This document shows, in pieces, positions 1 through 64,000 of a stretch of 64,000 nt of DNA (position 1 is the stretch's first letter; each line of letters begins with the position of its first letter). This DNA comes from Melioribacteraceae bacterium (lineage in GTDB: Bacteria > Bacteroidota > Ignavibacteria > Ignavibacteriales > Melioribacteraceae). The notes below the pieces were generated by a model. That model saw only the letters and a program-made list of their open reading frames with translations. It was not told the DNA's origin and did not search any database. The translations under genes and the position numbers were made by a program. The stretch lies in the NCBI GenBank assembly GCA_027030245.1, contig JALVFE010000013.1, positions 1 through 64,000 of the forward strand, in the 5' to 3' direction.

Positions 1-50
1 GCAACTTTTGCCTTAAATTGGTTAGAAAAATTTTTCCTCTTACTGGACAT
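1..50 (-). CDS. IS3-family transposase OrfA, N-terminal fragment
   Basis: Only the first 16 codons are in the window. The translation MSSKRKNFSNQFKAKV resembles the conserved start of IS3/IS911-type OrfA, a helix-turn-helix DNA-binding subunit that in these elements is fused to the integrase-like OrfB by programmed frameshifting. The ATG at 50-48 has a strong AAAGGAGAG ribosome binding site just upstream. The rest lies outside the window, so whether the transposase is intact cannot be judged. Confidence 0.65.
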   Translation of the reverse strand, partial: MSSKRKNFSNQFKAKV

Positions 51-122
51 TTCTTCTCTCCTTTGTTTTTTGTTAATTTACGATTTTTCCACCTTAAATT
101 CTTGTCCAGTTTTTGGGGTACA
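1..122 (-). mobile_element. End of an IS3-family insertion sequence
   Basis: Read on the minus strand from position 122, the sequence begins TGTACCCCAAAAACTGGAC, which looks like the terminal inverted repeat of IS3-family (IS150-like) elements. About 70 bases inside it is a ribosome binding site (AAAGGAGAG, minus strand, about 57-65) and an ATG at 50 that opens a transposase OrfA-like protein. The element runs off the left edge, so its other end, direct repeats and OrfB are not visible. Its outer boundary falls at about 122, inside the reading frame of a secreted-protein gene. The family call rests on recognising the terminus and the OrfA N-terminus, not on a database match. Confidence 0.7.
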
Positions 123-889
123 TTATATTATTTAATTTGTCTGTTAGAAATACTTTTACACGATGGAGTAATCCTAGTACAATAAGGTATGATGGTAATC
201 AAAGTAATGTCGGTTTTAGCGTGGTAAATTATAATAGTAGTACTCATCAATATACTTTAAATATTGCGACTAATTATTCCGGAATGCTAACGCTGGTACC
301 AACAAAGCCATTAAATTTAAGGCTCGTAACAAATAATCAGCACCCTCAATTAGAATGGGACGCAAATCCTGAACCGAATATACAAGCATATTGGATTTAT
401 AGAAGTGATGATGGCGGTCCTTATCTTAAAGTCGGCTCTGTAAACGGAAATACGCATAGTTTTATTGATTATGGAGTAGACTATACAAAGCCTATATGGG
501 AAGTTACGATTAAATACAAAATACTGGCAAGGAATACATCAAACAAAAATTCAGCATATAGCAATGTAGTTAAAACTTTAGGCCAACCCACTTTATTACT
601 TAAATCAAACAATAATGTAGATATACCGCTTAGCTATAAACTTCAAAATTATCCTAACCCGTTTAATCCAACAACTACAATTGCATATCAATTACCAAAG
701 AAAAGTCATGTACTACTTAGAGTTTATAATACATTAGGTAAGGAAGTAGCTACACTGGTAAATGGAGATAAAGAAGTAGGATATTATAAAGTAAGTTTTG
801 ATGCGTCAAATTTACCAAGCGGTATATATATTTATCGTTTCCAAGCCGGGAAAAGTCAATTAATTCGTAAGATGATTTTACTAAAGTAG
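123..889 (+). pseudogene. T9SS cargo protein, 3' fragment cut by an IS element
   Basis: This open frame codes for the C-terminal part of a secreted protein. A fibronectin-III-like segment (about residues 60-155 of the fragment; PTKPLNLRL, YWIYRSDDGG, YKILARN) is followed by a type IX secretion type A sorting domain of about 88 residues with the NYPNPFNPTTTI motif and a terminal IRKMILLK. T9SS cargo is exported by Sec, crosses the outer membrane through the T9SS, and is released or anchored through this domain. No signal peptide is present. The only start (TTG at 113) lies inside the IS terminus, and the frame has a stop at 95-97 within the IS. The natural 5' half is therefore presumably on the far side of the IS, beyond the window. 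A rho-independent terminator follows. Confidence 0.75.
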
Positions 890-935
890 ATTTAAATGGA
901 AGGAGGAATAAGAAACTCATATGATTATATTTAAT

Positions 936-968
936 ACCTCCGGGGTTAATAAACTTCGGGGGTTTTTT
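936..968 (+). terminator. Rho-independent terminator after the T9SS fragment
   Basis: ACCTCCGGGG at 936 pairs with CTTCGGGGGT (ending near 963) over about 10 positions, including G-T wobbles, around an AT-rich loop. A run of six T follows. It sits about 45 bases after the stop codon at 889. Confidence 0.75.
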
Positions 969-1103
969 AATGTTAAATCCAAAGTACAAAATCTCATGCG
1001 CTGATTACAAAGGTTTAAATAACAAATTCCAAAAAACAAGCTTTCATGCTGTTCGCTGCAGGCGAATTGGTTCGGCATATGATTAAAGTTACGGGTTCCT
1101 TTT

Positions 1104-1129
1104 AGATCCCGAAATAAATTCGGGATGAC
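1104..1129 (+). repeat. Palindromic stem-loop repeat, copy 1
   Basis: The unit is AG, an 8-base arm ATCCCGAA, a 5-base loop ATAAA, the complementary arm TTCGGGAT, then GAC. The same 26-base layout recurs at 1567, 1709 and, inverted, at 1668. It lies in a region without genes and has the character of a REP-like dispersed element. Confidence 0.75.
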
Positions 1130-1566
1130 GGTTTATATTTAATTCACTGTTGGCGGAAGGAATGACAGAAAAAGAAATCCCAAATAATAAATAGCAAATT
1201 CCAATAAACCGGATTAATTGTGCGAGTTTTAGAACCAAATACGGCCTAAAACAATTTGCGTTAAAAAATTCGTGCGGAGAAGCGTTAAAAAAATAATGCT
1301 GTTTGAGTCCCGGTATATCGGCAGATATAGCGGGACGAGTTCATTATTTTTAGCTACGAAGCTAAGAATTTTAGCAAATTGTTTTCAGCCTTGATTTTTT
1401 CTTTGGTTCGTTTCTTTTGTATCAAAGCTTGTCCCGATTTATCGGGAACAAAAGAAATGAACAGACCGTTTCACTTCGATGGAGTTTTGTTTTTGTGGTT
1501 GAAAACTTGTTCTATAAATATGCCACGCCATACGGCGTTTGCGTGATGAAAAAGCGAGTTCTTTTT

Positions 1567-1592
1567 AGATCCCGAAACAAGTTCGGGATGAC
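1567..1592 (+). repeat. Palindromic stem-loop repeat, copy 2
   Basis: It has the same 8-base arms as copy 1 (ATCCCGAA / TTCGGGAT) with loop ACAAG, preceded by TTTTAG and followed by GACACGTTC. The last 14 bases recur at 1622-1635 beside a different small palindrome (TCCGCCGACGGCGGA), suggesting a mosaic of repeats. Confidence 0.75.
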
Positions 1593-1667
1593 ACGTTCTT
1601 TTCAATCCGCCGACGGCGGACGGGATGACACGTTCATTGGCAGACAGGATAACGAGTTTTATTAACT

Positions 1668-1693
1668 GTCATGCTGAATTTATTTCAGCATCT
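1668..1693 (-). repeat. Palindromic stem-loop repeat, inverted variant copy
   Basis: On the minus strand this reads AG, ATGCTGAA, ATAAA, TTCAGCAT, GAC. Layout and loop match copy 1, but the arms differ at central positions (CCC to GCT on one arm, GGG to AGC on the other) in a way that keeps the stem paired. It sits only 15 bases from copy 3, in the opposite orientation. Confidence 0.7.
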
Positions 1694-1708
1694 CATAGAG
1701 TTCATTTT

Positions 1709-1734
1709 AGATCCCGAAACCAGTTCGGGATGAC
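1709..1734 (+). repeat. Palindromic stem-loop repeat, copy 3
   Basis: Arms ATCCCGAA and TTCGGGAT surround the loop ACCAG, preceded by TTTTAG and followed by GACAGTT. Flanks and arms match copies 1 and 2; the loop is the variable part. Confidence 0.75.
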
Positions 1735-1821
1735 AGTTAAAAATAAGCAATGACAAGCAACAAATGACAATTGATCAATGACCAATTCCAAACGTAAAAC
1801 GCAAGACGTAAAACGTAAGAC

Positions 1822-1850
1822 GTAGGGGACGCAAATTTTGCGTCCCCTAC
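1822..1850. repeat. Perfect 29-base palindrome
   Basis: GTAGGGGACGCAAA is followed by one T and its exact complement TTTGCGTCCCCTAC, giving 14 paired positions. It lies 39 bases beyond the 3' end of the minus-strand lipoprotein gene, so it could help end that transcript, but no clear T tract follows on that strand. Just upstream on the + strand are near-tandem ACGTAAA-type units. Confidence 0.65.
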
Positions 1851-1888
1851 AATAATTTTTTATGCGTGAATTCGTGGTTTGTAAAAAA

Positions 1889-2941
1889 TTAATTTAAATC
1901 TTTCACCGGCACGAATGCCAAAATTGTTTCGGGGTGTTTATCCGTTGCAATTAAAAACCCTTTGTTACCGAGTCTTGCAATTCCTTCCCAATTCCTGCTG
2001 GATTTGCCTGTCTCCAGTTGAAAGTAAACGGGCGCCCGACCGGTTATTGTGATTGCGCCGTTTTCAATTTTTAATTCAACCAACCGTTCCACTTCTTCTG
2101 CTTCCAAATGTGTGCGACCGATACCATATCTCGAAATTAGTAAATCTTCGGTGGGATTTATTGCGGGTTTATCACCCGGATATAAATAATTAATTACCCA
2201 AAACTTCCCGTTTTTATCGGGCAGCGTTGCATCGGTTACTCTGTATTCAATTGTGGGAAAATTAAGAGTTGAGATAAAATCAAGTTTGCTGTTGAATTTG
2301 TAAGCTTTGGGATTGGGAACCAGATTTTTACCGTTCACTTCGAATATTGTATAAATATAATTATTAAAGGTTAAAACGGTTTCGGTACTCCAATTATGAA
2401 ATTGATCGGGTGCCGGTGAGTGCCGGACGCTCGATGAATCCAAAGTAAGCCGGTTCGCAGTTGAATCAAGAATTCCTTTAACAATTAAGCTTTCCGTGGC
2501 ACCGTTATTTACATATTCAATCGTCAAATAAGCAGTATCGCCCAGAAAAACTATCGATTCGTAGCCTGAATCTTTCCTGTTATATTTTTCAAGTCCCTTC
2601 GCTACAAATTCGATTCTGTCGGGTTCAATTGTGTTTATGGTTTTACTAAACAGAAAATCTTCGATTTTGCTTTTGGGGATTGAATAAAGCGTTCCACCGT
2701 TTTTATATTTGAATTTAACGGGGAACTGAGGCAATAAAATCAATTTGTTTTTATACCATGTCAATCCGGAAATTTCGGATATCCTTTGTGTAAAGGGTCC
2801 GCTTAAGTTTATCTTTTCAACCGGTGCTTCATCAAGCAATTTGGGTTGAATAGCTTCGTTGCTTACCGATGTAATTTCTTTTTCTTTACATGCGGTTGTG
2901 AAAAAAAGTATTAAAGATAAGCCGATTAAGATTTTTTTCAT
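1889..2941 (-). CDS. Lipoprotein, possible phytase-like beta-propeller
   Basis: The 350-residue protein starts with a lysine-containing signal sequence and a lipobox-like cysteine at about residue 18 (FTTAC, then KEKE), so it is probably an envelope lipoprotein. Motifs such as ISGLTW near the start, DATLPDKNGKFW in the middle, and NWEGIA with IATDKHPET at the end resemble the repeating blades of the 'esterase-like activity of phytase' and SdiA-regulated families. That assignment is tentative, and no catalytic residues are claimed. It follows a DUF4412-like gene on the same strand, 72 bases downstream, with a strong hairpin between them, so co-transcription is uncertain. Confidence 0.6.
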   Translation of the reverse strand: MKKILIGLSLILFFTTACKEKEITSVSNEAIQPKLLDEAPVEKINLSGPFTQRISEISGLTWYKNKLILLPQFPVKFKYKNGGTLYSIPKSKIEDFLFSKTINTIEPDRIEFVAKGLEKYNRKDSGYESIVFLGDTAYLTIEYVNNGATESLIVKGILDSTANRLTLDSSSVRHSPAPDQFHNWSTETVLTFNNYIYTIFEVNGKNLVPNPKAYKFNSKLDFISTLNFPTIEYRVTDATLPDKNGKFWVINYLYPGDKPAINPTEDLLISRYGIGRTHLEAEEVERLVELKIENGAITITGRAPVYFQLETGKSSRNWEGIARLGNKGFLIATDKHPETILAFVPVKDLN

Positions 2942-2968
2942 ACCATAAATTCCGCATTTGGTTTAGTC

Positions 2969-2999
2969 CCGGACGTAAAAAATATTTATTTACGTCCGG
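2969..2999 (-). terminator. Hairpin between two minus-strand genes
   Basis: CCGGACGTAAA (2969-2979) pairs perfectly with TTTACGTCCGG (2989-2999), an 11-base stem with a 9-base AT loop. It lies just after the end of the DUF4412-like gene. There is no T run behind it on the minus strand, so it may be an attenuator or RNA stability element instead of a full terminator. Confidence 0.45.
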
Positions 3000-3013
3000 C
3001 ACGATTGAAAAAT

Positions 3014-3709
3014 TTAATTCATTCCGGGGATAGACATTTTTTGAAAACCTTCCGGAATTTCGAAAAGTGAAGGACTGAGCGATTCTTCTTTTAATTCGGC
3101 AACTTCGAAAACATCTTTCGTATTTCCGTCTTTATCTTTAACAATAACTTGCATCGGGAAATATCCTTCGCCGAACGTCTTTTGCCATTCCGGTTGTTCA
3201 TCGGGCATCATAGGATTTTGTGCAAACATAAAACTTCCCATATCGGTAGCGACCCACGCTTCAATGGTTTCACCGGATTCTTCGTCGTTGTAAATTACCT
3301 GTTCGCATTTATGTCCGAACATTTCTTTGGTTTTACCGGTTTTATATTTTTCAACGTCCGCCGGGTTAAAGTTATCGTCATTTTCATCTTTATTTTTATC
3401 TGCCTTTTTCATCATTTCGCCAACTTTTTCCCGTATTTTGTCCATTTCAAATTCCATAAACATTTTTTGTTCGGGCATAATCATTACCATTTTTTTCTTA
3501 TCGACAATCATTGCTCCGCCCATTCCGCCAGGAACATCGATCCGGAATTTATTGTTTTTTATATAATAATTTATAAACGTTTCGTTTCCATCCGAAGAAA
3601 TTTTAAATTTTATCCTTCCTTCGAAACCTTGCGCCTTTGAAGTATAAGAAAACGAAAACAATAAACCTGCAAGTAAAAGCAGGTAAGAAACTTTTATGAA
3701 ATTTCTCAT
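3014..3709 (-). CDS. Secreted DUF4412-like protein
   Basis: The 231-residue protein has a clear Sec signal peptide (about residues 1-26, ending TSKAQ). The mature part has the pattern of DUF4412 proteins: a strand-rich N-terminal half (FEGRIKFKI, YYIKNNKFRIDV), a methionine- and glycine-rich stretch (GGMGGAMIVDKKKM, MIMPEQKMFMEF), a charged lysine/aspartate linker (about 95-120) and a C-terminal half with KCEQVIYNDEESGE and EIPEGFQKM. Members of this family are periplasmic or outer-membrane associated and their function is unknown. AAAGGAG about 9 bases before the ATG supports the start. It is divergent from the membrane-protein gene at 3927. Confidence 0.7.
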   Translation of the reverse strand: MRNFIKVSYLLLLAGLLFSFSYTSKAQGFEGRIKFKISSDGNETFINYYIKNNKFRIDVPGGMGGAMIVDKKKMVMIMPEQKMFMEFEMDKIREKVGEMMKKADKNKDENDDNFNPADVEKYKTGKTKEMFGHKCEQVIYNDEESGETIEAWVATDMGSFMFAQNPMMPDEQPEWQKTFGEGYFPMQVIVKDKDGNTKDVFEVAELKEESLSPSLFEIPEGFQKMSIPGMN

Positions 3710-3926
3710 TTTATTTTCTCCTTTGTTTTTGGATAAAAAAATATAACGAAAATAATGTAAAAATGGTTAATAGTCCGAATGTTCCTTTTGGGAAAGAGAA
3801 TATGACGGCTATCCGACAAACAATACTGTTACATCCGTAAACTATCGCCTGTTTGTCAGTTTTAGCTACTGCCCTGTTGTATGTTACGGTTAGAAATTCT
3901 TTCAACAAAAAGTAACGGAGTTAAAA

Positions 3927-4388
3927 ATGAAAAATTTATTTTCTTTATCCAAAGCAGTTTCGGCGGGGATAGCCGGAACAATAGCAATGACTTTATTTAT
4001 GTTCATGGGCAAGTTTATGGGCATCAATATGAACGTTCCCAAAATGTTAAGTTCCATGTTCGGTGGGAATTTGGCAATCGGTTGGGCAATGCACTTTATG
4101 ATTGGTATATTTCTCGCTTCTTCTTTCGGGTTGGTCTTTTACAATGTGATAAATGTTAATAATAAAATTGTAAAAGGAATGTTGTTCGGAATTATTCCGT
4201 GGTTCATGGCTCAAACAATTGTTATGCCGATGATGTTCGTAATGCAAGGAATGAATTTCTCGGACGGATTATTTTCCGGTTCTTTCAAATTAGCTTTTGC
4301 CAGCTTAATTGCACATTTTGTTTACGGCGCGGTTGTGGGAGCGATTTACCGCCCGCAGCTTAAAACCGTTGCCAATCCGTCTGTTTAA
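3927..4388 (+). CDS. Four-helix membrane protein, DUF6789-like
   Basis: The 153-residue protein is almost entirely hydrophobic, with about four transmembrane helices (about 8-30, 47-70, 80-105, 118-142). It is rich in methionine and glycine. Features such as AGIAGTIAMTLFMFMG near the start, GWAMHFMIGI in the second helix and HFVYGAVVGAIY near the end match the small integral membrane family DUF6789; the function is unknown. GGAG about 7 bases before the ATG supports the start. A GC-rich hairpin follows the stop. It is probably a single-gene transcript. Confidence 0.6.
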   Translation: MKNLFSLSKAVSAGIAGTIAMTLFMFMGKFMGINMNVPKMLSSMFGGNLAIGWAMHFMIGIFLASSFGLVFYNVINVNNKIVKGMLFGIIPWFMAQTIVMPMMFVMQGMNFSDGLFSGSFKLAFASLIAHFVYGAVVGAIYRPQLKTVANPSV

Positions 4389-4395
4389 TTCATAA

Positions 4396-4434
4396 GGGGC
4401 TGCCTAAAATCCTCCGGGCAGCCTCATCCTTTAA
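4396..4434 (+). terminator. Probable terminator hairpin
   Basis: GGGGCTGCC (4396-4404) pairs with GGCAGCCTC (4417-4425), including one wobble, around a 12-base loop. Only a short, broken T tract follows (CATCCTTTAATTT). It lies directly after the membrane-protein gene. Confidence 0.55.
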
Positions 4435-4508
4435 TTTATCCTATTATTTCTTCCTTTTAATTGCCGAGATGCATAATTTTAAGTTTCTCAAATTTTTGAA
4501 TAATCAAA

Positions 4509-5294
4509 TTGGCAAACAAAAACATAAATTTCAAAGCGGTAGCTTTTCCGCGTGAACACGGATCGTGGGGGTTCGTACTTGAACCATTGACCTTATCGGT
4601 AATTATTGCTTTTAGTACTAACGGGTTGTTGATTGCGCTTGCTTCGTTTTTAACGTTTTTAGCCCATCAACCTATTCGTATCATCTTGAAAAAGGGAATA
4701 GCAAAAAAACTAAAACGAAACGCGGTTTTCTTTTTAGGTCTGTATTCTTTGTTAGCCGTTTTTTCCATGATTCCCGTAATCAAATCCGAAGATTTATTTG
4801 TTCTGACCCCTTTGTTTTTCGTTATGGTTTTAATGTTATACTTTCTTTATTTGGAAACATCCGGACTGGCGAGAAACGTGTATGCGGAATTAATTGCCCC
4901 CGTTTCAATAAACATTATTGCATTGTCGATTGTTCTTGCGGGGAATTGGCAGCTTCCGCAAACCTTGGCTTTGTTTATTGTATTGTTAAACCGCTCGGTA
5001 CCTACAACATTTTACATTCACGAAAAATTGAATTCCCTTAAGAATAATAGCATTAATAGCCGTAGATTGATTATAGTTACCATAACCGGCTTGATAGCCG
5101 TTGTAATTTTGGCTTTTATGAATCTTGTTCCGTATTTATCTGTAATAGCCGTGCTGATTTTGGCAGGAAGAATATTTCACGGTTTTACAAAGAAAGCAAA
5201 AAGATTAACCGTAAAGCAAATCGGGATGTTGGAATTTTTATACGGAACAATTTTCGTTATAGTCAATGCAATAGGATATTTATACGGATTGTAA
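4509..5294 (+). CDS. YwiC-like membrane protein
   Basis: The 261-residue multi-pass membrane protein has about seven to eight helices. The N-terminal FPREHGSWGFVLEPL is the hallmark of the YwiC-like family (usually PREHGAWAML). The conserved histidine and arginine suggest some resemblance to UbiA-type helices, but the family has no established function. The start is TTG at 4509: the frame has a stop at 4497-4499 and no ATG nearby, and no ribosome binding site is obvious. It precedes the deoxyhypusine-synthase-like gene by 49 bases and may share its transcript. Confidence 0.7.
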   Translation: MANKNINFKAVAFPREHGSWGFVLEPLTLSVIIAFSTNGLLIALASFLTFLAHQPIRIILKKGIAKKLKRNAVFFLGLYSLLAVFSMIPVIKSEDLFVLTPLFFVMVLMLYFLYLETSGLARNVYAELIAPVSINIIALSIVLAGNWQLPQTLALFIVLLNRSVPTTFYIHEKLNSLKNNSINSRRLIIVTITGLIAVVILAFMNLVPYLSVIAVLILAGRIFHGFTKKAKRLTVKQIGMLEFLYGTIFVIVNAIGYLYGL

Positions 5295-5343
5295 AATCTG
5301 CGCGAAAATTTTTATATTCGGAAAAGAAAAAAAGGGGAAAGAA

Positions 5344-6393
5344 ATGGCAAATAAAAAAGATTACTTAAAAGAAACGGTAAAGCATATCGATATAAAAGAA
5401 CACAACGTGGTTCCGCTTATTGAAGCGATGAAGAGCATGGCGTTTTCCGCAAGGGATTTATACCGCGCGGCAACCATTTACGAAAAGATGTTAACGGATG
5501 AAGAAACAACGGTAATTTTAACTTTAGCCGGAAGCTTATTCAGCGCCGGATTGAAAAAAGTTGTCTATGATTTAATCTCGAACAATATGGTTGATGCAAT
5601 TGTTTCGACCGGTGCGATTATGGTTGACCAGGATTTCTTCGAAGCGCTTGGCTTTAAGCATTATATCGGTTCGCAATATGTTAACGATAACGAATTACGC
5701 GAGTTGCACATAGATAGAATTTACGATACTTTTATAGACGAAGATGAATTGAGAATTTGCGATGAAACCACGGCAAAAATTTTCGATAGCTTGGAGCCTA
5801 AACCTTATTCTTCAAGGGAATTACTTTGGCACTTCGGTAAATATTTGGAAGATACCGGTGGACCCAAGGTTGACGACAGCGTAATTTATGCGGCTTACCA
5901 AAACAACGTTCCCATTTTCGTTCCCGCTTTTTCCGATTGTTCCGCCGGATTCGGTATAGTAATGCATCAAACAAAAAATCCGGCTAGTCACGTTTCGTTC
6001 GATTCCGGCAAAGATTTTCTTGAACTTACCCAAATAAAATTGCACAGCAAGGAAACCGGAATTTTTATGGTCGGCGGCGGTGTGCCGAAAAACTTTACGC
6101 AAGATATAGTAGTTGCTGCGGATATTTTACAAGAAGACGCTCCGATGCACAAATACGCAATTCAAATTACAGTTGCCGATGTGCGGGACGGCGCTCTTTC
6201 AAGTTCCACTCTTAAAGAAGCAAGTTCGTGGGGCAAAGTTGAAACAACTTACGAGCAAATGGTGTATTCCGAAGCTACTTTGGCTATGCCGTTGATTGCC
6301 GGATACGCTTACCACAAAGGCGTTTGGAAAAACAGACCGAAAAGGGAATTGCAAAAATTGTTTGCCGGAAATCTAGTTAACAGCATTAAGTAA
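5344..6393 (+). CDS. Deoxyhypusine synthase family protein
   Basis: The 349-residue protein belongs to the deoxyhypusine synthase family. In eukaryotes and archaea these enzymes use NAD and spermidine to modify a lysine of eIF5A. Bacteria lack eIF5A, and bacterial members are thought to act on polyamines (for instance homospermidine-type reactions) or remain unassigned. Visible family features are VSTGAIMVDQDF (NAD-binding region), PAFSDCSAGFG and VGGGVPKNF, and the SSWGKV motif whose lysine, K298 here, corresponds to the lysine that forms the covalent intermediate in the human enzyme. The length is normal. AAAGGGGAAAG just before the ATG is a good ribosome binding site. The substrate cannot be told from sequence. 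Confidence 0.85.
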   Translation: MANKKDYLKETVKHIDIKEHNVVPLIEAMKSMAFSARDLYRAATIYEKMLTDEETTVILTLAGSLFSAGLKKVVYDLISNNMVDAIVSTGAIMVDQDFFEALGFKHYIGSQYVNDNELRELHIDRIYDTFIDEDELRICDETTAKIFDSLEPKPYSSRELLWHFGKYLEDTGGPKVDDSVIYAAYQNNVPIFVPAFSDCSAGFGIVMHQTKNPASHVSFDSGKDFLELTQIKLHSKETGIFMVGGGVPKNFTQDIVVAADILQEDAPMHKYAIQITVADVRDGALSSSTLKEASSWGKVETTYEQMVYSEATLAMPLIAGYAYHKGVWKNRPKRELQKLFAGNLVNSIK

Positions 6394-6567
6394 TGTTGAT
6401 GATGAAAATTTTCGCCGGCGGCTTAGTTAAGTTCATCTTGATTCCCGGCACTTAACAACCAACCGGATTTAATTCTACCGGTAGATTGTTCGTTACGGAT
6501 TTAACAATAAAGATAAAATTTTTATATTTTATAAAAGTTAAATAATTCGTCGGCGGAATTTATTTTA

Positions 6568-7881
6568 ATGAATACCGGAAATAAAAACTCGCTCCCCAAA
6601 TGGATTAAGAAAATACAGCAACAAAGCTGGCAGATAGAAATATTAATTGCGAGCGGTTTAATCATCTTCCTTTACAATATACCTCACTACTTATTTAATT
6701 TTCTTATCGATTATGAAGAAAGCGCTTTGCCGAGAGCGGAACCAGTTATCTTGTTTTTCGGAGCGTTTATTTTTTCGCGGGCGTTGTTATTGGGATTTGT
6801 AGCAACTCTTTTTTTACGGGCTTTATGGCTTGCATTCTTGGGAATTAATTTTGCGTTTCCGGATGGAATTAATTTTCAAAAATTATCTTACAGCGAATTT
6901 TTCAAAGAAAAAATTGAAAAATCAAAGACCATATCTGAAAGAATCATCTCCTTGGAAAAAATTTGCAGCCTTACCTATTCGATAACAATAATGGTTACTT
7001 TATTTACCGCGGGTATGTTCGTGTTGCTTACGGTATTGTATTACGGATTATATTATCTGGCTCCTTCTTTTTATGATAATCCGAATAACGGAATAATATT
7101 GTTAATTCTTATTTTTTTAATGATGTTGGGAATTGTGGATTGGTTCTTTTTCGGTAAGATGAAAAGATTTAAACTCATTTCCCAAATTTATTATCCCCTG
7201 TATAAATTATTCCATTGGTTTACTTTATCATCTTTTTATCAGAAAGAATATCTTGTATTCATTTCAAATGTTAACCGTTGGAAAGTATACGGCATTTTTA
7301 TTATATATTTTTTACTGGCGTTTGAAATTACAATGTTGGAACTTTCAAATATCGACATTAACATAAAAGGCGCAATTCCTCCGGTTTCCTTTGAAGAAAG
7401 AAATTTTTTAACTCTGCCGACACTTTCTTTTATAAGTAAAAGAAAATATGAAAGTAAGTTAAACGAAAACAACAGAATAATTTCCTCTGCGATTCAATCC
7501 GATATTATAACAGGCAATTTTTTAAGAGTGTTTGTTGTTTATCTTAAACAATACGATGAATCCTTGGATTCGTTATTCAGGAAGAACAACGTAAAATTAA
7601 AACCGGAACATAGGACAATGGAGTTTTATCGTGTAAATGACTCTTTAATTCAAAAATCGTTTAACGAATTTTTTGTTTTGGAAATTGACGATAAAAAGAT
7701 AGAAAACAATGTGTGGTATCTCGAAAAACATTATAAAACCGGCGAATATGGATTTGTATCGTATGTGCCGGTATCGGATTTGCCGAAAGGCGGACATCTT
7801 CTCATTATTAAATTTAACCGACTGAGACACGGGAAATTTAACCAGCAATTTATAAGTAATATCCCGTTTTTTCTTGAGTGA
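6568..7881 (+). CDS. Unrecognised membrane protein with C-terminal soluble domain
   Basis: The family of this 437-residue protein is not recognised. The N-terminal 260 residues contain about five hydrophobic helices (about 22-46, 57-88, 136-165, 174-195, 238-258), with a short charged region between the second and third. The last 180 residues are hydrophilic, with a mixed helix/strand pattern (SFISKRKYESKLNENNR, FRKNNVKLKPEHRTMEFYRV), so they probably form a soluble domain. The gene is A+T-rich, has a weak ribosome binding site and stands alone between the deoxyhypusine-synthase-like gene and a convergent amylase-family gene. Confidence 0.6.
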   Translation: MNTGNKNSLPKWIKKIQQQSWQIEILIASGLIIFLYNIPHYLFNFLIDYEESALPRAEPVILFFGAFIFSRALLLGFVATLFLRALWLAFLGINFAFPDGINFQKLSYSEFFKEKIEKSKTISERIISLEKICSLTYSITIMVTLFTAGMFVLLTVLYYGLYYLAPSFYDNPNNGIILLILIFLMMLGIVDWFFFGKMKRFKLISQIYYPLYKLFHWFTLSSFYQKEYLVFISNVNRWKVYGIFIIYFLLAFEITMLELSNIDINIKGAIPPVSFEERNFLTLPTLSFISKRKYESKLNENNRIISSAIQSDIITGNFLRVFVVYLKQYDESLDSLFRKNNVKLKPEHRTMEFYRVNDSLIQKSFNEFFVLEIDDKKIENNVWYLEKHYKTGEYGFVSYVPVSDLPKGGHLLIIKFNRLRHGKFNQQFISNIPFFLE

Positions 7882-7902
7882 CAAAAAATTATCCGGATAA
7901 CA

Positions 7903-9372
7903 TTAAAACTTAAATATATGAAATTTATAACCGTCTAATTTAATGTAAAGTCCGGGTTCCGTTACTTCTTCTTTGTTTCTCATATAAAATTTGTCGTTAA
8001 TCAAATCCTCGAATGTTATTTTATGGGGATATGATTCCACGTTAAGTTTTATTCTGCAGTAAGAAGTTACGGATGAATAATTAACAACAATCAATCTTTT
8101 TTCTCCGTTAAGTTCCCACAACCATGCAAGCATATTCTCGAATGTTTGGTCGCCCTCGCCTGCGGGGAAGACGTGAATTAGTTGCCAATCCCCGTTTTTG
8201 AAAATACCGGCTTTTATTATCCTCAGAAAATTATCGTAAAAATATTTAATTCCTTTCTGCAGTTTTTCTTCCGGTTCCCTTCCGAGCTGAACCGGTAATT
8301 TTACGGCTTTTCCTTCGAATTGCCCGTCGTAGAACAGATGCATTCCCATTACCGTGCCGGCAATAACCGCAGCGGCTTTGGATTGTTTATAGCCTAAAAT
8401 TTTTACCGCACGTTCTTCGTCGTGGTTTTCCAGAAAACGGACTAACTTCTTCTGATAATTTTTCTCGGCTTGCAAATGAGCTCTGATAGCAGAAGGGTTG
8501 AATATTTTCAGCCTGTCGGTAAGTTTTTTGTCGTATGTAAAATCGAAACCCAATTGTTGAAGCGTCCATTCCAAATCCCAGTAAGCTTCGCCGATAAAAA
8601 GGAAATCCGGTTTACTTGTTTTTATACTCTTAATTGCTATTTCCCAAAATTCCTTTTCCGGTTTTTTGAATCCCGCTTTGGAAATAACGGTTCCCCAAGT
8701 ATTTTGGAAAACGTGGTTCAGGTTCAACATTGCCATATCGCACCTTACGCCGTCGCACATTTGCGAGATACTGTTTAACCTGTTTATTAAAAATTCGCGG
8801 GCGGGTTCGTAAAAATAATTGATTTGAATTGTATCTTGCCAAGCGGGAAAGAAGGGATCGCGACCGTGCGCAAATATTTTATTTTCGTTTTCTAAAGGTT
8901 TGAAGTATGTATGCGGATCGTTTTCAAAAGCGCTTTCGTCAGCTTGAAGAAAAATCTCGGGATGTGATTTTATCAAAGAGCTTTCTGCGCTAAAGTGGTT
9001 GGGAATAAAATCCAATATAAGTCCCATGTTATTCCGGTGGAGAATTTCCCGGAGTTCTTCTAGACTTTCGTTCCCACCGAGTTTCGGATTAACGGTGTAA
9101 TCGTCAATTGCATACGGCGATCCGATAACGTCTTCCCGTTTCCAATCGGGCAAAGCTCTCGAATATTCTTCTATCAATCCCGGTTCGAAGCAATATTTAT
9201 CGATTGTGCTTTCGTTGGTTTTCCATACGCCCATTAACCAAATGTAATCGATTCCCAACTCCGATAATTTGAGCCAATAATCTTCCGGCACTTCGTGCAA
9301 TTTAACGTTTTCGCCGAAACGCTTTATCCAAACTCTCGTGTTAATTTCGTATAAATTCGGGTTCTTATGCAT
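7903..9372 (-). CDS. Alpha-amylase family (GH13) enzyme
   Basis: The 489-residue protein shows the four GH13 signature regions in order: DFIPNHF (region I), GVRCDMAM with the nucleophile at D212, GEAYWD with the acid/base at E262, and ENHDEE with the transition-state aspartate at D318. These enzymes cleave or rearrange alpha-glucosidic bonds. No signal peptide is seen, so it is probably cytoplasmic, acting on glycogen, maltodextrin or a glucoside such as trehalose; the exact substrate is not evident. The C-terminal 100 residues (LIVVNYSSV, DLINDKFY) look like the usual beta domain C. It starts 15 bases after the end of dnaG on the same strand and may be co-transcribed with it. Confidence 0.85.
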   Translation of the reverse strand: MHKNPNLYEINTRVWIKRFGENVKLHEVPEDYWLKLSELGIDYIWLMGVWKTNESTIDKYCFEPGLIEEYSRALPDWKREDVIGSPYAIDDYTVNPKLGGNESLEELREILHRNNMGLILDFIPNHFSAESSLIKSHPEIFLQADESAFENDPHTYFKPLENENKIFAHGRDPFFPAWQDTIQINYFYEPAREFLINRLNSISQMCDGVRCDMAMLNLNHVFQNTWGTVISKAGFKKPEKEFWEIAIKSIKTSKPDFLFIGEAYWDLEWTLQQLGFDFTYDKKLTDRLKIFNPSAIRAHLQAEKNYQKKLVRFLENHDEERAVKILGYKQSKAAAVIAGTVMGMHLFYDGQFEGKAVKLPVQLGREPEEKLQKGIKYFYDNFLRIIKAGIFKNGDWQLIHVFPAGEGDQTFENMLAWLWELNGEKRLIVVNYSSVTSYCRIKLNVESYPHKITFEDLINDKFYMRNKEEVTEPGLYIKLDGYKFHIFKF

Positions 9373-9387
9373 TTTCCCGGCTGAAAA

Positions 9388-11265
9388 TTAATCGATAGAT
9401 TTTTTTTCTTCCACTGAATTAATAAGCATTTTTTTATTTTCTTGTAATTGTCTGATTTCGGAAAGTTTTTCCCTTATGGAAGATTCGTCGGTCAGCTTTT
9501 GTAATTCGTTGTTTTTAATTTTTATTTTATAATCAATTTGGTTAAGTTTGAATTTTTTTACAGCGTCCATCGCAATTTTCAACGAGTCTTTTTCGATATC
9601 ACCTGAAAAAGACATATCCGCCCATTTCGAACTTATCGGTTCTTCGGAAAGAGTTAAAGTTAAAATATAGTTGCGGATTTTTTCGTCTTCTATTTTGCTT
9701 ATTAAAAATGCGGTGGAAACGTTTCCTTCAACCAATCCTTCGAAAACGAGATGTGCGAGTTCTTTAATTTTAGCATTTGTAAATTCATTTGGCGATATGT
9801 GATCGAAAATGTATTTTACCACATCTTGTTTACCTTCGAAAAGAAGAATCAAAAGTTCCTTTTCCACGTTTGAGATTCTCTTGTCGATTCCGTTTTCCGT
9901 TACTCTTAAATTCGTTTCCGGTTTATTTACCGTATCACGGTTTTTACGGATTGTGGTGGTTCGCTTGGTTTTTTCAAGGATTTTATCAAGTTCGGATTCT
10001 ATTAATTTTTCGCGGAGTCCGAATTTTCTTGCAATTGTTTTAATCAAAAGATTACGGCGCAAGTCGTCGTTAACCAAAGCGGCGCTTTTAACAAGTTCCC
10101 TAATCGCTTCGGCATAAGTTTTGGGATCATCGAAAGCTCCGGCTTTTTCGAATTGGGAAGTTTGATATTCCAGAAAGTTCATCGCTTTGTGCAGATATTC
10201 TTCGAACTCTTCCTTTCCGAATTTATTTACGAAAGAATCGGGGTCTTCGTTTTCGGGCAATGCTAAGATTTTTACATCGAAATCTTGCTTTAGTAAAATT
10301 TCTATACTTCGCATGGAAGCTTTCTGCCCGGCTGCATCCGCATCGAAAATGACAACAACGTTTTTGGTGTAACGCGAGAGCAGTCTTGCCTGGTCGTCGG
10401 TCAGCGAAGTTCCCGAAGATGCAACAACGTTTTTAATTCCGTATTGATAAAGGGAAATTAAATCCATGTAACCTTCAACCAGAATTGCTTTATCGAGTTT
10501 GCGGATTTCTTCTTTTGAATGATACAAACCGTATAAAGATTTTCGTTTGAGATATATCTCCGATTCTGGTGAATTAAGATACTTTGCCGCCTTGTCCGAT
10601 TTTTCCAATATTCTCCCGCCGAATGCAATTACCCTGCCGTTCGGTGAAAAGATAGGAAAGATTATTCTGCCCCTGAATTTATCGTAAAACTTGCCGCCTT
10701 CTTTCGCGTCTATCAAACCGAGTTTTTTTGCTTTGGCAAGATCGATATTGTTTTCGCGGCAGAAATTTACAAATGCATCCCAAACCGGCAGAGCGTAACC
10801 GAGTCCGAATATCTTTTGTGTTTTGGGTTTTATGTTTCTTTTTTCGAAATAGTTACGTGCAATCTCGCCTTCTTTACTTTTAAGCAAGTTTTCGGAAAAA
10901 TATCTGGCGGCTTTCACGTTGATTTCGTAAAGTTCTTCGGTAAGGTCTTTATCTTTATCGTTCCTATTGTTTTCAAACTCGAGCGGAATTCCGGCATATT
11001 CTGCAATTTCCTGCACTGCTTCTATAAACGAAATGCTCTTGAAATCCATTAAAAATTTGTAAACATTTCCGCCCGCATGGCATCCGAAACAATGGAATAT
11101 TTGTTTTTCTTCGCTTACAGTAAACGAAGGGGTTTTTTCTTGATGAAATGGACACAATCCAACGTAGTTTTTCCCGCGTTTCTTCAGTTGAACATATCCT
11201 GAAATAAAATCGACTATATTGACCGAACTGCGGATTTCTTCTATTTTATCTTCCGGTATTCTCAT
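9388..11265 (-). CDS. dnaG: DNA primase DnaG
   Basis: The 625-residue primase makes the RNA primers for DNA replication. The N-terminal CHC2 zinc finger has C38, H41, C59 and C62 (CPFHQEKTPSF, then HCFGC). The catalytic core contains the Toprim domain, with the AILVEGYMD segment carrying the conserved glutamate and IFDADAAG carrying the metal-binding aspartates. The C-terminal part (about 430-625) is a helical, charged region expected to bind the DnaB helicase and is poorly conserved, as usual. Length and order are typical. The gene is divergent from the DJ-1/PfpI gene and is followed by the GH13 gene. Confidence 0.96.
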   Translation of the reverse strand: MRIPEDKIEEIRSSVNIVDFISGYVQLKKRGKNYVGLCPFHQEKTPSFTVSEEKQIFHCFGCHAGGNVYKFLMDFKSISFIEAVQEIAEYAGIPLEFENNRNDKDKDLTEELYEINVKAARYFSENLLKSKEGEIARNYFEKRNIKPKTQKIFGLGYALPVWDAFVNFCRENNIDLAKAKKLGLIDAKEGGKFYDKFRGRIIFPIFSPNGRVIAFGGRILEKSDKAAKYLNSPESEIYLKRKSLYGLYHSKEEIRKLDKAILVEGYMDLISLYQYGIKNVVASSGTSLTDDQARLLSRYTKNVVVIFDADAAGQKASMRSIEILLKQDFDVKILALPENEDPDSFVNKFGKEEFEEYLHKAMNFLEYQTSQFEKAGAFDDPKTYAEAIRELVKSAALVNDDLRRNLLIKTIARKFGLREKLIESELDKILEKTKRTTTIRKNRDTVNKPETNLRVTENGIDKRISNVEKELLILLFEGKQDVVKYIFDHISPNEFTNAKIKELAHLVFEGLVEGNVSTAFLISKIEDEKIRNYILTLTLSEEPISSKWADMSFSGDIEKDSLKIAMDAVKKFKLNQIDYKIKIKNNELQKLTDESSIREKLSEIRQLQENKKMLINSVEEKKSID

Positions 11266-11472
11266 ACTTAAAATATAATTTTTGTTTTCGGAATTTCAAA
11301 TGTTTTTACAAAAAATGTTTAAAAATTTATGCGGGAAAATATTTTATGTTATAAAACAATGACAAACGGCAGAGAAAAATCCGCTTGTTTACTTGGCGAT
11401 GAACGGAATATGAACACATGCTTTTCAATTCAACCTTGATATTGTTATATTTACAAAACTTTTAATTTGGCA

Positions 11473-12018
11473 ATGAACGGAAACGTGATAAAATCAAACA
11501 GTATATTGATAATTCTTCCTGCGGAAAATTTTAACGAAGCGGAATTTTTGGGAACGAAAAACACGCTCGAAAAATCGGGGGTTCGTATTTTTATCGGTTC
11601 GGATGCGCACTCCGTTTGTACAGGCACACAAGGCTTAAAAGTCCGCGCCGACGTGTCGTTTTTTAATATTCACGTTTCCAATTTTGCTGGAATTGTTTTT
11701 ATCGGCGGTCCCGGCGTATTAAATTATTGGGATAATGATTTTTTGCATAACGTTTCGAGAAAATTTTATAACGCGGATAAAGTGGTAGGCGCAATTTGCA
11801 GCGCGCCGGTTATTCTTGCCCGCGCCGGATTGTTGGAAGGAAAAGAAGCCACTTCGTTTCCTAAAGACAAAGAAGAGTTGGAACGTGAAGGAGCCGTTTA
11901 CAAAGATGAAAATGTAGTTGTTTCCGGTAAAATCATTACCGCGCAAGGTCCTCAATCCGCCGTTGAATTTGCGGGTAAAATTATCGAACTGTTGAAATAC
12001 AACAGAACATACGGTTAG
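11473..12018 (+). CDS. DJ-1/PfpI family protein
   Basis: The protein of about 181 residues belongs to the DJ-1/PfpI superfamily (class I glutamine-amidotransferase-like fold). The nucleophile elbow reads GAICSAPVILARAGLL, with the reactive cysteine at about C109; an acidic residue in PAENFNEAEF matches the usual partner glutamate. Family members act as glyoxalases, deglycases, chaperones or proteases, and the role here is not resolved. An in-frame TTG six bases upstream (11467) is an alternative start; the ATG at 11473 was preferred. ispG begins 12 bases downstream, so the two probably form an operon. Confidence 0.85.
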   Translation: MNGNVIKSNSILIILPAENFNEAEFLGTKNTLEKSGVRIFIGSDAHSVCTGTQGLKVRADVSFFNIHVSNFAGIVFIGGPGVLNYWDNDFLHNVSRKFYNADKVVGAICSAPVILARAGLLEGKEATSFPKDKEELEREGAVYKDENVVVSGKIITAQGPQSAVEFAGKIIELLKYNRTYG

Positions 12019-12030
12019 AAAGAAAAACAA

Positions 12031-13983
12031 ATGACAGATAAATTCCAATACTGTAACAGTCTTACGGAATATTCCAGGTTTCTTACCCGCGTGGTTAACG
12101 TCGGCGATGTTCCGCTCGGCGGAGATAATCCGGTTCGTATTCAATCGATGACCACAACCGATACGATGGATACCGTTGCAACTGTTGAACAGACCATCAG
12201 AATGGTTGAAGCCGGTTGTGAATATGTGAGAATTACGGCGCCGAGTTTGAAAGAAGCCGAAAATCTGCAAAACATAAAAAACGAATTAAAGAAAAGGGGA
12301 TATAACGTTCCTTTAATTGCCGATATTCATTACACACCGAATGCTGCGGAAGTTGCGGCGCGGATAGTTGAAAAAGTTAGAATTAATCCCGGTAACTACG
12401 TCGATAAGAAAAAATTTCAACAAATTGAATACACGGATGCGGAATATCAAGCTGAGCTTGAAAGAATTTATTACCGTTTTTCTCCGTTGGTAAAAATATG
12501 CAAGGAATACGGAACGGCAATGCGGATAGGAACGAATCACGGTTCGCTTTCCGACAGAATAATGAGCCGCTACGGAGATACTCCGCTTGGAATGGTGGAA
12601 TCGGCGCTTGAGTTTGTAAGGATTTGCGAAGATTTAAATTATTACGATATTGTTTTATCAATGAAAGCAAGCAATCCGCAAATTATGATTCAAGCTTACC
12701 GGTTGCTTGTTAACAAAATGATAGAAACGGGCAGAAACTATCCGCTTCATCTCGGTGTTACGGAAGCTGGCGACGGCGAAGACGGAAGAATAAAATCGGC
12801 ACTCGGAATCGGCTCTTTACTGGAAGACGGTTTGGGGGATACAATCCGTGTTTCGCTTACGGAAGAACCCGAAGCGGAAATTCCCGTTGCAATTTCGCTT
12901 GTTAACAGATATAAAGACAGAGCAGGTCATCCTAAAATTCCGCCGGTTGTTACGGTTCCGAAAAATCCTTTCGAATTCGAAAGAAGGGAAACCTTTCAAG
13001 TGGAAAACATCGGCGGGGGAAACGTTCCCGTTGTAATTGCGGATTATTCAAAAAGGGGAGTAAGCGGTTTTGCGGATTTATCAAGCATCGGTTATAAATA
13101 TTTGCCCGATCTCGATAAATGGGAAATGTCCGATACCGCAGCCGATTTTATTTATCTTGGAAGCAACAAACCTGCCGTAGAGCTTCCCCAATCTTTAAAA
13201 GCTATTTACGATTACGATACTTGGTTGGAATTGAAGGAAAGAAAAAACGCTTTCCCGCTTGCAGGCTTAAAAGATTTTGTATCGAACGGTAATTTTTCCG
13301 AAGTTTTGAATTTTGTGTGGGTTTCAATCGGCGATGTTTTTTCGGATGAAATAATTCATGCGTCAAATAAACCGGGTGTGGTCTTCGTTTTCACAACGGC
13401 AAATAAACACGGCATGGCGGAACAACGCAGAATGTTTTTCGAATTGCAGGACAAAGGAATAAAAAATCCGGTAATTATAAGCAGAAGTTATTCCGGTATT
13501 ACGCTTGATGAATTCCGGCTTTACAGTTCCACCGATATAGGAAGTTTGTTGGCAGATGGTTTCGGCGACGGCGTTTGGATTTCGGCGGAGTTGAGCGACT
13601 TAAAAACAAGCGAAGGAATTACCGTTGCGGTAAATAAAACCGTATTCGGAATTTTACAAGCGGCGCGGGCAAGAATAACCAAAACAGAATATATCGCATG
13701 CCCTTCTTGCGGAAGAACTTTATTCGATTTGGTTGAAGTAACCGCGAAAATCCGGAAGAGAACGGAACATTTGAAAGGCGTAAAAATAGGAATTATGGGC
13801 TGCATTGTTAACGGTCCGGGCGAAATGGCAGATGCAGATTACGGTTACGTCGGATCCGGCGTTGGTAAAATTACACTTTACAAAGGTAAAGAAGTTGTAC
13901 GAAAAAACATCGATTCGGAAAAAGCCGTTGACGAATTAATAGAATTAATCAAAGAAGACGGCAGATGGGTTGACCCGCTTTAA
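12031..13983 (+). CDS. ispG: 4-hydroxy-3-methylbut-2-enyl diphosphate synthase (IspG), long form
   Basis: IspG (GcpE) converts methylerythritol cyclodiphosphate to HMBPP, the penultimate step of the MEP isoprenoid pathway, using a 4Fe-4S cluster. The N-terminal TIM-barrel half contains VRIQSMTTTDTMD, LIADIHY, and KVRINPGNY. The C-terminal reductase-like domain carries the cluster cysteines in ACPSCGRTLFDL and GIMGCIVNGPGEMADADYGYVG. At 650 residues it is the long type, with a central insertion of roughly 250 residues between the two halves, as known from Bacteroidota, Chlamydiae and plants, compared with about 370 in E. coli. It is encoded 12 bases after the DJ-1/PfpI gene. Confidence 0.95.
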   Translation: MTDKFQYCNSLTEYSRFLTRVVNVGDVPLGGDNPVRIQSMTTTDTMDTVATVEQTIRMVEAGCEYVRITAPSLKEAENLQNIKNELKKRGYNVPLIADIHYTPNAAEVAARIVEKVRINPGNYVDKKKFQQIEYTDAEYQAELERIYYRFSPLVKICKEYGTAMRIGTNHGSLSDRIMSRYGDTPLGMVESALEFVRICEDLNYYDIVLSMKASNPQIMIQAYRLLVNKMIETGRNYPLHLGVTEAGDGEDGRIKSALGIGSLLEDGLGDTIRVSLTEEPEAEIPVAISLVNRYKDRAGHPKIPPVVTVPKNPFEFERRETFQVENIGGGNVPVVIADYSKRGVSGFADLSSIGYKYLPDLDKWEMSDTAADFIYLGSNKPAVELPQSLKAIYDYDTWLELKERKNAFPLAGLKDFVSNGNFSEVLNFVWVSIGDVFSDEIIHASNKPGVVFVFTTANKHGMAEQRRMFFELQDKGIKNPVIISRSYSGITLDEFRLYSSTDIGSLLADGFGDGVWISAELSDLKTSEGITVAVNKTVFGILQAARARITKTEYIACPSCGRTLFDLVEVTAKIRKRTEHLKGVKIGIMGCIVNGPGEMADADYGYVGSGVGKITLYKGKEVVRKNIDSEKAVDELIELIKEDGRWVDPL

Positions 13984-14139
13984 TACATTTCTTTTACGGA
14001 AAAGTTGTTCAGCATCACAAAAAGACCGGATTCTTCCCGGAAAGCTACATTTTAAGAAAAATTTTCCGCGAAAAAGTTAAACTTCCGCTCTTACTTGCCG
14101 ATAATTTGACATAAGGAATAAAAAGAAAGGGAATTCGTT

Positions 14140-14307
14140 ATGTCAAACCATTTTTCCGTAGTTTTAGATTCGATTAAAGCAAAAGACAACACAAATGAAC
14201 TTATCAGCAGTGTTGAAAGAGCAAGAAGTTTGAATATGATTAAATTTTATATGGGACTCGGTTATTTTGCGGCTTTAACGGTTTTGATGATAAAACTATT
14301 CGTATAA
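14140..14307 (+). CDS. Small membrane protein, 55 residues
   Basis: This short frame begins with an ATG preceded at a normal distance by AAAGAAAGGGA, a good ribosome binding site. The translation starts MSNHFSVVLDSIKAKDN, has a charged middle (ISSVERARSL) and ends in a hydrophobic helix of about 18 residues (YMGLGYFAALTVLMIKLF). This is the layout of a small single-pass membrane protein. It lies 156 bases after ispG. No family is recognised. The ribosome binding site and clean membrane segment favour a real gene, but the short length keeps confidence moderate. Confidence 0.55.
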   Translation: MSNHFSVVLDSIKAKDNTNELISSVERARSLNMIKFYMGLGYFAALTVLMIKLFV

Positions 14308-14408
14308 ATTCCTGCGTTAAAAACAAACCGGACCCATAAAATCAATTAAAGCTTAACAAACGGAAACGGAATTGTGCGGAAAGCATTTTCTGTTTTCGTA
14401 GCTGTGTA

Positions 14409-14849
14409 TTATTTTTTTTCTTCCCAATCGACAAGTTTTCTGTCTTTAAAGAAAAAAGTGATTTTACCGTAATACCATTGGGTGAACAATCCCCATTTTT
14501 CTTTATTGCGGGTTATTCTGTCCGGTTCGCCCCAACTGTCGCGCAGCATTCTCTCGGTCATTCCTTTCCAAATCTGCTTGTCGAGAATTCTGTCGCCGAT
14601 TTTTCTTCCGTATCTCCGGCGGTAAACTTTCCGTAAAGCCGTTCTCAATTTAGCATCCATTTCTGCCGAATCATCTCTCAGCTTTTCGATTTCCTTTTCC
14701 AGCGCTTCTTTTTGGGCGAGTAATTTGCTTTTCAGGTTTTGCAGACTGTCTATTTGGGCATGGAATTCTTCTGCTTTTAGTCCGTTGTTATTTTGCGCAA
14801 AAACTGCGGAAGTGAGAAATAAAAAAATAAAAATGAATTTATACTTCAT
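14409..14849 (-). CDS. Exported coiled-coil protein with SmpA/BamE-like end
   Basis: The ATG at 14849 is preferred over one 54 bases upstream, because AAGGA precedes it and it gives a proper signal peptide (MKYKFIFIFLFLTSAVFAQ). The 146-residue product has a coiled coil of about 45 residues (ALEKEIEKLRDD and neighbours), a basic stretch (RKVYRRRYGRK) and a C-terminal segment GMTERMLRDSWGEPDRI with YYGKITFFFKDRKLVDW. That segment resembles the small SmpA/BamE-type repeat, in which a turn and a Gly-x-Pro motif are followed by strands. The function is unknown; it is probably periplasmic. Confidence 0.65.
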   Translation of the reverse strand: MKYKFIFIFLFLTSAVFAQNNNGLKAEEFHAQIDSLQNLKSKLLAQKEALEKEIEKLRDDSAEMDAKLRTALRKVYRRRYGRKIGDRILDKQIWKGMTERMLRDSWGEPDRITRNKEKWGLFTQWYYGKITFFFKDRKLVDWEEKK

Positions 14850-15109
14850 TTCAAATCCTTGGAATTTCGTAATTGATATATTTTTGACCCGAATAATATT
14901 CAATTATTTTAACTTATGCCAATATGGTTTTTGATGATAAATAATGAGATGCGAAAGTGAGTTGAATTTACCAAGCATGCTCATCTGAAAAAAATTAATC
15001 ATTGTAAATCATAAATGAATAAGTATTATTTTGCGAAATTTTATTTTTTTATTGATAAAATATTTTTTTTAGTTTATGATTGTAATAGTCTTTATCCAAT
15101 AATATTAAT

Positions 15110-15793
15110 ATGCATAAGAAAGTATTTATCTATTTAATAACTTTTACTATAAATATTAGCCTTACAACCTGTTCAACGAACATAAACCAGCCAATAATAA
15201 CGAATCAGGTTCCGTACGTTGTTTTAAATGTAGGTGATATTAAACAATATAAAAGTGATGTTTCGGATTTATTAGTGCATCATGAAATAATGGGCACTGT
15301 CTTTAGAAGTGATGGTCAAAAAGTTTATGCTATCCTTGAAATTTTATTTTTTAATAAAATAGGATATTACGATACTTTATATGCCTTCATAAAAGATGAC
15401 TTTTTTACACTTACTCAATTAGATACAGTGGATTCAAATAATATTAATCCTTTCAGTGAAGAAAGAGTCGCCAAAGTTCACCCCAAAGATAATGATAGGT
15501 TTTTATTTTCAAATACCGAAACTGATTCATTAAAAAAATACTTTACTGTTAAAATGATCGATTCTCTTGTTACTCCAGCAAAAACCTTTTATAATGTTGC
15601 TGTTTACAAGAAGACAGGAGTAAATTATGTCAATCATTCTAGTGTTTATTATGCCCCTCAAATTGGTCATATTGGAATAACCCTTTATAATGATCAGGAT
15701 ACGGCGAATATATTATTATCTTATGCAAAAATGGATAAGAATGAAATTGGTATTTATACTAAAATAGAGGACTTTAAAAAATCGAATAACTAA
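15110..15793 (+). CDS. Unrecognised exported protein, possible lipoprotein
   Basis: The 227-residue product starts with MHKKVFIYLITF and a hydrophobic segment ending at a cysteine (SLTTC, about residue 21). This could be a relaxed lipobox, although the residue before the cysteine is threonine. The rest is strand-rich and unrecognised. The gene is more A+T-rich than its neighbours, with many AAT, ATA and TTA codons, suggesting recent acquisition or weak selection. There is no clear ribosome binding site. The next gene, about 110 bases downstream, is also an orphan exported protein. Confidence 0.6.
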   Translation: MHKKVFIYLITFTINISLTTCSTNINQPIITNQVPYVVLNVGDIKQYKSDVSDLLVHHEIMGTVFRSDGQKVYAILEILFFNKIGYYDTLYAFIKDDFFTLTQLDTVDSNNINPFSEERVAKVHPKDNDRFLFSNTETDSLKKYFTVKMIDSLVTPAKTFYNVAVYKKTGVNYVNHSSVYYAPQIGHIGITLYNDQDTANILLSYAKMDKNEIGIYTKIEDFKKSNN

Positions 15794-15906
15794 TAAAAAA
15801 AGAAGATAAAATCTAATAAAAAATTCCGGTCCAATTAAAATTTGTATAGCGCAATTTCCGGCGTAACACTAAATAATATTCGTTTATAAATCAAGGAAAT
15901 ACTACA

Positions 15907-16548
15907 ATGAACAAATTCAGTTTAATCGTAAAAGTTCTTGGTATTATCGGTCTGCTTAATTTGAATGTTTTTGGCGGTACGCCGCACAAAAGTTTTAGCG
16001 TATGGGGCGGAACGGATTTAAGTAATAATAAGGTTAACTCTTCTTTTTATTTCGAGACCTACTTCCCATTATTTCAATCAACTGATCTAAAGTTATCCGT
16101 CGGAATTTATAATACTTATTCATCACACTTTTATACGGTAAATACATATAAAAATGTTCATATAGACGATTATAACAAAATACATTTGGTAAGTTACCAG
16201 GTCAACGGTACGAATTACACGGTAATTCCTTTTGGTTTGGGCGTTAGTCATACATTAAATTTCGGAGTTTTCAATCCCTACCTCTCAGTTGATATCAATT
16301 ACAGTTTGATTGATCCCGAAACGATAAAAACAAGCGATGAAGTAAAAGGAGTTCTTGAGTTAAATGAAAATATTCCCGACGAATATAAAAAAATGGGAGT
16401 ACTTCCGGCTTCTTCGCTGGGGGTAAATTTCGCCGTAGGCAGTAAATTCGAAATTTATTCAAACTTAATTTTAGGTGTCCGGTATCAGTTTAACATCAGG
16501 AAGGAAATAGTAAATTCACATCAATTATTGGTTGGAATTTACTTTTAG
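15907..16548 (+). CDS. Unrecognised exported protein, possible outer-membrane beta-barrel
   Basis: The 213-residue protein has a signal peptide (about 1-23, ending NVFGG). The mature sequence alternates hydrophobic and polar residues in short strands (FSVWGGTDLS, DLKLSVGIYN, FGLGVSHTLNFG, SNLILGVRYQF) and ends KEIVNSHQLLVGIYF with a terminal aromatic residue. This is the pattern of a small eight-stranded-type outer-membrane barrel. No family is recognised. AAGGAAA about 9 bases before the ATG supports the start. It converges on the phosphatase gene at 16561. Confidence 0.6.
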   Translation: MNKFSLIVKVLGIIGLLNLNVFGGTPHKSFSVWGGTDLSNNKVNSSFYFETYFPLFQSTDLKLSVGIYNTYSSHFYTVNTYKNVHIDDYNKIHLVSYQVNGTNYTVIPFGLGVSHTLNFGVFNPYLSVDINYSLIDPETIKTSDEVKGVLELNENIPDEYKKMGVLPASSLGVNFAVGSKFEIYSNLILGVRYQFNIRKEIVNSHQLLVGIYF

Positions 16549-16560
16549 TAAAAACGTGAT

Positions 16561-17700
16561 TTATATTAAACGTTTTATGGAAATTAAGCTCACATCGTCT
16601 TCAAAGTTGCCGGCTGTGAATTTTGTGAACTTGTCCTTTACGGTAACTAGCGGATTTTCATCCGCTTCAATATTTTGAAGTAAGTTTTTCAATCCCGTTT
16701 CTCCGAAAAATTCACCGGCAGAGTTTCTCGATTCCGTTATGCCGTCTGTTGTTATAAACAATACGTCACCCGGATTAATTGGGAATTTAATATCTTCGTA
16801 TTCGCCGGTTTCCATAAAGCCGAGCAAAACCCCGTTGGAACGGACGCTTTTTACTTCTCCGTTTGATTTGTGTAAAAGCGGAAGATCGCCTGCGCCGCTG
16901 TAATAAACGGAGTGTTCTTTTTTGTTAATCATTATCACCGAAAGTGTAATAAATACTTCGGAAAGCCTTTCGTCCTTGTAAATCGCATCGTTCACTTTAT
17001 TCAGAATTAAAGCGGGAGAAAATTTTTCTTTGGAATCGAGAACGAAACGAATTGCGCTGCGCACGTAACCGGCGTATGCAACCGCAAAATACCAAGCGCC
17101 CCAGCGTTTTCCCATGATATCCCCGAGTATCACAATTAAATTATCTTCGTCCAAATTAAAGTAATCGATAAAATCGCCGCCGGGAACGTTTTTAAAAGGC
17201 ACGTGCCAGTGACCTATTTCGTAACCTTCGAATTTGGGAAATTCATCGGGGACAACTTTAGCACCCATTTTGGATGCCGCTTGCTGTACTTCGTTTACGG
17301 CTTTGTCCATTTCTTTCTTTTTGGATTTTAAAATCGCGCCGATTTTTGCGGTAACAATTTTCGGACTTGAAGTTTTAACTATATAATCTTCAATTTCCAA
17401 ATCGTATCCTTCAAGTATATCGTTTTCTTCTCCTTTAGCAGTTAAAAACACAAACGGAATTGTTTTCAGTTCTTCGTTTTGTAAAAGGTTTCTGCGGAAT
17501 TCGTATCCGTCCATTTCCGGCATCATTATATCGCTAACTATGATATCGGGGCGGAAGGTTTTCAGTTTTTCCAAAGCCCCTATTCCGTTTTCCGCCCATT
17601 CGCAAGTATAACCTGAGCGTTTAAAACTGAATATAAAAAGTTTGGCAATATTTTCTTCGTCTTCAACTAACAATATTTTTTGAGCTGCCGGATCGGACAT
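16561..17700 (-). CDS. Response regulator with PP2C-type (SpoIIE) phosphatase domain
   Basis: The 379-residue protein joins an N-terminal receiver domain (LLVEDEEN, phosphoacceptor D57 in IVSDIMMPEMDG, conserved lysine in KTSSPK) to a C-terminal SpoIIE/RsbU-type serine phosphatase. Phosphatase motifs are GGDFIDYF, VILGDIMGKRWGA, YYSGAGDLPLL and FITTDGITESRN, retaining the metal-binding aspartates. Such proteins dephosphorylate anti-sigma-factor antagonists in partner-switching pathways. No anti-sigma factor or antagonist gene is beside it. It starts 3 bases after the sigma-54 regulator gene and forms an operon with it and the PAS kinase, so it is probably a second output of the same kinase. 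Confidence 0.88.
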   Translation of the reverse strand: MSDPAAQKILLVEDEENIAKLFIFSFKRSGYTCEWAENGIGALEKLKTFRPDIIVSDIMMPEMDGYEFRRNLLQNEELKTIPFVFLTAKGEENDILEGYDLEIEDYIVKTSSPKIVTAKIGAILKSKKKEMDKAVNEVQQAASKMGAKVVPDEFPKFEGYEIGHWHVPFKNVPGGDFIDYFNLDEDNLIVILGDIMGKRWGAWYFAVAYAGYVRSAIRFVLDSKEKFSPALILNKVNDAIYKDERLSEVFITLSVIMINKKEHSVYYSGAGDLPLLHKSNGEVKSVRSNGVLLGFMETGEYEDIKFPINPGDVLFITTDGITESRNSAGEFFGETGLKNLLQNIEADENPLVTVKDKFTKFTAGNFEDDVSLISIKRLI

Positions 17701-17703
17701 AAC

Positions 17704-19086
17704 TTAATTCCTTTTGGATTTGATGTTATATTTTTCCATTAATCTGTACAGAGTAGCTCTGCCTACGTTAAGTTTTTTCGAAGCTTCGACTATGTTCCCT
17801 TTTGTAACCCTTAAGGCATGCTTTATTGCTTCGGCTTTCAGCTTTTCGAACGGGATAATAGGCGAATTATCGTCGAACAGTGGAACATCGGAATAAAAAG
17901 CCGAACTCCCGTCTGCATTTAATATTTGCGGTGGTAAAACATCCACGTCAATTTTATCATGATCGGCTAAGATAATACAACGTTCTATTGTGTTTTCCAA
18001 TTCCCTTACATTTCCCGGCCAATCGTAATCGTATAAAAGTTTCAGTGCTTGCTTTGTAAAACCTTTTACGTCTTTACCTAATTTTTCGTTAAATACTTTC
18101 AGAAAATGATTGACCAAAATTACAATATCGCCGCGGCGTTCGCGTAAGGGCGGAATGTAAATCGGGAAAGAATTCAAACGGTAATATAAATCTTCTCTAA
18201 ACTCCCGGTTTTTTACCATCTCTTTTAAGTTTCTGTTTGTTGCGGAAATAATTCTTACGTCGGTTTTAATTGTTTCCGTTCCGCCGACGCGTTCGAATTC
18301 GCGTTGTTGAATTACACGCAGAATTTTAGCTTGAAGCGACATTTCCATTTCGCCGATTTCATCGAGGAATAAAGTTCCGCCGTTAGCCAGTTCGAATTTT
18401 CCTATTTTACGTTGATATGCTCCGGTAAACGAACCCTTTTCGTGACCGAACAATTCGCTTTCCAATAATTCGCGGGGAATTGATGCGGAATTTACAACAA
18501 CAAACGGGGCATCTTTACGAACGCCGTTATAATGAATTGCCCGCGCAATTAATTCTTTTCCCGTTCCGCTTTCACCGTTAATCAATACGGTAATGGAGTT
18601 ATCGAGAACCTTTGTTACCATGCGGAATACTTCTTGCATTTTTTTATCGGCGGAAATTATATTATCGAAACTGAATTCTTTTTGCAGATCGCCTTTAAGT
18701 TCGTCCACCCGTCTCTGTAAATCGTAATTGGTTATTGCGTTTTTAATCGCAGGTTGAAGCCGGTTTTTGTCCACCGGTTTCGGGAAATAATCGTATGCGC
18801 CCGATCTGATGGATTCCAGCGCAACATCAATACTTCCTTGCGCCGAAAGCATAATTACCGGAAGGTTTTTGTAACTGCGTTTAATTCTTTTTAATACTTC
18901 GACACCGCTTATATCCGGTAACATGATATCGAGAAGAACGAGATCGGGACCTTCATACAAGCTATCCAATAAGTCGTTTCCGTTAGTGAATGTTTTTACG
19001 TTATATTTCCATTCGTTTTTAACCCAATGGGTTAACAGTTTAAGAATAGATTCTTCGTCATCTACTATGAAAATTGTTTTTTCCAA
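17704..19086 (-). CDS. Sigma-54-dependent NtrC-family response regulator
   Basis: The 460-residue protein has a receiver domain (phosphoacceptor D53 in LLDIMLPD; KPVD), an AAA+ domain (Walker A GESGTGKE at 171-178; sigma-54-contact loop GSFTGA at 218-223, where the usual second residue Ala is Ser; Walker B in LFLDEIGE) and a C-terminal Fis-type helix-turn-helix (about 415-455, NIVEASKKLNVGRATLYRLM). On phosphorylation such proteins activate sigma-54 promoters. The start is TTG at 19086, strongly supported by AGGAGAG six bases before it. The likely partner is the PAS kinase encoded 18 bases upstream. Confidence 0.93.
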   Translation of the reverse strand: MEKTIFIVDDEESILKLLTHWVKNEWKYNVKTFTNGNDLLDSLYEGPDLVLLDIMLPDISGVEVLKRIKRSYKNLPVIMLSAQGSIDVALESIRSGAYDYFPKPVDKNRLQPAIKNAITNYDLQRRVDELKGDLQKEFSFDNIISADKKMQEVFRMVTKVLDNSITVLINGESGTGKELIARAIHYNGVRKDAPFVVVNSASIPRELLESELFGHEKGSFTGAYQRKIGKFELANGGTLFLDEIGEMEMSLQAKILRVIQQREFERVGGTETIKTDVRIISATNRNLKEMVKNREFREDLYYRLNSFPIYIPPLRERRGDIVILVNHFLKVFNEKLGKDVKGFTKQALKLLYDYDWPGNVRELENTIERCIILADHDKIDVDVLPPQILNADGSSAFYSDVPLFDDNSPIIPFEKLKAEAIKHALRVTKGNIVEASKKLNVGRATLYRLMEKYNIKSKRN

Positions 19087-19104
19087 TTTTCTCTCCTTCT
19101 TTTA

Positions 19105-20307
19105 TTAATTTTTTGGAAGTCTTATGATAAAGGTTGTTCCTTTATTAACTTCGCTTTTAACTCTAATTAAACCTTTGTGCAAATCGATTATTTTTTTAAC
19201 GGTAACCAGTCCTAGCCCTGTGCTTTTTGTGCTTTTCCCGCGAGTTTCCAATTTTCTGAATTTTTCGAAAATAAACGGTAATTCGTCTTGTGGAATTCCG
19301 ATTCCGGTATCGCTGATAATGATTTCGGTTTCTTTTAAGAAATCTTGCACAATCAGCGTAACCCTTCCGCCGGGTTCGGTAAATTTAATTGCATTGGAAA
19401 GCAGGTTTTTAATTACTTTGGTTATTCTTTCTTTATCCGCATAAATTTTAATTTCCGCTTCCGGTATTTCCAAAGAAAAGGATATGTTTTTCTTTTGGGC
19501 ATCGGGTAAAAATTCTTTTGATATTTTTTTTAAGGTCAAAATCAAATCGAATTCGGATTTGTTTAAAGGTTCTTTGTCCCTTTCCAGTTTTGAAAAATCG
19601 AGAATGTCATCAATCAGTTTAGCGAGCCGTTTTCCTTCTTCGAGTATAATTTTATTGAACTCCTTAATCTTATCTGCGGTCAGCTCGGTATCCGCGTCTA
19701 TGGTTTCGGCAAATCCTACTATTGACGCAAGTGGAGTTCTCAGTTCGTGGGACATGTTTGAGATGAAGTCCGTTTTCAAACTGTTCAGTTCTTCCAACAC
19801 GGAAATTTTTTGTTTTGCCCTGTCCCGTTCTATCGATATTATTCTGTTAGCTTCAATCAATTTTGCGTTAAGTTCTTTCAATTTTTTTTCTTCTTTTCCC
19901 AAATCGGTAACGTCGTAGGCTATTGCAATAAGTCCTTCCACTTTCCCGCCGTTTTCAATCGGCGCTGCATAAACATCAAACAACAAAACATTCCCGAATT
20001 TTGAAGTCAGCTCCGACTTAAACCGTTTGCCTGTTTTTTCGGTTAATATTTTCCCGAATGCTTCTGAAACCTTTAGTTTGTCTTTTTCGCGCACGAGATC
20101 GAAAAAATGCTTTCCGTTAAGTTCATCGGGGAAATAATCGAGCTGCCGCGCGCCGTTTTTGTTAATGTACTTAAAAAAACCTTCCCCGTTCAAAACGAAT
20201 ACAACATCCCTCGAAAGTTCGGATACGAGTAAAAATTCTTTACTTAATTCCGTATTTCCGTTTGGGTTTTCTTTGGTATCAATATTTTGATTATCGATTT
20301 TTTCCAC
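19105..20307 (-). CDS. PAS-domain sensor histidine kinase (cytoplasmic)
   Basis: The 400-residue kinase has a PAS domain (about 27-135, VVFVLNGEGFFKYIN, with a PAC-type end IAYDVTDLG), a short coiled coil (about 138-180), a HisKA domain with phosphoacceptor H187 (NMSHELRTPL) and a HATPase domain (NLLSNAIKFTEPGG, DTGIGIP, STGLGLVTVKK). No transmembrane segment is seen, so it senses a cytoplasmic signal. The start is GTG at 20307; no ATG lies nearby in frame. It heads a three-gene operon with a sigma-54 regulator and a receiver-phosphatase. Confidence 0.92.
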   Translation of the reverse strand: MEKIDNQNIDTKENPNGNTELSKEFLLVSELSRDVVFVLNGEGFFKYINKNGARQLDYFPDELNGKHFFDLVREKDKLKVSEAFGKILTEKTGKRFKSELTSKFGNVLLFDVYAAPIENGGKVEGLIAIAYDVTDLGKEEKKLKELNAKLIEANRIISIERDRAKQKISVLEELNSLKTDFISNMSHELRTPLASIVGFAETIDADTELTADKIKEFNKIILEEGKRLAKLIDDILDFSKLERDKEPLNKSEFDLILTLKKISKEFLPDAQKKNISFSLEIPEAEIKIYADKERITKVIKNLLSNAIKFTEPGGRVTLIVQDFLKETEIIISDTGIGIPQDELPFIFEKFRKLETRGKSTKSTGLGLVTVKKIIDLHKGLIRVKSEVNKGTTFIIRLPKN

Positions 20308-20627
20308 CGTTTTCTAAATAAATTTTTGTAACATATTGAGAATTCTAATTTTGTTACACCGTAAATTTCGAATTTTACTAAGATGTTATTTTTTATAAAG
20401 TTGCAATCACGCCGAAAAATTTCTCATATAAAATATTTTCGAAAATTAAATAAAAATTTATAGTCCATGTTTCTTTTTAATACAATTTTATCTAATCCGT
20501 ATCGGTAAAAATAAGAACGATTTAAGAAAATGCAACACTTTTTTGCGAATATTTTTAAGAATGTCTCAAAATGTTGAATTTATGCGGAAATTTTTTGTGA
20601 AATAATCCGGCGGGAAATGCCTGACGT
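20308..20627. other. Intergenic stretch between two histidine kinase genes
   Basis: These 320 bases are A+T-rich and hold no open frame worth calling. They must carry the promoter of the kinase operon that reads leftward from 20307 and the 3' region of neither gene in an obvious terminator form. No confident sigma-54 (GG-N10-GC) or Bacteroidota promoter box was identified. Confidence 0.5.
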
Positions 20628-21647
20628 TTAAGCTATGGGAAGCGAAAAAGCAAATGTGGAACCTTCGCCTTGTTTACTTTTTACCCAAACTCTGCCTTTA
20701 TGTTCTTCGATAATCCTTTTTGCAATCCAGAGACCCAGACCGGAACTGCTTTCTCCGCCGGTGGGGCGCGTGCTTAATTTCGAACCCTTTTCAAATGCGC
20801 GCTTGACGTCTTCTTGCGATAAGCCGAATCCGTTATCGATAACTTCCAGAATTATATTATCGTTTTCACGTTTGGTAATTACTTCCACCCGCGCGCCTTC
20901 GGGTGCAAACTTTATGGCATTGTTTACCAAATTATCTATAACATCCTTTATTTTATTAAAATCCATACTAATCTGGGGAAGTGAATCGTCTTTTGTAAGC
21001 GTGAGTTTAATCTTTTTCTTTTGGGCGAATGGTAGATTCCGGTTGATTATCGTAAGCGCTGCGTCATTAATGTTATGTAAACCCAATTCAAGTTTGAAAT
21101 TCGATTTCTCGACGCTCATTATTTTTGAGACTTCGTCGGCAAGACTTAAAATATGCGTTGAAGTTTCCAATAAGCCGTGCATTATTTCCTGTTGTTCTTG
21201 AGCATTTAAATCGTATGATTCAAGAAGTTCGATAAAGTTCTTAATTGCCGAAGCGGGATTTTTCAAATCGTGAACGATGATGGAAAACAGTTCGTCTTTT
21301 TGAACCTGCAGTTCTTCCAATTTCCTTTTGCTTTGATGTAATTGTTTTGCGTGTTCTTCCAAATCGTGATTAGTTGCCTTCAGCTCTTTTACTTTTTCTT
21401 CCATCTTCTCCATTTTTACTTCCATGAAGGCGAGCTTGGCGTTCAGGTTTTTGTTTTCCCTTTTCAGGTCTTCAATCAAATCGGCATCGGAATTGGCTTC
21501 ATTGGAAGTCTCGGGTTGTTGCGCTGTACCGGCAGTGTCGGGTTCGTTCGTTCCGAAAACGTTTTTCTTTATTAGAAACACAAAAATTCCTATGAAAAAA
21601 ATAAACGCAACTGAAATTCCTACTATGAATGTAAAATTATGTTCCAA
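20628..21647 (-). CDS. Membrane-anchored sensor histidine kinase
   Basis: The 339-residue kinase has one N-terminal transmembrane helix (about 5-27), an acidic linker, a long coiled coil (about 55-120; LKRENKNLNAKL, KMEEKVKELK), a HisKA-type domain with H126 in IIVHDLKNPAS, and a HATPase domain (NLVNNAIKFAPEGA, DNGFGL, SSGLGLWIAKR). The phosphoacceptor box HDLKNP is typical of kinases close to KdpD/PhoR-like groups. There is almost no periplasmic part, so the input may pass through the coiled coil or a partner. No response regulator is adjacent. The start is TTG; the nearest ATG would remove the membrane anchor. Confidence 0.88.
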   Translation of the reverse strand: MEHNFTFIVGISVAFIFFIGIFVFLIKKNVFGTNEPDTAGTAQQPETSNEANSDADLIEDLKRENKNLNAKLAFMEVKMEKMEEKVKELKATNHDLEEHAKQLHQSKRKLEELQVQKDELFSIIVHDLKNPASAIKNFIELLESYDLNAQEQQEIMHGLLETSTHILSLADEVSKIMSVEKSNFKLELGLHNINDAALTIINRNLPFAQKKKIKLTLTKDDSLPQISMDFNKIKDVIDNLVNNAIKFAPEGARVEVITKRENDNIILEVIDNGFGLSQEDVKRAFEKGSKLSTRPTGGESSSGLGLWIAKRIIEEHKGRVWVKSKQGEGSTFAFSLPIA

Positions 21648-21752
21648 GATGTTCGGGATTATCCTATTAATAATTTTTATTTTCTTCTATTATCGGTTAA
21701 TATTTTAATAAATTTACCTTAAGAAAAATTTTAATAGCGACAGGTTGCAAGC

Positions 21753-22565
21753 ATGCCGAAGGTAAGCGTAATTGTTTCGTTTTACAGAAAAATAAATTAT
21801 CTGAAATTGGTTTTGGCGGGATTCTCCGTTCAAAGTTTTAAGGATTTTGAGATAATTATTGCCGACGACGGTTCCGGGCAAGAAATTGTAAAGCAATTGG
21901 AATATTTATTAAGCGAATATAATTTCCGTTCGGTTCATGTTTGGCAGGAAGATAAAGGATTCAGAAAGAATAGAATATTGAATAATGCAATAGAGAAGTC
22001 AACTGCGGATTATTTGATTTTTATAGATGCCGATTGTATTCCGCATTCCAAATTTGTTGAAGAACACTGGAATAACCGGGAGCAAAAAACCGTTCTGACC
22101 GGAAGACGGGTGAATCTTTCGGAGAAAGTAACCGATAAACTTACGCCGGAGCTTATAAAAAAACATTATTTGGAGAAACATCTTGGCGCGTTGTTGACAG
22201 ATGGACTTTTCGGCGGTTCTTCGTACGTGGAAAAGGGTATTTATATTAAGAATAAATTTCTCCGGAAAATTGTTAATAAAAAACCGCGCGGTTTGTTGGG
22301 CAGCAATTTTTCAATTCATAAAAAAGATATTTTGGAAATTAACGGCTTCGATGAACGCTACGAAGCTCCTTCCATCGGTGAAGATTCGGATGTTCAGTTC
22401 CGGTTGGAGTTAAACGGAGTTAAAGTGAAACCGGTGAACAATACCGCAATTCAATATCATCTATATCATAAGCTACTGCCCAGACCGCAGAAAAATCTTG
22501 ATTTATTCGATACCGTTAAAAAGTCTAAAGAATATTATACGAAATACGGAATTAACAGAAGTTGA
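21753..22565 (+). CDS. Family 2 glycosyltransferase
   Basis: The 270-residue protein has the GT-A fold of family 2: VSVIVSFYRK at the start, IIADDGSG (about 35-42), FIDADCIPHS with the DxD metal-binding motif, and GEDSDVQFRL near the C-terminus, which matches the galactosyltransferase-type (7C) segment. It lacks transmembrane helices and would transfer a sugar from a nucleotide donor in the cytoplasm. It is divergent from the histidine kinase gene and not part of the large glycan locus. Donor and acceptor are unknown. Confidence 0.85.
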   Translation: MPKVSVIVSFYRKINYLKLVLAGFSVQSFKDFEIIIADDGSGQEIVKQLEYLLSEYNFRSVHVWQEDKGFRKNRILNNAIEKSTADYLIFIDADCIPHSKFVEEHWNNREQKTVLTGRRVNLSEKVTDKLTPELIKKHYLEKHLGALLTDGLFGGSSYVEKGIYIKNKFLRKIVNKKPRGLLGSNFSIHKKDILEINGFDERYEAPSIGEDSDVQFRLELNGVKVKPVNNTAIQYHLYHKLLPRPQKNLDLFDTVKKSKEYYTKYGINRS

Positions 22566-23003
22566 GAGTTACTTCATCACTAATATTTTCTTCCGTTGTA
22601 TTTTTATTTTGCCGTTGCAGGTTTATCTGCCGGAACCTTGAATTATCTTTGCTTTCTTTCGAAACTTGGCGGTTATCCTTTGCGGATTCTGCGTGAAGCG
22701 GGAAAAAAGGTTCACGCAAAGAACGCTAAGACTTTTTCGCAAAGAACACGAAGGTTTTATTTTTTTACTTTCGCTTTCACCTTTTAATGCCTTGTCAATT
22801 ATTTAAAGTTTTGATTTTCATAAAGTTTCCGTAACGGATGGGCTATTCAACTGGATTTTGAGTGAATATCAAATTTCCTTTTTAGCAATTGATTTTACGT
22901 TAATAAATCCGACAATTGGTCTGATATTTGTTCGTATAATTTTGATAAAAATCACAATTTTACCGGAAAAAGAAAAAAAATCGGTAAAAACATTAAAAAA
23001 ATA
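22566..23003. other. Intergenic stretch with a repeat-like segment
   Basis: About 440 bases without a credible gene. The middle part (22596-22787) is open in one frame, but its translation is low in normal protein features and overlaps the repeat described at 22709-22760. The right end is very A+T-rich and leads into the promoter of the regulator/glutamine-synthetase operon. Confidence 0.55.
22709..22760 (+). repeat. CGCAAAGAAC-type dispersed repeat
   Basis: The segment contains GGTTCACGCAAAGAACGCTAAG followed by TTCGCAAAGAACACGAAGG, so CGCAAAGAAC occurs twice, 27 bases apart. A related sequence in the opposite orientation is at 26741-26759 (minus-strand reading GGTTTCACGCAAAGCTAAG). Neither overlaps a gene. 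It has the character of a short intergenic repeat family. Confidence 0.5.
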
Positions 23004-23035
23004 TTTGACAAAACGGTAAATGTCCCTTAATTTTG
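23004..23035 (+). promoter_or_regulatory. Bacteroidota-type promoter of the lrp-glnA operon
   Basis: TTTG at 23004-23007 and TAATTTTG at 23028-23035 are separated by 20 bases, matching the Bacteroidota primary sigma consensus (TTTG, about 19-21 bases, TAnnTTTG). TTGACA overlaps the upstream box. The expected transcript start is near 23042, about 33 bases before the regulator's ATG. Confidence 0.55.
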
Positions 23036-23074
23036 CAGACATAATTTCGATAATGACTTAATTAATTAGGCAAT

Positions 23075-23518
23075 ATGGACAATATAGATAAGAAAATATT
23101 AGATATACTCCAAAATAACGGCAGAACCAAGAGAAGCGTTCTTGCCGAAGCGGTTGGTTTGTCTTTGCCTTCGTTGAGCGAAAGGTTAAATAAACTTGAA
23201 GAAAAAGGAATAATTGAAGGATATTATACAAAACTTAACAGAAAAGCTTTCGGTTATGATTTGATGGCTTTCATTACCGTGGTGATGGAATCTTCCAAAT
23301 TTTATAAAAAATTTGCGGAAAAGGTGGACGAAACACCCGAAATTCTCGAATGTCATTCCGTTTTGGGCGAAGGTTCGCATATTCTTAAAGTTTTGGTTAA
23401 AGATACCGAATCGCTTGAAAAATTATTAAGCAAAATTCAATCGTGGCCCGGAGTAATAAGAACAATTTCAAGTTTTGTTTTATCGACTAAAAAAGAAACT
23501 ACAAAAATAAAAATCTAA
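23075..23518 (+). CDS. Lrp/AsnC family transcriptional regulator
   Basis: The 147-residue protein has an N-terminal winged helix-turn-helix (about 1-60; MDNIDKKILDILQNNGR, SLPSLSERLNKLEEKGIIEGY) and a C-terminal RAM ligand-binding domain (about 65-140; GYDLMAFITVVME, ECHSVLGEGSHILKVLV). These proteins form octamers that respond to amino acids. It is followed after 12 bases by glutamine synthetase, so it probably controls nitrogen assimilation and its own operon. The fit to the family length is good. Confidence 0.92.
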   Translation: MDNIDKKILDILQNNGRTKRSVLAEAVGLSLPSLSERLNKLEEKGIIEGYYTKLNRKAFGYDLMAFITVVMESSKFYKKFAEKVDETPEILECHSVLGEGSHILKVLVKDTESLEKLLSKIQSWPGVIRTISSFVLSTKKETTKIKI

Positions 23519-23530
23519 AGGAGTTGCAAA

Positions 23531-24958
23531 ATGGCAAAAAGCAAATCGGCAGTGGATAAAGTTCTAAGCTTTATCAAAACCAACAAAATTAAATTCGTTG
23601 ATTTGAAATTTATGGATTTCCCGGGGTTGTGGCAGCATTTTACCGTGCCCGCGTCTGAGCTTTCTGCAGATTCATTTAAAGACGGTTTCGGATTCGACGG
23701 CTCTTCCATTCGCGGTTGGAAAAAAATTAACGAAAGCGATATGCTTATTATTCCCGATCCCGAAACAATGGTGGTCGATCATTTTATCGAAGCGCCGACG
23801 GTCACTTTAATTTGTAACGTTCACGAACCCGCTACGAAAGAAAAATATTCCCGGTGCCCGCGCAGTATCGCCGAAAAAGCTGCCGCGTATTTGAAATCAA
23901 CTGGAATTGCCGATACGGCTTATTTCGGTCCGGAAGCGGAATTTTTCGTTTTTGATGATGTCCGATTCGATTCCGCACCGAACGGCTCGTTTTATAAAGT
24001 CGATTCGGTGGAAGGAAGATGGAATACCGGTCGCGAAGAAAATCCTAACTTAGGCTATAAACCGAGATACAAAGAAGGTTATTTTCCCGTTCCGCCGACG
24101 GATCAGTTAAATGACTTGAGAAACGAAATGGTGCTTAACCTTATGGAAATCGGAATTCCCGTGGAAGCCCAACACCACGAAGTGGCAAGCGGCGGGCAGT
24201 GCGAAATAGATTTACGGTTTCAACCTTTATTAAAAGCAGCCGACCAATTATTGCTGTTTAAGTATGTTGTCAAAAACACCGCAAGGAAACACAACAAAAC
24301 CGTAACTTATATGCCCAAACCGATAATGGGAGATAACGGAAGCGGAATGCACGTTCATGTAAGTTTGTGGAAGAAAAACAAACCGTTATTTGCCGGAAAC
24401 GGATATGCCGGTTTAAGCGAAACGGCGTTGTATTTTATAGGCGGAATATTGAAACACGCTCCTTCGTTGTTGGCGTTTACAAATCCGACTACTAACTCAT
24501 ACAAAAGATTGGTGCCCGGTTTCGAAGCGCCGGTGAATCTTGCTTATTCCCAAAGAAACAGAAGCGCTGCGGTTAGAATTCCGCTTTATTCTTCAAGTCC
24601 GAAAGCAAAAAGAATAGAATTCCGCTGCCCCGATCCGTCGTCCAATCCTTATCTCGCATTTTCCGCGATGCTGATGGCAGGCTTGGATGGAATAATGAAC
24701 AGAATAGATCCGGGCGAACCGCTCGATAAAAACATTTACGATCTCGATCCGGAAGAATTGCAAAACGTTCCTTCCACTCCCGCTACGTTAAAAGATGCAA
24801 TCGATGCTTTACAGAACGATCACGAATATCTGCTTAAAGGCGATGTGTTTACGGAAGACGTTATCGAGACTTGGATAAATTACAAAATGGAAAACGAGAT
24901 TCAACCGATGGCTCTTCAACCGCATCCGTTTGAATTTTCGTTGTATTACGACGTCTAA
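23531..24958 (+). CDS. glnA: Glutamine synthetase, type I
   Basis: The 475-residue enzyme makes glutamine from glutamate, ammonia and ATP. Motifs in order are [11 protein letters not shown] near the N-terminus, [11 protein letters not shown] and [14 protein letters not shown] (metal and substrate binding), [30 protein letters not shown], and NIYDLDPEE near the C-terminus, where the tyrosine lies at the position adenylylated in type I-beta enzymes. Length and motif set fit the 12-subunit GSI class. AAAGGAG precedes the ATG by about 7 bases. It is transcribed with the Lrp-type regulator and ends at a bidirectional hairpin. Confidence 0.96.
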
Positions 24959-24967
24959 AAACATTAC

Positions 24968-24991
24968 GGCTGTGCCCGCATGGGTGCAGCC
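24968..24991. terminator. Hairpin between convergent glnA and oxidoreductase genes
   Basis: GGCTGTGCCC and GGGTGCAGCC pair over 10 positions (two wobbles) around GCAT. The spot lies between convergent genes, so it could serve both; T-rich bases flank it on each strand (better on the minus strand, GTAATGTTTTT). Confidence 0.6.
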
Positions 24992-24995
24992 TATT

Positions 24996-26018
24996 CTAAA
25001 TTTCAACCACAACTTTTCCCGTCGATTTACCCGATTGCAAATATTTTACCGCATTCAATAAATTTTCAAACGGAAATATTTTTCCGATAAGCGGTTTTTC
25101 AAGATTTAATTTTTCAATTCCGTTCAGCATACGGGCAAATTGATTTTTCTTTTCCCACAACCAAATTAAATTGAATCCCATTACCGAACGGTTTGTGTTA
25201 ATCATTTTCAACGGATCGATTTTGGGTCGCGTAAAATACCGGTAAGCGGCTTTGATAAAATTAATTCTGTTCCCGCGCGGTGTAAAATTGGCTGAACCGT
25301 AAGTAATTAATCTACCTTGCGGCGCAAGCGCTTCGTAGCTTGCGGAGAATATCTTTCCGCCTATGCATTCCAGAACCAAATCCAATTCCAAGTTATTTCT
25401 TTCAAGTTTACTTTGCAGTTCGTGTTTGAAATTTTTTCCGCGAATGATAAAGTCGTTGTAATTTTCTTTTTTTAACAAATCGATTTTTTCCGGACTTCCG
25501 GTTGTGCCGATTGTGTAAGCGTTAAATTTTTTCGCGATTCTATTTGCGTATATTCCAACACCGCCGCCGGCGCTGTGTATTAACACGGTTTGGTTTTGTT
25601 TGATATTTCCCAATTCCACCAAAGCGTAGTAAGCGGTTAAAACGTTTACCAAGAACGCCGCTCCTTCATTAAAACTCCAATCTTCCGGTAATTTGACTAC
25701 ATAATTCCCATCTATGTTGACATGCGTTGCATAAGCACCGAATCTTATTACGCCCATTATTTTATCGCCGGCGGAAAAGTTTTTTACACCGGTTCCCGTT
25801 TGTTTCACAATTCCGGAATATTCCAATCCGGGAATAAACGGAGTTTTGGGAGTAGCGCTGTAAATACCGAGAATGGAAAAAATATCGGCAAAATTTAAAC
25901 CGACGGATTTAACTTCAACCGTAATTTCGTTTTCCCCCGGCGCAGGCAAATCACCTTCCGAAAGTTTAAGGTTATTAACCGCACCGGTTTTGTTAATAAT
26001 GTAAATTTTTCTTTTCAT
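24996..26018 (-). CDS. NADPH:quinone reductase-like MDR family oxidoreductase
   Basis: The 340-residue protein is a medium-chain dehydrogenase/reductase without the zinc-binding residues of alcohol dehydrogenases, as in quinone oxidoreductases. It has the N-terminal GroES-like domain (VGLNFADIFSILGIY, PGLEYSGIV) and a Rossmann domain with the coenzyme motif HSAGGGVGIYANRIAKK (about 148-164). It would reduce quinones or enones with NAD(P)H in the cytosol. It converges on glnA and stands alone. Its substrate cannot be deduced. Confidence 0.88.
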   Translation of the reverse strand: MKRKIYIINKTGAVNNLKLSEGDLPAPGENEITVEVKSVGLNFADIFSILGIYSATPKTPFIPGLEYSGIVKQTGTGVKNFSAGDKIMGVIRFGAYATHVNIDGNYVVKLPEDWSFNEGAAFLVNVLTAYYALVELGNIKQNQTVLIHSAGGGVGIYANRIAKKFNAYTIGTTGSPEKIDLLKKENYNDFIIRGKNFKHELQSKLERNNLELDLVLECIGGKIFSASYEALAPQGRLITYGSANFTPRGNRINFIKAAYRYFTRPKIDPLKMINTNRSVMGFNLIWLWEKKNQFARMLNGIEKLNLEKPLIGKIFPFENLLNAVKYLQSGKSTGKVVVEI

Positions 26019-26247
26019 TTGACAGTATGCATACTTGAGTAAATGTGTTGCTAATTTATAGAAAATTGTTCTTGAAAAACAGTGGATAAGTAAAATTTAT
26101 GAGTTGTCCGGTATGAAAGTAAATGTTTCCTGTTCGTTTAAGTTTAATAAATATTTGACTTTATTATAATTGTCCTATTAATTATACTCAAGTTTATTGA
26201 TGTAAATACGATAATAAAAAACACCTTTTAATAAAGTTGAGGTAAAT

Positions 26248-26676
26248 ATGATTGAAAATAAAATCAAAAACAGACTGCCAATTCAATTATTTGCTTGGCT
26301 TTTGATTATTGGTTCCGCTTTGGTTTTATTGAAGACGCTATTTATCCACAAAGGATATTATTATCTTTTTAATTTATATTTTCTGACTAAAGATTTCAAT
26401 CCCCCGGTAGATTTTAATTTCGGACTGCATGCATTTTTTGCAATACTTGAATTGGTTGTAACAGTTACCGTTTTTGTTTCAGCCGTTTTTGTATTGAAGT
26501 TCAAAGACTTCTGGCGTAAAGTATTATCTTCTAGTGCCGGAATTTCAGTCTTGCTGGTTTTATTTGCCCCAAAAATAATTTTATTCCCGCAATCTTTTTT
26601 GATCATTGTTTCTTTGTTTTTGATATCGGTGATTGTTTTGTTAAATAAAAGGGAAGTAAAAGAATTATTTTCCTAA
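26248..26676 (+). CDS. Unrecognised four-helix membrane protein
   Basis: The 142-residue protein has about four hydrophobic helices (about 13-30, 52-80, 91-110, 113-132). Short charged loops include HKGYYYLFNLYFLTKDFN after helix 1 and KFKDFWRK before helix 3, and the C-terminus is KREVKELFS. GAGG stands about 8 bases before the ATG. No family is recognised and it stands alone between two intergenic stretches. Confidence 0.6.
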   Translation: MIENKIKNRLPIQLFAWLLIIGSALVLLKTLFIHKGYYYLFNLYFLTKDFNPPVDFNFGLHAFFAILELVVTVTVFVSAVFVLKFKDFWRKVLSSSAGISVLLVLFAPKIILFPQSFLIIVSLFLISVIVLLNKREVKELFS

Positions 26677-26740
26677 TGTTTATGCTAAATGCTTGATAGC
26701 TTTAGCGGGTTTATACAAATAACCGGAAGGGATTTCTTTG

Positions 26741-26759
26741 CTTAGCTTTGCGTGAAACC
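26741..26759 (-). repeat. Partial copy of the CGCAAAG-type repeat
   Basis: On the minus strand this reads GGTTTCACGCAAAGCTAAG, close to GGTTCACGCAAAGAACGCTAAG at about 22709. It lies in the 250-base gap between the four-helix protein and the cyclic-nucleotide-binding protein, where no gene is seen. Confidence 0.45.
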
Positions 26760-26927
26760 ATATTCTTTACGGTAGTTACTTTTTATTATTCATAAAAATT
26801 TGCGGATAAAAAATTTTCATTCCCCCGAGTTGTCCGTTTCCACACTAATATTATTTCCGGTGGGATTAATAACAATTACTTAATAGTTCGCTATTTCCAA
26901 ATTTTTTTAGTGGAGTTAATCCGCGGT

Positions 26928-27263
26928 TCAACCTTTCTTGTTTGCCAATTCATTTGTTGTTTTCACTAATCTCTTGGCAAGATTTTTCAATATTTGAAGT
27001 GTTACTTCGGGATATTTTATTACTAGATCTTCCACCGTTACGTTGTATTCCAAAACCCCGGAATCTTCCAGCGCAATAATTGTTGCCGAACGCTCTTGAT
27101 TCAGAATTAATGCAAGTTCGCCGATTATCGAGCCGGATTCTGTTATTTCGGTTATCAGTTTATCATGTTTGAAGATGCCCAGTTTCCCGCTTTGAAGAAC
27201 AAATAAAGTTTTCGCGGTATCTCCTTCGTAAGAAAGGGTTTCGCCTTTTTTGTAGAAACGCAT
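26928..27263 (-). CDS. Stand-alone cyclic nucleotide-binding domain protein
   Basis: The 111-residue protein is essentially one cNMP-binding (CAP_ED) domain: FYKKGETLSYEGDTAKTLF near the start and the phosphate-binding cassette region GSIIGELALILNQERSATIIA, where GELALI and the arginine (here in ERSAT) are typical. No DNA-binding helix-turn-helix follows, unlike CRP/FNR regulators. It could be a sensor or adaptor module that binds a cyclic nucleotide or another small ligand. It is the last of a minus-strand run with the gene at 27341. Confidence 0.82.
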   Translation of the reverse strand: MRFYKKGETLSYEGDTAKTLFVLQSGKLGIFKHDKLITEITESGSIIGELALILNQERSATIIALEDSGVLEYNVTVEDLVIKYPEVTLQILKNLAKRLVKTTNELANKKG

Positions 27264-27340
27264 TTATCATCCCTAGTATTTAAGTATTATAATCGAAATT
27301 TGAAGGTTTTAGTTTAGAAAGGTAAATGGTTACTCTTTTT

Positions 27341-27649
27341 TTATTTCGGTTCCCATTCCGCGCCTTCGCAAGGAATTTCGTATTTCGTCGGATGCTTGTC
27401 GTATTTCAAACACAAAACCGCCGTTTCGTCGAAATGCCGGCACGAAGAGCAGAGCGTGTTGGTAAGAACTTCCTTGTTTTTTTGTAAAAACAATCTATAC
27501 TGGACAACGGCGGGATGTAAAATAAAACCGTAGATTAACAAACTTAAAACCGCCCACCAATATTTGTATTCGAACCAATCGCTGAGTAGCCAAAGCAATA
27601 TTACAAGTATTGCCGTGCGTATGATAGCCCAAAAAATAATTCCGCCCAT
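27341..27649 (-). CDS. Small membrane protein with a four-cysteine tail
   Basis: The 102-residue protein has two hydrophobic helices (about 4-25 and 29-52), then a charged tail with four cysteines: CSSC, a further C in VLCLKYDKHP and the last in EIPCEGAEW. The spacing (CxxC, about 9 residues, C, about 13 residues, C) suggests a metal or iron-sulfur binding knuckle exposed at the membrane surface. No family is recognised. It is divergent from the glycosyltransferase that opens the large glycan locus. Confidence 0.6.
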   Translation of the reverse strand: MGGIIFWAIIRTAILVILLWLLSDWFEYKYWWAVLSLLIYGFILHPAVVQYRLFLQKNKEVLTNTLCSSCRHFDETAVLCLKYDKHPTKYEIPCEGAEWEPK

Positions 27650-27740
27650 AACCTTAACTTAGTAAAAGCAAATTGATTTTAGAAATATATTCGGTTAACT
27701 TTAAAAATAATATTTATTAATTGAATAAGACATTCTGAAT

Positions 27741-28880
27741 ATGCACAAAAATGATGTGGAAAAAAAGGATAAAAACGGAACAAACCGTCCGGAGAGTAAT
27801 ACGTCTTTGAAGAATTCGCAAAATGAAACTCAAGGAAAGAAAGTTCAAGATAAAAAGCAAAATAACCAAAAAAAGAAGTATTACAACAGAAATTACAACA
27901 GAAACCGGAATTCTTCTCAAAGCAGACAAATGAAAAACGTTAGTAAATTCAATTTCCGTAAAATATCCGTGGTGGTTCCGCTTTATAACGAAGAAGAATC
28001 CCTACGTCCGTTGGTTCAGGAAATAAAGAAAAGCGTTGAGAAATTATCGATTGATTACGAAATCCTTTTTGTGGATGATGGTAGCACGGACAAGTCTTTC
28101 AGCGTAATAAAAGAGCTGGCGCGCAACGATAACAAAATCCGTTATATTTCGTTCAGAAAGAATTACGGTAAATCCGCCGCGTTGGATGTTGGATTTAAAA
28201 ATGTCAAAGGCGATGTTGTAATCACGATGGACGCCGATCTTCAAGACGACCCGGCGGAAATTCCAAACTTACTTAAAAAGTTGGAAGAAGGTTACGATTT
28301 GGTTTCCGGTTGGAAAAAAGTGCGTTACGATCCGTTTGTTAAAAAATATTCGTCAAGATTTTTTAATTACGTTACGCGGTTGCTTACGGGAATCAAAATT
28401 CACGATTTCAATTGCGGATTGAAAGCTTACCGTAAAAAAGTTGTGAAAGAACTTGATATTCACGGGGAATTGCACAGATATATTCCCGTGCTTGCCGGTT
28501 GGAAAGGTTTCAGAATTTCGGAAATTGTGGTTAAACATCATCCGCGGCGCTACGGTAAAACAAAATTCGGTATCTCGAGATTTTTCAAAGGCTTTCTCGA
28601 TTTGATAACCGTAATTTTCACTACACGTTATATCCAACGCCCGATGCATGTATTCGGTCTTGTCGGCGGTGTGTTTTTCATCATCGGTATTTTAATTAAC
28701 GCTTATTTAACGTATGAATGGTTTTTCGAAAACAAATACATTAAAAACCGCCCTTTGTTTTTCCTTGCAATTTTGTTGATAATTGTTGGAATACAATTTT
28801 TCTCGGTCGGTTTACTCGGCGAAATTATGGTGCACAACTCGCCTTACGATAAAGATTATTCAATTAAAGACAGAAAATAA
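27741..28880 (+). CDS. Membrane glycosyltransferase, GtrB/DPM-like, with long disordered N-terminus
   Basis: Residues 1-70 are lysine-, asparagine-, glutamine- and arginine-rich and probably disordered (YNRNYNRNRN lies within). From about residue 74 a family 2 catalytic domain follows: VVVPLYNEEESL, LFVDDGSTD, ITMDADLQDDPAE (DxD), SGWKKVRYDPF. Two C-terminal transmembrane helices (about 305-328 and 340-362) match the GtrB/dolichyl-phosphate-mannose-synthase type, which loads a sugar onto polyprenyl phosphate at the membrane. It is the first gene of the + strand glycan locus. The disordered extension is unusual for the family. Confidence 0.85.
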   Translation: MHKNDVEKKDKNGTNRPESNTSLKNSQNETQGKKVQDKKQNNQKKKYYNRNYNRNRNSSQSRQMKNVSKFNFRKISVVVPLYNEEESLRPLVQEIKKSVEKLSIDYEILFVDDGSTDKSFSVIKELARNDNKIRYISFRKNYGKSAALDVGFKNVKGDVVITMDADLQDDPAEIPNLLKKLEEGYDLVSGWKKVRYDPFVKKYSSRFFNYVTRLLTGIKIHDFNCGLKAYRKKVVKELDIHGELHRYIPVLAGWKGFRISEIVVKHHPRRYGKTKFGISRFFKGFLDLITVIFTTRYIQRPMHVFGLVGGVFFIIGILINAYLTYEWFFENKYIKNRPLFFLAILLIIVGIQFFSVGLLGEIMVHNSPYDKDYSIKDRK

Positions 28881-28931
28881 CGGTATGATAAAGTTGTTTG
28901 TGATTGTTAATAGAAATCGAATTTCTTTTTA

Positions 28932-30059
28932 ATGAAGATAGTAATCCTTTCGGCGGCATATCCTTTCCGCGGCGGAATTGCTAATTTTACTAATCTGCTT
29001 GCCGCTAACTTAAAGCAAAATAACGACGTGGTTGTTTATACGTTTACCAGACAATATCCCGATTTGTTATTCCCCGGTAAAACGCAAATGGAACCGGAAA
29101 CAGGGCAAAAGCCGATAACAAGCATTAGAACTTTGGATTCGATAAATCCGTTAAGCTGGAAAAAAACTGGCAAACTTATTAAAAGGGAAAACCCCGATTT
29201 ACTCATTTTTAATTTTTGGATGCCCTTTTTCGCTCCTTCTTTCGGAACCGTAGCAAAAATTGTAAAGAAAAATTCCGGAGTTAAAACCCTTGCTATTTGT
29301 CATAATATTGTTCCCCACGAAAGCAAACCGGGAGATGTTTTTTTAACAAAGTATTTTTTAAGTAAAATTGATTATTTTGTTTTACTTTCGGAAAAAGTTA
29401 AAGAAGAATTACTGAAATTGAAACCCCGTGCAAATTACAAAGTTCTGTTTCATCCTGTATATTCGAGTTTCGGTAATGCCGTAAGCAAAAAGGAAGCAAA
29501 AGAACGTCTGAATATTGACGCCGGAAAGGTTTTGCTCTTTTTCGGATTGGTGCGTGAATATAAAGGGCTCGACGTATTACTTGAAGCAATAGCAAAAGTT
29601 AAAAATCAATCGGATGTGAAATTAATTGTTGCCGGAGAGTTTTACGACAGCAAAAATAAATATTTAAGAATGATAAAAGATTTAAATATCGAACAAAATG
29701 TAAGTGTAATAGACAAATATATCGAATCGGACGAAGTGAAATATTACTTTTCCGCTGCCGATGCCGTTGTGTTGCCGTATAAAGAAGCGACGCAAAGCGG
29801 AATAGTTCAAGTTGCGGTTAATTTTGCCAAACCGCTTATCGGAACAACAGCCGGCGGATTAAAGGAAATTATAGAAGATAATGTAAACGGGTTTTTGGTT
29901 CAACCAGGCAACCCGGATGATTTGGCAAACGCGATTATTAAATTTTATACGGAAGACAAGGAAGAAGAGTTTTCCGCAAATATTGTAAAAATATCGGAGA
30001 AATTTTCATGGCAAAAATTTTCCGGTGAACTTTTAAAATTGGTTAACGTTAACAATTAA
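28932..30059 (+). CDS. Family 4 glycosyltransferase
   Basis: The 375-residue GT-B enzyme begins VILSAAYPFRGGIANFT, with the glycine-rich donor/acceptor loop of GT4 enzymes. The C-terminal half contains LLFFGLVREYKGLDVLLEA and YFSAADAVVLPYKEATQSGIVQVA, including the E-x7-E type motif that contacts the nucleotide sugar, and PLIGTTAGGLKEII. It is cytoplasmic, adding a sugar to a growing lipid-linked glycan. It is the second gene of the locus. Confidence 0.88.
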   Translation: MKIVILSAAYPFRGGIANFTNLLAANLKQNNDVVVYTFTRQYPDLLFPGKTQMEPETGQKPITSIRTLDSINPLSWKKTGKLIKRENPDLLIFNFWMPFFAPSFGTVAKIVKKNSGVKTLAICHNIVPHESKPGDVFLTKYFLSKIDYFVLLSEKVKEELLKLKPRANYKVLFHPVYSSFGNAVSKKEAKERLNIDAGKVLLFFGLVREYKGLDVLLEAIAKVKNQSDVKLIVAGEFYDSKNKYLRMIKDLNIEQNVSVIDKYIESDEVKYYFSAADAVVLPYKEATQSGIVQVAVNFAKPLIGTTAGGLKEIIEDNVNGFLVQPGNPDDLANAIIKFYTEDKEEEFSANIVKISEKFSWQKFSGELLKLVNVNN

Positions 30060-30074
30060 AGTTTGGGACTTAAC

Positions 30075-32585
30075 ATGACGAAAAAGAAAAAAACACAGAA
30101 AAAACCGGAACATGAAAGCGCGCTGAGTAAATTCGATTTTTCTTCGCTTGTTCCAAGTAAATTTCAAACTTATGTGGCAATTGGAATAATTGCGCTTTTA
30201 ATCGTTATCTTTTTCAATCCTTTGTTTTTCGGCAATAAGACTTTTCAATCGGGAGATATAATAACCATAAAAAGTATGCGCTCGTATATCGAAAAAGAGC
30301 GCGAAGGCTTTACTCTTTGGAATCCTTATATTTTTTGCGGACTTCCGGCGCATGCAACCGGAACGGCGCTCAGGTGGTGGGATTTTATCGGTGCCGTTTA
30401 TTCTAAAGGGAAAGGCATATTTTCAAATCTGCTGGGGAACAGTTTTGCGGGGCATACGTTGAACCTTTTCTTAATTGCAGTGGGCAGTTTCATTTTTATG
30501 CGTTCGCTCAAAGCAAACCGCCTTATCAGTTTGTTTGTTGCTTTGGCTACGGCTTTCGGAACGGGAATTATCGTAATGATTTATATCGGTCATATTACCA
30601 AACTGATAAGTCTTGCGGCTTTCCCAATTGTGTTAATGCTTCTGTTGCGGATGAACAAACAAATTAAATTACTCGATTTTATATTACTCGTAATCGCATT
30701 ACACTTTGTTGTATTGGGTGCTCACGTTCAAATAATCTATTACATTTTTCTAACTGCGGCGTTGTTCTATATTTTTTATTTCATCACTGCGTTAATTGAT
30801 AAAGACAATAATTTGGTAAAACAAATATTCAAATCCGCTGCCGTTTTTACGGTGGCGTCGTTGATTGCCGTTGCCATGTCTTACGATAGTTACAGCCAAC
30901 TTTGGGAATACAACAAATATTCCACACGCGGCGCTAAAAGCGTAATTGAGCAAAAGACTAAAAATCCGGAACAAAGCGAAAGCGATTTTTATAATTACGC
31001 TACCAATTGGTCGTTTTCACCGGAAGAAGTATTAACGTTTTTCGTTCCGTCGTTTTACGGGTTCGGTAATGCAACATACAAAGGTCCTTTAACGCAAAAC
31101 AGACCCGTGCACGTAAATACTTATTTCGGACAAATGCCGTTTGTGGACGTTGCCCAGTATATGGGAATTGTTGTATTTGTATTGGCTTTGCTTGGAATTG
31201 TTTTGGCTTGGAAAAACCGGTTCGTTCAATTTTTAACATATTTGAATTTAATATTTCTAATTGTATCATTCGGTAAAAACTTGCCGATTCTGTATAATTT
31301 GTTTTTCCACTACTTGCCGCTGTTCGATAAGTTCCGTGTGCCTTCAATGATTTTGAACATTACGCAAATGACAATACCAGTTCTCGCCGGTTTGGGAATT
31401 ATGGAAATAATCGAGAGACGGAAAAATGGAGACAGAGCCGTTTTACAAGTTATGTTGAAAGGCGCAATGGTATCCGGCGGTTTGTTTGTGATTGCATTGC
31501 TTTTTAAATCTTCGCTTGCAAGCTGGTTTATCGGTCATATTAAAAACGCCGGACAAAAAGCACAGCAATTGCAACCGTTATACGATTTTATGGCTAATAT
31601 GTTTACTGCGGATTTGTTATTCTTTCTTGCTTTTACCGGCTTAACGTTCGCTGTTATTTATTCATTTTTGAAGAAAAATATATCCGCCGATTTAATGGTG
31701 ATTGTATTAATCGTTTTTGCAATGTTCGATTTAATCCGTATCGATGCACGCGGCGCTCATTATGTAGATAATATAAATCTGGAAAAGGCATTTGAAATGC
31801 CCGATTACATAAAAGCGATAAAAAAAGAAAAAAATAATGAACCGTATAGAATTTTAAATTTAAAGAAAGAAGGACTGGGTTCAATCCGTCAGAATTCGAA
31901 TTACAATGTTTACTTCTTGGAGCAAGATTTTTACGGTTATTCTTCCGTAAAACCGAGAACTTACCAGGATTTGTTGGATGTTGTGGGAATCGGAAATGCG
32001 ACTCTTTGGCGAATGTTGAACGTCAAATATATCGTTACCGATCAAAAAGTGAACATTTCCGGATTTACACCGATTTTGAGTAAACAAAAAACAAATGTTT
32101 ACAGAAACGAAAACGCATTGCCGCGGGTTTATTTTGTAGATACGGTGGAAACCAAACCGCTATTGACTTTTCTGAATCAAATTAAGCAGAACCAAGTGGA
32201 TCCGAAGCATACGGCATTTTTGGAAGAAGATAAAATAACCGTGGATAAACCGGACAGCTCGGCGAAAGTTACGGGTATCGATTATAAAGACGAACACATT
32301 ACGATAGCCGCGGAATCTTCGGGGAACAATTTTCTCTTTCTCGGCGATACATATTATCCGCCGGGTTGGAAAGCTTTTATCGACGGGACGGAAACAAAAA
32401 TCTATAAAACCAATCACGGGTTCAGGGGAATTATAGTTCCGGAAGGTAAACATAAAATAGAATTCATTTATGCGCCGGCTTCTTTCTTTGTCGGGATGTA
32501 TGCATCGCTGATTTTGAATATATTGATTATCCTTGCTTTGGTGTTTGTATATTTCTCCGCAAAGGGAAAGGGCAAAACGGAATAA
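30075..32585 (+). CDS. YfhO-like multi-pass membrane protein
   Basis: The protein of about 836 residues has a short basic N-terminus and some 12 transmembrane helices over the first 570 residues, then a mostly soluble C-terminal domain (about 575-800) and a final helix. TFQSGDIITIK and LWNPYIFCGLPAHA in the first loop, and FLGDTYYPPGWKAFIDG near the end, match the YfhO family; its distant GT-C relatives transfer sugars from lipid carriers outside the membrane. A TTG 12 bases upstream (30063) is a possible alternative start. It is the third gene of the glycan locus, 15 bases after the GT4 gene, and may complete or transfer the glycan. Confidence 0.82.
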   Translation: MTKKKKTQKKPEHESALSKFDFSSLVPSKFQTYVAIGIIALLIVIFFNPLFFGNKTFQSGDIITIKSMRSYIEKEREGFTLWNPYIFCGLPAHATGTALRWWDFIGAVYSKGKGIFSNLLGNSFAGHTLNLFLIAVGSFIFMRSLKANRLISLFVALATAFGTGIIVMIYIGHITKLISLAAFPIVLMLLLRMNKQIKLLDFILLVIALHFVVLGAHVQIIYYIFLTAALFYIFYFITALIDKDNNLVKQIFKSAAVFTVASLIAVAMSYDSYSQLWEYNKYSTRGAKSVIEQKTKNPEQSESDFYNYATNWSFSPEEVLTFFVPSFYGFGNATYKGPLTQNRPVHVNTYFGQMPFVDVAQYMGIVVFVLALLGIVLAWKNRFVQFLTYLNLIFLIVSFGKNLPILYNLFFHYLPLFDKFRVPSMILNITQMTIPVLAGLGIMEIIERRKNGDRAVLQVMLKGAMVSGGLFVIALLFKSSLASWFIGHIKNAGQKAQQLQPLYDFMANMFTADLLFFLAFTGLTFAVIYSFLKKNISADLMVIVLIVFAMFDLIRIDARGAHYVDNINLEKAFEMPDYIKAIKKEKNNEPYRILNLKKEGLGSIRQNSNYNVYFLEQDFYGYSSVKPRTYQDLLDVVGIGNATLWRMLNVKYIVTDQKVNISGFTPILSKQKTNVYRNENALPRVYFVDTVETKPLLTFLNQIKQNQVDPKHTAFLEEDKITVDKPDSSAKVTGIDYKDEHITIAAESSGNNFLFLGDTYYPPGWKAFIDGTETKIYKTNHGFRGIIVPEGKHKIEFIYAPASFFVGMYASLILNILIILALVFVYFSAKGKGKTE

Positions 32586-32617
32586 AAAATATTAATCTCA
32601 TACGGTTTGCTTAATTA

Positions 32618-34129
32618 ATGATTGACAATATTAAAAGCATATTAAAACATTCGTCGGTCTACAGCATCGGAAACGCTGCGCAGAAAGCGATCGGTTTGAT
32701 AACGCTCCCGCTTTATTCAATGAAATTAGCTTCCGTTGCCGAGTTCGGTATTTTCGGAATAATCGATATAACAATAAATATTCTCGTTATCGTTTTTACG
32801 TTCGGTCAGCCCAATTCCATTCTTATGTTTAACAATTCCATGGAATTCAAGAATAAAAAACGGCAGGCATTTTTTACGGTTGTTGCAAGCGTGTTGTTGA
32901 TAAATCTGTTTCTCCTTTCGGCGCTTTATATTTCGCGCGGATATATTTTCCGTTCGTTTCATATTCCATCACAATATTTGGTTTATTATAAACTCGGACT
33001 TGCCGTTGTGTTGGTCAGGGTTTTAACCACCATCCTTATGGCAAAACTCCGCGCCGATGAGAGATCCGTATTTTATACCGTTGTTACTTTAATTAAAATA
33101 ACCGCTGTTTTGCTTTTCATTATTTATTTTGTTGGCGTTGCCGGACTCGGAATAAAAGGTATTTTATATTCTTATATTTTAAGTGAAGTGATTATTTTGT
33201 TGATTCTGTTTCCCACTGCCCTGAAAAGCATGGGATTTAGTTTCGACAACTCAATCTTCAAAGAAGCCGTTAGTTTCGGATTGCCATTAATTTTCAGCGC
33301 GATCGGGATTATGTTGTTGAACTTGAGTGACCGTTACATCATCCAATACTTAAAAGACTCTACGAGCGTTGGCTTATACGATTTCGGATATAGAATTGCC
33401 GGCGCGCTAAATATGTTTTTGATTATGCCGTTTAACACCGCGCTTTTGCCTTCGGCTTATAAGGTTTACGGTCAACCTAACGATAAAAGGTATTACAGCA
33501 AGTTACTGACGTATATGACGTTCGTAGGTGTGTGGGCGGGATTGGCACTATCGCTTTTTGCGGAAGAAATTGTGAAACTGCTTGCTTTGAAAACAGATTA
33601 CTATCCGGCGTATGCTGTTGTTCCGCTTATCGTATTCGCCTATGTTTTCAGCGGAATGAGAAATATAACTTCGTTGGGAATGATGCTGAAAAAGAAAACG
33701 AATTATATAGGAATGTTAACTTTATTCTTTGCCGTATTTAACATTGCACTTAATTTTTTGCTTATTCCCGCATACGGAATAATGGCTGCGGCATTTACAA
33801 CGTTACTTTCGTTTGTTTTGTTTTATCTCTCTGCTCAAATTATTTCGAACAAATTTTATAGTATTCCTTTTGAAAACGTTAAGATATTCAAGTTGTTAGT
33901 AACGGGAACGGTGCTGTATTTCATTGCGCTTTGGACGGAAGAAGTTTCTTATTTGGTTTACTTGTTCATAAGAATTTTTGTAATACTCGTTTTTCCGTTC
34001 GCCCTTTTCTATCTCGGCTTTTACGAAAAGATAGAATTGGAAACATTAAAAAATATTCGCGGCAAATTAAATTCCCCGAAAGAAGTTCTGGCGGGATTGA
34101 AATCATTCTTCTTAAATTCCGGAAATTGA
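32618..34129 (+). CDS. Polysaccharide flippase (Wzx/MATE-like)
   Basis: The 503-residue protein has about 14 transmembrane helices in the pattern of the polysaccharide-biosynthesis/MOP flippase superfamily. HSSVYSIGNAAQKAIGLITLPLYS at the start and the PALYTLP-like loops (FGLPLIFSAIG, ADERSVFYTVV) are typical. It is expected to flip a lipid-linked oligosaccharide to the periplasmic face. It follows the YfhO-like gene and is followed after 4 bases by a glycosyltransferase gene, as in O-antigen or capsule loci. No separate Wzy polymerase gene is seen. Confidence 0.9.
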   Translation: MIDNIKSILKHSSVYSIGNAAQKAIGLITLPLYSMKLASVAEFGIFGIIDITINILVIVFTFGQPNSILMFNNSMEFKNKKRQAFFTVVASVLLINLFLLSALYISRGYIFRSFHIPSQYLVYYKLGLAVVLVRVLTTILMAKLRADERSVFYTVVTLIKITAVLLFIIYFVGVAGLGIKGILYSYILSEVIILLILFPTALKSMGFSFDNSIFKEAVSFGLPLIFSAIGIMLLNLSDRYIIQYLKDSTSVGLYDFGYRIAGALNMFLIMPFNTALLPSAYKVYGQPNDKRYYSKLLTYMTFVGVWAGLALSLFAEEIVKLLALKTDYYPAYAVVPLIVFAYVFSGMRNITSLGMMLKKKTNYIGMLTLFFAVFNIALNFLLIPAYGIMAAAFTTLLSFVLFYLSAQIISNKFYSIPFENVKIFKLLVTGTVLYFIALWTEEVSYLVYLFIRIFVILVFPFALFYLGFYEKIELETLKNIRGKLNSPKEVLAGLKSFFLNSGN

Positions 34130-34133
34130 ATTA

Positions 34134-35048
34134 ATGAAAGTATCGGTAATTATTTGCACATATAATCGAGAGAAATTTTTGAAGTCGGCTTTGGATTCGT
34201 ATAAAAATCAAACTTTGCCTTCCGGTGATTTTGAAATTATTGTGGTTGATAATAATTCTACAGATAACACCAAAACGATTATGGAAAATTTTATTGAAGA
34301 AAATCCCACGCTTAATGTCCGTTACGTATTTGAAGAAAACCAAGGTTTATCATTTGCCCGTAACCGCGGAATAAAAGAAGCGGCGCACGAAATTATTGTT
34401 TTCGTAGATGACGATGCCGAAGCGGAAAATAATTTTCTTGAAAACGTAAAATCACATTTCGAAACCGATGAAAATTTAATTGCTGCCGGCGGTAAAGTCG
34501 AACCGGTTTTCGAAAGCGGAAAAGAACCGCAATGGCTTTCGCCTTTCCTTTGGGGATTGGTTACCAAAATCGATTACGGTAACAAAGCCAAACCTTTTCC
34601 CAAAAATAAATATCCGGTCGGGTGCAACATGGAATTCCGGAAAGATGTTTTTAATAAATTCGGAATGTTCGATACTCAACTCGGTAGAAAAGGACGTGTG
34701 GGTTTGGCAAGCGAAGAGAAAGATATCTTCGAGCGCTTGAAAGCCGCAGGCGCAAAAATTATGTATTTCCCCGATATTTCGATTCGTCATCATATTGATA
34801 ATTACCGGTTGGAAAAATCTTATATTATTAAATTGTGTTACGGAATAGGAATAAGCGAGAAAATACGAACTTCAAAGAAAAGTTTTATTTTATATATTTT
34901 CAAGTTAATTGAATTTATTTTTAAGTTTATTGCGTCTCTCGTTATTGCCGCCGGCTATATTTTGAAAGGGGAATTTGAAAAAGCGAAATATGTTGTTTTA
35001 TTTAGGTATCATATTTTGAAAGGGTTTTTCAAAAAAGAATATGAATGA
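34134..35048 (+). CDS. Family 2 glycosyltransferase
   Basis: The 304-residue protein has an N-terminal GT-A domain: VSVIICTYNREKFL, IVVDNNSTDNT, FVDDDAEAENNFLE (extended DDD metal motif), and a downstream E-E-K-D-I-F acidic segment (ASEEKDIFERL). A C-terminal hydrophobic stretch (about 250-272) probably holds it at the membrane. It overlaps the next gene by 8 bases (stop at 35048, next start 35041), so the two are translationally coupled. Confidence 0.87.
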   Translation: MKVSVIICTYNREKFLKSALDSYKNQTLPSGDFEIIVVDNNSTDNTKTIMENFIEENPTLNVRYVFEENQGLSFARNRGIKEAAHEIIVFVDDDAEAENNFLENVKSHFETDENLIAAGGKVEPVFESGKEPQWLSPFLWGLVTKIDYGNKAKPFPKNKYPVGCNMEFRKDVFNKFGMFDTQLGRKGRVGLASEEKDIFERLKAAGAKIMYFPDISIRHHIDNYRLEKSYIIKLCYGIGISEKIRTSKKSFILYIFKLIEFIFKFIASLVIAAGYILKGEFEKAKYVVLFRYHILKGFFKKEYE

Positions 35049-35904
35049 TTTGCAGAATAAAATTAAACAAAGTTTTCAGTCGGTGATGTCCGTTTTGAAA
35101 GTAATTTTACTTTCGAAGAAAAACGTAAAGCTGCCACACGCGAAAACCAACGAATGTATAATTCTTGCAAACGGACCTTCGCTTAGGAAAACCTTGAAAG
35201 AAAAACTCGATTTTATTACGAAAGGCGACAAGGAAATATTCGCAGTGAACTATTTTATCAATTCCCCGTTTTATGAAAAGATAAAAACGCAGTATTATGT
35301 TTTGAACGCACCGGAGTTTTGGATTGATACAACAACGGATATGCACAAACAAAAGCGAGCAAAACTGTTTGAAGATTTGAAAGCAAAAACGGATTGGGAT
35401 ATGAAAATTTTCGTCCCTTTCGATGCCGGGAAAACAAAGTTGTGGCAAAATCTTTTCGATTCGAATAAACATTTGAGCGTTGTTTATTACAATAAAACTC
35501 CGGTTGAAGGTCTGCAACGGATTAATAATTTTCTGTTTAAACATAACTTGGGAATGCCGCGTCCGTATAACGTTTTGGTTCCGACTATATTTCTTGCTTT
35601 GAACATGGGGTTTAAGACCATTTATTTATTCGGAGCGGATCATTCGTGGCACCAAGAAATAAAAGTGGATGAAAACAACAACGTTATGGTAAACCACGAA
35701 CACTTTTACGATAATTCCGCTCAAGTAAAACCGATGTATCATCTTGACGGAAAAGAATATTATATTCACGATATTTTCAGGAAACTTTACTTGGCGTTCA
35801 AAGGATATTTTGTTCTTAAAGATTATGCGGAAACTCTCGGTGCAAAAATTTTAAATGCAAGCGAAAAAAGTTATATTGATGCATTCGATAAAATTAAAGT
35901 GTGA
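35041..35904 (+). CDS. Rossmann-type protein resembling family 42/DUF115-like transferases
   Basis: The 287-residue protein has CIILANGPSLRK about 38 residues in and TIYLFGADHSWH in the C-terminal half. A glycine-rich xGxGPSL start and a conserved G-x-D-x(2)-W/H segment are shared by the sialyltransferase-like GT42 family and by the related DUF115/MptE group, which includes motility-associated glycosylation factors. The context, directly before the pseudaminic-acid genes, fits a nonulosonate transferase, but the match is from memory of motifs only. It overlaps the upstream glycosyltransferase gene and precedes pseB by 31 bases. Confidence 0.5.
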   Translation: MNDLQNKIKQSFQSVMSVLKVILLSKKNVKLPHAKTNECIILANGPSLRKTLKEKLDFITKGDKEIFAVNYFINSPFYEKIKTQYYVLNAPEFWIDTTTDMHKQKRAKLFEDLKAKTDWDMKIFVPFDAGKTKLWQNLFDSNKHLSVVYYNKTPVEGLQRINNFLFKHNLGMPRPYNVLVPTIFLALNMGFKTIYLFGADHSWHQEIKVDENNNVMVNHEHFYDNSAQVKPMYHLDGKEYYIHDIFRKLYLAFKGYFVLKDYAETLGAKILNASEKSYIDAFDKIKV

Positions 35905-35935
35905 TTCTTTTTAAAATTAATTTCGGTTTTTAATT

Positions 35936-36940
35936 ATGCTAAACGACAAAACAATACTTGTAACCGGCGGAACAGGCTCGTTCGGGAAAAAATTTATTTC
36001 CACGGTTCTCGAACGTTACACTCCGAAGAAGATTATTATTTACAGCAGGGATGAACTGAAACAATTTGAAATGCAGCAGTCCGGTAAATTTAAAAAAGAC
36101 GGAGTGCTGATGAGATATTTTATTGGCGATGTGCGTGATTTAGAAAGATTGAAAATGGCAATGTCTGGAGTCGATATTGTAATTCACGCCGCAGCGCTTA
36201 AGCAAGTTCCGGCTGCGGAATACAATCCTTTTGAAGCTGTTAAAACAAATATAATCGGCGGACAAAACGTAATCTCCGCATCGATGGAAGCAAACGTAAA
36301 AAAGGTTATCGCTCTGAGCACCGACAAAGCCGCCGCCCCGATAAATCTTTACGGCGCAACAAAGTTGGCGTCCGATAAACTGTTTATTGCGGCTAATAAT
36401 TATAAAGGTAAACGGGATATCAAATTTTCCGTTGTGCGTTACGGAAACGTAATGGGTAGCAGGGGTTCGGTGATTCCGTTTTTTATGAAGAAGAAAAAGG
36501 AAGGTGTTATTCCAATTACCGATGAAAGAATGACGCGTTTTAATATTACATTGCAAGAAGGCGTCGATTTTGTATTGAAATGTTTGGACAAAATGTGGGG
36601 CGGGGAATTGTTCGTTCCCAAAATTCCTTCTTACAGAATTATGGACGTAGCAAAAGCTGTTGCGCCCGATTGCAAAATAGAAATTGTAGGTATCCGCCCG
36701 GGAGAAAAAATTCACGAAGAAATGATTACCGAAACCGATGCAATTAATACAATCGAATTCGAGGATTATTATGTTATTCTGCCCGCTACAAAATTATGGG
36801 ACATCGAAAAATTCAGATTGGAAAGCAACGATAAACCCGGAAGGTTTTGCGAGCTCGATTTCCGCTACAGCAGCGGCACAAACGATAAATTCTTAACCGT
36901 TGAAGAATTGAGAAAATTAATTGAAGAAAATGTCGAATAA
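35936..36940 (+). CDS. pseB: UDP-GlcNAc 4,6-dehydratase (inverting), PseB
   Basis: The 334-residue short-chain dehydrogenase/reductase converts UDP-GlcNAc to a 4-keto-6-deoxy-L-sugar, the first step of pseudaminic acid synthesis. It has the NAD(P) motif TGGTGSFG (10-17), the STDKAAAP segment with D130/K131, and the catalytic YxxxK at Y139/K143 in NLYGATK. These features and the FlaA1-type length distinguish it from the longer FlmA/WbpM transmembrane dehydratases. It ends 11 bases inside the pseC gene. Confidence 0.92.
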   Translation: MLNDKTILVTGGTGSFGKKFISTVLERYTPKKIIIYSRDELKQFEMQQSGKFKKDGVLMRYFIGDVRDLERLKMAMSGVDIVIHAAALKQVPAAEYNPFEAVKTNIIGGQNVISASMEANVKKVIALSTDKAAAPINLYGATKLASDKLFIAANNYKGKRDIKFSVVRYGNVMGSRGSVIPFFMKKKKEGVIPITDERMTRFNITLQEGVDFVLKCLDKMWGGELFVPKIPSYRIMDVAKAVAPDCKIEIVGIRPGEKIHEEMITETDAINTIEFEDYYVILPATKLWDIEKFRLESNDKPGRFCELDFRYSSGTNDKFLTVEELRKLIEENVE

Positions 36941-38102
36941 AATTTACTCCTACGGAAAACAAAATATTGACGTTGCGGATATTGAAGCCGTTGTGGAAGT
37001 TCTTAAATCGGATTGGCTGACCCAAGGACCTGCGGTATCGAGATTTGAAGAAGCGCTTGCGGAAAAGTTCGGCGCAAAGTATGTCTCCGTTGTTAGCAAC
37101 GGAACGGCGGCTTTACATCTTACGGCTTTGGCGCTCGGCTGGCAACCTGGAGATGTTGTGCTTACAACTCCAATGACGTTTTTGGCAAGCGCAAATTGTA
37201 TTTTGTATGCCGGAGCAACTCCGGACTTTGTAGATATTGACGAATCCACCTACACTATTTCGCCTGAAAAATTAGAACAAAAATTAAAAGAATTACAAGC
37301 GGAAGGTAAAAACGTAAAAGCTGTTGTTGCGGTAGATTATGCCGGTCAACCTTGTGATTGGCAAAGATTAAGAGAGTTAGCCGATACTTACGGATTTCAA
37401 CTCGTTAACGATAATTGTCACGCGCTCGGCGCAGAATACCGGAATGATTTGCAGTATGCGGTAAAATATGCCGATGTAGTTGTGCAAAGTTTTCATCCCG
37501 TTAAACATATTACAACCGGGGAAGGTGGAGCTGTTCTTACAAACAACGGCGAAATTGATAAAAGCATTAAAATTTTAAGAACTCACGGAATGACTAAAGA
37601 CGAAAATATTCTGGAAAGCAACGACGGTCCGTGGTATTACGAAATGCACCGGTTGGGATTTAATTACAGAATTACCGATTTTCAGTGCGCTCTTGGTGTA
37701 ACGCAATTGAATAAACTCGATAGATTCGTTAAACGGAGAAGGGAAATTGCCGGATTCTACAACGAAACTTTCGGTGGCGACGAAAGATTTATAATTCCTT
37801 CGGTTGCTGCAAACGTTAAACATGCTTATCATTTGTATCCTTTGCAAATCAATTTCGATAACGTTAAAACCGACAAAAAAGAATTATTTGCAAAACTCCG
37901 TGAACGTAATATTTACGGGCAAGTTCATTATATTCCCGTTCATTTGCAACCGTATTACCGGAAAAAATTCGGATTCGGAAAAGGAGACTTTCCCGTTGCG
38001 GAAAAGTTTTACGAACGTGAAATATCTATACCGATGTATCCTTCGTTGACCGTTGAAGATTTATCATACATAACAAAAATGTTTAAGGAATTGGTGAGAT
38101 AA
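36930..38102 (+). CDS. pseC: Pseudaminic acid pathway aminotransferase, PseC
   Basis: This PLP-dependent aminotransferase of the DegT/DnrJ/EryC1 family aminates the C4-keto sugar made by PseB. It contains SNGTAALHLTALALGW, the LVNDNCHALGAE segment with the PLP-contacting aspartate, and the Schiff-base lysine in FHPVKHITTGEGG (K192 counting from the ATG at 36930). A TTG at 36921 is possible, but the ATG gives a tidy start and overlaps pseB by 11 bases. It is followed after 8 bases by pseF. Confidence 0.92.
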   Translation: MSNKIYSYGKQNIDVADIEAVVEVLKSDWLTQGPAVSRFEEALAEKFGAKYVSVVSNGTAALHLTALALGWQPGDVVLTTPMTFLASANCILYAGATPDFVDIDESTYTISPEKLEQKLKELQAEGKNVKAVVAVDYAGQPCDWQRLRELADTYGFQLVNDNCHALGAEYRNDLQYAVKYADVVVQSFHPVKHITTGEGGAVLTNNGEIDKSIKILRTHGMTKDENILESNDGPWYYEMHRLGFNYRITDFQCALGVTQLNKLDRFVKRRREIAGFYNETFGGDERFIIPSVAANVKHAYHLYPLQINFDNVKTDKKELFAKLRERNIYGQVHYIPVHLQPYYRKKFGFGKGDFPVAEKFYEREISIPMYPSLTVEDLSYITKMFKELVR

Positions 38103-38110
38103 AATTTACG

Positions 38111-38863
38111 ATGAAACAAAAACCATACATTGCTGTTATTGTTCAAGCGAGACGCGGTTCGAGCCGCCTTCCCGATAAAGTGTTAATGGATATCGAAGGA
38201 AAGACAATGCTGGGTTGGGTTATAAGCCGGCTGAAAAATTCCCGGTTGACAGACGATATAATTATTGCAACCACAACAAACGAAAATGACGATGCGATCG
38301 TCGAAGAAGCATTGAAATACGGCGTAAAATATTTCCGTGGCAGCGAAGACGACGTTCTCGACAGATATTACCAAACCGCAAAACATTTCAATGTGGAAAT
38401 TGTGGGAAGGATTACTTCCGATTGCCCGTTAATCGATCCGGCGCTGATTGATGAAGTTTTATCTTATTTTCTTGAGAATATCGACAAATACGATTTTTGC
38501 GCGAATACGTTAAAGAGAACATATCCGCGCGGAATCGGTTTTTCGTTCGTTAAATTTCCTGCGCTCGAAAAAGCTTGGAAAGAAGCCAAGCAGCCATACG
38601 AAAGGGTTCACGTTATGCCGTACATCCGTGAACATCCTAGAATATTTAAATTGTGCAGTTACGAAAAAGAAGGCGAACCTTTGGATAATCTTCGCTGGAC
38701 AGTCGATACCGAAGATGATTTGAAATTCGTTAGGGAAATTTTTAAACGTTTGAAAAATCCGGAAAAAGCGCCGTGGACGGAAATATTGCGTATAATTGAA
38801 AATGAACCGGAATTGATTAACATCAACAAACATGTTAAACAGAAAGAATTAAAAGATTTATAA
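38111..38863 (+). CDS. pseF: Cytidylyltransferase, PseF/SpsF-like
   Basis: The 250-residue enzyme has the signature of CTP-dependent nucleotidyltransferases, RRGSSRLPDK (about 14-23), followed by IVGRITSDCPLIDPALIDE, which carries the metal-binding aspartates. In pseudaminic-acid loci such proteins activate the sugar as CMP-Pse. The sequence also resembles the SpsF N-terminal domain, so another CMP-sugar is possible. It sits directly between pseC and pseG with short gaps of 8 and 15 bases. Confidence 0.85.
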   Translation: MKQKPYIAVIVQARRGSSRLPDKVLMDIEGKTMLGWVISRLKNSRLTDDIIIATTTNENDDAIVEEALKYGVKYFRGSEDDVLDRYYQTAKHFNVEIVGRITSDCPLIDPALIDEVLSYFLENIDKYDFCANTLKRTYPRGIGFSFVKFPALEKAWKEAKQPYERVHVMPYIREHPRIFKLCSYEKEGEPLDNLRWTVDTEDDLKFVREIFKRLKNPEKAPWTEILRIIENEPELININKHVKQKELKDL

Positions 38864-38878
38864 ACATAAAGCAATAAT

Positions 38879-39940
38879 TTGGAAAGCAAAAATAGATATT
38901 GCGCTTTTTTCAGAGTTGATGCAAATAAAATAATCGGTAGCGGGCATTTGGTGAGATGCCGCTTGCTTGCCGGTAAACTAAAATCGATGAACGTGAAATC
39001 CGTTTTCGTTTTCGAAGATATCCCGGAAGGATTTATTACACAACTGTCTGCGGAAAACTTTGATTTATATAAGCTAAAAAATACTTTGGATGAAACGAAT
39101 GAACTGATTTCGCTAGTGAAAAATTCCGGATGCGAAAAATCTATTATTATTACGGATAGCGATAAAAAATTATTTTATACGAAAGAGTTTCAGCTTAAAG
39201 TAAGGGAGAGCGGAATAAAATTAATGACCATAACTTTTTTTGCGGATGCTCATTTTTATTCGGATATAATTTTGAACCAAAACATTATGGCGCCGGAATT
39301 AACTTACTCTACCGAAAGTTACACGGAAAAGTTGCTGGGAACGGAATATGTGATTTTAGACCCGCGGTTTGCCAAACTACGGAATATTGCGAAACCCGTA
39401 TGGGCATTGAAGAAAAACGTTGTTCTTATCTCGTTCGGCGGTGCGGATAAACCTGACAGAACTTCACTTGTGTATGAATCTTTACAAGAATTCAAAGACA
39501 AGATTGATAAAATAATAATCGTTTTAGGTGCGCTTTATCAACACGAGAACAAAATAAGAAAGCTGGCTTCGGAAAGTTTAATTGAAACCGGAATTTATCA
39601 AAACACAAATGAAATGCCGCAATTAATGATTGAAGCAAAATATGCTTTTACTTCGGGCGGACTTACCGCTTGGGAATTAGCGGTAACAAGAACTTTGAAT
39701 ATCATTATTGCGGGATCGGAAAGGGAAACATTAACCGGCGAATATCTCGGTAAAAAAGGTTTTTCCTATTATCTCGGAAATGTAAACGATATAAAACCGG
39801 AAAATATTAAATATGCTTTTGAAGAAATACTAATTAATGAAGAAAAAAATAAAGCAATGGTAGAAAAATTAAATTCCGTTGTTAACGTAAACGGAATTGA
39901 AAAAGTAACGGACAAAATTTTGGAAATATTAGAACGATGA
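38879..39940 (+). CDS. pseG: UDP-sugar hydrolase of pseudaminic acid synthesis, PseG
   Basis: The 353-residue protein removes UDP from the diacetylated altrose derivative, yielding the precursor for PseI. It has the GT-B-like fold of PseG with the hallmark IGSGHLVRCRLLA, whose histidine (H23) matches the essential residue of the Campylobacter enzyme. The C-terminal half contains TSGGLTAWELAV, the UDP-binding region. The length is normal and there is no fused acetyltransferase domain. The start is TTG at 38879; the frame has a stop at 38867-38869 and no ATG between. It overlaps the next gene by 4 bases (ATGA). Confidence 0.88.
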   Translation: MESKNRYCAFFRVDANKIIGSGHLVRCRLLAGKLKSMNVKSVFVFEDIPEGFITQLSAENFDLYKLKNTLDETNELISLVKNSGCEKSIIITDSDKKLFYTKEFQLKVRESGIKLMTITFFADAHFYSDIILNQNIMAPELTYSTESYTEKLLGTEYVILDPRFAKLRNIAKPVWALKKNVVLISFGGADKPDRTSLVYESLQEFKDKIDKIIIVLGALYQHENKIRKLASESLIETGIYQNTNEMPQLMIEAKYAFTSGGLTAWELAVTRTLNIIIAGSERETLTGEYLGKKGFSYYLGNVNDIKPENIKYAFEEILINEEKNKAMVEKLNSVVNVNGIEKVTDKILEILER

Positions 39941-40872
39941 AGTTTAAAACTCACGAACTTATTGCCCGTATGAACGAAATACTTTCCGGTAAAGAAAAAG
40001 AATTTTATACGGATGATAAAAGTATTCCGCCGGTTTTTATTGCGGGTGCACCGCGTTCCGGTACAACACTGCTTTATCAAATTCTTGTTTCCGCTTTCGA
40101 TATCGGTTACATCGATAACATTTCCGCAAAGTTTTGGGAAGCCCCGGTTTTCGGTCTGGTTTTAAGCAACGAGATTTTTCCTTTCGGTGAAAGGGTTTTA
40201 ACCGATTACCGTTCGGAATACGGCTTTACGAAAGAACCAACCGGGCCGCACGAGTTCGGGTATTTTTGGAAACGTTGGTTCAAGTATTCCAATACTCACG
40301 AATTGGATGAAGATAAATTAAATCAAATCGATTCGGATAAACTGACAAAGGTAATTTATTCGATGAATTCGGTTTTGAACAAACCTGTTGCGTTCAAAAA
40401 TGCGGTTGCCGTTTCTTTGCAAATTAAATATTTGGCGGAAACATTTCCCGAAGCGGTTATTTTATCGATTGAAAGAAATCCACTGTATAATGCTCAATCG
40501 ATATTGGAAGCAAGAATTAAAAGCGGTAATCCGGAAGAATGGTTTTCCGCTAAACCGAAAGAGTATGAAACTCTGAAAAGCAAAAGCATTTATGAACAAG
40601 TCGTAGGACAAGTTTACTATTGTAACGAAAGGATAAGTGAAACCAAAACCGTAATTTTACATTCGGAAAATCCGCAAAGACTTGTGGAAATTAAATACGA
40701 AGAACTTTGTGAAAACCCGGATAAAGTCGTTGATTTGATTGCCGAAAAACTTTCGGAAATCGGTGTAAAAAGAAAAAACACTCAATTTAAAAAATTTAAT
40801 TCAACAAATAATATAAGACTTAAAAAAGAAGTTTTCGAAAAACTGGAAATAGAGTATAATAAATATTATTGA
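39937..40872 (+). CDS. Sulfotransferase family protein
   Basis: The 311-residue protein carries the PAPS-binding loop APRSGTT (38-44), the 5'-phosphosulfate motif of sulfotransferases, and later VILSIERNPLYNAQSI, matching the 3'-phosphate-binding strand. Such enzymes transfer sulfate to a sugar or protein. Its ATG overlaps the pseG stop and it is followed by a WbqC-family gene after one base, so it is part of the same operon. It may sulfate the glycan made here. An acetyltransferase-like role in place of PseH is not supported by sequence. Confidence 0.85.
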   Translation: MKFKTHELIARMNEILSGKEKEFYTDDKSIPPVFIAGAPRSGTTLLYQILVSAFDIGYIDNISAKFWEAPVFGLVLSNEIFPFGERVLTDYRSEYGFTKEPTGPHEFGYFWKRWFKYSNTHELDEDKLNQIDSDKLTKVIYSMNSVLNKPVAFKNAVAVSLQIKYLAETFPEAVILSIERNPLYNAQSILEARIKSGNPEEWFSAKPKEYETLKSKSIYEQVVGQVYYCNERISETKTVILHSENPQRLVEIKYEELCENPDKVVDLIAEKLSEIGVKRKNTQFKKFNSTNNIRLKKEVFEKLEIEYNKYY

Positions 40873-40873
40873 T

Positions 40874-41632
40874 ATGAAAGCAGCGATAATGCAACCGACA
40901 TATTTGCCTTGGATTGGTTACTTCGATATGATCGATCAAGTAGATACGTTTGTTTTTTTGGATGATGTTCAACTTGTAAAAAGAAGTTGGGGAGTGCGTA
41001 ACAGAATTAAAACGCCGCAAGGGGAACTGATGCTGACGGTACCCGTGAGAAAAACAAAATCGCGCGAAGAAACATTTTACTCGAATGCAAAAATAAATTA
41101 CGAAGAAAAGTGGACGGAAAAACACTTGGAATCGATAAAAAGAGCATATTCCAAATCAAGTAATTTTTCGGAGTTTTTTCCTGTTATCGAAAAACTGCTT
41201 TCCGCAAAATACGATACCGTTGCCGGATTGAATATTTCAATTATTAAAACATTCGCCGGTTTACTCGGATTGAACACTAAATTCTTACGTTCTTCGGATT
41301 TGAGCGGAATAGAAGGAGCAAAAGATGAAAGATTGGTATCGATATGCAAAAAGATAAACGCCGGTTATTATTTATCGGCACGGGGAAGCGCGGAATATAT
41401 AGAGCGGAATAACCCGGGCGGAGCTTTTTCTAAAAACGGAATTGAACTTTACTATCACAATTACGTTCATCCGATATACAAGCAATTGTCCGGTAATTTT
41501 ATTCCTTTTATGTCTGTAATAGATTTAATTTTTAACGAAGGATTGGAAAACAGTTTGGAGATTATTAGGTCGGGAAGAAGGGAACCTGTGCACTTTAAAA
41601 ACATTAAAAACTTTGTGAGTGAATCACAATGA
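40874..41632 (+). CDS. WbqC-family protein
   Basis: The 252-residue protein begins KAAIMQPTYLPWIGYFDMI and continues with DTFVFLDDVQLVKRSWGVRNRI, the signature of the WbqC family. Members occur in O-antigen and glycan loci, have no established activity and resemble small-molecule transferases in overall pattern. The catalytic residues are unknown. It lies between the sulfotransferase and pseI genes, overlapping pseI by 4 bases (ATGA), which ties it to nonulosonate synthesis or use. Confidence 0.85.
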   Translation: MKAAIMQPTYLPWIGYFDMIDQVDTFVFLDDVQLVKRSWGVRNRIKTPQGELMLTVPVRKTKSREETFYSNAKINYEEKWTEKHLESIKRAYSKSSNFSEFFPVIEKLLSAKYDTVAGLNISIIKTFAGLLGLNTKFLRSSDLSGIEGAKDERLVSICKKINAGYYLSARGSAEYIERNNPGGAFSKNGIELYYHNYVHPIYKQLSGNFIPFMSVIDLIFNEGLENSLEIIRSGRREPVHFKNIKNFVSESQ

Positions 41633-42672
41633 GAATAGGAAACAAAGAAATCGGGAAAGGCAATCCTGTCTTTATAATTGCAGAATTATCCGCTAATCAC
41701 AATCAAGATTACAAGTTGGCGGTCGATACGATTCATGCAATGAAAGAAGCCGGAGCCGATGCGGTAAAATTGCAAACATATGCGCCGGATACAATAACAA
41801 TCGATAGTCGCGACGATTTATTTTTGAAAAAAGACGGCTTATGGAAAGGGAAAACTTTATATGAATTATATCAAACCGCTTATACACCATGGGAATGGCA
41901 ACCCAAGCTGAAAGAGCTATCCGAAAAATTGGGAATGATATGTTTTTCTTCGCCTTTCGATAAAACCGCAGTTGACTTTCTCGAAGAGATGGGAGTACCC
42001 GCATATAAAATTGCTTCGTTCGAAATTGTTGATATTCCGCTGATTGAATATGTAGCATCGAAAAAGAAGCCGGTGATTATTTCCACGGGTGTAGCCGGTT
42101 TGGAAGATATAGAACTCGCAATTGAAACTTGTAAAAATGCCGGAAACGAAGATATAGCCTTACTGAAATGCACTTCTTCATATCCCGCGCCTTACGAAGA
42201 GATGAACTTGAGAACAATTCCGTATCTGGCGGAGAAATTCGGTTTGCCTGTTGGTTTGTCCGATCATTCTTTGGGGATTTCCGTCCCCGTTGCTTCTGTT
42301 GCTTTGGGCGCTGTCATAATCGAAAAACATTTTATTCTCGATAAAAAAATAAATTCCCCCGATGCCGCTTTCTCGCTCGACCCGCAAGAGTTCAAAGAAA
42401 TGGTAACTGCGGTAAGGCAAGTTGAAAAAGCTTTGGGTAAAGAAGAATATGTTTTTACCGGACAAATGAAAAAATCGAGACAAAACGCACGTTCGCTTTT
42501 TGTGGTAAAGGATATTAAGAAAGGCGAAAAATTCACCGGAGAAAATATCCGTTCAATTCGACCCGGCGCGGGTTTGCACCCGAAGTATTATAATGAAATA
42601 CTCGGTAAAATTGCCGCTGAAGATATTAAAAAAGGAACACCGCTAAAATGGGAAATGGTGTCCCGCTATTAA
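41629..42672 (+). CDS. pseI: Pseudaminic acid synthase, PseI (NeuB family)
   Basis: The 347-residue enzyme condenses the 6-deoxy diacetamido sugar with phosphoenolpyruvate to give pseudaminic acid. It has the NeuB TIM barrel (FIIAELSANHNQDYKLA, GADAVKLQTYAPDTIT, GLSDHSLG, IEKHFILDK) and a C-terminal SAF/antifreeze-like domain (about 285-345; SLFVVKDIKKGEKFTGENI). NHNQD and the LKLQTY-type segment match PseI more than NeuB. It is the last gene of the locus and meets the convergent M24 peptidase gene after 2 bases. Confidence 0.9.
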   Translation: MRIGNKEIGKGNPVFIIAELSANHNQDYKLAVDTIHAMKEAGADAVKLQTYAPDTITIDSRDDLFLKKDGLWKGKTLYELYQTAYTPWEWQPKLKELSEKLGMICFSSPFDKTAVDFLEEMGVPAYKIASFEIVDIPLIEYVASKKKPVIISTGVAGLEDIELAIETCKNAGNEDIALLKCTSSYPAPYEEMNLRTIPYLAEKFGLPVGLSDHSLGISVPVASVALGAVIIEKHFILDKKINSPDAAFSLDPQEFKEMVTAVRQVEKALGKEEYVFTGQMKKSRQNARSLFVVKDIKKGEKFTGENIRSIRPGAGLHPKYYNEILGKIAAEDIKKGTPLKWEMVSRY

Positions 42673-42674
42673 TT

Positions 42675-43865
42675 TTATTTAATCAAATAAATTTCGGTTT
42701 GAGGCGGGGATAAAAATTCAACTCCGTCTTCCTTAACCCAAACAATTTCTTCTATTGTTGCAATTCCGTATCCGGGAATTGTAAGTCGCGGTTCTATGGT
42801 AAAAACATTTCCCGCTTCAATCGGGATATAAGGCAAATTACCGTAACGTTCCCATCGGGGTCCGAGCAGTGCACCGCCGTCGTGTGCAACGCGCCCCACT
42901 TGATGACCGAGCCCGTGCGGGTATTCTTCGTAACCGTTTTCTACGATGTAATCGCGTGCAATCTTGTCTATTTCCCATCCGGCTTTTCCGGGTCGTATTG
43001 CTTCGGCTGCCATTTGAATCGAATCCCTTATTACGTTAAAGCCTTTCAATACTTCTTCCGGAGCGTTATCCTCGCCTTCGCGCAAAACGTACCAAGTTCT
43101 TTGTAAATCGGAACAATAGCCGTTATACTTAATTCCGAAATCCATATTGATTACGTGTCCCCGTTGAATCTTTCTGTCTGTTGGTCCGGAGTGAGCGCCG
43201 GCTGTATCGGGTCCGGTGAAAACCGCCGGGCAATGTTCTTCATCCCACGCAAATTCAAATCCTTTTTCTTTCACGATTCCGCGAACAAATTCCGCAACGT
43301 CCTTTTCGCTTTTACCCGGTTCGATGAAATCCGTAACTTGATCGAAAATTATTAGTGTTTCGTCAATTGCTTTTTTAATCAAATCCACTTCCGTTTGCGA
43401 TTTTCTTCCCCTTAACGCCGCAACAATTTCTTCCGATGAGATTAAACGGAATTTGTACGGCGTATTTTCCAGAATATCAATCAGTTCAAGGTAAACCCCG
43501 TGCGTTAATCCGTCTGCAAGACTCGAATTTCTCGAATAGTTAATCGCTATTTTTTCGGGATCGATTTCTTCTAAAGTTTTAATTAAATCATTTTTAACGG
43601 ATTTTAAGTAGGGAATGATTTTCTTAAACGTTCCCACGGTTTTCATATTGGCTTCTTCCAAAGAACCGATAATGGCAATGGTTTCGCCGGTTTTTGTGAT
43701 TATAAAAGCGGAATGCCATGTAGCGCCGGTTCCAACTATCATATCCATCATCGGATCTTTTATGTTTCCGGTTTCGCGGACGAAGGTAAGCCACATGTCG
43801 ATGTTTTTTTCGTTCAATATTTCTACTGCTTGTTGCTGTTTTTCCAGAATCATTTGTTTTGACAT
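42675..43865 (-). CDS. M24-family metallopeptidase (Xaa-Pro peptidase-like)
   Basis: The 396-residue protein has an N-terminal creatinase-like domain (about 1-165) and a C-terminal pita-bread peptidase domain. The metal ligands are visible in order: NMDFGIKYNGYCSDLQRT (two aspartates), HGLGHQVG (histidine), FTIEPRL (glutamate) and ATIEEIVWV (glutamate). These enzymes remove N-terminal residues, often before proline. There is no signal peptide, so it is cytoplasmic. The gene is a probable single transcription unit convergent with pseI. Confidence 0.9.
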   Translation of the reverse strand: MSKQMILEKQQQAVEILNEKNIDMWLTFVRETGNIKDPMMDMIVGTGATWHSAFIITKTGETIAIIGSLEEANMKTVGTFKKIIPYLKSVKNDLIKTLEEIDPEKIAINYSRNSSLADGLTHGVYLELIDILENTPYKFRLISSEEIVAALRGRKSQTEVDLIKKAIDETLIIFDQVTDFIEPGKSEKDVAEFVRGIVKEKGFEFAWDEEHCPAVFTGPDTAGAHSGPTDRKIQRGHVINMDFGIKYNGYCSDLQRTWYVLREGEDNAPEEVLKGFNVIRDSIQMAAEAIRPGKAGWEIDKIARDYIVENGYEEYPHGLGHQVGRVAHDGGALLGPRWERYGNLPYIPIEAGNVFTIEPRLTIPGYGIATIEEIVWVKEDGVEFLSPPQTEIYLIK

Positions 43866-43937
43866 TTGCGGACTCCAATTGTTAAAATTTACTTTTCAAT
43901 ATAAAAATACTAAACGACCTATTGAAATATTTTGTTA

Positions 43938-46199
43938 TTATTTAAGCACAACCATTTTATTACCGGCTACAAAATATTCGGCTTCCATTAAGTAATAATA
44001 AACTCCGGAAGATAATTCACTTGCCGGGAAATGATAACTGTGAAATCCGGCGGGTAATACTCCGTTAACTAAAACTTGTATCTTCTCGCCGAGATTGTTA
44101 TAAATTGTAAGCGTTACTTTGGATTTATGGGGCAAACCGAATGTAATGACCGTACCGGCATTAAACGGATTAGGGTAATTTTGCAGCAAAACATAATCCG
44201 GTGGAATTTCAGCGGAATAATTATTTTTCCCGGTATTCACCGATATGCTGTCTGCAATTTTTGTTTCTCCGGTTTTAAATATTACGTTCAACCCGTAAGT
44301 TATGGAAGAATCGTTTCCGGTTATTTCGTCGATAAAAATATACTCGGAGTTTAACAAGCTGTTCCCGTTCGATTTTACCAAACCGGCTGAAGACCAAAAA
44401 TTTTGATTTCCCGCTTTCTTCAATATTTCAAAACCGCTTACGTTAAGTTCTTTAGCAGTGACCCAAGATAAGGTAACCAGTTTATTTTTATAATTCGCTT
44501 CGAATGATTTCAATTCCAAATCTGTTGAGTCGTAGATTCCGGTTTGTTTTGTGTAATAAATATTATCGTAATTCCCGATTGCAATTGCCCAATCCGATTT
44601 ATACGGAGCTTGCCAATTAAAAATTCCCGGATTGATACTGCCGATTTCAATTTCTTGATATTCCTTCTTTGTATCTACGGCAACGGCTTTTAATGCTCCG
44701 GGAATATCTTGCAAATTGATGATTACCGAATCGGCATTTTCCTGATAAACTATGAAATGAAGACGGTCTTTGGTTTTTAGACCGTAACCGCTGGAAAAAT
44801 TGGTATCGGGTAAAAAATCAATTAAAAATCTGGATTTCTCAATCCAGAAAGTTCTGTGTGTTCGTAGTTGTTCCGGATTAGGATAAGGGTAACCGCCGTA
44901 AGCGGGAGACCAAGTTTCGTAAAATCCGAACCATCCGCCCATACCGCCGCTCATTGCTTCCCACCAAATTAAACGGCGGGTTTTATCCATATCCAAATTC
45001 CATTCGCCGTTCGTTCCGTATGATGGATCGTCTTGGCGGTTAAAAGTATGGCGTTCTTCATACAAATGCGGACGTATTGAATCTGCCGTAATATCTTCCA
45101 ACACTTCAGCAAAATTTTTCGGTCCGTATGGCGTTGTAAATAATGTTACTTGGTCTCTTCCGAAGCCGTCGTAAGAATTTATTGTGTTGGGTAACAATAA
45201 TTCTTGACCCCGTGCGGAAAGTAAATGCGGCCAACCGAAATGGGAATCCAAATAAGCTGCCCAAGTTCTTACTTTATCGGGCCCTTTGTTCGCCACCCAT
45301 TCGTGTAAATCGAATCCGTAACCTAAGCTCCAGCCGGGGAGCGGTCCTAATCTAGCGGCAATATAACGCATAATTCTTCTATCTTCTTTTCCGTTTATTC
45401 CTTCGCCTACGCCTATCGGTGTTTGCTTTCTGCTTTCATCGCCCCAAGCCCAAATGTGCAAATGCACTTTTTCTTCCCTTGCCACTTTTAACATTTGTTC
45501 AAGTTTTCTGAAAGTTACCGGATCGGGATTTACGCTGTTGTGTTCCGTGTAACTCAAAACCGGAAATTTGAACCATGAGTTGCCGACAACTTGTGAGTAA
45601 ATTGAGTTACAACCGTTGTTTTTCGCTTCTTGGGCGAATTTAATAAAATCTGCTTCGGTTCCTTCCCTGAATGAATATTCGGATTTGGTTTTGTTCATAT
45701 AAATATTCAGCAAAAAGCCTTTATATTTATTTTCGCCAATTTGTAAAGCATACTTTGAACCGATATGAGTTAAAAATCCGTATGCAGTGGAATCGGGATT
45801 TTCAGTTACGTTAATTACTCCTTTTAATCCGTTTAATTCCAAATCTTCACTTGTAGTTGCATATTCCCAAACTCCGGTACGTGTCGGCGTGAAACGGAAT
45901 TTCCAAATATTGTTTTCGTCGTAAAACATTTCCGTTCTTAAAATTTCCCCCGATGCTTTATGTAAAAATGTTACGACCGCCATTAAATCAAATGGATTTC
46001 CGGTAAAATCCGGATTGTTAATTTCCCATTCCATTGTTTCCCACAAAACCCCGTTGGTAGTATCGTTAATTTTATAAACCGGGAAGGAACTTTCGTTTTG
46101 GGTCTTAAAATTTTCTCTGTTTTCTATGATAATAAACGAAGTAAGAATTAACGAAGAGATTACAAAAAAAAGAATAATTATTCGATAATATTTATACAT
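43938..46199 (-). CDS. T9SS cargo: DUF5060-domain glycoside-hydrolase-like protein
   Basis: The 753-residue protein has an N-terminal signal-anchor-like helix (about 5-26), a beta-sandwich DUF5060 domain (about 45-130; VLWETMEWEINNP, WKFRFTPTRTGVWEY), a TIM-barrel-like catalytic region (about 150-480; HLHIWAWGDESR, WSLGYGFDLHEW, LYEERHTFNRQDDPSYGTNGEW, WWEAMSGGMGGWFGFYE) and a T9SS sorting domain (about 666-753, NYPNPFNAG). The fold resembles DUF4038-type hydrolases that pair with DUF5060, probably acting on a polysaccharide outside the cell. The acidic residues in FDLHEW and WWEAMS are candidates but not proven. It is secreted and anchored or released by the T9SS. Confidence 0.8.
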   Translation of the reverse strand: MYKYYRIIILFFVISSLILTSFIIIENRENFKTQNESSFPVYKINDTTNGVLWETMEWEINNPDFTGNPFDLMAVVTFLHKASGEILRTEMFYDENNIWKFRFTPTRTGVWEYATTSEDLELNGLKGVINVTENPDSTAYGFLTHIGSKYALQIGENKYKGFLLNIYMNKTKSEYSFREGTEADFIKFAQEAKNNGCNSIYSQVVGNSWFKFPVLSYTEHNSVNPDPVTFRKLEQMLKVAREEKVHLHIWAWGDESRKQTPIGVGEGINGKEDRRIMRYIAARLGPLPGWSLGYGFDLHEWVANKGPDKVRTWAAYLDSHFGWPHLLSARGQELLLPNTINSYDGFGRDQVTLFTTPYGPKNFAEVLEDITADSIRPHLYEERHTFNRQDDPSYGTNGEWNLDMDKTRRLIWWEAMSGGMGGWFGFYETWSPAYGGYPYPNPEQLRTHRTFWIEKSRFLIDFLPDTNFSSGYGLKTKDRLHFIVYQENADSVIINLQDIPGALKAVAVDTKKEYQEIEIGSINPGIFNWQAPYKSDWAIAIGNYDNIYYTKQTGIYDSTDLELKSFEANYKNKLVTLSWVTAKELNVSGFEILKKAGNQNFWSSAGLVKSNGNSLLNSEYIFIDEITGNDSSITYGLNVIFKTGETKIADSISVNTGKNNYSAEIPPDYVLLQNYPNPFNAGTVITFGLPHKSKVTLTIYNNLGEKIQVLVNGVLPAGFHSYHFPASELSSGVYYYLMEAEYFVAGNKMVVLK

Positions 46200-46371
46200 G
46201 CGGATATTCTTTTACAATTTTAAGAATATAGAATAGTGAGTAAATTTGAGAATTACAAGGTCAAAAATTAATCGAAAATCCGGATTAACGATATTAGCAC
46301 AAAACGTCTTCTTTATATATATTTCGTATCTTTATTTAGATGATTTAGTTTGTAAAATATAGGAACCCCAG

Positions 46372-47211
46372 ATGGAAAACAAAGAAGTAAAAGTTGCAAT
46401 AATTGATTTATATAACAACGAACCGAACCAAGGCATGCGGTGTTTGAAAGATATTCTCAGGGAAACCGACGGGAAAGTAAACGGTGTAAAAGTTTCTTAT
46501 GATATTTTCGAAGCAAGATACAAAGGCGATGTCCCCGGTTTGGAATATGATATTTATTTATCTTCCGGCGGTCCGGGTGATCCTTTCGACGGCAAAGGCA
46601 CTCAGTGGGAAAAAGATTATTTTGTTCTTTTAGATAGAATATGGTCGAATAATCAAAATGAAAATAGGAAGAAATATATTTTCTTTATTTGCCATTCGTT
46701 TCAAATTATGGCGCGTTATTTTAAGTTTGGTGAAGTGATAAAAAGAAAATCGCGTTCTTTCGGTATTGTCCCGATTCACAAAACCGAAGACGGCAAGCGC
46801 GACCCGTTGTTAAAAGGCTTACCCGATGTATTCTACGGCGCCGATTTCCGCTCTTGGCAAGTTGTACAACCGGATAAAAAGGTAATGAATGAGTTGGGCG
46901 CTAAAATTTTATGTTTGGAAAAAATCCGTCCGCATGTTCCGTTGGAACGCGCTCTAATGGCGGTAAGAATTTCGAACGAAATTGTGGGTACGCAATTTCA
47001 TCCCGAAGCCGATCCGGCAAGTATGTATTATCATTTCAAAAAACCGGAAAAACAAGCCGAAGTTATAAAAGAATACGGAGAGAAAAAATTGCGGGAAATG
47101 GTTGAACATTTGGAAAATCCCGATAATATTACATTGACACGTAATACGGTCTTGCCTAATTTTTTGCGGGGTGCAATATCCGAACTTTTTCCCGTGGAAG
47201 AGACGGTTTAG
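46372..47211 (+). CDS. Class I glutamine amidotransferase-like protein
   Basis: The 279-residue protein has the GATase class I fold: YLSSGGPGDPF, nucleophile C107 in FFICHSFQ, and the H210/E212 pair of the catalytic triad in GTQFHPEAD. It lacks a fused synthetase domain, so it works alone or with a separate partner. C-terminal residues (about 225-279) form an unrecognised helical tail. The family in general transfers glutamine ammonia; the acceptor here is unknown. AGGA lies about 10 bases before the ATG. It converges on the membrane protein at 47214. Confidence 0.85.
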   Translation: MENKEVKVAIIDLYNNEPNQGMRCLKDILRETDGKVNGVKVSYDIFEARYKGDVPGLEYDIYLSSGGPGDPFDGKGTQWEKDYFVLLDRIWSNNQNENRKKYIFFICHSFQIMARYFKFGEVIKRKSRSFGIVPIHKTEDGKRDPLLKGLPDVFYGADFRSWQVVQPDKKVMNELGAKILCLEKIRPHVPLERALMAVRISNEIVGTQFHPEADPASMYYHFKKPEKQAEVIKEYGEKKLREMVEHLENPDNITLTRNTVLPNFLRGAISELFPVEETV

Positions 47212-47213
47212 TT

Positions 47214-47837
47214 TTATAACATTTTATAGAAAACAGCCGGATCAGCCTTGTCGCGCGCAAACCCTAATTTTATTAAATATTTCTGATGCGCTTCAACGTC
47301 GCTCCGTGCAATTAATTTTTTAATCCCTTCTTTTTTGAACAAACCGTCTTCCGCAAAATATACAAACCTTGCATTCTTGAGATCGCGGTAGTCCGGAATT
47401 GCGTAATCGAGAATAATCTCAGCTTCTCCGGGAGAAATAAGTTTATAACTTATTAAACCGACGGGGAAAATATTTCTGAGAATAAAATATAGTTTACCGT
47501 TACTTATTTTTTCTTTTGTGATGCCGGGGAAGAAGTGCTTTATATCTTCGAAATATAAGTCATAGAATTTCTTTAACATGTTGCATTTGTGCGGTTCAAG
47601 TAACACCAACGAAAAGTATTCATCCTTTTTATACATTTGGATTAAATAAAAAATGTCGATGAGCGCAATATAACTGTTCAGTATCAATACAGGATAAGCT
47701 TTTATCAAAAAGCCATAAAGAGCAAAAGACGATGCTCCTAATAAATTTATTCTGCGCAACCACCAAATGTTTTTCATCGTAAGTGAAAGGGCAATTAGAA
47801 AAGAACCCGTATACCCGATAATTTCATAAACGTTCAT
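47214..47837 (-). CDS. YgjV-like membrane protein with C-terminal acetyltransferase-like region
   Basis: The ATG at 47837 is preferred: CGGAG precedes it by about 7 bases, while the frame's upstream start (47864) is a TTG without support. The 207-residue product has three N-terminal helices (about 3-22, 27-45, 47-68; YTGSFLIALSLTMKNIWWLR is typical of YgjV-type proteins), then a soluble region (about 75-207) with GLISYKLISPGEAEIILDYAIP and HQKYLIKLGFARD. The last motif recalls GNAT acetyltransferase ends. Function is unknown. Confidence 0.65.
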   Translation of the reverse strand: MNVYEIIGYTGSFLIALSLTMKNIWWLRRINLLGASSFALYGFLIKAYPVLILNSYIALIDIFYLIQMYKKDEYFSLVLLEPHKCNMLKKFYDLYFEDIKHFFPGITKEKISNGKLYFILRNIFPVGLISYKLISPGEAEIILDYAIPDYRDLKNARFVYFAEDGLFKKEGIKKLIARSDVEAHQKYLIKLGFARDKADPAVFYKML

Positions 47838-47960
47838 AAAAAACTCCGGAATTTTAGAAGTCAAAAATACGGAAAACTATAATTTGTAACGCTTTTTTAT
47901 TCGTTTTGTGTCTTTGCAATTAATTATTTTAGGAAATAAAAAAATATTTTCGGAGCCTTT

Positions 47961-48710
47961 GTGGAAGACTTTTATTCGATTATCCTTTTATTTGTTCTTG
48001 GCGCCGTAGCCGGTTTTATTAATGTTATGGCCGGCGGCGGTTCTTCCATAACGTTACCGGCATTAATATTTCTCGGATTAGACCCCAATGTGGCAAACGG
48101 CACAAATAGAATAGCTTTAATTTTCCAAAATCTTTCCGCGGCTGTTTCATTCAAAAGGGAAGACGTAAGTCAATTAAAAATAAGTATTCTCCTTGCTTTT
48201 CTTACTTTACCCGGTGCAATAATCGGTGCGGTTATTGCCACGAATATTAGTAATTATTTGTTCAAACAAATCTTGGGAATCGTAATGATTGCCGTTGTTA
48301 TTACAATGGTGCTTCCGAAAAAAGTTAAGGAAGAGTATAAAAGCAAAGTCACTAAAATTCCCTGGACAATTTACCCGGTTATGTTTTTTATCGGTTTTTA
48401 CGGCGGATTTATTCAGCTCGGGGTTGGATTTTTATTAATGGCAGCATTGCACTACATCTTAAAAGTTAATTTAGTTTTTGTTAATATGCACAAAGTAATT
48501 ATCGTATTAGTTTATACTATCCCGGCATTGTTTATTTTTATTTTGAACCGTCAGGTAAATTGGGAATGGGGATTAAGTCTTGCGATAGGCAATTCCATCG
48601 GCGCTTGGTGGTCGGCAAAATTATCGGTTAAAAAAGGTGAAAAAATAATTAGGATAGTTTTAATTTTTGCAATTATAATAATGTCATTCAAACTTTTAAA
48701 TATATTTTAA
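47961..48710 (+). CDS. TauE/SafE family permease
   Basis: The 249-residue integral membrane protein has about eight helices in the two-repeat arrangement of sulfite exporter TauE/SafE-like transporters. The first repeat has GFINVMAGGGSSITLPAL and the second GFYGGFIQLGVGFLLMAAL, both matching the conserved GxxxG-rich helices of the family. Substrates include sulfite, sulfoacetate and other organic anions; the one here is unknown. The start is GTG at 47961 with CGGAG before it. It is followed after 9 bases by a methyltransferase gene. Confidence 0.88.
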   Translation: MEDFYSIILLFVLGAVAGFINVMAGGGSSITLPALIFLGLDPNVANGTNRIALIFQNLSAAVSFKREDVSQLKISILLAFLTLPGAIIGAVIATNISNYLFKQILGIVMIAVVITMVLPKKVKEEYKSKVTKIPWTIYPVMFFIGFYGGFIQLGVGFLLMAALHYILKVNLVFVNMHKVIIVLVYTIPALFIFILNRQVNWEWGLSLAIGNSIGAWWSAKLSVKKGEKIIRIVLIFAIIIMSFKLLNIF

Positions 48711-48719
48711 GGGTAATCT

Positions 48720-49331
48720 ATGGACGATAAAATTCATTGGTACGACGGATTGTTTTATGATAAACTTATCGCGCCTAATCAAGATAAGCTATTCAAATTG
48801 ATAAAAAATCTTATTAAACCCGGAACAACGGTAATCGATATCGGCTGCGGAACGGGAAGGCTTCCGTTCTATTTATCGATGCACTGTAGCAAAGTTATTG
48901 GGATAGACTTTTCTTCGAAAAACATTAAACTTGCTAATTTGAGAAAAGAAAAAAAGCAGATACGGAATGTTGAATTTTTTCACGGGGACGCTCTGAAATT
49001 TCAAAACCCCGGAAACGGAAAATTCGATTATGCCGTTATTACTTATGTTTTACACGAAATGCCTCCCGGTGAAAGAATAAAAATGTTGAAGAAAATGAAA
49101 CAATTGGCAAATAAAATTATTATTGGAGATTATGTGGTTCCCGTCCCCGATTCCTTTTACGGAAAGCTTACGCGTATAGTCGAGTTTCTCGCGGGGAAAG
49201 ATCATAATACAAATTTTAAAGATTACGTAAAGCGCGGTGGATTGTATTTTTTGCTTGAACAATCGGAGCTGACTATAGTAAAGGAAATAAAACGGTTGCC
49301 GAATATGGCGCATCTTGTTTTAGCGGAGTAA
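48720..49331 (+). CDS. Class I SAM-dependent methyltransferase
   Basis: The 203-residue protein has the class I Rossmann methyltransferase fold: TVIDIGCGTGRLPFYL (motif I, S-adenosylmethionine binding), VIGIDFSSKNIKLA (motif II), HGDALKFQ and FDYAVITYVLHEM (motif IV). Methyltransferases of this sort act on small molecules or quinones; the substrate is not evident. It lies 9 bases after the permease gene and converges on the threonylcarbamoyl-AMP synthase gene, with 1 base between them. Confidence 0.88.
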   Translation: MDDKIHWYDGLFYDKLIAPNQDKLFKLIKNLIKPGTTVIDIGCGTGRLPFYLSMHCSKVIGIDFSSKNIKLANLRKEKKQIRNVEFFHGDALKFQNPGNGKFDYAVITYVLHEMPPGERIKMLKKMKQLANKIIIGDYVVPVPDSFYGKLTRIVEFLAGKDHNTNFKDYVKRGGLYFLLEQSELTIVKEIKRLPNMAHLVLAE

Positions 49332-49332
49332 A

Positions 49333-50310
49333 TTATTTTTCGTATTTCTTAACGGCTTTTTTTAAGCGGTCCATTATTGCAATGCCCAACCCGGTTTCCG
49401 GCACAGGCTCAACATATATTAGATCCAAGCCGGAAGTTTCAAGTTCGTGCAAAGCCGAGAATAAATTTGCCGCTGCTTCCTTTGTATCCCCATTCTTTGA
49501 TAAGAAAAGAATTTTTGCGAAATTTAATTTAACCCCAGGTTCCTTAAAAAATAAAGCTCCCACTCTCTTTGTTCTTGTTTCCGTTTCCATTTTATCATCA
49601 AAAAAACGGATTGGAATATTTGGAGAATAATGAAAGGGTAATCTCCCGGGAGAAAGCGGATTTGAATCTTCCGACTCGGTATAATGTTTCTTTAACTGAC
49701 CCGTTACCGATTCGATTTGTTCCAAAGGAATACCGCCTGGTCTGAGTAATACGGGTTCTTCATTTACAAAACCGATTATTGTCGATTCAACCCCAACTTT
49801 ACAACTTCCGCCGTCGAGTATAATATCCACTTTTTTGCCTAATTGTTTTACTACGTGTTGGGCGGTCGTCGGACTCAATTCTCCGAAAGCGTTTGCGCTC
49901 GGTGCCGCAATAGGTCTGCCTGAGAGTTTGATCAATTCCAGGGCAACAGGATGATCGGGCATCCTGACGGCTACGGTAGGATTGCCTGCGGTTACGATCT
50001 CCGGTACCACATCCTTTTTGGGCAAAACCAAAGTTAAAGGTCCCGGCCAAAATTTATCGATAAGTTTATAGATTAATTGATTTCCGGTTTCCGCTAATTT
50101 TTCCAAGTCGCTTTTATCCGCTATATGTAAAATTAAAGGATTGAAGGTAGGCCGGTTTTTAGCTTCGAAAATTTTTGAAACGGCAATGGGATTAAGCCCG
50201 TCGGCTCCCAGTCCGTAAACCGTTTCGGTAGGGAACGCAACAAGTTTCCCGTTTTTAATAAACTCGGCAGCCTTTTTAATATTTTCGGATGATGCTGGTA
50301 ATATTTTCAT
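49333..50310 (-). CDS. L-threonylcarbamoyladenylate synthase (Sua5/TsaC family)
   Basis: This enzyme makes threonylcarbamoyl-AMP for the t6A37 modification of tRNAs that read ANN codons. It has the YrdC-like domain (KLVAFPTETVYGLGAD, LTLVLPKK, GGSCKVGVESTI) and a C-terminal Sua5-type extension (about 215-325), so it is the longer Sua5 form. The start at 50310 (MKILPASSEN) is chosen over an upstream TTG at 50376, because the family usually begins a few residues before the KLVAFPTET motif and the longer form would overlap the divergent gene's start. The enzyme is cytoplasmic and essential in many bacteria. Confidence 0.9.
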   Translation of the reverse strand: MKILPASSENIKKAAEFIKNGKLVAFPTETVYGLGADGLNPIAVSKIFEAKNRPTFNPLILHIADKSDLEKLAETGNQLIYKLIDKFWPGPLTLVLPKKDVVPEIVTAGNPTVAVRMPDHPVALELIKLSGRPIAAPSANAFGELSPTTAQHVVKQLGKKVDIILDGGSCKVGVESTIIGFVNEEPVLLRPGGIPLEQIESVTGQLKKHYTESEDSNPLSPGRLPFHYSPNIPIRFFDDKMETETRTKRVGALFFKEPGVKLNFAKILFLSKNGDTKEAAANLFSALHELETSGLDLIYVEPVPETGLGIAIMDRLKKAVKKYEK

Positions 50311-50375
50311 AAATTTAAAAAATGCTTTTTCAAACATAAATAACATTTCGGTTATTAAAAAATAACGGGGTTTCA

Positions 50376-51140
50376 ATGAGTGAACTTTCCGAATTAAAAA
50401 AGTTCTGTAAACTACTTGCCGATGAAAGCGGAAAAGTAATCAATAAATATTTTCTCAGCGGAGTAGGTGTTGAGTTTAAAGAAGACAAATCGCCGGTTAC
50501 GGTTGCGGATAAAAAAGCGGAAGAAATTATAAGGAACTTAATAAACAAAGAATTTCCGGATCACGGAATAGTTGGGGAAGAGTTCGGCAAAGAAAATGCC
50601 GGCTCTGAATATCAATGGATTATCGACCCGATTGACGGAACGAAAAGTTTTATTCACGGTATGATTACGTTCGGTACATTAATTGCACTTTTAAAAAACG
50701 GTGAACCGGTTTTGGGCGTAATTAATCAACCAGTGCTAGATTTGTTTTTGATTGGGGATAATCAAACTGCGGAATTAAACGGCATAAAAACGAAAGTAAG
50801 AAAAACGGAAAATTTAGAAGAAGCGTTATTGTTAACCACAGATCACTTAAATGTTGAAAAATACCAGAATATTAAAAAGTTTGAAAAACTGATTCATAGC
50901 GTTAAACTTTACAGAACTTGGGGAAATTGCTTCGGGTATTATCTTGTAGCGGCGGGTTTGGCGGATATAATGATTGATCCGATTATGTCGATATGGGATA
51001 CTGCCGCTTTAATTCCCGTAATTAAAGGAGCCGGCGGAATAATAACTGATTATCACGGTCAAGATCCTATGAAGGGGAACAGCATTATTGCCGCAACGCC
51101 TGCATTACACAAACCGGTGATAGAAATATTGAATTCATGA
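50376..51140 (+). CDS. hisN: Inositol-monophosphatase family, HisN-like histidinol phosphatase
   Basis: The 254-residue enzyme has the metal-binding motifs of the family: E68/E69 in VGEEFG and D84 to D87 in WIIDPIDGTKSF, plus WDTAALIPVIKGAGG near the C-terminus. The sequence DPIDGTKSFIHG followed by FGTLIALL is typical of the HisN-type histidinol-phosphatases rather than inositol monophosphatases, but substrate assignment in this family is uncertain. The ATG at 50376 is the first start after a good A/G-rich leader (ACGGGGTTTCA). It is divergent from the Sua5-type gene. Confidence 0.8.
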   Translation: MSELSELKKFCKLLADESGKVINKYFLSGVGVEFKEDKSPVTVADKKAEEIIRNLINKEFPDHGIVGEEFGKENAGSEYQWIIDPIDGTKSFIHGMITFGTLIALLKNGEPVLGVINQPVLDLFLIGDNQTAELNGIKTKVRKTENLEEALLLTTDHLNVEKYQNIKKFEKLIHSVKLYRTWGNCFGYYLVAAGLADIMIDPIMSIWDTAALIPVIKGAGGIITDYHGQDPMKGNSIIAATPALHKPVIEILNS

Positions 51141-51169
51141 TAAGATTATTGTTTGCAATCTCCGGATGG

Positions 51170-51222
51170 AACTTTGAAACTTAACGCTTGTAAAAGCATC
51201 TTACGATATCAAAGTTAGGAGG
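51170..51222 (+). promoter_or_regulatory. Stem structure next to the trxA ribosome binding site
   Basis: AACTTTGA (51170-51177) pairs with TCAAAGTT (51209-51216), enclosing a second small stem, GCTT at about 51186 with AAGC at 51194. The right arm is immediately followed by AGGAGG (51217-51222), the ribosome binding site of trxA. Folding could affect access to it. No metabolite-binding structure is recognised. Confidence 0.35.
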
Positions 51223-51231
51223 TGTTAGCAA

Positions 51232-51576
51232 ATGAACGCAGTAAAAAATGTAGTGGAAGTTTCCGATATGAATTTCGATAATGAAGTTTTGGCATCGGAT
51301 TTACCTGTATTAGTAGATTTCTGGGCGCCCTGGTGTGCACCTTGTAGAATCGTTGCTCCTGTTGTAGAGGAAATTGCAAACGACTTACAAGGGAAATTAA
51401 AGGTTGTTAAACTAAATACCGATGAAAACCCGGTAATTGCACAGCGATACGGAATAATGAGCATTCCAACGTTGGGAATATTCAAAAACGGAGTAATGGT
51501 AAATTCGGTTATAGGTGCGGTGCCAAAGGCTCATCTGATGCAAAGCATTACGCCTTATCTCGATTCGATTAATTAA
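51232..51576 (+). CDS. trxA: Thioredoxin with CAPC active site
   Basis: The 114-residue protein is a typical thioredoxin: a beta strand ending in [20 protein letters not shown] (active-site cysteines C35 and C38), then the cis-proline segment [13 protein letters not shown] (P at about 80). It reduces disulfides in cytoplasmic proteins. The active site reads C-A-P-C instead of the usual C-G-P-C. It has a strong AGGAGG at proper spacing and a rho-independent terminator. It is the only gene in its unit. Confidence 0.92.
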
Positions 51577-51599
51577 AATAAAAATTCCGCCAATGTTTT

Positions 51600-51638
51600 A
51601 AGAAGCAATTGAAAACCGAATCAATTGCTTCTTTTTTT
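51600..51638 (+). terminator. Rho-independent terminator after trxA
   Basis: AAGAAGCAATTGA (51600-51612) pairs with TCAATTGCTTCTT (51621-51633) around an 8-base loop. It is followed by a run of T to 51638, a canonical intrinsic terminator, about 25 bases after the trxA stop. Confidence 0.92.
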
Positions 51639-51681
51639 ATTTTAAATTACTTTTTCGTAAAAAGAAAATGACGGTTCGAAA

Positions 51682-52197
51682 ATGAAAGGAAAAATCGAAT
51701 TAGTAAAAGGTGATATTACAAAATTAAAAGTGGACGCAATTGTAAATGCGGCTAACAACTCCTTGCTCGGCGGCGGGGGAGTGGACGGTGCCATTCATCG
51801 TGCTGCGGGTCCGCAATTACTTGAAGAATGTAAAACATTAAACGGTTGTGCAACGGGAGACGCAAAAATTACGAAAGGTTACAACCTTCCGGCAAAGTAT
51901 GTTATTCATACAGTCGGACCGGTTTGGCACGGCGGAAATAATAATGAGGACGGATTATTGAAAAGTTGCTACAAGAGGTCTTTGGAAGTAGCGCTTGAAA
52001 ACAATGTTAAAACAATTGCATTTCCGTCTATCAGTACGGGGGTTTACCGTTTCCCGATCGAACGTGCCGCACGTATAGCATTCAATACGGTGAAAGACTT
52101 TTTGGAAAAACATGACGGAATTGAAAAAGTAATTTTTGTTACTTTCAGCGATTACGATTTTAATGTTTACAAAAAGATTATTGATGCTGATAAATAA
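51682..52197 (+). CDS. Macrodomain ADP-ribose hydrolase (O-acetyl-ADP-ribose deacetylase type)
   Basis: The 171-residue protein is a MacroD/YmdB-type macrodomain. It has [21 protein letters not shown] with N22-N25 contacting the adenine/ribose, the glycine-rich loop [15 protein letters not shown], and [12 protein letters not shown]. Such enzymes remove ADP-ribose from proteins or hydrolyse O-acetyl-ADP-ribose. It is cytoplasmic. A pairing with an ADP-ribosyltransferase or sirtuin gene is not visible in the neighbourhood. Confidence 0.92.
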
Positions 52198-52227
52198 AAA
52201 ACCCTATTTGAAAAATCCAAATAGGGT
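52195..52227 (-). terminator. Rho-independent terminator for the gene at 52264
   Basis: ACCCTATTTG (52201-52210) pairs with CAAATAGGGT (52218-52227) around AAAAATC. On the minus strand the T-rich stretch (TTTTTTA, 52195-52200) follows the stem, so it terminates the minus-strand gene. It overlaps the stop codon of the macrodomain gene at its other end. Confidence 0.85.
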
Positions 52228-52263
52228 AAACAAGGGAGTAATAAAATAATGGGTTTTAATTTA

Positions 52264-52719
52264 TTAAAGCTCTTTTTCTACAGCCGAGTTATTTCTCATT
52301 ACAAAATATGATTGTTTGCTTTTTTTCTTTTTAGGAGCTTTGTTTTTCTTCTTCTGGAATTTTTTCCCGCCGTTGTCAAACAATTGCTCGTTTGTTAAAT
52401 ATTTCCATACATCTTTTTCATTTATGTCGTATAGCGTATCTCCGACTTGAAAGAAGTGGATTTCTCCGACGATTTTAATTTCGGGAACATCCGCACCTTC
52501 GTTTTCAAAATTATATTGCAAAATTTTATGTTGGTTATTCGGTAAGAAATTGTATATGCCCGTTCTAACTTGGTTTCCGTCAAGCCAAAGCATCATAGAG
52601 TAATCCTGATATTCCGTATCCCTCATTTTGTAGCCTAACTTGTAGCTCAAAAACGAAAGCAGACCTATACTAAAAACAATTGCAATAACAAGAACGGTAT
52701 TTTTGTTGGAATTTTTCAT
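52264..52719 (-). CDS. Unrecognised single-pass membrane protein with lysine-rich tail
   Basis: The 151-residue protein has an N-terminal transmembrane helix (about 8-28, TVLVIAIVFSIGLLSFLSYKLGY), then a mostly hydrophilic region and a basic, low-complexity end (NGGKKFQKKKNKAPKKKKSK). AAGGAG precedes the ATG at a good distance. No family is recognised; the basic tail may bind nucleic acid or membrane. It ends at a clear terminator. Confidence 0.65.
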   Translation of the reverse strand: MKNSNKNTVLVIAIVFSIGLLSFLSYKLGYKMRDTEYQDYSMMLWLDGNQVRTGIYNFLPNNQHKILQYNFENEGADVPEIKIVGEIHFFQVGDTLYDINEKDVWKYLTNEQLFDNGGKKFQKKKNKAPKKKKSKQSYFVMRNNSAVEKEL

Positions 52720-52920
52720 AATTACTCCTTTTGAAATTATACTTCAGCCCTAATGACCGGATTTTTTTAACCCAAATGAGCAGAAAAAAAACAAAATATT
52801 TGTGATGTTAATCAACCTCGTGGCGGAAATTCTCATTTTGATCGTAACAATTTAAGAAATTTGTTTGACAACAGGATAAAATGTTAACGAAGAGGCAAAC
52901 AATCTGCTTTCTTTGAAATA

Positions 52921-52954
52921 AAAAATTAGCCGGTTCGTATTAAACGACCGGCTA
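52921..52954 (-). terminator. Rho-independent terminator of enolase
   Basis: TAGCCGGT and ACCGGCTA pair over at least 7 bases (52927-52933 with 52948-52954), and on the minus strand a T tract (AATTTTTTATTT) follows. It is directly downstream of eno, 7 bases past the stop at 52961. Confidence 0.85.
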
Positions 52955-52960
52955 TTAAAA

Positions 52961-54256
<1,296 letters not shown>

Positions 54257-54399
54257 TTACTCCTATTAAATAATTTTATGTCTATGAAAACTTATAAAAA
54301 AAGGGAAGTAATATCAATTTGAAAGGTATAAATGGTAAAGAAATTTACGAATAATGTTTGTATTTTTTGAAGATAAAAGTCGGGAAGGGAATTATTAAC

Positions 54400-54428
54400 T
54401 TTGTTTTGTGTTACTACATTATTATAAT
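54400..54428 (+). promoter_or_regulatory. Possible promoter of the tRNA-Arg gene
   Basis: TTTG at 54400-54403 and TATAATTA from 54423 are separated by 19 bases, close to the Bacteroidota promoter layout, although the downstream box is nearer TATAAT than TAnnTTTG. The tRNA begins 24 bases further on. Confidence 0.35.
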
Positions 54429-54451
54429 TACAATCTGAAAATTTATTGATT

Positions 54452-54525
54452 GCCCCGGTAGCTCAGCAGGATAGAGCAGCAGTTTCCTAAACTGCGGGTC
54501 GGAGGTTCGAATCCTCTCCGGGGTA
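54452..54525 (+). tRNA. tRNA-Arg (anticodon CCT)
   Basis: 74 bases fold as a cloverleaf: acceptor arm GCCCCGG with CCGGGGT (first pair is a G-T wobble), D-arm region TAGCTCAGCAGGATAGAGCA, anticodon stem GCAGT/ACTGC with loop TTCCTAA (anticodon CCT), T-arm GGAGGTTCGAATCCTCT, and discriminator A. The conserved TTCGAAT of the T loop is present. Confidence 0.93.
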
Positions 54526-54556
54526 CAAATTTGCCATTACATTTCCTTAGTGGTTT

Positions 54557-54784
54557 TTATTCTTGACCAAACTTTACTTTCCGTAAATTCAGTAGAAATT
54601 TTACCAAAAAAGTTGCTGCAAATCCTAAGAGCGAAATTAAAAAATCGTTTGTACTGACGTTTAATATGTACGATGGATAAAAAATAGCGGTGAAAATTTT
54701 ACTTAAGATTAGAAATGTAAATAAAAAGGAAAAACCTATAATTCCACCGAAAAGCGGACTTAGAACGAATAATTGAAAAAGCAT
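54557..54784 (-). CDS. Small unrecognised membrane protein
   Basis: The ATG at 54784 is preferred: GAAAGGGAA lies upstream at about 9 bases, and it leaves a 75-residue protein starting MLFQLFVLSPLFGGI. An ATG 60 bases further upstream lacks support. There are two hydrophobic helices (about 2-30 and 45-65) separated by a short loop, ending in a basic tail (RKVKFGQE). No family is recognised. It lies downstream of, and opposite to, the tRNA. Confidence 0.55.
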   Translation of the reverse strand: MLFQLFVLSPLFGGIIGFSFLFTFLILSKIFTAIFYPSYILNVSTNDFLISLLGFAATFLVKFLLNLRKVKFGQE

Positions 54785-55013
54785 TTTTATATTCCCTTTC
54801 TCAAATTGAATTGAAATCCGTCGTATTTGTGGTGTTTCTCGCATGAATATTATTTCATTTTTTTAATAGAATATCGAGAATTATGCCAAATAAAAAAATG
54901 CATTTTTCGGGTAGTATTGATTGAAATGCTCTTTAGGATTTGCCTGAAAAATATAAGATTTATGCCTGAATAAAAATATTCAGGCACAAAAAAAGTTTAA
55001 CATGTGTAGCGAT

Positions 55014-55208
55014 TTATGATAAATAAATGAATGAAAACAATAATAGAAAGAAATACAGTGTAGTCAGACCAATTTTAATCATAATATCTCTATTAACATT
55101 TCTTCTGAAGATAAGTTCATCTTCGATTGCATTTTTTTTGATAAAATCGCCGTGAGACGGGTCCCAATCTTGAATGTTAATAGCTTGTTCCGATGTATTG
55201 TTTTTCAT
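55014..55208 (-). CDS. Small single-pass membrane protein
   Basis: This 64-residue protein has a hydrophilic, acidic N-terminal half (QDWDPSHGDFIKKNAIEDE) and one C-terminal helix (about 44-62, IKIGLTTLYFFLLLFSFIYL). GGGGAG precedes the ATG at about 9 bases. A CRP/FNR-like palindrome lies 88 bases upstream of the ATG. No family is recognised. The ribosome binding site and clean helix support a real gene. Confidence 0.6.
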   Translation of the reverse strand: MKNNTSEQAINIQDWDPSHGDFIKKNAIEDELIFRRNVNRDIMIKIGLTTLYFFLLLFSFIYLS

Positions 55209-55295
55209 TTAATGCTCTCCCCGGATTTTTGGACTTTGAAATTATATTTTCGAAAATTTTTTAATTTTTTTTAGTCTGTTCAACAATATTTTCTG

Positions 55296-55311
55296 TGTGA
55301 TATATATCACA
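55296..55311. promoter_or_regulatory. CRP/FNR-like palindromic site
   Basis: TGTGATATATATCACA is a perfect inverted repeat with the TGTGA-N6-TCACA layout recognised by CRP/FNR-family regulators. It stands about 88 bases before the start codon of the minus-strand 64-residue protein, about where an activator would sit upstream of a promoter. Which regulator binds is not known. Confidence 0.5.
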
Positions 55312-55383
55312 AATTAAGTGCCAATGAAAAACTTGCAAAATCGATTAAATTAAAAGGAAGCAAACTCGGTAAGTGTCTCAAAA

Positions 55384-55423
55384 TAACCATACGTTCAACT
55401 ATGGTTAATTGAACGTATGGTTA
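55384..55423 (-). terminator. Long perfect hairpin after the SLBB gene
   Basis: TAACCATACGTTCAA (55384-55398) and its complement TTGAACGTATGGTTA (55409-55423) form a 15-base stem with a 10-base loop. It is 10 bases beyond the SLBB gene's 3' end (55434) on the minus strand, followed by TTATTTTG. The T tract is short but the stem is unusually perfect. Confidence 0.65.
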
Positions 55424-55433
55424 AGAGCAAAAA

Positions 55434-55964
55434 TCAAGTTCTATTGATTCTGATTATCAGGAGTGTAAGTGAAATCATTGCGGTAAAAATCTGAATTCCC
55501 ACTCTAAACCAATCTTTAAAGTAAAGTTTAGGGGAACCCGGAACAATTAGAATATCTCTGGCAATTAATTTAGGGGTTGTTCTGTTTTCTACCTCAATTT
55601 GGTTTTCCCAAAGTAAATCCTCGAAGTTAAATTTAAACATTTGCTCGGTAGAATCGGGAAGAACCCTGTAAAGTCTAAGGTCATCCAAATGCGAGTCGTC
55701 CGTCGGACCACCTGCATATGAAAGTAAATCGATAATTGTTGTATAATCCGGTACCAAATATCTTCCCGGATATTTTATAAAACCCCAAACCGAAACTTTC
55801 ATGTTAACGGCTTCGGGATCGGAATAATCGTAATAACCGCCTTGCCGTTGGTATATTCCGGTATAAGTTTTACCGAGTTCTACGTTACCCACTTGGGCAT
55901 ATAAAGAACCGGCAGAAAAAACGGTTACGGATAGGATGATAAAGAAGAATATTTGTTTTGTCAT
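55434..55964 (-). CDS. SLBB-domain protein of a polysaccharide export system
   Basis: The 176-residue protein has a signal peptide (about 1-23, ending SLYAQ), one SLBB domain (about 52-145; KVSVWGFIKYPGRYLVPDYTTIIDLLSYAGGP, KLIARDILIVPGSP) and a C-terminal hydrophobic helix (about 152-172). SLBB domains occur in outer-membrane polysaccharide-export proteins such as Wza, but the Wza-type N-terminal domain is absent, so this may be a periplasmic partner anchored by its tail. It follows the polyprenyl-phosphate sugar transferase gene, 89 bases downstream. Confidence 0.78.
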   Translation of the reverse strand: MTKQIFFFIILSVTVFSAGSLYAQVGNVELGKTYTGIYQRQGGYYDYSDPEAVNMKVSVWGFIKYPGRYLVPDYTTIIDLLSYAGGPTDDSHLDDLRLYRVLPDSTEQMFKFNFEDLLWENQIEVENRTTPKLIARDILIVPGSPKLYFKDWFRVGIQIFTAMISLTLLIIRINRT

Positions 55965-56053
55965 GGAGTCCTCAAAGTATATACTTTACTTACAAACTTA
56001 TTCAATTTATTTGAAAATTTAAAAGAAAATTTTAATGATTTAACATTAATCGG

Positions 56054-57490
56054 TTATTTGCCGCCTTTAGAAAATAACATAACCGGAATGGTTTTGAGAA
56101 TTAGTTGTAAATCCAACCATGGCGACATATTGTTGATGTAATATAAATCAAGTACAACCGAATCTATAAAAGAAACGGAACTTCTTCCCCAAACTTGCCA
56201 AACACCCGTGCAACCAGGAAGAACATTTACTCTTCTCTTTTGCCAGCTGTCGTAGTTTTCGTATTCGTAAGGGAGTGAAGGTCGTGGACCAACCAAACTC
56301 ATATCACCTTTTATAACGTTAAATAACTGAGGTAATTCGTCGAGCGAAGTTTTTCTGATGATTTTGCCAATCCACGTAACCCGGTCTTCGTTGATTATTT
56401 TTGTTCCTTGAGCTTTCGGAGCGCTCTGTTTCATAAACTCAATCATTTTTTTCTTACGTTCTTCGTCGTCGTCATCGACCATTCTCATCGACCTGAATTT
56501 GTAAAATTCAAACGGCTTTCCGTTTTTACCTATTCGGATTTGTTTATAAAAAACCGGACCCTTGGATGATAACTTTATTAATATGGCAATAATCAACATT
56601 AACGGGGATAAAATTATCAATGCGGCTAGCGAAATTGTGGTATCGAAAAATCTTTTTATTCCAAGAGTGAAATTACTGTTATAATGCGGCGAAACTCCGA
56701 GAACCGGAATACCCGCATATTTTTCCGTAGAAACTTTTTTGGTAACAATATCAAATAGTTCGGAGCTTAGTTTAACACTAACATTCAATTGATTACATTT
56801 ATCTAAAATTTCCAGTAATCTATCGTAATTTATATTGTCTATGGCAATTAGAATTTCATCTATCTTATGAATTTTGCTTATCTCTTGCAGGTCGTCTATT
56901 TTCCCAAGTATTTTAATTCCCGAAATAATCTCTTCACCGTTATGGTCCTTGTCCACTATAAAACCCAGAATATTAAGACCCTCAGGATTTTCAAACAATA
57001 GTTTTGTCGCTAATAATTTTCCGGCATTACCATCGCCTACGATAACAATATTGCTGTTAAATTGTTGTTTATATCTTAGTAGTAAACTTCTGAAAAGCTC
57101 GACCCTTAGTAAGTACAATAAAGGAGTAACGATTACAATAAAAACAAAGATTATCAAACGGGAATCAAGCACTTCCGAGGATTTAACGATGTGCGAAATA
57201 ACAACAATATTTAAAGTTCCGTAATAAAGAGATTTGATAACGGCAGTTAAATGAGCAGACCTGCTAAAGATTATATTAATCTTATATAATCCGTTTATTT
57301 GAAAGATTACAATGAATAGAATTGTAGCAATCAAGAATAAAAATAAAACTGGTAAAGCAACTTCAATAAATTCAAACAACCCCAAGCTTTTATCGTATCT
57401 TACATAATAAGCGGCAAGAATAAATGAAAGAGATAACAATATTGAATCCGCGAGGGCAAAGTAGATCTTATATTTTGGTACGTTGTTCAT
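56054..57490 (-). CDS. Polyprenyl-phosphate sugar phosphotransferase (WbaP/exopolysaccharide type)
   Basis: The 478-residue membrane protein transfers a sugar phosphate to undecaprenyl phosphate, starting an exopolysaccharide unit. It has four to five N-terminal helices (about 8-28, 40-64, 75-95, 100-125), a CoA-binding-like Rossmann region (about 145-245; VIVGDGNAGKLLATKLL), one more helix (about 280-304) and the catalytic bacterial sugar transferase domain (KRFFDTTISLAALI, KFRSMRM, KTSLDELPQLFNVIKGDMSLVGPRP). It stands upstream of the SLBB gene and probably in the same operon, forming a polysaccharide biosynthesis/export pair. Confidence 0.9.
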   Translation of the reverse strand: MNNVPKYKIYFALADSILLSLSFILAAYYVRYDKSLGLFEFIEVALPVLFLFLIATILFIVIFQINGLYKINIIFSRSAHLTAVIKSLYYGTLNIVVISHIVKSSEVLDSRLIIFVFIVIVTPLLYLLRVELFRSLLLRYKQQFNSNIVIVGDGNAGKLLATKLLFENPEGLNILGFIVDKDHNGEEIISGIKILGKIDDLQEISKIHKIDEILIAIDNINYDRLLEILDKCNQLNVSVKLSSELFDIVTKKVSTEKYAGIPVLGVSPHYNSNFTLGIKRFFDTTISLAALIILSPLMLIIAILIKLSSKGPVFYKQIRIGKNGKPFEFYKFRSMRMVDDDDEERKKKMIEFMKQSAPKAQGTKIINEDRVTWIGKIIRKTSLDELPQLFNVIKGDMSLVGPRPSLPYEYENYDSWQKRRVNVLPGCTGVWQVWGRSSVSFIDSVVLDLYYINNMSPWLDLQLILKTIPVMLFSKGGK

Positions 57491-57773
57491 AGTTGCTTTC
57501 TTTTCCCGATATCAAATTTAACAATTTAGAAATTTAGTTTCATTATTTAATTTCCTAATCTTTTTGCAAACTCTGTGCCTAAAATTATCAATCTCAAAAT
57601 GAGAATTTATTGATTTTCTTTCAGTGAATACTGATTTGCATCACAAAATCTTCGAAATTCAACGGTTTTTACATGGTTATCGTTTTTTATTTGAGACAAC
57701 AAACTTTTCAAAGTATCATTTTGATACTCAGGAATCATCGGTTTAACAGCTTTCAACGGATTTCGGTTTCAAA
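57491..57773. other. Intergenic stretch upstream of the sugar transferase operon
   Basis: No gene is seen in these bases. Two short palindromes occur: TCTCAAAATGAGA at 57592-57604 and AGTATCATTTTGATACT at 57712-57728, either of which could be an operator for the minus-strand operon starting at 57490. No confident promoter box was identified. Confidence 0.4.
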
Positions 57774-57808
57774 ATAAAAAAGCCGACTTAACAAAAGTTA
57801 AGCCGGCT
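57774..57808 (-). terminator. Rho-independent terminator of the 1129-residue T9SS gene
   Basis: AGCCGACTTAAC (57781-57792) pairs with GTTAAGCCGGCT (57797-57808, one wobble) around AAAA, and on the minus strand a T tract (TTTTTATTTT) follows. It lies 23 bases after the stop. Confidence 0.88.
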
Positions 57809-57831
57809 GTAATCATAGGAGTCAATCATGA

Positions 57832-60800
57832 TTATTTGAGAAGGACCATTTTGCGGGTTTCCACAAATTTCTTTCCGTTTTCGCCTGTAGCTTGAATTGC
57901 GTACAAGTAGATACCACTTGTTAACTCGGATGCATCGAAATTAATCGTGTGCCATCCGGCAGAGAAATTATCATCTACCAATTTCAAAATTTCTTGACCA
58001 AGCAAGTTATATATCGAGATTGTTACACTGGCTTGTTCCGGCAATCCGAATTTAATTGTAGTTGACGGATTGAACGGATTCGGATAATTTTGTTTGATAG
58101 TAAATTCTGTCGGAAGTGCTTCTTCCGATTTAATATCGGTAAATACTTCAACGGATTTTTCGCTTGAATAATCCGAAACAGTATCTTTGTTGAATGCATA
58201 AATTCTGTATAAGTATACGGTTGAATCTTTAACCGTAATATCCATAAAGTAGGTTTCGTTTGCCCCCACCGAATCGACCACCATGAAATCTGCACCTACA
58301 ACGGCTTCTTTTCTTTCAATTACAAATCCTTCCTCATTCGAAGAATTGTCTTGCCATGTCAATTCCGGAACACCTCTACTGGAGTGGAGTGAAATTGACA
58401 AGTTTGAGGGTGCCGGTATAGGAGTAATCTTTGTTTTCACAGTAAGTAAGTTTGAATAAACTGAAGTTGTATGTACGTTGAACGCTTTAACCCGGTAAGT
58501 ATATTCGGTATTATCAGTAATGGTTGAATCTTTGTAAGAAGTAACGTTTGCGCCGACAGAATCCAAGACGGAATAAGCAATAGGCGAACCGCTTCCGCGT
58601 TCAATAATGAAACCGTCTTCGTTATCCGAGTTATCCGTCCAACCAATAGTTACGCTTCCAATTTCGTTGGCAACCAGAGTTAAATCCGTGGGTGCCAATA
58701 CGTCTGAGAATAACGAGGTTACACTTTGTTCGTTACTGTAATCCGACTGCGAACTGGCGTTAAATGCTTTCACTCTGTAAGTGTAAGTTACTTCTTCGCC
58801 GACGCTGTTATCTATGTATGCAGTTGCATTTGCGGCTGCGGTATCCAAAACAGTAAATACTACGGGATTTCCTTCTCCGCGTTCGATTATATAACCGGAT
58901 TCTGCGGAAGAGTTGTCTTCCCAGTTTAATGTTATTTCACCTACCGCTGTTGCTTGAGCCGAGAGATTAGTCGGAGCAAATAATTTTGTGCTCACCGAAA
59001 CGGAATCGCTGTATGCGGATGAACGGTTGGCAAAGCTGTTGTTTGCTTTTACTCGATATACGTAAGCCGCACCTTCCGAAACAGTTGCGTCGACAAAAGA
59101 AGTGGAATCCGCGCCGGTTGTGCCTACTTGAGAGAAAGCCAACGAATCGGCATCGCTTCTTTCTATAACAAACCCGTCTTCGTTATCTGAATTATCTTGC
59201 CAGGTAAGTGTTACTTGGGTTTCGGTTGCACTGGCACTTACAGAGGTCGGTGCGGAAATCGATTCGATTCCTTCAGGACCGAAATTGTAATTGTGTTGTA
59301 CTTCACTGGCTGCCAAAGGTCTGTCAAAAATAGCAACATAGTTATAACTTCCGAACCACGGATTTTCATCTATCAATTCGTTTGCGAAAGACAAACGATA
59401 TGAATTGCTCCAATTTGATAAATCACCGCCTAAATCAACTCTTGCGGCTTCTGCTCCGTCTACGTAAAGTATACCTTCGCCGTTGTTGTTAAATACATAA
59501 ACTATATGCTGAAGTTCACCGGTAACTGCTCCGGCGGATGTTTCAACATAAGGAACGCCGTTGTCGTTGGTTTGAGTAGTTCTTAGTCTAAATACATATT
59601 TATCGCCGCTTTGGAATAAAGACATGTTTCTGTATAAACCGTCTTGAGAAATTGTGAGAATTCTGGTATCGGAAGTAGTAGAAGTTACTGAAGGCTTAAC
59701 CCAAACTTCCACGCTCAAAGTATTGGATGAAGTTACCGCATTATAAATTTTTGTTGCGGCTCCGCTCGTAATTATTGATGCTGCGGAATTTACATCCAAA
59801 CCAAACTGTTGCCAAGAAACTGCCGACGGAGAATTGATGTCGAGGTTTAACGGAGTACCGTTACCGGAAACATCGTTTATAACTGTTCCGCTGCCTTCAT
59901 TGAAATTATATTGTGCAACTACACCTGTAGTAACTCTTTGATCGGGAGAAGATACTGCCAATTCGGCGGCATTACTTGTTACCGAACCTGAAGAGTTGGT
60001 TACCACACAAGTATAATTTCCTTCGTCGGAATAATCGACGTTGGCAATTGTTAATGTAGAACTTGTTTCTCCGGCGATGTCCACGCCGTCTTTTTGCCAT
60101 TGATAGCTTAAAGGATTATCTCCCGCGGCTACAACTTCGAACGTAGCTGTCTCGCCAAGGAAGAGATATTGATCCACCGGTTGTTTAGCTATATACGGTG
60201 CGGTTTCATGATCGACACCGAGATTATAATTTTGCGAAACTTCCGATGCATTCAAGTGCAAGTTGTAAATTGAAACTTCGTAATAAATACCTAACCAAGG
60301 TAAATTTTGACCTAATTCACCTGCTAGTAATAATCTGAAATTACTATCCCAATTGGAAAAATCTCCGGATGCGGTACCGGAATTGTTTAATGAACCGTTA
60401 ATATAAACTTGCCATTCACCGTAAGCGTTACGGGTATAAACGATATGAGTTAAATCGGTAGTAACAGTTCCGGATGTTGATCCCACGGATGGTTGACCGT
60501 TACTGTTAGAAGTTGAAGTTCTCAAACGAATTTCGTATAAGTCGGCGTCTAGCGGACCCAACGTAAAGTTACGGTTATTCAAACCGCTTGAGTTGGAAAC
60601 AATATTTCTTAAACCGCTAACATTATTCTCGTCAGGTCGAACCCATGCCTCTATCGTAATTTCATCTGTTGATTGACAAGCGCTAATAATTTTTGTGGCG
60701 GCACTGCTCGATTTAATGTCGGCCGAACCTGTTATTTTCAATCCGTATTGAGTCCACGCTGCATTTTCGGGGTTGTTAATTTTAAGTGTTAGAGGTGAGC

Positions 60801-61221
60801 CTACGCCCGATTTATCCGAAATATAAATATCGCTTCCCTCGTTAAACGTATACTTTGCTTGTATGTTATGGTTAATTTTATTTCCGGATGAAGTAACGTA
60901 AAGGTAAGCTGTGTTACTGTTTGTTGAACCGTTATCGTCCGTAACAACACAAACGAAAGCGCTGTTGCTGTCACTTAGAACGGTTACCGGAGTTGTGTAG
61001 GAACTGCTGGTGGCACCGGCAATATCAACGCCGTTCTTTTTCCATTGATATGTTAATGTGCCTGCGCCGCTCGCTTCAACCATAAAGGTTGCTGTTTCGC
61101 CTTCAATTACACCCTGACTGATGGGTTGTTTTGTTATTGTCGGTTGTGCAAAAGAGGAAAAGAAAAATCCTCCCACCAACAAATAAACAAGTATAAGAGA
61201 TAATGTTTTGACTTTTTTCAT
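57832..61221 (-). CDS. Large T9SS-secreted protein with Ig, LamG and fibronectin-III repeats
   Basis: The 1129-residue protein has a signal peptide (about 1-25), two tandem units of an Ig-like domain (about 27-112 and 340-428; QWKKNGVDIAGAT, QWQKDGVDIAGET) plus a LamG/concanavalin-like domain (about 115-335 and 432-655; EAWVRPDENNVSG, EVWVKPSVTSTTSD). Four fibronectin-III repeats follow (about 660-1030), each with an NSxxExGFxIER pattern, then a T9SS sorting domain (about 1035-1129, QNYPNPFNPSTT). These are extracellular binding modules, so it is probably an adhesin or matrix protein at the cell surface. AAAGGAG precedes the ATG. Confidence 0.9.
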   Translation of the reverse strand: MKKVKTLSLILVYLLVGGFFFSSFAQPTITKQPISQGVIEGETATFMVEASGAGTLTYQWKKNGVDIAGATSSSYTTPVTVLSDSNSAFVCVVTDDNGSTNSNTAYLYVTSSGNKINHNIQAKYTFNEGSDIYISDKSGVGSPLTLKINNPENAAWTQYGLKITGSADIKSSSAATKIISACQSTDEITIEAWVRPDENNVSGLRNIVSNSSGLNNRNFTLGPLDADLYEIRLRTSTSNSNGQPSVGSTSGTVTTDLTHIVYTRNAYGEWQVYINGSLNNSGTASGDFSNWDSNFRLLLAGELGQNLPWLGIYYEVSIYNLHLNASEVSQNYNLGVDHETAPYIAKQPVDQYLFLGETATFEVVAAGDNPLSYQWQKDGVDIAGETSSTLTIANVDYSDEGNYTCVVTNSSGSVTSNAAELAVSSPDQRVTTGVVAQYNFNEGSGTVINDVSGNGTPLNLDINSPSAVSWQQFGLDVNSAASIITSGAATKIYNAVTSSNTLSVEVWVKPSVTSTTSDTRILTISQDGLYRNMSLFQSGDKYVFRLRTTQTNDNGVPYVETSAGAVTGELQHIVYVFNNNGEGILYVDGAEAARVDLGGDLSNWSNSYRLSFANELIDENPWFGSYNYVAIFDRPLAASEVQHNYNFGPEGIESISAPTSVSASATETQVTLTWQDNSDNEDGFVIERSDADSLAFSQVGTTGADSTSFVDATVSEGAAYVYRVKANNSFANRSSAYSDSVSVSTKLFAPTNLSAQATAVGEITLNWEDNSSAESGYIIERGEGNPVVFTVLDTAAANATAYIDNSVGEEVTYTYRVKAFNASSQSDYSNEQSVTSLFSDVLAPTDLTLVANEIGSVTIGWTDNSDNEDGFIIERGSGSPIAYSVLDSVGANVTSYKDSTITDNTEYTYRVKAFNVHTTSVYSNLLTVKTKITPIPAPSNLSISLHSSRGVPELTWQDNSSNEEGFVIERKEAVVGADFMVVDSVGANETYFMDITVKDSTVYLYRIYAFNKDTVSDYSSEKSVEVFTDIKSEEALPTEFTIKQNYPNPFNPSTTIKFGLPEQASVTISIYNLLGQEILKLVDDNFSAGWHTINFDASELTSGIYLYAIQATGENGKKFVETRKMVLLK

Positions 61222-61255
61222 TAAAGTACTCCTTTGTTGATTAATAAAATTATTA

Positions 61256-62221
61256 CTAACTCGCTTTATTTTTCTTGAATTGAATAACTTTTTCGATTAC
61301 ATAATCTTTTAAATCTTTTGCGTGAGTGAAAATTATCAGCTCTCCGATTAAACCTATGGAAAATGAGAGAACTCCGAATACGAGGAGTAATATGCTAACC
61401 AAAACCAACGGTCGATCCGCTAACGGAACACCCATGAAAACTCTTTGAATGAAAAGATAAATTCCCAGCAACGCACCAAGTGAAAAAACTATTAATCCGG
61501 AACTTCCGAAAAACCGGATTGGCTTTTTCGTGAATTTGATTAAAAAGAATAGTGAGATTAATTCCAAAAGTCGGCTGATATAATTCCTTAAAGGATAGAA
61601 CGCCTGGCGGAAATCCTTTTTGAATTGTTTTACTTTAACTTCTTCTACTTTATAGCCGTATCTCCAAGCCCATAATGGTAGAAATCGATCTTGATCGCCG
61701 TACATGTAAATATGATTCAGTACGTCTCTTCTGAAAGCCCTGACGTTACATTTTAAATCGTGAAAATGCGTACCGACAAATAATTTTATAAGGAAATTAA
61801 AAAACTTTTGTTGTATGTTGTTGAGAAACCCGTCTAATCTCGGATATCTCCAACCGATTGTCATATCTTTGTCTTTAAGACCGTCAATTAATTTAGGAAT
61901 ATCATTCGCATCAACTTGTTGATAGGAGGGTAGAGTAATAATCATTTCACCTTCTGCATTGTCGAATCCGGCTTCCAAAGCAGTTGCATCACCAAACCAC
62001 CGGCCGAGTTTAATTATTTTTATATTTTCGTAATCCTTGCTGATTTCGGTAAGTTTATCAATAACGTCGGGCAATTCGCCGTCTATTACATAAATCAATT
62101 CATAATTCTTCCTTGTCTTATCCAAACCTCTTTTATAGGCTTCGAATAATTCTTCAACATCGTCGAAGTAATACTTTTCATAATAAACTACGATAGCCGA
62201 TAATTCGATATTATTTGTCAT
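61256..62221 (-). CDS. GtrB-like membrane glycosyltransferase paralogue without canonical DxD
   Basis: The protein of about 321 residues resembles its neighbour at 62211 in overall layout: an N-terminal GT2-like domain and two C-terminal helices (about 232-258, 270-292), the latter in the GtrB/DPM pattern. However, where the neighbour has IIVDDGSSDN and VTMDGDLQNDPED, this one reads IYVIDGELPD and ITLPSYQQVDAND, so the DxD metal-binding pair is absent. It may be an inactive partner, or use another mechanism. The ATG at 62221 overlaps the upstream gene by 11 bases; an ATG at 62236 is also possible. Both genes form a unit. Confidence 0.75.
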   Translation of the reverse strand: MTNNIELSAIVVYYEKYYFDDVEELFEAYKRGLDKTRKNYELIYVIDGELPDVIDKLTEISKDYENIKIIKLGRWFGDATALEAGFDNAEGEMIITLPSYQQVDANDIPKLIDGLKDKDMTIGWRYPRLDGFLNNIQQKFFNFLIKLFVGTHFHDLKCNVRAFRRDVLNHIYMYGDQDRFLPLWAWRYGYKVEEVKVKQFKKDFRQAFYPLRNYISRLLELISLFFLIKFTKKPIRFFGSSGLIVFSLGALLGIYLFIQRVFMGVPLADRPLVLVSILLLVFGVLSFSIGLIGELIIFTHAKDLKDYVIEKVIQFKKNKAS

Positions 62222-63173
62222 CAATATGCCCCGCATTCTCTAACTGATTCTTGTATTTGAATTTGTATAAGTTTTCAATTTTTAAATTTCCGCTTTGATA
62301 AATCAGATGGCTGATAATTCCGAAAAACATCAATGTTAAGCTTAAAATTCCAAGAAGGGCTGCAGACCCCAACGTTACCACAATGGTTTGATATTGATAA
62401 TGTATTAATTGGATTAAGGATATTGCAAGAAGAACAAAAAATAATAATCCGAAAATCAATGCAACAAAACCGAACCCGAATAACGGTCGGGAAAAAGAAT
62501 AAAAAACGGTTTTTAAAGCCAAGAGATCTAAAATAACTTTGTAGATTCTGGATAACCCGTATTTAGAAGAGCCGAATCTTCTTGGATGATGTTTTACTTT
62601 TATTTGAGTGAATCTGGCGCCGGCAAGAGCGGTAATCACCGGAAGCAATCTATGCATTTCGGAATACATTGGAAAATGCTTTATAATTTCTGCCCGGTAA
62701 GCCCGGATTGCACATCCGTTATCTTTTACCGGAATTCCCGTAACTGTTCTTACCAACCAGTTTGCAATTTTTGAAGGTAATTTCCTTGATATCAATTTGT
62801 CTTTTCTGTTATATCTCCAACCGAGAACAATATCGTATCCTTCTTTCAGTTTCGATACCATATTGCCAATATCTTCAGGGTCGTTTTGTAAATCTCCGTC
62901 CATTGTAACTATGAACTTTCCCGTTGCGTGTTGAAAACCGGCGTGAAGTCCTGTGGTTTGACCGTAATTTCTTTTGAGTTTCACAATTTTTACACGTGGA
63001 TCATTTTGAGCCATTTCCATTGCATTTTTCAAAGTATTGTCAGAGCTTCCGTCATCAACGATTATTAGTTCATATTCGTACGGAAGTTTAGACATAGCAT
63101 TAACTACTGCTTCATGCAGCGGTTTAATGGATTCTTCTTCGTTATAAAACGGGATTACTATTGATATATCCAT
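62211..63173 (-). CDS. GtrB/DPM-like membrane glycosyltransferase
   Basis: The 320-residue protein is a family 2 glycosyltransferase with ISIVIPFYNEEESI, IIVDDGSSDN, VTMDGDLQNDPED (DxD) and GWRYNRKD, then two C-terminal transmembrane helices (about 233-260 and 270-293). It would load a sugar onto a polyprenyl phosphate carrier, as in GtrB or dolichyl-phosphate-mannose synthase. It is the first gene of a two-gene operon with its divergent paralogue at 61256, which it overlaps. Confidence 0.88.
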   Translation of the reverse strand: MDISIVIPFYNEEESIKPLHEAVVNAMSKLPYEYELIIVDDGSSDNTLKNAMEMAQNDPRVKIVKLKRNYGQTTGLHAGFQHATGKFIVTMDGDLQNDPEDIGNMVSKLKEGYDIVLGWRYNRKDKLISRKLPSKIANWLVRTVTGIPVKDNGCAIRAYRAEIIKHFPMYSEMHRLLPVITALAGARFTQIKVKHHPRRFGSSKYGLSRIYKVILDLLALKTVFYSFSRPLFGFGFVALIFGLLFFVLLAISLIQLIHYQYQTIVVTLGSAALLGILSLTLMFFGIISHLIYQSGNLKIENLYKFKYKNQLENAGHIDDK

Positions 63174-63519
63174 GCAATTTGTAATTGTGATTTAAATCAT
63201 TATTTAGATTCAAACATAAATCGTGCCTAAATTATATATCATATACCGTAGAATTAAGTGAGAATAATTCATTTCATAATCGAATAAAACTTAGAATAAT
63301 TTAGGAGTATTGGAATTTTTAATTAAATGATTAAGTCGCAAATGTAAAATAATAAAAAATTATTGTAAAGAGCAACTAAATAATTATAATTAAAAGGGTT
63401 ATGACAAATGATTTAAAGTTATTTGTTCGGTGGGTGAGTTTATTTGTAAAATCTTTCGTTGTTAAAAATTAGTAAGGTGTTTGAAATCGTAAGAAAGCCA
63501 ATATGGAAGGGAGGTTTTT
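63174..63519. other. Intergenic A+T-rich stretch upstream of the glycosyltransferase pair
   Basis: No gene is seen. This stretch should carry the promoter of the minus-strand glycosyltransferase operon that begins at 63173. ATATATCATATAC at about 63233 and a GTGAGAATAATTC segment near 63259 are noted but no box could be assigned with confidence. Confidence 0.45.
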
Positions 63520-63566
63520 AAAAAATAAAACCGCAAAAACGTAAAAAAAATTTACACTTTTGCGGT
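63520..63566 (-). terminator. Rho-independent terminator of the T9SS gene at the window end
   Basis: ACCGCAAAA (63530-63538) pairs with TTTTGCGGT (63558-63566), with an extended inner ACGTAAA/TTTACAC stem, and on the minus strand the T-rich TTTATTTTTT follows. It sits 23 bases after the gene's stop. Confidence 0.85.
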
Positions 63567-63589
63567 CATAAATTATTACAGATGGAATT

Positions 63590-64000
63590 TTATTGCAATA
63601 AAATCAGTTTTCTAACTTGTGAAAAATGTTGATTATTATTTACCGAAATAGCAGAAATTGAATAATAATACACTCCTGAGGATAATCCCGAACCATTAAA
63701 GTTTAATGAATAACTGCCGGGTGAAAAAATTCCGTTGACTAATTCTTTTACTCTTTCTCCCAAAGAATTATACAATGTGATTTTCACATTACTTTCGACC
63801 GGAATGCCGAAATTAATTACTGTAGTTGGATTAAATGGATTCGGGTAGTTCTGGGATAAATAAAATTCATCCGGTAATTTGTTTTCTTTTTCAACCGAAA
63901 CTACCACGTCTATTGTTAACACCGGAGAATAATTTGATTGTGTAACCAAATTGTAAGCATAAACTCTGTATTTATATTGTCCGCTCGATATTAAATAGGT
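63590..64000 (-). CDS. T9SS cargo protein, C-terminal part (continues off the window)
   Basis: The reading frame is open to the right edge, so only the last 137 codons are visible and no start is given. The visible part shows the end of a fibronectin-III-like domain (QYKYRVYAYN, NYSPVLTIDV) and a T9SS type A sorting domain (QNYPNPFNPTTV, LSSGVYYYSISA, ending QVRKLILLQ). It is a secreted or surface protein of the same type as those at 123, 43938 and 57832. A terminator follows. Confidence 0.85.
   Translation of the reverse strand, partial: TYLISSGQYKYRVYAYNLVTQSNYSPVLTIDVVVSVEKENKLPDEFYLSQNYPNPFNPTTVINFGIPVESNVKITLYNSLGERVKELVNGIFSPGSYSLNFNGSGLSSGVYYYSISAISVNNNQHFSQVRKLILLQ

Follow-up and report, generated by a model that had tools for sequence, protein, structure and literature searches.

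A pseudaminic acid operon of a Melioribacteraceae bacterium in which a WbqC-family protein may stand in for PseH

The window analyzed here, a stretch of 64,000 nucleotides from a Melioribacteraceae bacterium (contig JALVFE010000013.1), carries a pseudaminic acid (Pse) operon without a PseH acetyltransferase and with a WbqC-family gene in the PseH slot. On balance, we favor the reading that WbqC takes over the N-modification step from PseH. Because the usual acetyl-adding enzyme is missing and WbqC lies in its place, the cell probably makes an unusual variant of a sialic-acid-like sugar. We see an even chance that the operon makes a Pse-type sugar for which WbqC, and not a GNAT protein, acts on the PseC amine by amide ligation to give a non-acetyl N-7 Pse. 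The claim that WbqC does so as a BshC-like ligase, which draws on predicted structures, is somewhat more tentative. The genes of the run are as follows.

35041..35904, forward strand: MptE-like ORF, first in the run (PF01973, 31.9 bits; cut-off 34.6)
35936..36940, forward strand: pseB, UDP-GlcNAc 4,6-dehydratase (inverting) (TIGR03589, 529.5 bits; cut-off 407.75)
36921..38102, forward strand: pseC, 4-aminotransferase, producer of the free 4-amine (TIGR03588, 493.1 bits; cut-off 423.5)
38111..38863, forward strand: SpsF-type cytidylyltransferase in the PseF position (PF02348, CTP_transf_3, 121.5 bits)
38879..39940, forward strand: pseG, UDP-sugar hydrolase without a fused GNAT (TIGR03590, 147.3 bits; cut-off 153.55)
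39937..40872, forward strand: sulfotransferase (Sulfotransfer_3, PF13469, 62.4 bits)
40874..41632, forward strand: wbqC, putative N-acylating enzyme at the PseH position (PF08889, 241.5 bits)
41629..42672, forward strand: pseI, pseudaminic acid synthase (TIGR03586, 511.4 bits; cut-off 340.25)

PseB, PseC, and PseI each scored above their curated cut-offs in the NCBIfam scan, and the PF08889 match of WbqC is full length, against a gathering score of 21.3. The NCBIfam and Pfam scans thus bear out the set and order of PseB, PseC, PseG, and PseI proposed by the first-pass annotation, together with its placement of a sulfotransferase and WbqC between pseG and pseI. Its PseF was correct in position and not in identity: the PseF model TIGR03584 reached only 32.5 bits (cut-off 205.7), and by its sequence the cytidylyltransferase is an SpsF-like CTP_transf_3 protein. 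As that annotation also held, PseG carries no fused domain; only the PseG model matched its 353 residues, which rules out a GNAT domain fused to it. The first ORF matches MptE-like proteins only weakly and does not belong to the core Pse pathway; it and the sulfotransferase gene hold matching positions in the operon of a second species of the genus (L005/G401). Compared with the CMP-pseudaminic acid pathway (PseB-PseC-PseH-PseG-PseI-PseF), whose versions in this phylum include PseG-GNAT fusions, the locus shares PseB, PseC, PseI, a recognizable PseG, and a contiguous operon; it differs in having no PseH, an SpsF-type enzyme for PseF, a strongly diverged PseG, and the inserted WbqC and sulfotransferase genes.

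The PseH model TIGR03585 (cut-off 93.1 bits) found nothing above its cut-off in the operon or in the draft genome (97.72% complete, 40 contigs), in agreement with the earlier claim that the acetyltransferase is missing from the locus. The genome-wide search for PseH or GNAT genes suggested alongside that claim returned four sub-threshold matches, all unlinked and none on the contig of the window; the best, at 60.4 bits, is a 159-aa ORF on contig 29. Since the genome is a draft, there is some chance that a PseH gene was lost from the assembly. WbqC itself contains no GNAT domain detectable in the Pfam or NCBIfam scans. An alternative to which we assign a low, though the highest remaining, probability is that a generic GNAT protein encoded elsewhere, with the contig 29 product the best candidate, acetylates the 4-amine, so that the cell makes ordinary Pse5Ac7Ac and WbqC has its role elsewhere. 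A 71% identical relative of the contig 29 protein does occur in G401, whose operon is the same; six family genomes with a Pse-linked GNAT (G019, G035, G047, G070, G082, and G188) gave none at E ≤ 1e-25. However, sub-threshold matches of this kind are generic, TIGR03585 giving matches in 13 of 14 control genomes as well, and nine further family genomes (besides G000 and G401) encode relatives of the contig 29 protein, none with a PseI above cut-off. Acetylation in trans would also leave the diverged PseG and the conserved WbqC unexplained.

The operon recurs in G401, a 98% complete genome, where WbqC is 72% and PseI 83% identical to the proteins of the window. Both species have wbqC between pseG and pseI, and the G401 operon occupies two contig stretches, neither of which has a labeled GNAT. 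In a second lineage (G098), wbqC is located directly upstream of pseI, and TIGR03585 has no match at E ≤ 1e-4 in that genome. Elsewhere in the phylum, 32 of 40 Pse loci have a linked GNAT, which in 18 is fused to PseG (467–511 aa). The eight without a linked GNAT include formyltransferase, carbamoyltransferase, and ATP-grasp ligase loci, and WbqC occupies the PseH slot once. In two loci of the phylum (L024 and L039) a formyltransferase sits between pseG and pseI. A comparable exchange is described for Geobacillus, with fmt3 at the fdtC position (PMC5109656). What the present locus has in common with such formyltransferase-type replacements is an amino-sugar setting with no acetyltransferase or with another N-acylating enzyme in its place; in those cases the replacing enzyme belongs to a known formyltransferase family, whereas the WbqC family is described as functionally uncharacterized.

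PseG of the window has a mean identity of 25% to its counterparts in GNAT-bearing family loci, which share 54% among themselves, whereas PseB (76%) and PseC (69%) give ordinary values. In the second WbqC lineage, PseG (57% versus 74%) is again out of line with PseC and PseI. Judged by sequence identity, PseG is the outlier among the Pse enzymes in both WbqC lineages. Horizontal replacement could account for this divergence. PseG is the first enzyme after the acylation step.

WbqC is found in many non-Pse loci; viral contigs and numerous surface-glycan loci encode PF08889 proteins. We compared the neighbors of 57 WbqC loci, thinned at 50% identity, with those of 357 nearby control genes. WbqC directly adjoins an amine-making enzyme, DegT aminotransferase or PIG-L deacetylase, in 24 of the 57 loci (66 of 357 for controls, p = 1.5e-4), and PIG-L in 12 (24 of 357 for controls), although the operon of the window has no PIG-L. 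In the thinned viral loci alone, the DegT-or-PIG-L adjacency was not significant (8/26 versus 27/161, p = 0.08); that of PIG-L by itself gave p = 0.007 (7/26 versus 12/161), and DegT, WbqC, and PIG-L are consecutive on eight viral contigs; L159 is a viral locus with this set. Recognized acyltransferases, too, are commoner beside WbqC than beside control genes (13/57 versus 38/357), so WbqC is not just a general replacement for such enzymes. The first-pass suggestion that WbqC might replace PseH finds partial support: the conserved operon, the slot in G098, the divergence of PseG, the amine-enzyme neighbors, and the BshC-like predicted fold speak for it in this setting, and the acyltransferase neighbors speak against a general substitute. 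It is improbable that the step is not replaced at all. In that case the 4-amine would remain unmodified, or be altered afterwards by another enzyme, and be tolerated by the diverged PseG, while WbqC would work on a different sugar or at a different step of the glycan. Two other Pse loci (L015 and L033) with neither a GNAT nor a recognized replacement, and the frequency of WbqC outside Pse loci, are in keeping with such a course, but its position between pseG and pseI in both species and directly upstream of pseI in G098, and its enrichment beside amine-making enzymes, argue against it.

The AlphaFold model of the WbqC protein of the window has a pLDDT of 95.4. In VIA-align searches its best structural match was BshC (Z 14.6 over 227 residues; next Z 8.3), as it was for a second WbqC model (Z 14.8 over 219 residues; next Z 11.6), the two models having most of their alignment in common. 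Most of the best 50 VIA-align matches bind nucleotides, class I aminoacyl-tRNA synthetases and adenylyltransferases being examples; these 50 include no GNAT or hexapeptide chains, an absence that does not by itself exclude those families. Modeling WbqC for an acyl-CoA or nucleotide pocket had been proposed in the first-pass annotation; the predicted fold favors the nucleotide side, so looking for an acyl-CoA pocket is probably not the right test. Foldseek found no PDB match to the WbqC model at E ≤ 0.001, and sequence searches found no related solved structure. Five unnamed matches at E ≤ 0.001 came from a structure search of a viral model library.

BshC attaches cysteine to an amine that a deacetylase has exposed on a sugar (PMC5372718 and PMC6282198), and PIG-L deacetylase genes adjoin wbqC more often than they adjoin control genes. 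In the predicted structures the resemblance to BshC (PF10079) spans nearly the whole WbqC chain, although WbqC proteins are about 230–250 aa long and BshC about 540 aa. Sequence kinship between the two was rejected: none of three profile comparisons was significant (E = 0.15, 0.044, and 0.09), the unrelated control SpsF scored better (0.02), and neither the Rossmann-like nor the coiled-coil model of BshC (PF10079 and PF24850) matched the WbqC of the window, for which the Pfam scan gave PF08889 only. A lookalike motif follows strand 1 in both families (WbqC, Q..[YF][LIF]P[WY].G[YF]; BshC, [HQ]Q..LF.GP.Y); its spacing differs, and it was not counted. The genome of the window encodes a BshC of its own on another contig.

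Known sugar N-acyltransferases take CoA or formyl-folate donors, and WbqC could likewise be a sugar-amine N-acyltransferase with an acyl-CoA, carrier-protein, or folate donor rather than an ATP-dependent ligase; one WbqC locus (L242) has an adjoining hexapeptide-type ORF and, identified by eye, 82-aa carrier-like and 522-aa acyl-AMP-ligase-like ORFs, yet the mostly nucleotide-binding enzymes among the best 50 structural matches, without GNAT or hexapeptide chains, make this an unlikely explanation.

For the amide ligation that we prefer, the following course can be proposed. PseB and PseC, here on gene orthology only, would yield UDP-4-amino-4,6-dideoxy-AltNAc. By analogy with BshC, WbqC would join a carboxylic or amino acid to the 4-amine, probably through nucleotide-dependent activation. 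PseG, which we infer from its divergence to be adapted to the new acyl group, would then remove UDP. Going by their families, PseI would add phosphoenolpyruvate, so that the acyl group would come to sit on N-7; the CMP sugar would be formed by the SpsF-type enzyme. A likely role for the sulfotransferase is decoration of the sugar or glycan.

Tentatively, and with less confidence than for this operon, WbqC proteins may be widespread BshC-like amide ligases of bacteria and viral contigs that attach carboxylic or amino acids to sugar amines made by DegT aminotransferases or uncovered by PIG-L deacetylases, one of which displaced PseH here to give an unusual, possibly aminoacylated Pse. WbqC would then be, by an equally tentative analogy, the surface-glycan counterpart of the bacillithiol deacetylase/BshC pair, working by "de-acetylate and re-acylate". 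Mycothiol has a comparable MshB/MshC pair. Were WbqC a BshC-like N-acylating ligase, apparently PseH-less loci would be explained, non-acetyl amino sugars would become predictable from gene content, and there would be an acyl-CoA-independent route to new sialic-acid-like sugars. PF08889 is described as functionally uncharacterized (PMC5532660); no report of a WbqC activity appeared in the portions of the open-licence literature covered, and Pse7Fo names had no match in open-licence literature.

As a post hoc account made by eye, we set aminotransferases and PIG-L against GNAT, hexapeptide, and formyl enzymes plus WbqC in nonulosonic-acid loci with WbqC, leaving out two near-copies (L185 and L193) and the Pse operon neighboring L103. 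The amines balance in 12 of 17 loci (the window, G401, L025, L103, L108, L140, L163, L170, L180, L184, L190, and L195) and not in L080, L082, L092, L145, and L167, a partial fit that is suggestive only. A "Pse clade" of WbqC was rejected, as the proteins of the window, L025, and Mariluticola do not group; that of Mariluticola groups with WbqCs of the Chlorobi-like nonulosonic-acid loci L080, L082, and L092. Nor is Mariluticola (L140) a third PseH-less case of simple replacement: its locus encodes PIG-L (98.7 bits), WbqC, and a likely formyltransferase (PF00551, 24.8 bits; cut-off 26.1). No tested feature distinguishes the WbqC of the window from other members of PF08889. Residues Q7, D30, Q33, R42, and D217 of WbqC are each conserved in at least 70 of 90 alignment rows.

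The operon lies on contig 13 of a 3.8-Mb draft genome, between a family-2 glycosyltransferase gene upstream and a convergent M24 peptidase gene downstream, with the following gene order from 35041.

35041-35904, plus strand: weakly MptE-like ORF
35936-42672, plus strand: core of the pseudaminic acid (Pse) operon, comprising in order
pseB
pseC
SpsF-type cytidylyltransferase gene
pseG
sulfotransferase gene
wbqC
pseI

Profile scans of this gene run detected no PseH or other GNAT protein, and PseG has no second domain, in agreement with the first-pass annotation. Its complete PseB/C/F/G/I set holds for PseB, PseC, and PseI, by which the operon is a Pse pathway, but not for PseF, which is replaced by an SpsF-type cytidylyltransferase; PseH and canonical PseF are the two defining features that the operon lacks. 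The PseG of the related locus L005, recorded as Melioribacteraceae bacterium, is 54% identical. ORFs similar to the MptE-like ORF occur near two other Pse loci (L044 and L046), and its NGPSL motif is reminiscent of GT42 sialyltransferases.

The first-pass annotation had called for a genome-wide PseH search, which returned only four subthreshold matches to the PseH model TIGR03585, all outside this operon (best 60.4 bits; cut-off 93.1). We regard such matches as generic because 13 of 14 control genomes also give them. A second, 98% complete genome from this genus (G401) has the same operon, split over two contigs. The first runs through the sulfotransferase gene and breaks off within WbqC (91% identity over 47 residues); the second starts inside WbqC (72% over 238 residues) and continues into PseI (83%). 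Neither operon-bearing stretch carries a GNAT label. In G399 and G400, which also belong to this genus, PseI was not found at E <= 1e-60. A GNAT encoded in trans, the best candidate being on contig 29, is unlikely to perform the PseH step. Of 38 family genomes surveyed, 11 encode a relative of this candidate; besides G000 and G401 these are nine genomes, none with PseI over the cut-off. On the other hand, the candidate is missing from six genomes of the family whose Pse genes have a GNAT linked to them.

To see what occupies the PseH position across the phylum, we considered 296 genomes, of which 41, including that of the window, have PseI over the cut-off. The regions of the 40 other PseI loci, some cut by contig ends, were fetched and labeled with home-made profiles. 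A GNAT was counted as linked if its label fell within 9 kb of pseI and on the same strand; weak matches that were only the tails of 320-371-aa PseG proteins were excluded. Linked GNATs were found in 32 of the 40 loci, 18 as PseG-GNAT fusions; three of the labels counted are weak (L016, L017, and L020; 40-51). None was found in L015, L024, L025, L027, L033, L036, L039, and L043. Pfam identifies formyltransferases in L024 and L039 and, in the pseG-pseI interval of L027 (7787-9463), a carbamoyltransferase; a 560-aa ORF of similar size occupies the same place in L036 (near 10546). The ATP-grasp protein encoded in L043 (7223-8413) includes an L-amino-acid-ligase domain, and no replacement was found in L015 or L033. 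In L025, WbqC, which the first-pass annotation had named as a possible replacement, lies directly upstream of pseI, separated from pseG by a methyltransferase, and the genome (G098) lacks a TIGR03585 match at E <= 1e-4. WbqC in the PseH position is thus rare, as L025 is the only case among the 40 loci besides the window. In L045, WbqC lies ~8.6 kb from pseI in another cluster, beside a normal PseG-GNAT fusion. WbqC occurs at E <= 1e-30 in 7 of 65 genomes of the G098 genus; the six other proteins are 32-37% identical and sited in other kinds of loci. In Geobacillus, Pse gene sets that lack PseH have been noted, as has a formyltransferase in the place of an acetyltransferase (PMC5109656). Other ATP-grasp proteins occur in or near Pse loci of the phylum (L034:10530-11477, L020:11381-13345, and L038:12872-13804), and together with that of L043 they may represent another amide-forming route. 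In three loci that have no WbqC, a PIG-L deacetylase gene adjoins pseI or lies close to it (L019:8781-9491, L027:10735-11454, and L038:10540-11250).

Divergence within the operon is uneven.

Identity of window proteins to those of seven GNAT-bearing family loci, L008-L014 (identity among the seven in parentheses)
PseB: 76% (77%)
PseC: 69% (71%)
SpsF: 40% (53%)
PseG: 25% (54%)
PseI: 65% (74%)

Compared with GNAT-bearing loci of its genus (among-loci values in parentheses), L025 gives 78% (78%) for PseC, 57% (74%) for PseG, and 84% (83%) for PseI. PseG, the first enzyme to meet the acyl group, is the outlier in both WbqC lineages. Such divergence would be the expected outcome of an altered acyl group; horizontal replacement of PseG would give a similar picture.

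The window WbqC was modeled with AlphaFold2 from 53 sequences, with a mean pLDDT of 95.4. A Foldseek search of the PDB gave no match at E <= 0.001. VIA-align, run on the best 1000 Foldseek chains, placed Bacillus subtilis BshC (4wbd), the bacillithiol cysteine-adding enzyme, first, with Z 14.6 (227 of 252 residues aligned at rmsd 3.5 and 10% identity). Best Z values usually reach 7-8 for models that lack a clear match, and about 14 for those that are mostly helical. Tyrosyl-tRNA synthetase (Z 8.3), phosphopantetheine adenylyltransferases and, lower, pantothenate synthetases followed. BshC also ranked first for the WbqC of viral locus L159 (pLDDT 95.8; Z 14.8, 219 of 234 residues), ahead of class I lysyl-tRNA synthetase (Z 11.6); the two models are not independent because their alignments have most sequences in common. 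Sequence profile comparisons did not support WbqC-BshC kinship.

BshB is a PIG-L family member, and MshB/MshC of mycothiol form a similar pair. The deacetylase BshB frees the amine and BshC then couples cysteine to GlcN-malate (PMC5372718, PMC6282198). This logic is mirrored in surface-glycan loci, where WbqC lies beside PIG-L or an aminotransferase. The window's genome encodes its own BshC on another contig; therefore, WbqC is not its bacillithiol enzyme. We propose that the free 4-amine left by PseC would be acylated by WbqC in a BshC-like, probably nucleotide-dependent reaction, and that matching PseG and PseI would finish a Pse whose N-7 bears a group other than acetyl. The analysis establishes gene content, conservation, the divergence pattern, neighbor enrichment, and the predicted fold; we infer the chemistry, donor, order of steps, and product. 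The literature searches turned up no description of WbqC as a PseH replacement or BshC-like enzyme.

WbqC occurs at E <= 1e-38 in 62 of 395 genomes of the phylum. Sixty of 67 listed places were fetched, and our profile labels WbqC in 57 (not L124, L125, or L135). Twelve with neither DegT nor PIG-L within three genes were set aside as a solitary type, a choice made after the contexts were seen. This more diverged type (L122, L123, L126, L127, L128, L130, L131, L132, L133, L134, L136, and L137) may differ in role. Of the remaining 45 loci, 26 have a gene for a DegT aminotransferase or a PIG-L deacetylase directly next to WbqC (13.5% of background genes), and 39 have one within three genes (background 38.7%). 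In IMG/VR, 55 loci encode WbqC; 54 ORFs were recovered in 53 loci, and of the 52 used, 22 adjoin DegT or PIG-L (background 12.1%).

A stricter control used same-strand genes 2-5 places from WbqC at 104 loci, including plasmids and excluding the solitary type, thinned at 50% identity.

Genes beside WbqC versus control, thinned loci
DegT or PIG-L: 24/57 versus 66/357, p 1.5e-4
PIG-L alone: 12/57 versus 24/357, p 0.0014
DegT alone: 14/57 versus 44/357, p 0.016
DegT or PIG-L, bacteria only: 16/29 versus 37/187, p 1.3e-4
DegT or PIG-L, viral contigs only: 8/26 versus 27/161, p 0.08
Recognized acyltransferases: 13/57 versus 38/357, p 0.012

The seven genes listed as inserted in a flagellar island of Dickeya zeae include one for WbqC and one for a DegT aminotransferase (PMC9650423). 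In L103 (9030-12977) and L108 (9013-12962), a second cluster for nonulosonic acid encodes NeuB-like, SpsF, PseG-like, WbqC, and PIG-L proteins, and its gene run lacks an aminotransferase. By eye, the WbqC locus at L242:5841-10049 has a hexapeptide-type ORF and ORFs resembling an acyl-AMP ligase and a carrier protein. Eight viral contigs (L149, L150, L153, L157, L159, L162, L165, and L198) have the row DegT-WbqC-PIG-L in common, within a cassette that also includes one or more SDR enzymes; viruses may thus carry amino-sugar tailoring genes.
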